Under the pieces are notes generated by a model that was not told where the DNA came from, did no database searches, and saw only the letters and a list, made by a program, of their open reading frames with translations. Shown here piece after piece: positions 1 to 32,983 of a DNA stretch of 32,983 bases. Both the position numbers and the translations under genes were made by a program. Position 1 is the stretch's first letter; each line of letters begins with the position of its first letter. Origin of the DNA: an uncultured Clostridia bacterium (GTDB lineage: Bacteria > Bacillota > Clostridia > Christensenellales > Borkfalkiaceae); the NCBI GenBank assembly GCA_904419945.1, contig CAJFTM010000014.1:1-32983 (forward strand), given 5' to 3'.

Positions 1-432
1 ATAACCGACCAAACGAAAAGCCTTTTGTTCGACGATACGATATTTCATAACGGTTGCTCCTTTGATACAAATTTGGAATTGTATAGGCGGATAGGCTTTT
101 AGCTGAACGCCCTTTTCAGCCCGCGCTTTGCTGGGTGCAACGCCGTGCAACTTCTGAAAGGCACGATTAAAAGCCGTTGGCGAATCGTAACCATATTTAC
201 AAGCAATATCCGCTATTTTTTCATCGGTGTTCCGTAAATCGAAAGCCGCCCTGTCCAAACGCCGATTGCGGATATATTCGGATAAAGGTATGCCCGACAT
301 AGCCATAAAGAGTTTTTGAAACCGATAGGCCGAATAGTAGGTGATTTTCGATAATTCCTTGCCGTCAATTTCGTTATCCAAATTTGCCTCTATGTAAGTT
401 AAAGCCGCATTCAAGCGTTCCTGAGTATCCAT
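1..432 (-). CDS. AraC-family transcriptional regulator, partial (C-terminus outside window)
   Basis: A reading frame starts at ATG 432 and runs off the left edge after 144 codons without a stop. It is preceded by a GAGGTG ribosome binding site. The first ~100 residues are a double helix-turn-helix of the AraC/XylS type: the segments YSAYRFQKLFMAMSG and YGYDSPTAFNRAFQKLHGVAPS are the two recognition regions. From about residue 110 a second domain begins (LKAYPPIQF, then a methionine and KYRIVEQKAFRLVGY), which resembles the GyrI-like effector-binding domain often fused to this type of regulator. That domain usually binds small hydrophobic ligands, so a role in drug or toxin response is likely but inferred. 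The gene is AT-richer than its neighbours, which hints at separate ancestry. It has its own promoter region and is separated from the SPFH gene by terminators. Confidence 0.85.
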   Translation of the reverse strand, partial: MDTQERLNAALTYIEANLDNEIDGKELSKITYYSAYRFQKLFMAMSGIPLSEYIRNRRLDRAAFDLRNTDEKIADIACKYGYDSPTAFNRAFQKLHGVAPSKARAEKGVQLKAYPPIQFQICIKGATVMKYRIVEQKAFRLVGY

Positions 433-447
433 TGTAACACCTCACAG

Positions 448-464
448 ATAGTATAACATACTAT
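448..464. promoter_or_regulatory. 17-bp inverted repeat overlapping the araC-type gene promoter (putative operator)
   Basis: ATAGTAT and ATACTAT form a perfect inverted repeat with a 3-bp spacer. On the minus strand it contains TGTTATACT, an extended -10 element, 16 bp from the start codon of the regulator. The overlap with the -10 suggests an operator, perhaps autoregulatory. No good -35 is visible. Confidence 0.45.
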
Positions 465-534
465 AAAGTTTTGTGCCTCTCTTTTTCATCCATTCGAATG
501 AGAGATTAGCGGGAGGAGAGAAGGGTCCATAGGC

Positions 535-570
535 AAAAAAACACGGCCCGCTGTATGTGACCGTGTTTTT
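535..570. terminator. Bidirectional intrinsic terminator
   Basis: AAAAACACGG (537-546) and CCGTGTTTTT (561-570) form a 10-bp stem with a 14-nt loop. The minus-strand exit has seven T residues and the plus-strand exit has five. It insulates the araC-type gene from transcription coming through the SPFH gene. Confidence 0.75.
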
Positions 571-615
571 CCATGCGGCAAAATTTTGTTTCCGCCTCCG
601 CTATATTTTATAGCA

Positions 616-648
616 ATAAAAAGGGCGCCTGTACAAGCGCCCTCTTTG
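616..648 (-). terminator. Intrinsic terminator after the SPFH gene
   Basis: On the minus strand AGGGCGC and GCGCCCT form a stem (622-628 with 637-643) followed by TTTTTATT. It lies about 30 bp past the stop codon of the SPFH gene. Confidence 0.8.
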
Positions 649-674
649 TTGATTGGATCTGCTGCAATGTTAGC

Positions 675-1736
675 TCAGCCTTGCCCTCCTGACGCCCCTT
701 CCGGCAGCGGGATGGTGATCATGATCCCCGTTCCGTCTCCGACGACGTCGGGCAGCTCACCGTTCCATTTTGCGAGGTATTCCAAATACTGCAAGTAGCT
801 CAAAATGACCTCTTCTCCCCCCGAATTGCCCCAATCGATCTCGAAGGAAGAGCCCGTTTCGTCCACTGTTTCCGTGACGGCGTAACCGAGCGTGCGAGCA
901 AGCTCGACGATCTTGACGGAGGCGGAGTATGCCTCTGCTTCCGCCAGGGTTTTTTGCGCGTCTGCCTCGCCCTGTGCCTCCTCTAATCTTGCCTCGGCCA
1001 TCCGCTTGGCGACCTCCAGCTCCTGCTCCGCCTTCGTGATCGCGGCCTCCTTTTCGCGCTCGGCGATCATCTGCGCCTCGACGGCGGCCTCGTACGCATC
1101 CGTAAAGCCGATATCCGTCAAAACCACCGTGCGCACATTGACGTAATAACTTTCGTCGATCTTTTCCATCGTGCTCGCGGTGATATTCATAGAGAGCTCC
1201 GCGCGCTCCTGAATGATCTCGTCTGCCGTACTGCCGGCCATGACATTTTTCATGGTATCGATGGCGACGCTCTCGATGCGGCTGTTGAGGATATCGAGCG
1301 ACCCATATGTATTGGCGATGTCGAGGACCTTAGACGTATCGATCTGATATTGAACGGTCATCTCGACGTCCATCGTCTGTGCATCCTTCGAATACGCCTG
1401 TGTCACGATGGAGAGATCCTGCACTTTTGCATCGTAATAATCGTATGTTTCCGTCATCCAAAAATCAAAATAGGTTCCGGCCGTACGCACGCCGCGCGCC
1501 TCGCCAAGGTGCTTTACGACGGCGACTTCACCCGCCTCCACCGTATGAAAACTAAAGGGAAAAATCACAAAAAGCAGAACAAATACCCCGCCCGCCGCCA
1601 GCGAGAGGATGCCGTTCCGCCTCTTTACCTCGGCAGAACTGTCTTTGGCTGGTTTTGATAAACATATACCGCCAAAGGCAAATCCGGCAACAGCCAGTAC
1701 TCCGAACAAGATCCCTAAAATCAGTCCGATTGCCAT
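675..1736 (-). CDS. SPFH/band 7 domain membrane protein (prohibitin-like)
   Basis: This 353-residue protein starts at ATG 1736, chosen because AGGAGG lies about 10 bases upstream; an ATG 17 codons earlier has no such site. Two hydrophobic segments (about residues 2-26 and 42-62) precede an SPFH/prohibitin domain (about 63-215, beginning HTVEAGEVAVVKHLGEARGV). A charged Ala/Glu-rich coiled coil follows (about 215-285, with QMIAEREKEAAITKAEQEL), then a Gly-rich tail. Known relatives form large oligomeric rings in membranes and organise microdomains or modulate membrane proteases. The specific partner here is unknown; no NfeD protein lies next to it. It is the last gene before a terminator and follows the vat-like gene by 60 bp, so the two may be cotranscribed. 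A small GAGCC/GGCTC hairpin at 1772-1786 lies between them. Confidence 0.85.
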   Translation of the reverse strand: MAIGLILGILFGVLAVAGFAFGGICLSKPAKDSSAEVKRRNGILSLAAGGVFVLLFVIFPFSFHTVEAGEVAVVKHLGEARGVRTAGTYFDFWMTETYDYYDAKVQDLSIVTQAYSKDAQTMDVEMTVQYQIDTSKVLDIANTYGSLDILNSRIESVAIDTMKNVMAGSTADEIIQERAELSMNITASTMEKIDESYYVNVRTVVLTDIGFTDAYEAAVEAQMIAEREKEAAITKAEQELEVAKRMAEARLEEAQGEADAQKTLAEAEAYSASVKIVELARTLGYAVTETVDETGSSFEIDWGNSGGEEVILSYLQYLEYLAKWNGELPDVVGDGTGIMITIPLPEGASGGQG

Positions 1737-1796
1737 TGTTTCCTTTCCTCCTGTCTCATAAAATTGTTGCGAGCCGAAAAGGCTCAACGATCCACC

Positions 1797-2435
1797 TTAT
1801 GTGCAACCGATCTCCCGTATGCGGGACAGATCGCCGCTGCAGAGCGCCTCTAAATTTTGAAAGATCTTTTCGGCGCTCCAATCCCACCAGCGCAGCCGCA
1901 AGAGACAGCCGATCAGCTCGTCATCAAAACGCTTGCGAATGACGCGGCAGGGATTTCCTCCCGCAATGCAATAGGGCGGAATATCCTTCGAAACGAGCGA
2001 ATTGGCGCCGATGACGGCCCCGTCGCCGATATGTACGCCGGGCAATACAGTGACGTTCTGCCCGATCCATACGTCGTTGCCGACGACCGTATCCCCTTTA
2101 TACGGAAGCTCTGTAAGAGACGGCGTGACCTTTTCCCAGCCGTGCCCGAAGAGATTGAAGGGATACGTCGTCGCACTGCACATGCGGTGATTGGCTCCAT
2201 TCATGATAAACTCGATGCCGCTGCCGATGGCACAAAATTTGCCGATGATCAGTTTATCCCCCAAAATCGGATAGTGATGGGTAACGCGCTCTTCAAATTT
2301 TTCCGGAGCGGTCTCGTCGCTGTAATAGGAATACTCCCCCACAATAATGTTGGGGCGGGTGATCGTCGGACGGATAAAGCAGACGGTGCGCAGCGCTTCA
2401 TTCGGATAAACTGCATTCGGATCGGGTCCGTACAT
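1797..2435 (-). CDS. Vat-type xenobiotic (streptogramin A) acetyltransferase
   Basis: The 212-residue product matches the hexapeptide-repeat xenobiotic acetyltransferases that use acetyl-CoA to inactivate group A streptogramins (Vat) or chloramphenicol (Cat type B). The early block GEYSYYSDE, the block HHYPILGDKLIIGKFCAIG, the segment MNGANHRM with the catalytic histidine (H83), the YPFNLFGHGWE loop and the block GDTVVGNDVWIGQNVTVLPG are all as in Vat enzymes. Isoleucine/valine-rich hexapeptide turns of the left-handed beta-helix run from about residue 60 to 170. The length equals the family norm (about 209-219). Start ATG 2435 is chosen for its AAGGAG site; ten upstream codons in frame are unsupported. 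Substrate cannot be fixed from sequence alone; a chromosomal, housekeeping-like setting makes a non-clinical substrate possible. It sits directly behind a terminator that follows lysC. Confidence 0.88.
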   Translation of the reverse strand: MYGPDPNAVYPNEALRTVCFIRPTITRPNIIVGEYSYYSDETAPEKFEERVTHHYPILGDKLIIGKFCAIGSGIEFIMNGANHRMCSATTYPFNLFGHGWEKVTPSLTELPYKGDTVVGNDVWIGQNVTVLPGVHIGDGAVIGANSLVSKDIPPYCIAGGNPCRVIRKRFDDELIGCLLRLRWWDWSAEKIFQNLEALCSGDLSRIREIGCT

Positions 2436-2445
2436 AAAGATCTCC

Positions 2446-2485
2446 TTATTAAAATGGGGAGACACGGAAAAGAGCGCCTCCCCAT
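2446..2485 (-). terminator. Intrinsic terminator or attenuator between lysC and the vat-like gene
   Basis: On the minus strand ATGGGGAG and CTCCCCAT (2478-2485 with 2454-2461) form an 8-bp stem followed by TTTTAAT. It ends the lysC operon. The vat-like gene's ribosome binding site begins immediately downstream and I see no separate promoter, so read-through or attenuation could control it. Confidence 0.65.
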
Positions 2486-2504
2486 ACCCCGACGCGGGGC
2501 AAAT

Positions 2505-3854
2505 TTATTCTGCCGTGTTGTTCTGCGCGGCTTTGCCGAAAAATTCGCGATAGATGGCACGCAGACATTTTTCGTAATCGTCGTTGTCGATCCCGACGAT
2601 GATATTGAGCTCGCTCGAACCCTGATCGATCATGCGGACATTGACACCCGCATCGGACAATGCGCAGAAGAGGCGCGCCGAAGTGCCGACGCTTGCCGCC
2701 ATGCCGTGCCCGACCGTCGCCACGAGGGCGATATTTTCCAGCACGCGCACGTAATCGGGATGGACTGCCGCTTTGATCTGCTCGAGCAGACGATCGAGCA
2801 TCCCATCCGCGAGGTAACGGCTCTCGATGACGATGGAGAGGGTATCAATGCCCGTAGGCATATGTTCGAAATTAACGCCGTCCTCCTCAAGTATGGAGAG
2901 TACTTTGCGGGCAAAGCCGATTTCTGCATTCATCATCGACTTTTCCAGGAAAATGACGGTAAAATCCTTTTTACCGGCAATACCGGTAACGATATTGCCC
3001 TGCTTTTTATATTTTTTGGAAGGCAAAATGAGGGTACCGGCATCCTGCGGGCGGAAGGTGTTTTTGATCTTGATGGGGATATCCCCCTTGCGCACGGGGA
3101 AAATAGAATCGGCATGCAGTACATTCGCACCCATATACGAGAGCTCGCGCAGCTCCTTGAAGGAGATGACCTCGATCTTTTCCGGCTTTTCGACGATGCG
3201 CGGGTCGGCGGCAAGGAAACCGCTGACGTCCGTCCAGTTTTCATACAAGTCGGCATTGACGGCGCGCGCTACGATGGACCCGCTGATGTCGCTGCCGCCG
3301 CGCGAAAACGTCTTGATATTGCCCGCCGCGTCCGTACCGTAAAAGCCGGGAATGACGGCATTGGAACAGTTCTTCAGACGCTCGGCGATGATAGGATACG
3401 ATTTTTCCTCGTCGAAAGCGCCGTGCCCGTCAAAGAAAACGAGATCTTTTGCGTCTACAAACTCCCAGCCGAGCTTTGCTGCGATGACGCGCGCATTGAG
3501 ATACTCGCCGCGGGAAGCGGCAAAGTCTGCGCTCTTGCGCGCATCGATCTCGCGCTCCGTTTCGTCGAGAATGCCCTCGATATCGAAGCCCTCCAGCCCC
3601 AGCTCCTCTACGATGGAAACAAAGCGGCGGCGGACTGCCGCAAAAGCGGCGGAACAGCTGCCCGTTTCGCAGGCGGCGCGATAACAGCTGTATAACAGAT
3701 CTGTGACCTTTACGTCCGCCGAAAAGCGCTTGCCGGGCGCGGAAACGACCGCAAAGCGGCGGGCGGGATCGGAATGAAGGATCTCGGCGACCCTGTTGAT
3801 ATTGCTGCCGTCCGCCAAGGACGAACCTCCGAACTTACAGACGATGAGTTTCAT
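2505..3854 (-). CDS. lysC: Aspartate kinase
   Basis: This is a 449-residue monofunctional aspartate kinase, which phosphorylates L-aspartate with ATP as the first step toward lysine, threonine and methionine (and diaminopimelate for the wall). The N-terminus KFGGSSLADG (residues 7-16) is the amino-acid kinase signature. SRGGSDISG in mid-protein is the second conserved substrate/ATP segment. Two ACT regulatory domains occupy about residues 310-449 (visible segments: DFTVIFLEKSMMN and LVATVGHGMAASVGTSARLF, then VRMIDQGSSELNIIVGI), so feedback inhibition by end-product amino acids is expected. Start ATG 3854 is preceded by AAGGAG and overlaps the stop of the DUF1015 gene as ATGA, so translation is probably coupled. 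A much longer open frame extends upstream but runs antisense-like through the neighbouring gene and has no site of its own. Confidence 0.93.
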   Translation of the reverse strand: MKLIVCKFGGSSLADGSNINRVAEILHSDPARRFAVVSAPGKRFSADVKVTDLLYSCYRAACETGSCSAAFAAVRRRFVSIVEELGLEGFDIEGILDETEREIDARKSADFAASRGEYLNARVIAAKLGWEFVDAKDLVFFDGHGAFDEEKSYPIIAERLKNCSNAVIPGFYGTDAAGNIKTFSRGGSDISGSIVARAVNADLYENWTDVSGFLAADPRIVEKPEKIEVISFKELRELSYMGANVLHADSIFPVRKGDIPIKIKNTFRPQDAGTLILPSKKYKKQGNIVTGIAGKKDFTVIFLEKSMMNAEIGFARKVLSILEEDGVNFEHMPTGIDTLSIVIESRYLADGMLDRLLEQIKAAVHPDYVRVLENIALVATVGHGMAASVGTSARLFCALSDAGVNVRMIDQGSSELNIIVGIDNDDYEKCLRAIYREFFGKAAQNNTAE

Positions 3855-5047
3855 GCGTGTATCTCCTTCCCTTCGACGTAGTATCTTTTCTCCTCGCTTT
3901 CCCCCATCGAAAAGGTCTTGCGCGGCAAACTTCCTCCGCGTTTGACCAAGCCGAACAGCGCCGATTTTTCCATTGCCGGCAAGAGTATGCCGGCCGAATC
4001 GGGATGTACTTCCGTATAAGCGCGCACAGCCTCCTCGCCGTGCACAAAATCGACGCTGCCGCCCTTTTGCAGCATATAATCGTTGATATAGGCATCGACG
4101 GCAGCCACTGCAGCCGGCGCCTCTTCCGCGACGCCGAGCGGGATCCTCCGCCCATGCACGCACAATCCGCCCTCGGCCGTGCCGAAGGGGCGCAAACCGC
4201 GCACAAAATCATCCGGATCCACTCCCTTGACAAGGCGGTGGATCGCCTCAAAGCGGATGCCCCGGTCGTAAATATTGACCGCTTCACACAGGGCAAAGCG
4301 CGCGGGGTGGGCGGCACGCTCCTCTTCTGAAAGATCGGCCTTGCGGCGTTCCCAGGCCGCCTTGGCGGTGGCGAGCGAATGGTTGCCGTCCCCCACCATG
4401 AACAGGAGCCCGTCGCGGACCAATCCTTCAAAAGCATCGAGCACGGGCTGTACGTCCGGGATAAAGTCGCCGCGGATATGTCCGCCGCCCATATTCAATT
4501 CAAAATCGTACAGCGTTTCGCCGCGATGCGCGCGCGCCGCAGCGACCACTGCATCCTGCATATCTTCGTACAGCAACAAAATGTGCGGGAACTCGAGATC
4601 GGCCGCCTCGCGGATCTTCAATCGGGGCGGAATGCGCTCGAGTATGGTCGCCTCCGTGGCGCGGATGAGCGCTGCACTCTGCCTTTCGAACGAATACGCC
4701 TCGAGGTCGACCGCCAGCACGATCCCCGTACGCACGGGCGAAAACGGCGTCTTCCGCTGCACCAGTATGAAGCCGGGAGGCAACGTGCGGAAAATCCCAC
4801 GCGCGCGATAGGCGCGCATCTCTTCCGCAATGCGCGCGATACGGGCAGGACAGTCTGCGTCTTCAAGATAGATCTCCGGCAGTGTCAGGCGCAGGGTCGA
4901 CGGTTTATCCCCTACGAATGCATCCAGCGCGTTCCAGTAAGCGCGGTCCGAGGTGTGCTGGTCGCAGGCGATGACAGACCATGCAGTCATATCGATATGC
5001 GGCTGCGGCAGTAAAATACGCGGTACGAAAATGCAGCTGTTTTTCAT
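3851..5047 (-). CDS. DUF1015 family protein (COG4198)
   Basis: The 398-residue protein matches the DUF1015 family: it begins with FVPRILLPQP, has an early conserved segment WSVIACDQHTSD, and carries the hallmark MVGDGNHSLATAKA near residue 220. The family has no function that I can state with confidence. It is soluble, with no signal peptide or membrane segment. The stop codon overlaps the lysC start (ATGA), so the two are translated together, which points to amino-acid metabolism, but that is inference from context. The ribosome binding site AAGGAG lies about 14 bases before ATG 5047, a rather long spacing. The upstream neighbour is the CdaR-like microprotein, 20 bp away. Confidence 0.8.
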   Translation of the reverse strand: MKNSCIFVPRILLPQPHIDMTAWSVIACDQHTSDRAYWNALDAFVGDKPSTLRLTLPEIYLEDADCPARIARIAEEMRAYRARGIFRTLPPGFILVQRKTPFSPVRTGIVLAVDLEAYSFERQSAALIRATEATILERIPPRLKIREAADLEFPHILLLYEDMQDAVVAAARAHRGETLYDFELNMGGGHIRGDFIPDVQPVLDAFEGLVRDGLLFMVGDGNHSLATAKAAWERRKADLSEEERAAHPARFALCEAVNIYDRGIRFEAIHRLVKGVDPDDFVRGLRPFGTAEGGLCVHGRRIPLGVAEEAPAAVAAVDAYINDYMLQKGGSVDFVHGEEAVRAYTEVHPDSAGILLPAMEKSALFGLVKRGGSLPRKTFSMGESEEKRYYVEGKEIHA

Positions 5048-5067
5048 TTGTAATACACCGTCTCCTT

Positions 5068-5187
5068 TCAGCCGCCGTAATTGACAAAAGCAAACACGAC
5101 GACGGCCAAAGCGATCGCCAAAAGTTTAATGGGCACGTTGTCGATAAAGATGCCCGCGACGCGGCGCCAAAAGCTCTTCTCTCTCAT
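5068..5187 (-). CDS. 39-residue membrane microprotein resembling the CdaR/YbbR N-terminal anchor
   Basis: An ATG at 5187 overlaps the cdaA stop as ATGA and has GGGAGG six to eight bases upstream; the frame closes at TGA 5068-5070. The product has a basic, aromatic start (MREKSFWRRVAGIF), then NVPIKLLAIALAVVVFAFVN, a single transmembrane segment, and ends in YGG. In most Firmicutes the gene after cdaA is cdaR (ybbR). CdaR starts with the same pattern (N-x-x-x-K-hydrophobic-A-x-x-hydrophobic-x-V-N) and continues with several extracellular YbbR domains. Here the YbbR domains are absent, and no remnant follows, since the DUF1015 gene starts 20 bp later. The inference is a minimal CdaA partner in the membrane. 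Coding status rests on the coupled start, the good ribosome binding site and the fitting position. Confidence 0.75.
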   Translation of the reverse strand: MREKSFWRRVAGIFIDNVPIKLLAIALAVVVFAFVNYGG

Positions 5188-6008
5188 ATCCGTTTCCTCC
5201 CGTCGGCACTCAGGTCTTTCCAGTAATATTCGTTGAGCGTCTTTTTGAGCAGATCGTAATCGGCGTAACGCGAGATCTTGCCGCGCTGGGCGATCGTGAT
5301 AATGCCCGTCTCTTCCGAAACGATGAGTGCGGTGACATTGGACGTCTCGGTGATGCCGATGCCCGCGCGGTGGCGGGTGCCCAGTTCCTTGGGAATATTT
5401 GCGTTCTGCGTCAGCGGCAGGAAACAGCCCGCCGCCTGGATCTTATAATTGTTGATGATCATTGCCCCGTCGTGCAGGGGCGCCTTGACAAAGAAGATCC
5501 CCTCGATCAGCTGCGAAGAAATATTTGCGTCGAGGATGACGCCGCTCTCCAGCACCTGCGCGGGAATATTGTCGTTGGAGAGAATGATGAGGGCGCCGAT
5601 ATTGTCCTTAGACAGATTTTGCAGCGCCTTGATGATCTCTGAAACATAGCGCGCGACCTCTTCCTTGCTGACAGCGGCCTGATGGCCGGGCTTTTCGACA
5701 AGGACATTGATCGAATTGAGGCCCAAAATATCGCGCTTGACCTCGACGTTGAATATGACCAGCACCAGCCCTGCCAGCAAAACGGGAATGATCATAAAAA
5801 CTTCGCCGTTCAATTCGGTATTGAACACGAAAATGACGCCCGTGACGAGGACAAGGATGGTAAAGAGGGCGATCATGAAGCGCACGTTGCTGTTCTTCAG
5901 AATGCGGAACACATAATAGAAGATGAGTGCGAACAGGATGATCTCCAGTGCGTCGATGAACCCGAACGGGACAAACGCGGCACGAAGGTTTTCCAGAATT
6001 TCTTGCAT
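5184..6008 (-). CDS. cdaA: Diadenylate cyclase CdaA
   Basis: The 274-residue protein makes cyclic di-AMP from two ATP. Three N-terminal membrane helices (roughly residues 18-36, 43-62 and 70-88) are followed by a DAC (DisA_N) domain. The catalytic motifs are present: DGA at residues 180-182 within PLHDGAMII, and RHR at 212-214 within TRHRAGIG (the usual form is RHRAAxG, so the fifth position is Gly). Length matches CdaA (about 270). Start ATG 6008 has GGAG at suitable distance. c-di-AMP controls potassium and osmolyte transport and wall homeostasis and is essential in many Firmicutes. Downstream neighbours are a CdaR-like microprotein, a DUF1015 gene and lysC, whereas the typical order is cdaA-cdaR-glmM. 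A candidate promoter lies 47-75 bp upstream. Confidence 0.95.
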   Translation of the reverse strand: MQEILENLRAAFVPFGFIDALEIILFALIFYYVFRILKNSNVRFMIALFTILVLVTGVIFVFNTELNGEVFMIIPVLLAGLVLVIFNVEVKRDILGLNSINVLVEKPGHQAAVSKEEVARYVSEIIKALQNLSKDNIGALIILSNDNIPAQVLESGVILDANISSQLIEGIFFVKAPLHDGAMIINNYKIQAAGCFLPLTQNANIPKELGTRHRAGIGITETSNVTALIVSEETGIITIAQRGKISRYADYDLLKKTLNEYYWKDLSADGRKRI

Positions 6009-6054
6009 AACTTACTCCGTTGACCGATGCATATACGCAGAATCGTATATCTGT

Positions 6055-6083
6055 ATTTTACAGGAAAATGCGGAAAAAGAAAA
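6055..6083 (-). promoter_or_regulatory. Candidate sigma-A promoter for cdaA operon
   Basis: On the minus strand TTTTCT (6078-6083), a 17-bp spacer and TAAAAT (6055-6060) lie in the 80-bp gap between holA and cdaA. The -35 is weak. No terminator hairpin is visible in the gap, so cdaA may also be reached by read-through. Confidence 0.45.
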
Positions 6084-6088
6084 GCGTT

Positions 6089-7102
6089 TTACCCCTCTCT
6101 TCCGCCGATATTTGCACTGCCGCCGAAAAACAGCCGGGCATTGACGCGCAGCAGCGCCGATTGCGGGGTCAGGGACCCTCCTTTTACGGCGTTGATACTG
6201 TCGAAGATCGCCTTCCAGATTTCGTACACCCGCCGCTCCCCGAGCGCCGCCGCCTGCCGGCGGTTGACCTTGACGGCATACTCCTTCATTCCCAGAATGC
6301 GCGCCGATTCGGCATCTCCCTTGTTCAGCAAAAGGATCTCGGACATGGTGCGGTAATAGGCGCACAGCGTGTTCAGCACAGCCATTTCATCCGCTCCCTT
6401 CTCGAGCAGATCCCTCTGCACGGAAAGATATTTCGTATAATTTTTCAAAGCGAGGGCATTCGTCATCTCGTACATTTTATACGCGCTGTCGCGATAGACG
6501 ACGGCATCGACATCCTCCGCTGTCAGCGCTCCCCCCTCGCCCGCATAGGCGATCAGCTTCTCTGTCTCGCCCGCAATGCGCGACATGTCCGCCAGACAAT
6601 AATGCAGGATCCGCTCGCAGCACTCGGTGTCCGCGCGCACCCCTGCACGCTTGAAGCGGGTAAAGATCCAGCGCAGCAGCGTCTCCTCATCCCCCTTCGA
6701 ACAGTCGACCCAAGTCACGCCGGGCGCCTTTTTCAAATCGAACGGCTTGCCCTTCGGCGGAACGGAATTGACGATGAGCAAGATGGTGCTCGGCTGCGGA
6801 TCCTCCAAATACCGCCGCAGATACTGTTCGTACTCACGCTCGGTCGGGTAAAAATCCGTCACCTTGACGATGCGCTTTTCACTGAGGAAGGGAAAACTCT
6901 GCGCAGCCGCGACGAGGTCTGCAAGCGCATTCCCGTGCAGCGTTTCGCCGCGGAACAGGGAAAAGTCGAGGGTGGGTTCGCGCAGATACTTCGCGCGCAG
7001 CATCTCCTCTCCCCGCTCCTTAAAATATTCTTCTTCGCCGTCGAAAAGATATACCGGTTGAACGCCCTCTTCGAGGCTCCTTTTGAAAAGAACAAATTTC
7101 AT
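6089..7102 (-). CDS. holA: DNA polymerase III delta subunit (clamp loader)
   Basis: This 337-residue protein matches HolA, the delta subunit that opens the beta sliding clamp during replication. The start PVYLFDGEEEYFKERGEEML is the usual beginning of the HolA AAA+-like fold, which here (as in the family) lacks a working Walker A. The mid-segment LLIVNSVPPKGKPFDLKK and the C-terminal helical collar (EMTNALALKNYTKYLSVQRDL, then a second half ending in LRVNARLFFG) also fit. Its start overlaps the comEC stop by four bases (ATGA), and the comEC-holA order is a well-known arrangement in Firmicutes. It is cytosolic and presumably expressed constitutively with the upstream genes. Confidence 0.9.
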   Translation of the reverse strand: MKFVLFKRSLEEGVQPVYLFDGEEEYFKERGEEMLRAKYLREPTLDFSLFRGETLHGNALADLVAAAQSFPFLSEKRIVKVTDFYPTEREYEQYLRRYLEDPQPSTILLIVNSVPPKGKPFDLKKAPGVTWVDCSKGDEETLLRWIFTRFKRAGVRADTECCERILHYCLADMSRIAGETEKLIAYAGEGGALTAEDVDAVVYRDSAYKMYEMTNALALKNYTKYLSVQRDLLEKGADEMAVLNTLCAYYRTMSEILLLNKGDAESARILGMKEYAVKVNRRQAAALGERRVYEIWKAIFDSINAVKGGSLTPQSALLRVNARLFFGGSANIGGREG

Positions 7103-9270
7103 GATACCCTGCCTTTGACGGAAATTATACCATCTTTGCGGCCGATTTGCAAGCTGCCGGAAGAATAAACGGAGAGTTTTCCCTCCGCAGGGCCGAAATA
7201 TACTTCCAGCGAAGGGGAACAGGCGGCCGACAGCGCCGCGTCCTCCCTCTCCGCCACGAGCAGATCGCAGCGGGGCAGCCGCTCGGGCGATTCGCCCATT
7301 GCAATCAGCACGCCCGCGCCGCCGAAATTCCAGTACAGCGTCTCTTCATTCAGAAAAACGGCCTCTCCGCCGCCGAAAGAGAAGAAAGCAGACTCCCAGC
7401 GCACCTCGACGGTGCGGAAGAGCGATTCGGGAAACTCCGCCTCTTCGGAAACGTACAAAACATCCGCTTCCGCATATTGCAGCAGCACGGGCAGCGAAGC
7501 ATTCACCTCATAGGCGGGAGCGAGGAAGATGACCTCGGAAAAGTGATCGATCCCTTCGCGCAGGCAGAGCTTTTCGAGAAAATCGCCGTCCGGGCGGCCG
7601 GATGCGACCAAACCGACGCCGCCCGCATGCCGCACGAGCAGGGCGCTGCCGCCGTAATCGGAAACCAGCGTAAACACCGCCTCGTACCCGATTGGAACAT
7701 TGGCAAAGACCATGCCGACGACGAGCGCGGCACTCAGAAGCGTACAGGCGATCGCGCGCGGAAGCGGGCGCAAATTGATCTTTCCCGACAGTGCCCAACA
7801 GAGAAGATACCAGAGCAGCGCACAGGAACCGAATGCGAAACCGCCGATCAGCCAAAAGCGGAAATCGACGGCGAGCACGGGAAAAATGCAGACGCGCAGC
7901 AGAAATTCCGGAATCAGGAGCAAAACGCCCGCAGCGAAGGGCAGGATACAGGCAAGGAGCGCCAAAACGAAGAGCACACCGTATGCGGCGCTGACCAGCG
8001 GGACAAAGAGAATATTGAGCGCAAGGCCGATTCCCGATGTATAGCCGAAGCAATCGATGAGGATGGGAAAAGTGGCGACCTGTGCAGACACGGCGACGCC
8101 CAACGAGGAAGCGAGGGAGCGCGGCAGACGGATACGGGAAAGAAGGCGCGCAATCGGCCCGCCTAAAACGATGATGCCGGCCGCGGCTGCAACGGAGAGC
8201 AAAAACCCGACCGAAAAGAGATAGAGCGGGTGCACGATGAGCACGGCGAGGAAGGCGACAGCCACGGAATTGACACGGTCGTACGCGAATCCTCCCGCTT
8301 CCATCAGCATGAGTACGAGGCACATGACCAGAGCGCGAACGGCAGAGGGCGCAAAGCCGCAGATACCGGCATATAGGATCAGGACGGCCGCGATGACCGG
8401 AACATAGATGCGTGCGCGCAGACGCAGGCGCTTGCACAGGAACAGGAGCGCCGCATACACGATGGCGAAATTCATTCCGGACACGGCAAAAATGTGTGCG
8501 ACCCCGCCGTAACGAAAATTTTGCAAGACATCTCCGTCCATCCAGCCGCTGTTGCCCGTGAGCAGCGCAAAGGCGAGCGCGGCGTTCCCCTCCTCCATGT
8601 TCTCAAAGAGCAGCCCGCGCAGATATTCGTTTGCCATGCCGAACAGATCGGGCGTCCCTTCGGCGAGCACGGTCACATCGCCGTCCGAGAGAAATGCGGT
8701 ATAGCGCACGCCGTCGATGATGTAAGAGGCATTGACGCGGCCGTAAGAAACGGCGTCGTAAGAGGTGACATCTGCCGCAAAGGTAACGCGCGCGCCGAGG
8801 GGCAGTTCCGCTCCGCCGTAGGCATAAGCGCGGATGCGGCCTTCGGAGGCGATCGCTTCTCCTTCCGGGGTATAAAAGACGACGGCTCCCAAGGTAAGGG
8901 AAGTCGTCTTTTCCGTGCGGCCGACCTCTTCGAGAGTCCCCGCAACGACGACCTCGCCCTCGATGACGGGAGAGCGCTCGAAATCCGCCGTGCGCATCCC
9001 AAAGGCGAGCGAACCTGCCGCACAGGTCAAGCCGAGGGCAAGCGCAAACAACAGAACGCCGACAGCGGCCCTGCGGCCGGAAGGAAACAGGAGGGGCAGC
9101 AGCGCGGCGGCCGCCGCCATGGCAAGCGCGATCCACAGGGCATGCATCCCCAAGCGATAAGCCGCAAAGATGCCGCCGCCGAAAGCGATCGCCAAAAACA
9201 ATAACGGGCGGAAATTGACTATGCGCCTGCCGCGGTATAGAAGATGTGCATCCCCTTCGAATTTCTTCAT
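7099..9270 (-). CDS. comEC: ComEC/Rec2-type membrane protein with degenerate metallo-beta-lactamase-like tail
   Basis: The 723-residue protein has the ComEC layout: two N-terminal hydrophobic segments (about residues 20-85), an extracellular OB-like region (about 100-215), then a multi-helix Competence domain (about 220-520). The domain includes GVAHIFAVSGMNFAIVYAAL, equivalent to the HxxAxSGxH signature, with N in place of the usual final H. ComEC forms the channel that brings single-stranded DNA across the membrane. The C-terminal ~190 residues keep the expected order of the metallo-beta-lactamase domain, but where HxHxDH should be there is VIFLAPAYEVNASLPVLLQ, with no histidines. The presumed nuclease site is therefore lost. 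It follows the SLBB gene by 22 bp with an AGGGGA ribosome binding site and overlaps holA. Confidence 0.85.
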   Translation of the reverse strand: MKKFEGDAHLLYRGRRIVNFRPLLFLAIAFGGGIFAAYRLGMHALWIALAMAAAAALLPLLFPSGRRAAVGVLLFALALGLTCAAGSLAFGMRTADFERSPVIEGEVVVAGTLEEVGRTEKTTSLTLGAVVFYTPEGEAIASEGRIRAYAYGGAELPLGARVTFAADVTSYDAVSYGRVNASYIIDGVRYTAFLSDGDVTVLAEGTPDLFGMANEYLRGLLFENMEEGNAALAFALLTGNSGWMDGDVLQNFRYGGVAHIFAVSGMNFAIVYAALLFLCKRLRLRARIYVPVIAAVLILYAGICGFAPSAVRALVMCLVLMLMEAGGFAYDRVNSVAVAFLAVLIVHPLYLFSVGFLLSVAAAAGIIVLGGPIARLLSRIRLPRSLASSLGVAVSAQVATFPILIDCFGYTSGIGLALNILFVPLVSAAYGVLFVLALLACILPFAAGVLLLIPEFLLRVCIFPVLAVDFRFWLIGGFAFGSCALLWYLLCWALSGKINLRPLPRAIACTLLSAALVVGMVFANVPIGYEAVFTLVSDYGGSALLVRHAGGVGLVASGRPDGDFLEKLCLREGIDHFSEVIFLAPAYEVNASLPVLLQYAEADVLYVSEEAEFPESLFRTVEVRWESAFFSFGGGEAVFLNEETLYWNFGGAGVLIAMGESPERLPRCDLLVAEREDAALSAACSPSLEVYFGPAEGKLSVYSSGSLQIGRKDGIISVKGRVS

Positions 9271-9292
9271 GCGTGTCCCCTATCGGTCCCCG

Positions 9293-9634
9293 TCAGACGA
9301 CGATATACACCCGCCAAATGCCGTCCCGTCCGAGTACGGCATCCTGCCCCATGCGCACAGGAGCTTCCGGCGGATACGGCGATTCGCCCGCAAAACCGGC
9401 CAAAGCAAAGAGCTCACCGTAGGTCGTTCCATAGGGAACCGCATAACTGCCCGGAAACGCGACGCCCTCCCCCTGCACCGACACGTACAGCGTGCCGTCG
9501 AAGGGCGCAGTCTGCCCCGCCGGAACAGCCAATCCGTCCGTGCGGGGCGGAACGAGAACGGGCAGCAGGGCCGCGCCGCCGGCAAGGATCAATGCCGCCG
9601 CCCCTGCAATGAACTTGACCAGGCCCGCGCGCAT
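9293..9634 (-). CDS. Membrane-anchored SLBB-domain protein (ComEA-like, without HhH domain)
   Basis: The 113-residue product has one N-terminal transmembrane segment (about residues 7-31) and an extracellular SLBB-type segment (about 47-85: VSVQGEGVAFPGSYAVPYGT followed by TYGELFALAGF), matching the pattern V-x-V-x-G-x-V-x-x-PG-x-Y-x-V-x-x-GTT. ComEA proteins have exactly this plan plus a C-terminal helix-hairpin-helix DNA-binding domain. That domain is missing here; the protein ends in a short basic/hydrophobic strand (GIWRVYIVV). It sits directly before comEC, the position of comEA. Start ATG 9634 lies one base after the stop of the large helicase and has no clear ribosome binding site, so it probably depends on translational coupling. 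Role in DNA uptake is inferred from place and layout. Confidence 0.7.
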   Translation of the reverse strand: MRAGLVKFIAGAAALILAGGAALLPVLVPPRTDGLAVPAGQTAPFDGTLYVSVQGEGVAFPGSYAVPYGTTYGELFALAGFAGESPYPPEAPVRMGQDAVLGRDGIWRVYIVV

Positions 9635-9635
9635 A

Positions 9636-12600
9636 TCAGGAAAGGCTGATGCGGTCACTGACCGAGCGCACGAACAGCGCACGGCTGACGGCCAATTCCA
9701 GGCAGGCATGGATGAACGAGACGAGCGCATCGCTCGGCCGCTGCACTTTCAGCTCCGCACAGATGCGCGCATTCAATTCATCCGCATATAAGCTGACCTT
9801 ATTTTCTAAAATGCCGCGGGCGAGCGCGATCACTTCATACGGGGTAAAATCTTCGGCGGCTGAGCGCGTCGGTTCCTCCTCCGCTCGGAAAAAATCCATG
9901 GCAAGGCACTTATCCGTCTTGCGGAGATAGATATGTCCGCACAGCTCCTCGCTGCGGAAATGACAGGAATCGATGAGGGTCCGCAGGCGTTCCTCTGTCC
10001 GCACTCCGCCCTTGCGGATGCCGAGCGAGGCGAGGCAGCGCTTGATCAAAAACTCCTCGCTGATCGGCTCCTCTGCGGCGACGATCGCCTTCAGGCGGGC
10101 GACGATGTCCGCATCGTGCTCCCCGCCCGTCACATAAGCGGCGCTCTCGGCGAGCACATCCAGTTTGGCGAAGCGATAGGTGCGGCGGTAGCGGCCGAGG
10201 CGGTCGCGCGCGCCCTTTTCGGCGCCCACCAAGCGGTCGAGCGTTTCCTTGATGCGCTTGATCTCGCGCTTAGGATTGTTGAGGAAATCCAGCGTGTACA
10301 GGCGCAGGACATTCCAGTTGTTGCGTTTGAGCGTCTGTACCTGCAAGACGGTGCGGTCACGAGCACAGGAAGCCGCCGCGGCCGGACCGTCGCAGAGAAC
10401 GGCGAGGATAAATTTCCCGCCGCCGCGCGGATCGAGCACGGCGCAGTCGATCTTGAAATCGGATACGCCGAGGTCGGCGCGGCATTCATAGCCGTAGGCC
10501 GCGAGTTCCTCCGCGATGAAGCGGCCCAGCCCCGTGCGGGGCGCGGACAGTTCCTCCGCACCGATCGCGAGGGAGGTTTTCCCCTTTTCCGCAAATTCGA
10601 GGAAGGCCTTCAGCCCCGCAACGCCCTTGCTGTTGGTGCGGGCGAGATCGATCATGGCTGCGGTCATGGACGAAAAGACGACCATCTCCTCCCGCGCGCG
10701 GGATACGGCGACGTTCAGCCGCCTCCATCCGCCCTGCTGGTTGAGCGGCCCAAAGTTGAGAGCGACGCGCCCGTCGCGGTCGGGACCGTAACAGACGGAG
10801 AAGAGAATGACGTCCCGTTCGTCCCCCTGCACGTTCTCGAGATTTTTGACGAAGAGCGGCTCTTCGCGCTCGTATGCGGCCTCTTCCAGCTTATTTTTGA
10901 CGATCGCCTCGGAGAGGCGGCGCTCGATATAATCCTGCTGCGCAGAGCTGAACGTGACTACGCCGATACTCGAACGGCGCAGCTTTTCGTCGGAGAGGCG
11001 GCGCACCACTTCGGCGACGAGGGCGTCCGCCTCGGCGCGGTTGCGCTTGCTGCCGCCGCGGTCATATACGCCGTCGGCGACCAGCGCGAGGCGTACCTTG
11101 CTCTCCAGCGCGTCCGGTGAAGGGAAGGTACACAGCCGATTGCCGTAATACATGATGTTGGAGAAAGCGATCAGGCTCTCGTGTTTGCTGCGGTAATGCC
11201 AGTTGAGGTGCTTTTCGGGAATACTGAGGGCGAGGCAGTCATCGAGGATGCTCTCGAGGTCCTCCGCCTCCAAATTCTCTTCGTCGATATACCCGGAAGA
11301 GAAAAACGCGGTGGGAGGCATCTGTTTGGGGTCACCCACGACGACCGCACTGCGGCCGCGGGCGAGCGCACCGACCGCCTCACAGGTAGGCATCTGCGAT
11401 GCTTCGTCGAAAACGACGACATCGAACAGGTCCGGCTGCGGCGCGAGGTATTGCGCCACCGTCGTCGGGCTCATGAGCACACAGGGCGCCAGCCGCGCGA
11501 AGAGTTCGGGGATCTGTGCAAACAATTCTTTGGGCGTCATGCCGCGCATATTCCCCTTTTCGATACGGCGGAAGGCGAACACTTCGACGCTGAGCGGTCC
11601 CTCCGTGGAGGCAGTCGGCAGCGCCGCGATGAGCTTGGCGCGGATGTGCGCGCGGGAAAGGCGCATGAATCGCTCGTCCAGCGCACGGAACTGCTCGATC
11701 TGCTCATCCAGCACGGAAGAAGAAAACCGGGAGAGCACCGGATCCGCCGCGACATTGGTCTCAATAAAGTTGCGGTAGACGTTTTTACGGAAGCTCTCCG
11801 CCATATTTTCCGCCGTGACCGCCCCCGAAGCGAGGGAATTCGTAATGAAGGTGAGCCCCTCTTCGTCCAATCGATGGGCGATGTCCTTGAAGCGGCACCA
11901 TGCGGCGAGCATATCGATGTTGTCGATGAGGGCGGACGCCTTCGTCTGAAAATAATCGAGTACATCCTCGTCGGCAAACTTATCCTGTGCGGCACCCGTT
12001 GCCGCACAGAAGGTTTCGGCAGCGCGGCGGAAACCCGCCGCCGCACCGCGGAATCCTTCCAGAAATTCGCCGAGGTAATCCCCCGTAACGGCCTGTACGC
12101 AGACATCGTTAAAACTGTCGGCGTTATAATCCATGAACACGTTCGATGCCAGCGCATGCAGCTCTTCGAGCGGGCGCATGAACTCGGCCCGGCGGCGGAA
12201 ATTGATGCGGCCGGCGCGGTCTGTAAAGTTGACGGAGAGATCCGTATTTTGACAGACAGTGCTCATATCCGCATGGATGCCGGCGAGCAGCCCGATATAG
12301 CGATACGCCTCCGATTCCTCCATCCTGTCGAGCGCCGCCCGGCGCAGCTTTTTTGCGAGGGAAGTAAGCAGGCGGGAGGCGCGGCTGGTCTCGCCCCAAT
12401 TCTCCAGTTCCTGCGCGACGACCGATGGATCCGCATCCAGCTCGACCAATGTGCGGAAGCGGGAAAAATATTCCTGCAGCGATGCATCCAAATGGCGGCT
12501 CGCGCGGAAAAAGGAGCGGAACTGCCCCTCATCCGCCCGAAAATAGCGGGCGGTTTCCTCGCTGCGCAGGCGGGCGATCATATCCAGCAGCGCGCGCATC

Positions 12601-15293
12601 TTGGCGCGGGTAAAGGCGCTCACCTTCTGCCGGAAGAAGTCGAGCAGCAGGCGCAGCGCGGCGCGCAGGTGGCGCACCTCGACCAACATTCCTTCCGCCG
12701 CATAATAGACGCGGTTGCGCACGGAAGCATCATAGGAGCGCAGATCGACGTTTTCGAAGGGGGAACGGTGCACGCCGCCGCACTGCCGCGCCGCCGCAGC
12801 CGCCTCTGCCAGCATGCTCTCGCAGCGATCCAGCTTTTCCTTGGTCAAGCGGTCGTAAAAAGTGCTCTCGATGTCCAAAACATCCGGAGCGGTTTTGTTC
12901 TTTAAGTAAATGATGGCGGCCTCGTATACCGAACAGCCCAACCGCCGCTTGCGGTGCAGGGCACGGATCGGCTCATTGAGCAGAGCGCGCAGTTCGCCCA
13001 GCCGCTCTGCTGTCGCGGCGAAATCTTCCTCCCCCTCCGCCGCGAGAGAGAGGGTTGCGCCAAGATCTTTGAGCAGCTGTGCCTTGTCCGCCTTGCCCGA
13101 ATGCATTTCCAGGCAAAATTCGCCGAGGCCGATGGAATCCAATCTCTTTTTGACGACGGAGAGCGCCGCCTGCTTTTCGGCGACGAAGAGCACGCGCTTG
13201 CCCCGATAGAGGCAGTTGGCGATGATATTGGTGATCGTCTGGCTCTTGCCGGTTCCGGGCGGGCCGTGCAGGACAAAAGTAGAACCTGCCACCGCTTCCG
13301 CGACCGCCTCAAATTGCGAGCCGTCTGCCGTGAGCGGACAGAGGATATCGTCGGGCGCATAGTCATCCTCCGATCTGTCCTCGAACACATTGTCGGGGAG
13401 GAGCAGGCGATTTTCGAGCAGGGATGCTATGAGCGGATTATTGCGGAAAACGTCGATATTTTGGCGGACATCGTTCCACATCGCATAGCGGGCAAAGGAA
13501 AAATTGGCGAGATAGACATCCGACTGCACCGACCAGCGCTTCATATCGAGGATCTCCGCGCGCACCATGGCGAGGATCTCGGATATACGCAGGCCGTCCG
13601 TATGACTGTCCAGCCCGCGGATATCGATTTTATACTCGCGCATGAGAAATTCGAGCAAAGTCGTATTGACCTGCAGATCGCCGGCGGCGGTGAGAGCATA
13701 TCCCTTGCCTCCCTTGCCGCGGGAGAGCTTCATCGGCCAAAGTACGAGCGGAGCGTACAGCGGCTCGCGCGCGCTGTCAGACTCGTACCAGCGCAGAAAG
13801 CCGAGTGCGAGAAAGAGTACATTTGCGCCCGTTTCCTCTTCCGCCGTCTTGGCCTTGCGCTGCAGGCCGCGCAGCATCTCGTCCAGGCGGGCGGCATCCG
13901 CAAACGCGCGCAGGCGGCCGTTTTTCAGTTCCAGGCCGAGCAATTCGGACAGAGCAGACAACTTGCCCGGCGCCGCAAAGCCCGGATCTTCCGGAAGGAC
14001 GGCGCGCATATCTGCCGTGCGCTCAGCGATGGCAAACGTCCCGGCCGCGAGCGCCTCCCGCAGAGCGTCCGGATCGGATGCGGCGATATGCAGCGCATTT
14101 TTATCCGGGCGGAAATGCAGCAATGCATTTTTGAGTGAGAGGTCGAGCAAGCGGCGCTCCCACTGTTTGTTTTTGGTGATCTTCCCGTCTAAACTGAGCT
14201 TGCGCGCGTCGGCAATGGCGGCGGGCGCCGCGGAGAGATCTGTATCCTCTTCTCCTAACAGTTCGATGCCGCGCGCCCCCTTTACTTTCAGGGGGAGCGG
14301 GAGCACGCGCGCCAAACGGCAGCGGCGCACGTCGATCACCGTATCGTAACAGCCGCTCTCCAATTTGCGCGCAAAGTGTTTTTCGGCGGCCGCCGCATTG
14401 ACGCTTCTGCCGGCAAACAAATCGTCGGTATCCAGCATGGCGACGTTATTGATCCCGTCCGCAATATACTTTTGCAAGAGGGAAATATCGTCGGAGGCGC
14501 CGTCGGCAAAGCAATTGTCGTACAGCCAGACACCGCAGGCGATCTCCTGCCTGCCGAGGGCCAGCACCGGATGCAGCCCGGCACACTCGAGGCAGGATGC
14601 AAAAAAGAGCGCCATTTCAAAGGCGGACGCAGACTTGTCATGTAAAACGCGCGAAGCCCCCGCCGCGGATACAGGCTCATCGAAATCGCGCGCATCTCCC
14701 GCGCGCGCAACGGAATATTTTTTGACCGCGGCAAAGAGAGCCGCAGCAATGCGCCGGACCGTGGTCTTGTCCCCCTCGGCATATCCCCGCCACTCGCAGG
14801 GAATATTCCATTTTTTCAGCTGTTCCTGCGCGGCGTCGAGAACGCGCAGGCAGTCGGCGATCTTCGGGCGTACAAAACTTGCGAGCAGTTCTGCGTTGCC
14901 GCTGCGGCCGCTCCACAAATCGAACGGCAGCACGGTAACTTCGGCGCGCGCCTCGGCCGTCTCCTTGCCGCAAATCAGCTTCGCGCGGATCTCCGTAACG
15001 GCGACGTCCGCAAGCTCGGTCAGATACAGCGGAGAAACGATATCCTCCGGGGCAAGTTCGACATTGCTTTCAAAGGGGACCGCATCTAAATGGCGGCTGT
15101 ACGGGAGCAGAAATCCTTCCGTATTTTCGAGGGTGACGTCCACTCCCTCTGCCGTCTCTGCCCCGGTATTGACGACCTGCAGGGCGGAAAAGAGTGGAAC
15201 CCGGTTAAAATATTCCGCATATCCGTAATAGTGCTGTGCCGTGCAGTACAGGGACAGCCTGCTCTCCCTCGGTGCCTTTTTTTTGCCTGCCAT
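9636..15293 (-). CDS. Very large DUF4011 / SF1 helicase / MTES_1575-nuclease-like / DUF3320 protein
   Basis: The product is 1885 residues from ATG 15293, chosen for AAAGGAGG six bases upstream. In order: an N-terminal beta-rich region (about 1-130) and further N-terminal sequence; a DUF4011 segment with KQWERRLLDLSLKNALLHF (about 375-395); a superfamily 1 helicase split by a long helical insert, with Walker A GPPGTGKSQT (about 675), Walker B FDEASQ (about 1294), motif III GDPKQMPPT, motif IV WHYRSKHESL, motif V VQGDERD (about 1488) and motif VI NVAVSRAR (about 1528); a Vsr/MTES_1575-like restriction-endonuclease fold (about 1590-1690, with SDFKIDCAV and AVLCDG); and DUF3320 (EEPISEEFLIKRCLASLGI). 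The helicase motifs are all intact. The nuclease fold keeps the Asp but has Leu where many relatives have Glu (IExDG). Such proteins act on nucleic acid and some lie in defence islands; the role is not established. It shares the strand with HelD-like and HAD genes upstream. Confidence 0.85.
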   Translation of the reverse strand: MAGKKKAPRESRLSLYCTAQHYYGYAEYFNRVPLFSALQVVNTGAETAEGVDVTLENTEGFLLPYSRHLDAVPFESNVELAPEDIVSPLYLTELADVAVTEIRAKLICGKETAEARAEVTVLPFDLWSGRSGNAELLASFVRPKIADCLRVLDAAQEQLKKWNIPCEWRGYAEGDKTTVRRIAAALFAAVKKYSVARAGDARDFDEPVSAAGASRVLHDKSASAFEMALFFASCLECAGLHPVLALGRQEIACGVWLYDNCFADGASDDISLLQKYIADGINNVAMLDTDDLFAGRSVNAAAAEKHFARKLESGCYDTVIDVRRCRLARVLPLPLKVKGARGIELLGEEDTDLSAAPAAIADARKLSLDGKITKNKQWERRLLDLSLKNALLHFRPDKNALHIAASDPDALREALAAGTFAIAERTADMRAVLPEDPGFAAPGKLSALSELLGLELKNGRLRAFADAARLDEMLRGLQRKAKTAEEETGANVLFLALGFLRWYESDSAREPLYAPLVLWPMKLSRGKGGKGYALTAAGDLQVNTTLLEFLMREYKIDIRGLDSHTDGLRISEILAMVRAEILDMKRWSVQSDVYLANFSFARYAMWNDVRQNIDVFRNNPLIASLLENRLLLPDNVFEDRSEDDYAPDDILCPLTADGSQFEAVAEAVAGSTFVLHGPPGTGKSQTITNIIANCLYRGKRVLFVAEKQAALSVVKKRLDSIGLGEFCLEMHSGKADKAQLLKDLGATLSLAAEGEEDFAATAERLGELRALLNEPIRALHRKRRLGCSVYEAAIIYLKNKTAPDVLDIESTFYDRLTKEKLDRCESMLAEAAAAARQCGGVHRSPFENVDLRSYDASVRNRVYYAAEGMLVEVRHLRAALRLLLDFFRQKVSAFTRAKMRALLDMIARLRSEETARYFRADEGQFRSFFRASRHLDASLQEYFSRFRTLVELDADPSVVAQELENWGETSRASRLLTSLAKKLRRAALDRMEESEAYRYIGLLAGIHADMSTVCQNTDLSVNFTDRAGRINFRRRAEFMRPLEELHALASNVFMDYNADSFNDVCVQAVTGDYLGEFLEGFRGAAAGFRRAAETFCAATGAAQDKFADEDVLDYFQTKASALIDNIDMLAAWCRFKDIAHRLDEEGLTFITNSLASGAVTAENMAESFRKNVYRNFIETNVAADPVLSRFSSSVLDEQIEQFRALDERFMRLSRAHIRAKLIAALPTASTEGPLSVEVFAFRRIEKGNMRGMTPKELFAQIPELFARLAPCVLMSPTTVAQYLAPQPDLFDVVVFDEASQMPTCEAVGALARGRSAVVVGDPKQMPPTAFFSSGYIDEENLEAEDLESILDDCLALSIPEKHLNWHYRSKHESLIAFSNIMYYGNRLCTFPSPDALESKVRLALVADGVYDRGGSKRNRAEADALVAEVVRRLSDEKLRRSSIGVVTFSSAQQDYIERRLSEAIVKNKLEEAAYEREEPLFVKNLENVQGDERDVILFSVCYGPDRDGRVALNFGPLNQQGGWRRLNVAVSRAREEMVVFSSMTAAMIDLARTNSKGVAGLKAFLEFAEKGKTSLAIGAEELSAPRTGLGRFIAEELAAYGYECRADLGVSDFKIDCAVLDPRGGGKFILAVLCDGPAAAASCARDRTVLQVQTLKRNNWNVLRLYTLDFLNNPKREIKRIKETLDRLVGAEKGARDRLGRYRRTYRFAKLDVLAESAAYVTGGEHDADIVARLKAIVAAEEPISEEFLIKRCLASLGIRKGGVRTEERLRTLIDSCHFRSEELCGHIYLRKTDKCLAMDFFRAEEEPTRSAAEDFTPYEVIALARGILENKVSLYADELNARICAELKVQRPSDALVSFIHACLELAVSRALFVRSVSDRISLS

Positions 15294-15391
15294 TTTTGCC
15301 TCCTTTCGAACTCTTGTCCGCCCGCCGCCAGCACGGGGCGACTTTCCATTATCGCCCAAAAGCGAGCGGCCGTATACCTTTTTTCGATCTG

Positions 15392-16075
15392 TTACCGCAA
15401 AGAATCGAGAATTTCGAGGATTTGCAGATAACTATGCGCGACATAATCGGCCGCTTCAGCCGATTTGGGCGCGCCGTTCGGCGCATATAAAACACAGGGA
15501 AGCCCCGCATTGTTCGCGCCGGCAATATCCGACGTGAGCGAATCGCCGATGACGATGCTGTTATCCCTGTCTGCCGGAGCATGCGCAAACACATATTCAA
15601 AGAAGCGCAAGTCCGGCTTGGCAAAGCCGATCTCGTCCGACACAAAGATGCCGTCGAAATAACTGCGGATACCCAGCGCATCCAGCCGCCCGTACTGTGC
15701 GGCGGGCGTACCATTGGTGATGAGAAATATTTTGCCCCGCACGCGCAGGGCCTGCAAAAATTCCTCTGCCCCCGAAAGAAGATAGCCCGTCGAGCAAAGT
15801 CTGCCGAAATACAGCTGATTGACTGCGGCCGCATCCGCCTCTGCACCCTCTGCCGCGAAAAAGCGGGAAAAACGTTCGACAACGAGTTTGGCCTTGGTCA
15901 CCTCGCCGCGCTCGTATTCCTTCCACAGCGCATCATTGACGGCGCGAAACTTCTCATAATCGGCGGCCAGCTTCCCTAAGCCCGCCTCGGCCATCGCCCA
16001 GGCGAAGCTCTCGCGCGAAGAGCGCACAAAATCCAAAATGGTCTCGTCGGCATCCAGCAGATAATTATTCCGCAC
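15392..16075 (-). CDS. HAD-superfamily hydrolase, YjjG-type nucleotidase
   Basis: The 227-residue protein has the haloacid dehalogenase motifs: motif I DADET at residues 8-12 (nucleophile Asp8, acid/base Asp10), motif II LITNGT, the motif III lysine in AKPD, and motif IV VIGDSLTSDIAGANNAG. The C1-type helical cap between motifs I and II and the segment LLDADETILDF match YjjG-type noncanonical pyrimidine nucleotidases, which remove phosphate from damaged or unusual nucleoside monophosphates. Substrate is inferred from the family. The start is GTG at 16075, preceded by GGGAGGGG; it overlaps the end of the HelD-like gene by 11 bp, so the two are cotranscribed. A 98-bp gap separates it from the large helicase gene. 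Confidence 0.85.
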   Translation of the reverse strand: MRNNYLLDADETILDFVRSSRESFAWAMAEAGLGKLAADYEKFRAVNDALWKEYERGEVTKAKLVVERFSRFFAAEGAEADAAAVNQLYFGRLCSTGYLLSGAEEFLQALRVRGKIFLITNGTPAAQYGRLDALGIRSYFDGIFVSDEIGFAKPDLRFFEYVFAHAPADRDNSIVIGDSLTSDIAGANNAGLPCVLYAPNGAPKSAEAADYVAHSYLQILEILDSLR

Positions 16076-18458
16076 CGTTCCCCTCCCTGATCACCGCGAG
16101 CTCTTTAAGCGCGCGCGTATATGCGATGTATTTTTCCTGTTTGGTCATATTTTTGTCCGCCACGGCGACGCAGGTAAACTCCAGCCCCTTCGACTCGTAG
16201 ACGGTCATCAAATTGATCTTCTTTTTCGAGAGCCTGCCCGTATCGCCGAGCACATTGTAGCTCTTGCGGCGGTAACGTTCGATCTCCGATTCCGGGACGA
16301 TGACCGCTTTCAGGCCCTTCTTCTCCCGGAAGAACGCGCTGATGCCGCGTACGCCGATGCGCGAGACCTCCGGCCCGTCAAAGCCGATCGGCTGCATGGC
16401 GATGCCGAGTTCGCTGGCAACATAGTCGACGATCTGATTCGTATTGCGGTAATTCTGTTCCAGCGTGTAATATTCGCCCGTATTGACTTTAGACCAATCG
16501 GACAGCCCGCGGAAACGGGTGATATTCTGGGCAAGATCGCCGTAAATATTGAAGACTGCATCCGGATTGAGCAGCCGCAGAAGGCGGTACTCGTTGACGG
16601 AGATATCCTGTCCCTCGTCGATGAATACGAGCCCGAAACGGGGGCCGGGCCGCGCGCCGAGCAATGCGAGGATCAGACAGATGGAATAGGCATCGCTGCG
16701 CACCAGCCCTTTGCCGACCCCGCAGCGATTTTTCGCGCGGCGGACCGTTTCGCGATAGAACAGGCGGGCGAGCTCGACGCGGGTCCCGCACTTGCCCAAC
16801 TTGACAAAATAATCGTTGCCCCGCAGAGTCTCAAAAAACTCACAGAAACCGGTAAAACGCTCTTCGATCTGCGCGATGCACGCGCGCATCTCCTCGATCT
16901 CCCGCAGCAGTTCACCGCGATGGGCGATGCGGTCGGCATACGTCTCCACTTCTTTGTCCCCGCGCACGAGCTTATAGCGGCGCAGATCCGTGATCTCCTT
17001 AGAGACCGTATCGTGCAGCCGGGCGAGATCTTCATCCGCTGCCTGCGCGACGCGCGCGTGCATATGGGCGATGTGCGTCCCCGCCCGATAAAAAGAGAGG
17101 AGCAGCCCGTAAAAGGCGCTGTAATTGCGGACGCGCTCGCCGTGCAGGCCGGTCGTGAGAAATTCTTCGGCGGCGGTGACCTCATTCATCAGGCCGCGAT
17201 AGGGCTTTGTGTAATACAAACCGCCCTCCGGCTTCTCTTTGATTTCACCGAGAACGGCCCGCCGAACGCGCACGCTCGCATTTTTCAGGCGGCCGAACAG
17301 TTCGAGCTGGGCGCGGCAGTCAGCTGCGATGCGCCCGACAATGTCTGCACATTCCTCGCTCAAAAACATGCCGAGGATCCCGTCGTAAATCTTCGCCAGA
17401 CGAGATTCGGTGTCCGCATAAAATTTTTCCGAATATATATAGCTGAGATAGGCGGGCGGCTCCTTGACCGACGCATCGATCTTGCCCGCGATATCCACCC
17501 CTTCGCTCTGCAAGAGCTGCAAAAAGTACTCGTCGATCTTTCGCGTCTTGATCTTTTCCAGCTCGAGCACCTGCGAGAGCTCGTCGATAAAAGCGTTAAA
17601 GGAGTCGCTCGGGGTAATGACGAGCACATCGGATGGCTTGAGGTCCTCGTTGTTGTACATGAGAAAACTCAGCCGATGCAGCATGATCATCGTTTTGCCG
17701 CTGCCCGCACAGCCCTGTAAAACGAAGCTCGCTCGCTCCGGCTTGGTGATGATCTCGTACTGCTTTTCCTGAATGGTCTCGATGATGTCGGAGATCTCTT
17801 CCTGCTCCTTGCGCGCACGCAGGATCTCCTTGAGGTAGGGATCGAAGATGATCTCCTCGTCCCGCCCGGCGATCTCCTCCTTTGTCAGGTATTCGCGCAG
17901 GCTCAGATATTCGTTTTTAAAATCCAAAAATTTTCCGTTTTTGGTACGGAGAGCGCGGCGCAGGATCTGTTTATAATGATACTCGTTGATGGAGAATACG
18001 ATTTGGCTCTTCTGATAATATTTCCTCGCAAGGGGCGCCCGCCAGTCGACGATCTCCAAATTCAGATCCCCCTTTTTGCCGATATAGTAGCTGTTATACC
18101 CCTCCTTATCGTCCACAAGATCCATCCGCGCAAAATACGGCTCCACAAAAAAGCCCTTATATCCTTCGATCTGTGCCCGCCAAGCGCGGATCTCGGCATT
18201 GCGCGCAATGATCGTGCGGTAATTTTCCGCCGAAAAATCCCCTGTACGCAGCGAGGCGATCTCCTCCTGCGCCCCCTTGATCTTGAGTTTGAAATTGTTG
18301 ATATAGCAAAGTTTGAGCAGCGTCATCACGGCGCGCACCCGCTTATCTTCATACGCGCGCTGTTTATCCTCATCCAATAGATCCAGATAAAATTGTTTGT
18401 CCGGCTCTTTATGACTCTTGATAAAGTCGCGAAGCTGCCCGATCGTCATTTCAGCCAT
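16065..18458 (-). CDS. HelD-like superfamily 1 (UvrD/Rep-type) ATPase
   Basis: The 797-residue protein resembles HelD, a UvrD-like ATPase that removes RNA polymerase from DNA and recycles it. The HelD-typical block PYFARMDLVDDKEGYNSYYI, then GKKGDLNLEIVDWRAPLA, lies near residues 105-150. Walker A GCAGSGKT is at about 248, with the segment LHRLSFLMYNN after it; Walker B is VFIDEGQDIS at about 612; LEQNYRNTNQIVDYV, VYESKGLEFTCV and YIAYTRALKELAVI are the later helicase motifs. The N-terminus is shorter in coiled coil than in Bacillus HelD, so the subclass is uncertain. Start ATG 18458 has AAGGTGG five bases upstream. An extended -10 promoter lies about 55 bp before it. It is the first gene of the run that continues through the HAD gene and the large helicase. 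Confidence 0.82.
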   Translation of the reverse strand: MAEMTIGQLRDFIKSHKEPDKQFYLDLLDEDKQRAYEDKRVRAVMTLLKLCYINNFKLKIKGAQEEIASLRTGDFSAENYRTIIARNAEIRAWRAQIEGYKGFFVEPYFARMDLVDDKEGYNSYYIGKKGDLNLEIVDWRAPLARKYYQKSQIVFSINEYHYKQILRRALRTKNGKFLDFKNEYLSLREYLTKEEIAGRDEEIIFDPYLKEILRARKEQEEISDIIETIQEKQYEIITKPERASFVLQGCAGSGKTMIMLHRLSFLMYNNEDLKPSDVLVITPSDSFNAFIDELSQVLELEKIKTRKIDEYFLQLLQSEGVDIAGKIDASVKEPPAYLSYIYSEKFYADTESRLAKIYDGILGMFLSEECADIVGRIAADCRAQLELFGRLKNASVRVRRAVLGEIKEKPEGGLYYTKPYRGLMNEVTAAEEFLTTGLHGERVRNYSAFYGLLLSFYRAGTHIAHMHARVAQAADEDLARLHDTVSKEITDLRRYKLVRGDKEVETYADRIAHRGELLREIEEMRACIAQIEERFTGFCEFFETLRGNDYFVKLGKCGTRVELARLFYRETVRRAKNRCGVGKGLVRSDAYSICLILALLGARPGPRFGLVFIDEGQDISVNEYRLLRLLNPDAVFNIYGDLAQNITRFRGLSDWSKVNTGEYYTLEQNYRNTNQIVDYVASELGIAMQPIGFDGPEVSRIGVRGISAFFREKKGLKAVIVPESEIERYRRKSYNVLGDTGRLSKKKINLMTVYESKGLEFTCVAVADKNMTKQEKYIAYTRALKELAVIREGNGAE

Positions 18459-18511
18459 TTTCCACCTTATTCATTTTTCCGTTTCGGCCATAGGTAAAAA
18501 GCCATCAACTA

Positions 18512-18540
18512 AGTATAACATATTCTCCCGAAAAAAGAAA
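18512..18540 (-). promoter_or_regulatory. Promoter for the HelD-like gene
   Basis: On the minus strand TGTTATACT is an extended -10 (TATACT at 18512-18517). A weak TTTCTT lies 17 bp upstream, next to the terminator of the previous gene. Confidence 0.55.
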
Positions 18541-18573
18541 TACCTTTGCAAAAATTTGCAAAGGTATTTTTAA
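18538..18573. terminator. Bidirectional intrinsic terminator after the P-loop kinase gene
   Basis: A perfect 13-bp stem (18540-18552 with 18555-18567, ATACCTTTGCAAA and its complement) has a 2-nt loop. The minus-strand exit reads TTTCTTTTTT and the plus-strand exit TTTTTA. It lies 21 bp past the stop of the kinase gene. Confidence 0.8.
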
Positions 18574-18593
18574 ATCAAATTTTATGGGCACTT

Positions 18594-19091
18594 TCACGGC
18601 CGCCGCAAATGTTCAATATAGAGATCCGACTCTGCACGATCGTGAAACACGGTAATCGCCCGCCCCTCTCGGAAACGTTGCAAACATTTCTCGATGCGCG
18701 GCTTTTGCGAAAAAGGAAAATCTTCGATCCAGCGACGAAACTCATCGTCCAATGAATCCTCGAGCCACGGAAGATCTTCTCGCGGGCGACCGAGACGTGC
18801 GCGAACACCTTCGAAACAGACCCCGACCGGTATATCCAAATAGAAAACGGCGTCGCAAACGGAAAGCCTCTGCTCAAACGTGCGCAGATAATTTCCGTCT
18901 ATGATCCAATGCTCTTCCCGCAAGATCTCCCGCAGCCGCCCGTCAAACTCTTCTTCCGAGGCGGTCGTACGATCGGGTCTGTGCCAAAGAAGATCCAAAT
19001 AGTACAGCGGAAGCCCCGTAACGGCGCTCAATTTCCGTGCGAAAACGCTTTTCCCTGCGCCGGGACAGCCAACTACTAAAACGCGCTGCAT
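18594..19091 (-). CDS. P-loop kinase of the FlaR/adenylate-kinase-like family
   Basis: This 165-residue protein starts MQRVLVVGCPGAGKSVFARK, with a Walker A (GCPGAGKS) at residues 8-15. It continues with LPLYYLDLLWHRP, the conserved stretch EEHWIIDGNYLRTFEQRL and a lid-like region EGVRARLGRPREDLPW. These are typical of small P-loop NTPases annotated as topology modulation protein FlaR or adenylate-kinase-like; the true substrate of the family is poorly known. Cytosolic, single gene. Start ATG 19091 has GGAGG about 13 bases upstream, longer than usual. A following terminator closes the transcript. Nothing in the sequence ties it to its neighbours. Confidence 0.8.
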   Translation of the reverse strand: MQRVLVVGCPGAGKSVFARKLSAVTGLPLYYLDLLWHRPDRTTASEEEFDGRLREILREEHWIIDGNYLRTFEQRLSVCDAVFYLDIPVGVCFEGVRARLGRPREDLPWLEDSLDDEFRRWIEDFPFSQKPRIEKCLQRFREGRAITVFHDRAESDLYIEHLRRP

Positions 19092-19223
19092 AAATTGATC
19101 TTATCCTCCAAGATGGCTCTATAATCTAAATGCTTTTCCCTGAGAAATCCGATGCCGTTTGATCTTCCCTGATACCCATTATCCTTCCCCTCTAACGGTT
19201 GCTGTCCTCCGTCTGAACCGATT

Positions 19224-19581
19224 TTATCTTTCCGTTACAACCGTAAGCAGAACCAAATCGGCATCCCCTGTATTCATAATACTATGTTTAGACCCTCTTT
19301 TACAAATATGACAAGTTCCGGGTGTAAGTATTTCTTCTTGCCCGTCACAAATTGCCGTCCCTGTACCTGATAGAACATAATTAATATCATCACTCGTTTC
19401 GTGTGTATGCAAACCAATAGAACTCCCTGCTAGAACTCCCTGCGTGCATTGTGCAGAAAATGACTTTGCCCTGTGTGTCCATACACATTTTCACTGTCAT
19501 CATACCTGTCCCATTATTCATTCCCGGCACAACGACTTCTTTCATTTTATTGAAGTCCAGCAGTATATTTTTTCCTCCCAA
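19224..19581 (-). pseudogene. Cupin-domain protein disrupted by a 13-bp tandem duplication
   Basis: Two overlapping short frames together encode one small cupin. The N-terminal frame starts at TTG 19581 (TAAGGA seven bases upstream) and reads KMKEVVVPGMNNGTGMM and MHAGSS; the C-terminal frame reads HTHETSDDINYVLSGTGTAI and ends VVTER at 19224. Between them the 13-bp unit TAGAACTCCCTGC is present twice, head to tail and without a mismatch (19418-19430, 19431-19443, plus strand). Removing one copy gives a single 114-residue frame, MHAGSSIGLHTHET across the junction, which is the metal-binding cupin motif G(X)5HXH. The gene is thus frameshifted very recently or switches on and off by slippage. 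The cupin family binds metal and has many roles (isomerases, dioxygenases, binding proteins); function unknown. The region is AT-richer than its surroundings. Confidence 0.85.
19418..19443. repeat. Perfect 13-bp tandem duplication inside the cupin gene
   Basis: Two adjacent identical copies of TAGAACTCCCTGC. The repeat length is not a multiple of three, so it shifts the cupin reading frame. Confidence 0.95.
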
Positions 19582-19754
19582 TGGCGATTCCTTATTCTTT
19601 TAACAATCGCAGATCACAAACAAGCGCGTAATGTCATTTACAATATTTTCGTATAAAGAGCAGCGGCGGCGTTTGCGTTCTTTGCCCGGCAATTTCCGCC
19701 GCCTGCGCCGAAGCACAAGCCTGTTTGACCCGCTCATAGCCGGCAGCGAATGGG

Positions 19755-19791
19755 AAAACCCGCAAGCTCTTTGAAAAAAGAACCTGCGGGT
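19755..19791 (-). terminator. Intrinsic terminator after the stand-alone guaA gene
   Basis: On the minus strand ACCCGCA and TGCGGGT form a stem followed by TTTTCCC, nine bases after the guaA-type stop codon. The loop is long and partly paired (TCTTTTTTCAAAGA). The 19600-19750 stretch holds nothing else I can support. Confidence 0.65.
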
Positions 19792-19799
19792 CGAACATA

Positions 19800-20780
19800 T
19801 TATTCCCACTCGATGGTGCCGCAGGGCTTAGGCGTAAGATCATACAAGACGCGGTTAACGCCAGGCACCTCTTTCGTGATGCGATCGGTAATGTGTTCTA
19901 AAAGAGAGAAGGGCACATCCTCGACCGTTGCCGTCATCGCATCCTTTGTATTGACCGCTCGAAGTATGACGGGATACTCGAACGTGCGCTTGCCGCCCTT
20001 GACTCCGACAGACTTAAAATCGGGCACGACGGTAAAATACTGCCAAACTTTTCCAGATAGTCCGTTTTTTGCGAACTCTTCGCGCAGGATAGCATCTGAC
20101 TCGCGCACGCATTCCAAGCGCTCGCGCGTGATCGCCCCGAGACAGCGCACCCCCAATCCGGGGCCGGGGAACGGCTGACGATAGACCATTTCATCGGGCA
20201 AACCGAGCGCCTTGCCGACGACACGGACTTCGTCTTTGAACAGGAACTTTAAAGGTTCGACCAGTTCAAATTGCAGATCTTCGGGTAAACCGCCTACATT
20301 GTGATGCGCTTTGACGGGACCGCTCTCCAAAATATCCGGATAGATGGTACCCTGGGCCAAAAACTCGATCCCGTTTAGCTTGCGCGCCTCTTCCTCGAAT
20401 ACGCGAATGAATTCTGCTCCGATGATCTTGCGCTTCTTTTCCGGTTCGGCAACGCCTGCAAGCTTATCGAGAAAACGATCGACCGCATCGACATAGATAA
20501 GGTTGGCATTCATCTGGTGACGGAATACCTCGACGACCTGTTCCGGCTCACCCTTGCGCAGCAAACCGTGGTTGACATGCACGCAGACGAGATTTTGCCC
20601 GATCGCGCGAATGAGAAGTGCGGCGACGACGGACGAATCGACCCCTCCCGACAATGCGAGCAGCACCTTCTTATTTCCGACCTGATTTTGAACGGCCGCA
20701 ACCTGTTCGGCGATGAACGCTTGCGCCTGTTCCGGCGTCTCGATGCGCGCCATGTTTTCCGGGCGCTTGTTGCTTTCCAT
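19800..20780 (-). CDS. Stand-alone GMP synthetase ATP-pyrophosphatase subunit (no amidotransferase domain)
   Basis: The 326-residue product is the C-terminal half of GuaA only: the PP-loop SGGVDSS (residues 44-50), the conserved block [56 protein letters not shown], and the dimerisation end [15 protein letters not shown]. Every motif needed to adenylate XMP and accept ammonia appears intact. The class I glutamine amidotransferase domain is absent, as in archaeal GuaAb subunits. Start ATG 20780 is preceded by AAAGGAGG; the open frame further upstream is non-coding. It lies immediately after a full-length guaA but has its own promoter and is separated by a terminator. It may use free ammonia, borrow the amidotransferase of its neighbour, or work on another nucleotide. 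Sequence divergence shows it is not a recent duplicate. Confidence 0.88.
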
Positions 20781-20838
20781 AAACAGCTTCCTCCTTTGAC
20801 CGCGCCCGCCAAACGATGTGCGGGCTATCTTTGAAGAC

Positions 20839-20867
20839 AGTATACCATATTTCCCCAAAAAAGAAAA
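20839..20867 (-). promoter_or_regulatory. Promoter for the stand-alone guaA gene
   Basis: On the minus strand TATACT (20839-20844) lies 17 bp after TTTTCT, within the U-tract of the preceding terminator. The -35 is weak. Confidence 0.5.
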
Positions 20868-20894
20868 CCCCTTTCCGAAAAATTTCGGAAAGGG
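20856..20894 (-). terminator. Intrinsic terminator after full-length guaA
   Basis: A perfect 12-bp stem (CCCTTTCCGAAA at 20869-20880 with 20883-20894) is followed on the minus strand by GGTTTTCTTTTTT, about 30 bp past the guaA stop. Confidence 0.85.
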
Positions 20895-20926
20895 ACTGAA
20901 AATCGTAAAAAAAGCAATCCAACCCA

Positions 20927-22459
20927 TCACTCCCATTCGATGGTTGCCGGGGGTTTGGAGGTGATATCGTAGACGATGCGGTTAGCGTGCTCGACTTCGT
21001 TGATGATGCGGCTGGAGATCGTCTCCAACACATCATACGGAATGCGCGCCCAATCGGCCGTCATGGCGTCTACACTGGTGACCGCACGGATCGCAATGAC
21101 CGGCTCATATGTACGCGCGTCGCCCATTACGCCGACCGTATATGTCGAAGTGATGACCACAAAATACTGCCAGATGTCGCGGGAAAGGCCGGCTCTGGCG
21201 ATCTCTTCGCGCAGAATGTAGTCGGCATCGCGCAGCGTCTGCAACTTTTCCTCGGTCACTTCGCCCATGATGCGGATCGCGAGGCCGGGGCCGGGAAAAG
21301 GCTGTCGCCACACGACGGAATCGGGCAAACCGAGCTCGGTACCCACTTTGCGGACCTCGTCCTTAAACAGATCGCGCAGAGGCTCGATGATCTCCTTGAA
21401 ATCGACGACAGAGGGAAGGCCGCCCACGTTGTGATGGCTTTTGATGACTGCCGAAGAACCCTTGCCGCTCTCGACCACGTCGGGATAAATAGTTCCCTGC
21501 ACGAGGTAGTCGACCGCGCCGATCTTTTTTGCCTCCGCTTCAAATACTTTGATGAATTCCTCGCCGATGATCTTGCGCTTCCTCTCCGGATCAGAGACGC
21601 CGGCAAGCTTTTTGAGAAAAAGTTCGCGCGCGTCCGCCTTGATCAGGTTCATGCCCAATCCGTCGCGGAATACGGAAACGACCTCTTCCGCCTCCCCTTT
21701 GCGCAGCAGACCGTGATCGACGAAGACGCAAATCAAATTGTCGCCCGCGGCACGGTGCACGAGCGCTGCGGCGACGGCGCTGTCTACGCCGCCGCTCATC
21801 GCGCACAACACCTTTTTGCCGGCAAGTTTTGCTTTGAGCAACTCGACCTGTTCGGTGACAAAGCCGGACATCGTCCAGTCTCCCTTTGCCCCGCAGACGG
21901 AGTACAGGAAATTGTGAAGGATCTTGTCCCCTTCCATGGTATGATGCACTTCGGCGTGGAACTGAATGCCGTATATTTTACGAGACACATCCTCAAAAGC
22001 GGCGGCCGGGCAGGTCTTTGTCGTTGCAGTGACGGTAAAACCGGCGGGGACACGGCTGACATAGTCGGTATGGCTCATCCAACAGATATTCTGCGGCTGC
22101 ATCCCCGCAAAGAGGGCGCTGCCGCCATAAGAAATATCGCTCTTGCCGTACTCGCGCGTTTCGGCATGGGTGACGTCGCCGCCCAGATCATACGCGATGA
22201 GCTGGCAGCCGTAACAGATGCCGAGGATGGGAATGCCCAGCTGGTAAATGCGGGGGTCCACATCGGGAGCGCCGTCCGCATAGACGCTGTTCGGCCCGCC
22301 TGTAAAGATGATGCCGATGGGGGCATATTCGCGAATGCGCTCGATGCCGATATCGTACGGGAGGAGATCGCAATAGACCCCCTGCTCGCGCACGCGACGC
22401 GCGATCAGCTGATTGTATTGTCCGCCAAAATCGAGGACGAGAACTTTTTCGTGTCGCAT
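20927..22459 (-). CDS. guaA: GMP synthase (glutamine-hydrolysing)
   Basis: The full-length 510-residue enzyme converts XMP to GMP using ATP and glutamine. The N-terminal class I glutamine amidotransferase domain begins [19 protein letters not shown] and has the catalytic triad Cys82 (GICYGCQ), His168 and Glu170 (FHAEV; HPEV is more usual). The ATP-pyrophosphatase domain has SGGVDSA at residues 222-228, and the C-terminal dimerisation domain ends [13 protein letters not shown]. Start ATG 22459 has GGAGAG upstream and fits the conserved N-terminus; an earlier ATG is 12 codons upstream. It follows guaB by 70 bp across a hairpin (22493-22522). Purine control by the hairpin is possible, but no riboswitch is visible. 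Confidence 0.96.
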
Positions 22460-22487
22460 ATATCTCTCCGATATGTAAAATTTGCTT

Positions 22488-22522
22488 TGCAACAAGAAAG
22501 CACCGCATCGTTGCGGTGCTTT
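22488..22522 (-). terminator. Hairpin between guaB and guaA (terminator or attenuator)
   Basis: AAAGCACCGCA (22497-22507) and TGCGGTGCTTT (22512-22522) form an 11-bp stem with a 4-nt loop, followed on the minus strand by TTTCTTGTT. The T-tract is interrupted, so partial read-through into guaA is likely. Confidence 0.65.
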
Positions 22523-22529
22523 CCGCCTC

Positions 22530-24002
<1,473 letters not shown>

Positions 24003-24011
24003 TCAAATTTT

Positions 24012-24041
24012 TCTATACGATAAAATGGAAAACTTCTTCAA
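24012..24041 (-). promoter_or_regulatory. Promoter for guaB
   Basis: On the minus strand TTGAAG (24036-24041), an 18-bp spacer and TATAGA (24012-24017) lie 25 bp upstream of the guaB start. The leader is too short for a riboswitch. Confidence 0.55.
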
Positions 24042-24076
24042 TGGCGGGCAACAAAACGATCCCCCCTATGCCCGCA

Positions 24077-24100
24077 AGAAAAAGAAGGCCGCGCCCGGCC
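24077..24100 (-). terminator. Short intrinsic terminator after the 24102 gene
   Basis: On the minus strand GGCCG and CGGCC form a short GC stem followed by TTCTTTTTCTT, one base past the stop codon. Confidence 0.5.
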
Positions 24101-24101
24101 G

Positions 24102-24731
24102 TCAGGCAGCCTCGCGCAGCATATCTTTAAATTCTTTCAGATCCTCGTGCAGATCCTCGTCAAAAGCGTTCCCTTCCGCGCTCAACTCGTCCAAGCGGGA
24201 AAGAATTTGTCCGCAACAGGCGGCATCCTCCGCTTCGATCGCTGCGCCGGCGACGTACGTCACCGCATCGGCATCGTCAAAACTTGCGCCGATCGACTCA
24301 AACGCCGTGTCCAATGCGGCCTGGGTTTCACCGCTGCGGTACTGCGACTCTGCCGTGATGCCCGCAAAAAACTGATCTGCCGTACCGAGCAGCCCGCCCA
24401 GAGAACCGGTAAAATCCGTTTCCGCATCGCGCTGCGCACAGTATTCGTCGTAGCCCGCATCCATGCGCAAAATGATGCCGTACTCGGCGACGTCCTCATA
24501 ATGCTCGGCCTCATAACTGCGGCTGACCGCATCGGCGAGGTCGGAAATATCGCCGGATTTTTCGTATTGAGCGACACTGTAATAAGCGCATGCGCCCGTC
24601 ATCCCCAGCGAATCCGTCAAAGCGACCATCACGGAGGGCACGAACAGGCTGAAGATGCCGAAGAGCACCAGCGCCAAAACGATGATACAGGCGAAAGTGA
24701 TCGCCGCTGTCTTTGCAATCAGTTTACCCAA
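24102..24731 (-). CDS. Single-pass membrane protein with helical extracytoplasmic domain, unknown function
   Basis: I do not recognise a named family. From TTG 24731 the product is 209 residues: GKLIAKTAAITFACIIVLAL and LFGIFSLF form one transmembrane segment near the N-terminus, followed by an acidic, Ala-rich helical domain (segments YYSVAQYEKSGDISDLADAV, EAEHYEDVAEYGIILRMDAG, and LHEDLKEFKDMLREA at the end) that may be TPR-like. An ATG at 24809 would add 26 residues with three cysteines, but the promoter predicts a transcription start around 24820, leaving no room for a ribosome binding site before it. The TTG start with a weak GGGG site is therefore preferred; it is not certain. Divergent from the lipoprotein gene. 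Confidence 0.6.
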   Translation of the reverse strand: MGKLIAKTAAITFACIIVLALVLFGIFSLFVPSVMVALTDSLGMTGACAYYSVAQYEKSGDISDLADAVSRSYEAEHYEDVAEYGIILRMDAGYDEYCAQRDAETDFTGSLGGLLGTADQFFAGITAESQYRSGETQAALDTAFESIGASFDDADAVTYVAGAAIEAEDAACCGQILSRLDELSAEGNAFDEDLHEDLKEFKDMLREAA

Positions 24732-24827
24732 ATCGATACCCCGTAAAAGATCAGGCGCGCATTGCCGGCACGATCCGTTTTCACACCGATAGCGGCGGGA
24801 CGCGCGCATTGTTTTTGGATTTTGACT

Positions 24828-24856
24828 ATTTTAACATACAGCAGAAAAAAAATCAA
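24828..24856 (-). promoter_or_regulatory. Strong sigma-A promoter for the 24102-24731 gene
   Basis: On the minus strand TTGATT (24851-24856), a 17-bp spacer and TAAAAT (24828-24833). It lies in the 130-bp region shared with the divergent lipoprotein gene. Confidence 0.75.
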
Positions 24857-24939
24857 CCGTTTGGGGAAAAATATCATTTTCTGCCGCCGAAAAAAATACA
24901 TTAATGACTGTAAAACCGCAAATTGCAGGGAGGGACCCC

Positions 24940-25605
24940 ATGAAAAAGATCGCCTGTATCCTGCTCGCACTGGCGGCATGCATCCTGCCCGCCGGCTGCG
25001 CAGCAACGCCCGATTTGACAGAATATGTCTCTGAATACCGCAGCAGCATCTACGAAGGAACGGAGGGAGGCTATACCGTTTTTGCCTCCTTTACCCGCCG
25101 CGAATATCCTTACCGAGCCGACGGGAACGTGGGCGAAATGCAGGAGCTGTTCGAGATCGCTCTGACAGCCCCGGACAATACGCGCGTCTACCACATCGAG
25201 TATACCGTCGCCGGAGAGACGCACTCGGCCGACCTTGCCTTTGACAGCGTGCGCCTTGCGCACACAGCTTCCCTCTCCATGCCGGAACCGACGGAAGAGA
25301 GCATCACTTTCACCGTGCGCGACGCGGAGGATACAGACGTACAGCCGCTCGCCATCGAAGCCGCCTGTCTGCGCCCGCAGGGCGCCCTCAACCTACCAGA
25401 TCTGCTCGACCGGGTACGCACGGCGGAAGAAGAGCGGTTTTCTGCGTTGTCTTCCGGGCACAGCTTTGCGGGGGAACTGTACGTCCGCCTGCTCTGCGAA
25501 AACGGCGCAAGCTATTATTATATCGGCCTGACCGACCGATCGGGGCACACCTATTCGATGCTGGCCGACGCCGGAACCGGCGAGATCGTAGCGACGCGCG
25601 AATGA
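24940..25605 (+). CDS. Secreted lipoprotein, unknown function
   Basis: A 221-residue protein starts at ATG 24940 with GGGAGGG upstream. MKKIACILLALAACILPAGC is a lipoprotein signal peptide with lipobox LPAGC, so the mature protein would begin at Cys20 and be lipid-anchored on the outer face of the membrane. The mature part has an immunoglobulin-like central region (HIEYTVAGETHSADLAFDSV, then PTEESITFTV) and a C-terminal segment YYYIGLTDRSGHTYSMLADA followed by GTGEIVATRE, which resembles the end of PepSY/YpeB-type domains (D-x-x-TGEI). Function not known. It is one of only two plus-strand genes in the window and divergent from the membrane protein gene. Its promoter is not clear. Confidence 0.75.
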   Translation: MKKIACILLALAACILPAGCAATPDLTEYVSEYRSSIYEGTEGGYTVFASFTRREYPYRADGNVGEMQELFEIALTAPDNTRVYHIEYTVAGETHSADLAFDSVRLAHTASLSMPEPTEESITFTVRDAEDTDVQPLAIEAACLRPQGALNLPDLLDRVRTAEEERFSALSSGHSFAGELYVRLLCENGASYYYIGLTDRSGHTYSMLADAGTGEIVATRE

Positions 25606-25629
25606 CCCGCAGGCAGAAAAGCCCGTTCT

Positions 25630-25652
25630 TACGCCTCACATAGTACTCTGTT
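25630..25652 (-). repeat. Copy A of an intergenic repeat (AGTACTATG element)
   Basis: On the minus strand the sequence AGTACTATGTGAGGCGTAAG begins just after the hemW stop. It matches copies at 26780-26800 and 31595-31619 at AGTACTATG and at the RTAAR that follows. Confidence 0.6.
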
Positions 25653-25653
25653 T

Positions 25654-26763
25654 TTAGCTCAAAAAGTCAATGATGATCGTGTTCTGGACATAGAGATACG
25701 CATCTTTGATGCGCACAGAAGTATCCGTACAATCGAGATAGGCCGCGTTCTTTTTTAAGGGCGCGGCAAAATCTTTATAAAAATCGCTGCCGAAACGGGC
25801 ACGGTATTCGGCAATGTCCAACCCCTTTGCCGTGCGGAGGGAAAGCATGACCGTTTCGAACCGGGCGTCCTCTTCGCCGATCTTTTCGTCCGCAACGACC
25901 GGATAATAGTTACTGAGGATACACTTGATATATTCGTCGAGATCGCGCGTATTGGTGAAGCGCCGTCCGCCCATAAAGGAACTGGCATCCACACCGAAGC
26001 CGATATACTCCCCCCTCTTCCAATAATTGAGATTGTGGCGGGACTCGAACCCCTTCTTGGCAAAGTTGGATACCTCGTACCGCTCGAAGCCACATCCGGC
26101 AAGGTAGCTGCGCGCTCCGTCATAAAGGGCGGCGACCTCGTCGCTGTCGGGCAGCTCGCCGTTCAGGTAATCTGTATAGATAGGCGTACCGTCTTCCGGA
26201 GTCAGTGCATACATCGAGATGTGCGAAACGCCGCCTCGAACGGCGAGATCGATGCTCGCGCGCACCTGCTCCGCCGTCTGACCCTTCAGTCCGATCATGA
26301 TATCCGCGCTCTTATTGGCATCGCCGATCAGTTCGCAGGCTTGCAAAAAATCGGCGGCAGTATGAATGCGGCCGAGCTCTTCCAATTGGGAATCGACGGC
26401 CGTCTGCAAACCGATGGAAAAACGATTGATCCCGGCCCGCCGATAGGCCGCGATCTTTTCCGCATCGACCGTACCGGGATTGAGCTCGATGGTAATTTCC
26501 GCCCCGTCGGCCAAGCAATAACATTCGCGCAGACGATTCATACATCCGACGATCAGCTTCGCGTCGATGACGGAAGGCGTTCCTCCCCCGAAATAGACCG
26601 TATCGAATACTCGATCGGACAAGTCCTTTGCGCGCAGCTTCATTTCTTTATACACGCATGCCATATACGCCTCGGCAAATCCGATCTTACCGGGGTAGGA
26701 GGTAAAATCGCAATAGCGGCACTTCGATATACAGAAGGGAATGTGGATATAAATGCCGGGCAT
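25654..26763 (-). CDS. hemW: Radical SAM heme chaperone HemW
   Basis: The 369-residue protein begins MPGIYIHIPFCISKCRYCDF with the radical SAM cluster motif CxxxCxxC at Cys11, Cys15 and Cys18. It continues with VYFGGGTPSVI, ELNPGT and INRFSIGLQTA, the pattern of HemW (formerly annotated as oxygen-independent coproporphyrinogen III oxidase). HemW lacks the extra N-terminal part of true HemN, and this protein starts directly at the motif, so HemW is favoured. It is thought to insert heme into acceptor proteins. Start ATG 26763 has AAAGGAG at good spacing. In many Firmicutes hemW follows lepA; here a GNAT-alkyltransferase gene is inserted between. Cytosolic. Confidence 0.93.
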   Translation of the reverse strand: MPGIYIHIPFCISKCRYCDFTSYPGKIGFAEAYMACVYKEMKLRAKDLSDRVFDTVYFGGGTPSVIDAKLIVGCMNRLRECYCLADGAEITIELNPGTVDAEKIAAYRRAGINRFSIGLQTAVDSQLEELGRIHTAADFLQACELIGDANKSADIMIGLKGQTAEQVRASIDLAVRGGVSHISMYALTPEDGTPIYTDYLNGELPDSDEVAALYDGARSYLAGCGFERYEVSNFAKKGFESRHNLNYWKRGEYIGFGVDASSFMGGRRFTNTRDLDEYIKCILSNYYPVVADEKIGEEDARFETVMLSLRTAKGLDIAEYRARFGSDFYKDFAAPLKKNAAYLDCTDTSVRIKDAYLYVQNTIIIDFLS

Positions 26764-26777
26764 ACCGTCTCCTTTGC

Positions 26778-26800
26778 GCTTTTATGTCACGCATAGTACT
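26778..26800 (-). repeat. Copy B of the intergenic repeat (AGTACTATG element)
   Basis: On the minus strand AGTACTATGCGTGACATAAA occupies the 36-bp gap between the GNAT-alkyltransferase stop and hemW. It includes part of the stop codon region. Confidence 0.6.
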
Positions 26801-27627
26801 TATTTTTGTCTGCCGGACCAGCCATAACGGGCCAGATCGACATAAAAACACCCGTCCCGTTCGACGGACGGAACCCCCTCCGCGGCCAGCAGATCGCGCT
26901 GCACGGAAGGTCCGCCGAAGGCAAAGGCGGGAGCAAGGCGCCCCTCACGATTGACGACGCGGTGACAAGGGATCTCGCCCGGAGTCGGATTAACGTGCAG
27001 CGCATACCCCACTGCGCGCGAAGCGCGCGGACGGCCGCACGACCGAGCGATTTGCCCGTATGTCGCGACACTGCCGCGAGGAATGCTGCGCACTACTGCA
27101 TAGACGCTTGCAAAAAAATTTTCCGCCGAGGGCGATGCGGAAACTGCCGCAGACGGACCAAAATCCGACCCGGGCGAAAGATCTTTCCTGTACACCTTCC
27201 ATTGGACGAAGGCACCGTTGATCTCTTCGCGGCATTCCTCCCGCACGGAATAGCCGTGTTTTTCGTAAAACGGCTCCCCGGGAATGGATGCATCCAACTC
27301 CGCATACGCAAAATTTTGCGCAATTTTTCCTTCCGCAAAGGAAAGCAATGCACTGCCATACCCGCAGTGCTGCGCTGCGGGCAACACAAACAGGCGACGA
27401 ATGTGCGGGCCGTCTACCGTGACCGTCCCTACAATCTTCTCCTCCTCGCGCAGGACGTATAACATCCCATTATTTATGTCTGACAAAATACTCTGTAAAC
27501 TATGAAATTCGTGAAAAGAAGCGATGATTTCGGGCACATAGACGGGCGCATAATTGACGCGAATGCATTCGCGAACCAGAGAAAAGACCGCCTCGCCGTC
27601 GCTCCTTACAGCTCGTTCGACACACAT
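26800..27627 (-). CDS. GNAT acetyltransferase fused to an alkylguanine-alkyltransferase (MGMT/ATL) domain
   Basis: The 275-residue product has two domains. Residues 1-150 form a GNAT N-acetyltransferase with the acetyl-CoA loop QHCGYGSALL (86-95) and the C-terminal FYEKHGYSVREE strand. Residues 170-270 form the DNA-binding half of methylguanine methyltransferase: FFASVYAVVRSIPRGSVATY, then GQIARSCGRPRASRAVGYAL, with the arginine finger region, then PCHRVVN with the alkyl-accepting Cys221, and AFAFGGPSVQRDLLAAEG. The N-terminal MGMT half is missing, as in alkyltransferase-like proteins, but Cys is kept (ATL proteins often have Trp here). A role in recognising or repairing alkylated guanines is likely; the GNAT substrate is unknown. 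ATG 27627 follows the lepA stop within one base and has no ribosome binding site, so translation is coupled to lepA. Confidence 0.85.
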   Translation of the reverse strand: MCVERAVRSDGEAVFSLVRECIRVNYAPVYVPEIIASFHEFHSLQSILSDINNGMLYVLREEEKIVGTVTVDGPHIRRLFVLPAAQHCGYGSALLSFAEGKIAQNFAYAELDASIPGEPFYEKHGYSVREECREEINGAFVQWKVYRKDLSPGSDFGPSAAVSASPSAENFFASVYAVVRSIPRGSVATYGQIARSCGRPRASRAVGYALHVNPTPGEIPCHRVVNREGRLAPAFAFGGPSVQRDLLAAEGVPSVERDGCFYVDLARYGWSGRQK

Positions 27628-27628
27628 A

Positions 27629-29443
27629 TTACTTGTTCGTTTTCAGGATGGACATAAACACTTCGGACGGCACTTCGACCGAACCGATGCTGCGCATGCG
27701 CTTTTTGCCCTCCTTCTGCTTTTCGAGCAGTTTCTTTTTGCGGGTGATGTCGCCGCCGTAACACTTGGCAAGCACGTCTTTACGGACCGCCTTGACCGTT
27801 TCGCGGGCGATGATCTTGCCGCCGACAGCCGCCTGAATGGGGATCTCGAACAGTTGGCGCGGGATCGCCTCCTTGAGATTTTCAGCCAGTTCCCTGCCGC
27901 GCGGATAGGCGCGGTCCTTATGGACGATCATGGAAAGGGCGTCGCACACATCCCCGTTGAGCAGGATGTCAAGCTTGACCAATTCGCTGCGCTCGTAGCC
28001 GGCAAGCTCGTAATCGAAACTTGCATAGCCGCGGGTACGCGACTTGATACCGTCAAAAAAGTCATAGATGATCTCGTTGAGGGGCATGGTATAGAGCAGC
28101 TTGACGCGCTTGGCGTCGAGGTAGGTCATATCTTTGAAGATCCCCCTCTTTTCCTGACAGAGGTCCATGATGGAGCCGATATATTCGGGGGGAGAATAGA
28201 GTTCGACGCGCACGATCGGCTCTTCCATATAGTCGATATCCGTCGCCTCCGGCAGATGCGACGGATTATCCACGAAGAGCTCGCTGCCGTCCGTCTTGTG
28301 GACGAGATAGGAGACGCTGGGCGCAGTGGTGATGATGTCGAGATTAAATTCCCGCTCGATGCGCTCCTGAATGATCTCCATGTGCAGCAGCCCGAGAAAG
28401 CCGCAGCGGAAGCCGAAGCCGAGGGCGACGGACGTATCCGGCTCGAACACGAGGGAAGCGTCGTTGAGCTGCAATTTGAGGAGCGCGTCTTTGAGGTCGT
28501 TGAACTTGCTGCCGTCCAGCGGATAGATGCCGCAAAAGACGACCGGCTGCACCTTTTTATAGCCGGGCAGCGGTTCTGCCGCGGGCGAGAGCGCACTCGT
28601 CACCGTATCGCCGACGGCGACATCCTGGATGCTCTTGATGCTGGCAGCAATGTAACCGACTTCCCCCGCCCGCAGGATCTCCTTGGGGGTCAATTTTGGA
28701 TTGAATGCGCCGACTTCCGTCACGTCATACTGCTTGTCGGAACGGAATGTGCGGATCACGTCCCCCACCTTCACGCTGCCGTCCTTGACGCGAACAAACA
28801 GAATCACCCCTTTATAGTTGTCATAATAGCTGTCAAAAATCAGCGCCTTGAGAGGCGCCTCGGTGTCCCCGTCGGGAGGGGGGATCTGCGTGACGATCTT
28901 TTCCAGAATGTCGCGGATGTTGGTCCCCTCTTTGGCGGAAACGCAGGGCGCATCGGATGCGTCGAGGCCGATCACTTCCTCGATCTCCTTTTTCGTCCCC
29001 TCGATATCCGCCGAAGGGAGATCGATCTTGTTGACGACGGGAACGATCTCGAGATCGTTTTCGAGGGCGAGATAGACGTTGGCGAGCGTCTGCGCCTCGA
29101 TGCCCTGCGTCGCATCCACGACGAGGATAGCCCCCTCGCACGCGGCGAGCGAACGGGAGACTTCATAGGTGAAGTCGACATGGCCGGGGGTATCGATGAG
29201 GTTGAGCTCGTACTCATTCCCGTCCTTGGCGGTATAATACATGCGCACCGGCGTGAGCTTGATGGTGATGCCGCGCTCGCGCTCGAGATCCATCGAATCG
29301 AGCAGCTGCTCTTCCATATCGCGCTCGGAGACCTGCCCCGTCAATTCCATAAGGCGGTCCGCAATGGTACTCTTCCCGTGGTCGATATGTGCAATGATGC
29401 AAAAATTCCGAATAAACCGATCAGGTTTTGCCATAACTTTCAT
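27629..29443 (-). CDS. lepA: Elongation factor 4 (LepA)
   Basis: The product is 604 residues from ATG 29443 (601 from ATG 29434). It is the ribosome-associated GTPase EF4. GTPase motifs: G1 [10 protein letters not shown]3 DTPGH (in [17 protein letters not shown]), G4 NKID, and the LepA-specific C-terminal part with [31 protein letters not shown] and [17 protein letters not shown]. The start is ambiguous. ATG 29443 overlaps a 17-codon upstream frame as ATGA, whereas ATG 29434 has GGAG at ten bases. A long in-frame extension further upstream lacks a start site and crosses the promoter. The gene is first in a lepA, GNAT-MGMT, hemW operon with a strong promoter at 29513-29541. Confidence 0.95.
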
Positions 29444-29493
29444 TCTCCGCGGAGCGTCCGCCCGCTTCGGCCGCTGCAGCCGATCGCGCACAC
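29440..29493 (-). CDS. 17-codon leader ORF coupled to lepA
   Basis: GTG 29493 has GGAGG at six bases and opens a frame of 17 codons ([17 protein letters not shown]) ending in TGA that overlaps lepA ATG 29443 as ATGA. It lies about 15 bases after the predicted transcription start. The composition (Cys, Arg, Gly, Ser) gives no function. It may be a leader peptide that couples ribosome entry to lepA, or a chance match. Confidence 0.4.
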
Positions 29494-29512
29494 GGCGCAC
29501 CTCCGTCTTTCT

Positions 29513-29541
29513 ATTATAAACGATATCGATGCTCTTGGCAA
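29513..29541 (-). promoter_or_regulatory. Strong sigma-A promoter for the lepA operon
   Basis: On the minus strand TTGCCA (29536-29541), a 17-bp spacer and consensus TATAAT (29513-29518). Predicted start at about 29505. Confidence 0.8.
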
Positions 29542-29627
29542 ACAAATCGCCGCGCGCCGACAGGATATTTTTTGCAGCAAACCGCACTCGATCCGATAAC
29601 GGGCAGCCGCCAAATTTTCCCGATCAG

Positions 29628-29661
29628 ACAAAAGCCCTCCGCGCGATGCGCGGAGGGCAAA
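29628..29661 (-). terminator. Intrinsic terminator after the NAD(P)-binding protein gene
   Basis: An 11-bp GC-rich stem (GCCCTCCGCGC at 29634-29644 with 29648-29658) with a 3-nt loop, followed on the minus strand by TTTTGT. It lies about 30 bp past the stop of the 29691 gene. Confidence 0.8.
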
Positions 29662-29690
29662 ACTTGCTGCCGCAGGCCGAGGGAGGTTGC

Positions 29691-30338
29691 TCAGTCCTGC
29701 CGGCGATTATAAACGATCGGCATGCGGCCCGCATATCCGTCTGAATGGATGACGTCGGCCAAACAGGAGGCCAGGTTTTCCGTAGAGACGCCCGCCTTGA
29801 TCTTTTCCCCCTCCTCCGCGAGGACATAGCCTCCCCGCGAATGCTTCAAAAAGGGATTGAGATAACGAATGACCGTATAACGGAGGCCGCTCCCGCGCAC
29901 AGCCTCAAGCAGGGCGTCTGCATCGCGATACATATGCGGAGCGAAAGAGTGAAACAGCCTGCCGAACAAGCGAAGCATCCCGGAACGCTCGGACGGGCCT
30001 TCCCCGCATGCCGGCGCCGCGATAAAAATACGGCTCTTGCCACAGGCGCGCATCGCCGCAAACACGGCCGACAAGCCGTCGCTGTGCGGAGTTGTACGAT
30101 CTTTACGCCGGCCGAGGACAGCATCGACACAGCAGACCACGGCATCCGCCGCGCGCACGGCGCGCTGCATGGCTTCCGGATCATCCATTCTCCCGCAGAC
30201 GACCTCGCATGCAGTGCAATCCGCCTTGCAGCCGTCTGCATCATCCGTATACAAATAGACGTAATCGCCGCCGGCGATCAATTTTTGCAGGACTGCCCTG
30301 CCGATCTGCCCGCACGGCCAAAATAATGCGATCTTCAT
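29691..30338 (-). CDS. NAD(P)-binding atypical short-chain dehydrogenase/NmrA-like protein
   Basis: The 215-residue protein starts MKIALFWPCGQIGRAVLQKL, a Rossmann beta-alpha-beta unit with a modified glycine motif (PxGxIGxxV in place of GATGxxG). It continues with a conserved segment AVRAADAVVCCVDAVLG, PHSDGLSAVFAAMRACGKSR and GSGLRYTVIRYLNPF, the usual layout of NAD(P)H-binding proteins of the NmrA/atypical SDR type. Such proteins act as reductases or redox-sensing regulators; the substrate cannot be told. Several cysteines occur (for example CKADCTACEVVC), a cluster that may matter under oxidative stress. Start ATG 30338 has GGGGGAG close upstream; ten earlier codons are unsupported. It is divergent from an OhrR-like gene, and OhrR-type boxes cover its promoter, so it is very likely a target of that regulator. 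Confidence 0.8.
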   Translation of the reverse strand: MKIALFWPCGQIGRAVLQKLIAGGDYVYLYTDDADGCKADCTACEVVCGRMDDPEAMQRAVRAADAVVCCVDAVLGRRKDRTTPHSDGLSAVFAAMRACGKSRIFIAAPACGEGPSERSGMLRLFGRLFHSFAPHMYRDADALLEAVRGSGLRYTVIRYLNPFLKHSRGGYVLAEEGEKIKAGVSTENLASCLADVIHSDGYAGRMPIVYNRRQD

Positions 30339-30399
30339 GCGCTCCCCCGCACTGCCCGAACAGAACAATGCCCAAAGGCGGGTATCCCGCCGAAATTTT

Positions 30400-30429
30400 T
30401 ACAATTATATTGTATACAATTTAATTGTA
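30400..30429. promoter_or_regulatory. Two tandem OhrR-type operator boxes
   Basis: TACAATTATATTGTA (30400-30414) and TACAATTTAATTGTA (30415-30429) are adjacent 15-bp inverted repeats. They match the Bacillus subtilis OhrR operator pattern TACAATT-A-AATTGTA, which is also a tandem pair. They cover the minus-strand promoter of the 29691 gene (-10 TATAAT at 30404-30409, -35 TTATAC at 30427-30432, 17-bp spacer). Confidence 0.85.
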
Positions 30430-30432
30430 TAA
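30404..30432 (-). promoter_or_regulatory. Promoter of the NAD(P)-binding protein gene
   Basis: On the minus strand TTATAC (30427-30432), 17-bp spacer, TATAAT (30404-30409). It lies entirely within or against the OhrR-type boxes, as expected for a repressed promoter. Confidence 0.6.
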
Positions 30433-30445
30433 GTCAATCTTTTTC

Positions 30446-30474
30446 TTGACATTTTTTGAAAAAAAGGTTAAAAT
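30446..30474 (+). promoter_or_regulatory. Promoter of the OhrR-like gene
   Basis: TTGACA (30446-30451), 17-bp spacer, TAAAAT (30469-30474). It starts 17 bp from the operator boxes, so autoregulation is possible but weaker than control of the divergent gene. Confidence 0.8.
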
Positions 30475-30527
30475 GACACTATTCTAAAAATGGATGGGTT
30501 CTGCAACGACAACCCCAAACAAAACAG

Positions 30528-30953
30528 ATGGAAAAGGAACGAAATCTTCCCCTGCAACTGGATAACGAGATGGGTTTTACCCTGTATGCCTGTTCAAAGG
30601 AACTCATCCGCAAATATTATACCCCCGTTCTGGAACGGCTGGAACTGACGTACACGGCATACTTGGCGATGCTTGCTCTGTGGGAACAGGACGGCGTGCG
30701 CGTTTCTGACTTGGGAAAGCGGTTGTATCTCGACTCCGGCACGCTGACGCCCCTGCTCAAAAAAATGGAAAAGCAGGGACTCGTCGAACGACGGCGGAGC
30801 GAAGAGGACGAACGCACCGTGCGCATCTTTCTCACTGCACAGGGCCGCGCCCTGCGAGAAAGGGCAAAGCCTCTGCTCGCAACATTGCGGCATACGCTGC
30901 CAGACGCCCCCGCATTGTTCACACAGCTCAAAAATTTGCTGCGCGGATTATAA
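30528..30953 (+). CDS. MarR-family regulator of the OhrR type, with shifted cysteine
   Basis: The 141-residue protein is a winged-helix MarR repressor close to OhrR: compare the Bacillus OhrR stretches LxNQLCFxLYAxSRE, TYPQYLxLLxLWE, LYLDSGTLTPxLKxxE and RSEEDER with LDNEMGFTLYACSKE, TYTAYLAMLALWE, LYLDSGTLTPLLKKME and RSEEDER here. OhrR senses organic hydroperoxides through a cysteine in NQLCF. Here that position is Gly16, and a cysteine appears six residues later (Cys22, in YACS). It probably still binds DNA as a dimer, because operators of the OhrR type sit directly upstream. Its sensing chemistry must differ. No ohr peroxidase gene is nearby. The start ATG 30528 is the only one that keeps the full N-terminal helix; AGATGGAAAAGG gives only a weak site. 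Confidence 0.88.
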   Translation: MEKERNLPLQLDNEMGFTLYACSKELIRKYYTPVLERLELTYTAYLAMLALWEQDGVRVSDLGKRLYLDSGTLTPLLKKMEKQGLVERRRSEEDERTVRIFLTAQGRALRERAKPLLATLRHTLPDAPALFTQLKNLLRGL

Positions 30954-30964
30954 CCAATAACGGC

Positions 30965-31010
30965 AAGCGCGCTCATCCGCAGGTTTGCGGATGAGCGCGC
31001 TTTTTCTTCG
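30965..31010 (+). terminator. Intrinsic terminator after the OhrR-like gene
   Basis: A 16-bp stem (AGCGCGCTCATCCGCA at 30966-30981 with 30986-31001) with a 4-nt loop and TTTTTCTTC on the plus strand. It may also slow the convergent tyrosine phosphatase transcript, but that exit lacks a T-tract. Confidence 0.85.
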
Positions 31011-31036
31011 ACCGGATGCACCGTCCCGCCGACATT

Positions 31037-31501
31037 CTACGCTAACTTTCCACTTTGCGCCAGGTAATCCAAAAAGGCGGACACCCCTTCGGCGATCTCG
31101 GCATAAGCGGCGGCAAAGTCGCGCGTCCACCACGGGTCAGCGATGTCGCGCGGGCGGGCCGTATAATCGAGCAGGCGGACGATCTCCGCGCTTGCCCCGG
31201 GGCACATGCGGCGGGCGGCGCGCGCATGACTCTCCTCCATGCAGAGGATATAATCGAAATTTTCGCCGTCCTCCCGGCGCAGCCGGCGCGCGCGCTTTCC
31301 GTTACAGGAAATGCCGTGCCTTGCAAGCTCGGCACGAGCGGGCGGGTAGACGGGGTTCCCTTCCTCCTCGCCGCTCGTCCCCGCAGAGGCGACATGCAGT
31401 TTTTCGGCGAAACCGCGCGCCGCAGCCTCGCTTTTGCAGATAAACTCGCCCATCGGCGAGCGGCAGATATTTCCCAAACAAACAAATAAGACGCGGACCA
31501 C
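31037..31501 (-). CDS. Low-molecular-weight protein-tyrosine phosphatase
   Basis: The 154-residue product (GTG start 31501) begins VRVLFVCLGNICRSPMGE, with the C-x5-R-S catalytic loop CLGNICRS: nucleophile Cys8 and Arg14. The general-acid aspartate lies in IADPWW near residue 120, and GTSGEEEGNPVYPPA follows the family pattern. The enzyme removes phosphate from tyrosine residues (or arginine, as in YwlE; the residue after the first Cys is Leu here, where Thr favours arginine, so tyrosine is more likely). Start GTG 31501 is preferred to the ATG seven codons upstream because GGGAGG is six bases before it. A promoter lies 31536-31565. It may balance a tyrosine kinase elsewhere in the genome. Confidence 0.87.
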   Translation of the reverse strand: MVRVLFVCLGNICRSPMGEFICKSEAAARGFAEKLHVASAGTSGEEEGNPVYPPARAELARHGISCNGKRARRLRREDGENFDYILCMEESHARAARRMCPGASAEIVRLLDYTARPRDIADPWWTRDFAAAYAEIAEGVSAFLDYLAQSGKLA

Positions 31502-31535
31502 GGCGCACCTCCCAAAGCTCAAAGATTTCCCCGTT

Positions 31536-31565
31536 ATTGTACCCGAAAGGGCGGCCGGCTGTCAA
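31536..31565 (-). promoter_or_regulatory. Strong promoter for the tyrosine phosphatase gene
   Basis: On the minus strand TTGACA (31560-31565), 18-bp spacer, TACAAT (31536-31541), about 35 bp upstream of the GTG start. Confidence 0.8.
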
Positions 31566-31594
31566 CCGATCAGGCGACGCACAAGCCCGCCGCC

Positions 31595-31621
31595 CCGCTT
31601 TATGCGACGCATAGTACTCTG
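31595..31621 (-). repeat. Copy C of the intergenic repeat (AGTACTATG element)
   Basis: On the minus strand AGTACTATGCGTCGCATAAA, including the small inverted repeat ATGCG/CGCAT. It lies in the 254-bp gap between the tyrosine phosphatase and the Glu-Pro lipoprotein, where I see only this, a terminator and a promoter. Confidence 0.6.
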
Positions 31622-31640
31622 CAAACACAAAAAAACGTAT

Positions 31641-31680
31641 TCAAAGCAAAAAACAAGGAGTTCTCCTTGTTTTTTGCTGT
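31641..31680. terminator. Bidirectional intrinsic terminator after the Glu-Pro lipoprotein gene
   Basis: A perfect 16-bp stem (AGCAAAAAACAAGGAG at 31645-31660 with 31663-31678) with a 2-nt loop and T-rich outer arms on both strands. Confidence 0.8.
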
Positions 31681-31755
31681 ATAGGATTTTGCTCGCGCTT
31701 TTTGCCATCGATCTTTCCGATCTCTGTGCGCATTGCGATCGCCTGCCGGATGACT

Positions 31756-32841
31756 TCATGCAAACGTGAGGTCATCCTCCGCGTCGTAGAAATAATCGCC
31801 GATCGTCAATATAGGCTTTGGTGTCCCTCTGTTGATAACGCAAACCCTGTCGCCATTTTCGTTGATACAATCCGTGCCGACAACTTCACTGTTCAAAAAA
31901 TTTTCTTTCCACCCATCATAAAAAAATGATGAAGAAATTGAACCTGTTCGCAAAGTTAAAACATCATTTTCAAGAGTAATACAAGCCATTGGAAGTAACT
32001 CATAATTACCCAAACCATGAGACCTTTTAATATACATTTCAAAAATGATTTCATCCTCGCTAAAATTGCCAAACAATTTTTCCTTCAATTCCTCATTTAA
32101 GGCCCTGTCTGTGCGGTATTCCCGATCGAAATTGGAGTAGGAATAGGAGTATGAAATTACCGTCGAAATTTCCCTTGGCAGGGTTTGAGATAATTTTACT
32201 TTTAAATTTTCAATGCTATTATTATAGTCGTCCAAATCAACAGACATTTCTAACATCACAAATCTTTGAGTATTTTCATGAATATCTTGCATTTTATATT
32301 CGCTAAGATATCCCATTTGATACTTTCCATATTCATCGTCGTAATTTGTAAATGCTTGTTCTATATTCTTAAAGCCAAACAATTTAGCTTCTAATGGAGA
32401 TACATCAAGCCCAGGAAATTCGGTTGTCATATACTCATTGAACGCGTCACGCACACCGTCCTTATTGAATACCTCGACAAAATTGCCCCGGCTGTCCGTC
32501 TCCCAGCCCGTGTTGTCCGCCTTTGCCACATATTGGTAAATTCGGTTTTCGTTTTCTTGCAGCTCCTTTTCCGTCAACTGCGCGGGCTCTTCCGGTTCGG
32601 GTTCAGGTTCGGGTTCGGGCTCGGGCTCAGGCTCGGGTTCGGGCTCAGGCTCGGGTTCGGGTTCCTCGATCACCGGATCGTCCGGCTCCTCGATCGGGTC
32701 GTCGAGAAAGACGATGATGGGAGGGTCCGGAACATCCGGCTGCTTTTGCACATCGCACCCCGCAAAGGCACTTGCAGAAAGAGTGAGCGCCGATGCCAGA
32801 CCAAAGGCGACCAACGTATTCAGAAATTTTGCTCTTTTCAT
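31756..32841 (-). CDS. Lipoprotein with (Glu-Pro) repeat linker and AT-rich unknown domain
   Basis: The 361-residue product begins with a lipoprotein signal peptide (MKRAKFLNTLVAFGLASALT, lipobox AFAGC with Cys29). An acidic, proline-rich spacer follows, with about twelve consecutive Glu-Pro dipeptides encoded by a hexanucleotide repeat at 32594-32664. The rest (from about residue 90) is a mixed alpha/beta domain I do not recognise, with segments FNKDGVRDAFNEYMTTEFPG, RFVMLEMSVDLDDYNNSIEN and NYELLPMACITLENDVLTLR. The spacer would hold the domain away from the membrane across the wall. DNA for the N-terminal part is GC-rich, while 31880-32410 is clearly AT-rich with A-ending codons, so the gene looks mosaic. 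Start ATG 32841 has AAGGAAGGGG. A promoter lies at 32870. Confidence 0.8.
   Translation of the reverse strand: MKRAKFLNTLVAFGLASALTLSASAFAGCDVQKQPDVPDPPIIVFLDDPIEEPDDPVIEEPEPEPEPEPEPEPEPEPEPEPEPEEPAQLTEKELQENENRIYQYVAKADNTGWETDSRGNFVEVFNKDGVRDAFNEYMTTEFPGLDVSPLEAKLFGFKNIEQAFTNYDDEYGKYQMGYLSEYKMQDIHENTQRFVMLEMSVDLDDYNNSIENLKVKLSQTLPREISTVISYSYSYSNFDREYRTDRALNEELKEKLFGNFSEDEIIFEMYIKRSHGLGNYELLPMACITLENDVLTLRTGSISSSFFYDGWKENFLNSEVVGTDCINENGDRVCVINRGTPKPILTIGDYFYDAEDDLTFA
32594..32664. repeat. Hexanucleotide repeat encoding Glu-Pro
   Basis: Tandem GGYTCR/GGYTCG units (plus strand) encode about twelve Glu-Pro pairs on the minus strand. Copies differ by third-position changes and the length may vary between strains by slippage without breaking the frame. 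Confidence 0.9.
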
Positions 32842-32869
32842 ACTGTATCCCCTTCCTTTCGTTTCCGCT

Positions 32870-32879
32870 ATTATAGCAT
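32870..32879 (-). promoter_or_regulatory. Extended -10 promoter for the Glu-Pro lipoprotein
   Basis: On the minus strand ATGCTATAAT is an extended -10 (TATAAT at 32870-32875) 29 bp upstream of the start codon. The -35 is poor. Confidence 0.55.
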
Positions 32880-32894
32880 AGATTCAATAAATAT

Positions 32895-32938
32895 CCACCG
32901 GCATAGCCGGTGGTTTTTCAGTTTCGGGCTGTTAGCCC
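32895..32938. other. Pair of hairpins at the right edge (terminator or IS200/IS605-like end)
   Basis: CCACCGGC and GCCGGTGG (32895-32902 with 32906-32913) form an 8-bp stem with TTTTT on the plus side. A second stem GGGCT/AGCCC follows at 32926-32938. No plus-strand gene leads into it. The window ends 45 bp later with nothing identifiable. Confidence 0.4.
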
Positions 32939-32983
32939 TCATATTACCGGCAGCGCGCAAGCCGCGCCTATGACGACCTGGCA

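What the first reader, a model, noticed from the sequence alone, without database searches (positions are those of the whole stretch)
30400..30953. OhrR-type operator pair with an OhrR-like regulator that has lost the canonical sensing cysteine
Two adjacent 15-bp inverted repeats at 30400-30429 match the known Bacillus OhrR operator pattern almost exactly. The regulator next to them keeps the OhrR DNA-binding region, but the position of the peroxidatic cysteine (NQLCF) is Gly16 and a cysteine sits six residues later (Cys22 in YACS). The usual target (ohr peroxidase) is absent. The boxes cover the promoter of a Cys-rich NAD(P)-binding protein instead. This suggests an OhrR branch with altered sensing chemistry and a new target.
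Basis: partly seen in the sequence, partly recalled or inferred. Interest (0 to 1): 0.72.

Follow-up and report, generated by a model that had tools for sequence, protein, structure and literature searches.

The report
Peroxide repressor that lost its sensor
In one group of uncultured bacteria, a repressor descended from a well-known peroxide sensor has lost the cysteine that does the sensing, kept its DNA-binding part, and travels with one new partner gene, so it probably answers to a different signal.

Summary
Two OhrR-type boxes (30400-30429) overlap the promoter of a divergent Rossmann-fold gene. The regulator (30528-30953) is OhrR-like, with Gly16 in place of the peroxidatic cysteine and Cys22 as its only cysteine. 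The pair occurs in 9 of 40 genomes of the genus, always adjacent. Residue 16 is Gly in 8 and Thr in 1 of these, but Cys in 191 of 191 collected relatives outside the genus that have the residue. Two further near-invariant positions changed in the same branch (Gln14 to Glu, Gln44 to Ser/Ala). A rooted tree places the branch inside OhrR, so the cysteine was lost. Both genes are under purifying selection. No Ohr or glutathione peroxidase gene was found in the 40 genomes. Cys22 as a relocated sensor is not supported: 69 of 192 relatives have it, 68 together with Cys16, and its invariance is uninformative. Best reading: an OhrR-derived repressor that no longer senses peroxide by the usual route, more likely answers to a bound ligand (rival: an electrophile at Cys22), and controls one small reductase-like protein. 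The inducer is unknown. New variant of a known kind.

The parts
29691..30338 (-). divergent gene: 215-aa Rossmann-fold protein (Pfam NAD_binding_10), the proposed target; a longer in-frame TTG start at 30368 is possible
   Evidence: Pfam E 1e-18; model pLDDT 87, closest folds biliverdin IX-beta/flavin reductase; orthologue in the same 9 of 40 genus genomes
29634..29658 (-). terminator-like hairpin after the Rossmann gene
   Evidence: consensus match only
30400..30414 (.). OhrR-type box 1; its right half is also the -10 of the minus-strand promoter
   Evidence: right half ATTGTA in 9 of 9 orthologous intergenic regions, left half TACAAT exact in 5 of 9
30415..30429 (.). OhrR-type box 2, exact match to the published B. 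subtilis box; only its left half is well kept in orthologues
30409..30437 (-). promoter of the Rossmann gene, TTGACT-17-TACAAT; box 1 covers its -10 and box 2 its spacer
   Evidence: GTCAA and ATTGTA present in 9 of 9 orthologues
30446..30474 (+). promoter of the regulator, TTGACA-17-TAAAAT, outside the boxes
   Evidence: TTGAC present in 9 of 9 orthologues
30528..30953 (+). OhrR-derived MarR-family regulator, 141 aa, Gly16, Glu14, Ala44, single Cys22
30965..31002 (+). terminator-like hairpin after the regulator
   Evidence: 17 pairs, consensus match only

Best explanation
This is a two-gene unit: an OhrR-derived repressor and one divergently transcribed Rossmann-fold protein, each apparently transcribed alone. 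Shown by sequence: the regulator keeps the OhrR DNA-binding region and OhrR-type boxes that overlap the partner's promoter. Also shown: in this branch the peroxide-reaction site was altered (Cys16 to Gly or Thr, Gln14 to Glu, Gln44 to Ser or Ala) while the three tyrosines at 20, 31 and 42 stayed. Inferred: the repressor sits on the boxes and blocks the partner's promoter; organic hydroperoxide no longer releases it by the usual route; in most members two of the three substitutions shrink side chains and one adds a charge, which suggests a pocket that now binds a small ligand (perhaps a substrate or product of the partner protein), and binding releases the repressor. The partner is inferred to be a reductase-like or ligand-binding Rossmann protein of the biliverdin/flavin reductase fold. 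I put about 0.85 on loss of canonical peroxide sensing and about 0.45 on the ligand-pocket mechanism.
For: Position 16 is Cys in 191 of 191 collected OhrR-like proteins outside the branch with the residue present, Gly 8 and Thr 1 in the branch. Gln14 in 191 of 191 others against Glu 9 of 9; Gln44 in 98% of 192 others against Ser 8, Ala 1; Tyr20, 31, 42 kept. Branch monophyletic: 0.999 in a 201-row tree, SH-aLRT 99 in a rooted 91-row tree built without columns 14, 16, 22 and 44. Pair in the same 9 of 40 genomes. No other match to the regulator at E 1e-8 or better in the genus except one weak 68-residue match; OsmC 0 of 40, GSHPx 0 of 40. dN/dS (Nei-Gojobori; 5 of 6 pairs tried, the sixth having saturated dS) 0.05-0.10 for the regulator and 0.10-0.24 for the partner, dS 0.74-2.11. 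A box with up to 2 mismatches lies within 400 bases before the regulator in 9 of 9. Cys-to-Ser at the equivalent position makes EstR (C16S) and OspR (C24S) repress without peroxide induction (PMC5201249 and PMC4999210, passages).
Against: No binding, expression or inducer data exist. Retention of all three tyrosines could mean some reaction chemistry is kept. Cys22 is in 9 of 9 and the only cysteine in 7 of 9 (Cys57 also in 2 of 9), so a thiol switch is not excluded. The ligand pocket is argued from substitution types alone; the model is of modest quality (pLDDT 71). Six other columns also differ between branch and relatives, so the three pocket positions are not the only changes. The partner's dinucleotide motif is eroded in most orthologues, which weakens the reductase reading. 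One-mismatch box sites between genes elsewhere in the genome mean the partner may not be the only target.
Confidence: 0.45

Rival explanations
1. The sensing thiol moved: Cys22 is the redox or electrophile sensor (sulfenic acid, mixed disulfide, quinone adduct or persulfide) and releases the repressor from the Rossmann gene.
For: Cys22 is present in 9 of 9 and is the only Cys in 7 of 9; the single-Cys MarR protein MgrA is released by oxidation or persulfidation (review PMC11211675, passages); the partner has a reductase fold.
Against: Cys22 is a common residue outside the branch: 69 of 192, 68 of them with Cys16 as well. Its invariance is not significant: 0.65 changes expected in the branch. 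It lies about 120 degrees round the helix from residue 16 (ideal-helix arithmetic). Ala, Val, Ser, Thr, Leu and Ile also occur at this position, so it may be only a packing residue.
Confidence: 0.3
2. The regulator is no longer an inducible switch: it is a fixed or dose-dependent repressor that sets a low level of the partner.
For: Loss of the sensing Cys in EstR and OspR mutants gives a repressor that peroxide does not release.
Against: Low dN/dS of the regulator and conserved replacement at three otherwise near-invariant positions suggest a kept sensing function.
Confidence: 0.2
3. Ordinary OhrR whose missing cysteine is a sequencing, assembly or decay artefact.
For: All nine genomes are draft assemblies of several contigs.
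Against: Cys16 is absent from 9 of 9 species genomes with open frames and dN/dS is well below 1.
Confidence: 0.02

Closest known systems
Bacillus subtilis OhrR (1-Cys type; PDB 1z91, 1z9c)
   Same: Closest solved relative by sequence (E 2.9e-34) and by fold; same box sequence; nearly the same recognition-helix region (alignment); tyrosines kept.
   Different: Lacks the peroxidatic Cys15 equivalent (Gly16); Gln14 and Gln44 replaced; partner is not ohr.
Pseudomonas aeruginosa OspR with gpx, and the OhrR-gpx neighbours seen here
   Same: OhrR homologues whose partner is not ohr: 86 of 192 relatives outside the branch lie within 1.2 kb of a glutathione peroxidase, 68 of the 119 from the family and class searches; OspR from PMC4999210 abstract and passages.
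   Different: Those keep the sensing Cys and have a peroxidase beside them; here neither is true.
Agrobacterium EstR with estC
   Same: OhrR paralogue next to a non-peroxidase enzyme, with operators over the promoters (PMC5201249 abstract and passages).
   Different: EstR senses cumene hydroperoxide through Cys16 and uses a different operator.
Biliverdin IX-beta / flavin reductase (BLVRB) and ChuY fold, Pfam NAD_binding_10
   Same: The partner's model matches BLVRB (E 9.8e-14, TM 0.77) and ChuY (E 2e-10).
   Different: Sequence identity 23% and 16% to these two; first glycine of GxxGxxG is Trp in 8 of 9 and the second is lost in 3 of 9.

Membership tests
OhrR (organic hydroperoxide-sensing MarR repressor) | MarR winged-helix fold with closest similarity to OhrR | tested here: met
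   nested in the OhrR clade of a rooted tree. NCBIfam's Vibrio-type OhrR model scores 137.9 bits, under its cut-off of 200
OhrR (organic hydroperoxide-sensing MarR repressor) | peroxidatic Cys in the NQxCF motif of helix 1 | tested here: not met
   Gly 8 of 9, Thr 1 of 9
OhrR (organic hydroperoxide-sensing MarR repressor) | tyrosines of the sensing pocket (Tyr30/Tyr41 of EstR, Tyr36/Tyr47 of X. campestris OhrR) | tested here: met
   Tyr31 and Tyr42 in 9 of 9 and in 192 of 192 others; role from PMC5201249 passage
OhrR (organic hydroperoxide-sensing MarR repressor) | TACAATT-N-AATTGTA box over the target promoter | tested here: met
   core box with up to 2 mismatches in 8 of 9 of the 240-base stretches at the regulator's start against 2.8% of letter shuffles, 9 of 9 within 400 bases. 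Sequence only, no binding test
OhrR (organic hydroperoxide-sensing MarR repressor) | peroxidase target (ohr or gpx) nearby or in the genome | tested here: not met
   0 of 9 loci; OsmC 0 of 40, GSHPx 0 of 40 genus genomes
OhrR (organic hydroperoxide-sensing MarR repressor) | release from DNA by organic hydroperoxide | not testable with these tools
   needs binding assays
NAD_binding_10 / BLVRB-like reductase (partner) | Pfam domain and fold | tested here: met
NAD_binding_10 / BLVRB-like reductase (partner) | GxxGxxG dinucleotide motif | tested here: not met
   complete in 1 of 9 orthologues; first Gly is Trp in 8 of 9, third Gly kept in 9 of 9

The most novel reading that the evidence does not exclude
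A natural conversion of a peroxide-reactive repressor into a ligand-responsive one: the OhrR reaction site was dismantled at three otherwise near-invariant positions and rebuilt as a binding pocket, while operator recognition was kept and the target changed from a peroxidase to a Rossmann protein whose own cofactor site is eroding and which may make, bind or remove the ligand.
Probability: 0.4. Interest if true: 0.62.

Novelty: new variant of a known kind. Interest (0 to 1): 0.5.

Why it matters
OhrR is defined by one reactive cysteine. A conserved branch without it, with its operator kept and a fixed new partner, is a natural experiment on how a redox repressor changes its signal without changing its DNA site. 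It also warns that naming a gene 'OhrR' by similarity alone could assign the wrong signal in this genus.

Tried and rejected
Relocated-sensor reading of Cys22: tested by its distribution (69 of 192 relatives outside the branch) and by a rate comparison (0.65 changes expected, none seen); not supported, not excluded.

Cys-rich metal or redox motif in the partner: the cluster at Cys37, 41, 44 and 48 is shared only with the nearest relative (2 of 9); two Cys, 70 and 192, are invariant. Rejected as a defining feature.

Wider regulon: 8 of 9 genomes have a site with up to one mismatch; G093 has none, its box having two. I read the five further one-mismatch sites of the window's genome and the one further exact site, in G231. 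By eye, four of the five (C1, C9, C10, C25) lie before a plausible gene start, and three of these (C9, C10, C25) overlap a TTGACA...TACAAT promoter before a small lipoprotein-like ORF; the likeness may be the -10 alone. The fifth (C17) also lies ahead of an ORF. A wider regulon is neither shown nor excluded.

Partner outside the genus: 1 of 396 order genomes, the window's own; with the profile 4 of 358 phylum genomes, again including its own. Of the three others I examined two (L236, L237): no OhrR-like gene and no box in the stretch held. L238 was not examined.

No title or abstract start listed there describes a natural OhrR lacking the sensing cysteine; I read listings and passages only, and subscription papers are mostly not held. 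The SCO7424 paper (passages) describes a MarR regulator without cysteine in Streptomyces coelicolor that the authors liken to PntR and PenR.

Rows dropped before counts: six duplicate loci (L031-L034, L036, L148) and identical sequences were collapsed, and the weak G206 match (L111) and the loci were left out of that script; 201 rows remain. L227 lacks the N-terminal segment in its frame, so it has no residue 16. From the class search I fetched the matches at E 2.7e-31 or better, and of the weaker ones ten, used as outgroup. Genome contigs returned the best 80 of 130 relatives. The rooted tree used 91 rows: 81 of the 201 (70 of them drawn at random) and 10 outgroup rows. In one search one outside row was dropped for too little upstream sequence.

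Full report
OBSERVATION. Box 2 is an exact copy of the B. subtilis box as quoted in PMC6034001 (passage); box 1 differs at one position. The pair exceeds chance: 4 strand matches against a mean of 0.23 in 100 shuffles, none of which reached 4. In the window's whole genome the exact pattern is found only here, with five further one-mismatch sites. The boxes cover the spacer and -10 of a minus-strand promoter that points at the Rossmann gene; the regulator's own promoter starts after a gap of 16 bases beyond box 2. Terminator-like hairpins follow both genes (7 such hairpins found in the region against 2.8 in shuffles), so this looks like a closed two-gene unit.

WHAT IT IS. The regulator is MarR-family (Pfam MarR 3.2e-18). 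By sequence its closest solved relative is B. subtilis OhrR (2.9e-34), ahead of X. campestris OhrR, SarZ, AbfR and MgrA, and its AlphaFold model ranks the same entry first (model pLDDT 71). NCBIfam's Vibrio-type OhrR model matches at 137.9 bits, below its cut-off of 200.

CO-INHERITANCE. The genus search covered 40 genomes: 9 have a full-length or nearly full-length orthologue of the regulator, and the same 9 have the partner. Among the 14 genomes at least 90% complete, 2 have it, so incompleteness does not explain its patchiness. A tenth regulator match, in G206, covers 68 residues at E 1.4e-9 and I do not count it as an orthologue. The two genes are adjacent and divergent in 9 of 9. In 7 of the 8 other genomes a lepA match lies in the stretch fetched beside the pair, as in the window; the eighth contig (G231) ends nearby. 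This suggests one inherited chromosomal place rather than repeated capture. The family search, 301 genomes drawn from a larger group, gave 42 genomes with a relative, 9 of them in the genus, and the genome-contig scan returned 80 of 130 relatives, 5 of them copies of genus members already found.

THE SENSING SITE. I collected 201 distinct OhrR-like proteins (family, class and genome contigs sources): 9 in the branch and 192 outside. Position 16 is Cys in 191 of 191 outside proteins with the residue present (one, L227, is truncated). In the branch it is Gly in 8 and Thr in 1 (L007). One search listed nine columns in which the branch is at least 8 of 9 uniform with a residue that is rare outside; three of these are near-invariant outside. 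Besides position 16 they are Gln14 (191 of 191 outside; Glu in 9 of 9) and Gln44 (98% of 192 outside; Ser in 8, Ala in 1). Tyr20, Tyr31 and Tyr42 are kept. A tree of all 201 gives the branch support 0.999, with Treponema parvum and an Acholeplasmatales MAG next to it (0.80). A rooted tree of 91 rows without columns 14, 16, 22 and 44 puts the branch (99) inside the OhrR clade (96), whose other 72 rows all have Cys16. The ten outgroup MarR proteins have Asn (7), Ala, Gly or a gap there, so the cysteine arose at the base of OhrR and was lost in this branch. 37 of that tree's 88 inner branches are unresolved, so the exact sister is open.

CYS22. This residue is not new: 68 of 192 outside proteins have Cys16 and Cys22 together, and L227 has Cys22. 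The 17 Cys/non-Cys changes counted on the tree predict 0.65 in the branch, so its invariance is not evidence of function. Ideal-helix arithmetic puts it about 10 A away and about 120 degrees round from residue 16 (inference). A thiol switch at Cys22 stays possible but has no positive support here beyond its being the only Cys in 7 of 9.

THE PARTNER. It is a Pfam NAD_binding_10 protein (1e-18), whose model (pLDDT 87) matches human biliverdin IX-beta/flavin reductase first and also the anaerobilin reductase ChuY. The profile search against PDB sequences gives the same top family at E about 3e-6. The glycine motif is eroded: Trp at the first Gly in 8 of 9, second Gly kept in 6 of 9, third in 9 of 9. 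Whether it still binds a dinucleotide is unknown. The Cys cluster is confined to the window and G251.

CONTRAST WITH RELATIVES. Within 1.2 kb, 86 of 192 outside OhrR-like genes have a glutathione peroxidase gene and 41 of 192 an ohr gene; none has this partner at E 1e-4. In the branch the figures are 0, 0 and 9 of 9 (short fetched loci and single-sequence queries make the outside counts lower bounds). All 41 ohr neighbours come from the 73 genome contigs rows; of the 119 family and class rows 68 have gpx and none ohr. No OsmC-family gene and no glutathione peroxidase was found in any of the 40 genus genomes, although controls rang in 12 and 6 of 14. The box is kept: in the 240 bases scanned at the regulator's start, a core site with up to 2 mismatches is found in 8 of 9 branch loci against 2.8% of letter shuffles, and in 36 of 191 outside loci against 3.1%. 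The ninth (L002) has an exact core site farther upstream, so within 400 bases it is 9 of 9. The right half of box 1 doubles as the -10, so part of its conservation may be promoter constraint; the left half is exact in 5 of 9.

SELECTION. dN/dS by Nei-Gojobori in five closer pairs is 0.05-0.10 for the regulator and 0.10-0.24 for the partner, with dS from 0.74 to 2.11; a sixth pair (L007-L009) had saturated dS and gave no usable ratio. Both genes are maintained.

MECHANISM. Published Cys-to-Ser mutants at the equivalent position, EstR C16S (PMC5201249, passages) and OspR C24S (PMC4999210, passages), still repress but are not induced by organic hydroperoxide. The natural Gly16/Thr16 branch should therefore be blind to peroxide by the usual route. 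Because the site was changed at three positions and then conserved, I favour a new signal over a locked repressor, and a bound ligand over Cys22 chemistry; this last choice is weak. Steps shown: sequence, co-inheritance, promoter layout by consensus, loss on the tree. Steps inferred: binding, repression, inducer, enzyme activity.

VERDICT. It probably works like an OhrR-type repressor at the DNA but fails OhrR membership on two tested features, the sensing cysteine and a peroxidase target. I file it as an OhrR-derived variant. I found no description of such a natural branch in the listings, which cover open-licence papers only.

Noticed in passing
window 19800-22495, minus strand: A complete guaA-like ORF (522 aa) is followed at once by a second, shorter GMP-synthase-like ORF (378 aa) that seems to lack the glutaminase half; a guaB-like ORF lies at 22530-23993. 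Read by eye, names recalled.
   Followed up: no
window 26800-27627, minus strand: A 275-aa ORF looks like an acetyltransferase fused to a methyltransferase-like (MGMT/ATL) domain; in the four relatives where it was matched near lepA, 103-142 residues align. Names recalled.
   Followed up: no
G231:C92:229-243 (loci L132, L262): The only further exact copy of the box pattern in the nine genomes outside the pair's own locus; it lies near a contig start with no clear gene on its left in the stretch read. A possible second target.
   Followed up: partly
L258, L259, L261 (G000 contigs C9, C10, C25): Three one-mismatch box sites overlap similar TTGACA...TACAAT promoters before small lipoprotein-like ORFs, two of them with almost the same flanking sequence; looks like a repeated promoter-gene cassette.
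   Followed up: no
L236 (G1244:C36): Closest partner homologue outside the genus found (E 1.2e-36) sits beside a TetR-like gene (name recalled) with no OhrR-like gene or box in the stretch held, and keeps an intact glycine motif.
   Followed up: partly
family and class loci, e.g. L010, L012, L049: OhrR-like genes of the window's class often lie beside a glutathione peroxidase gene (68 of 119 family and class rows) and never, in these rows, beside ohr; the 41 ohr neighbours are all in genome contigs rows, the five printed being Acidovorax, Paracidovorax and Variovorax.
   Followed up: partly
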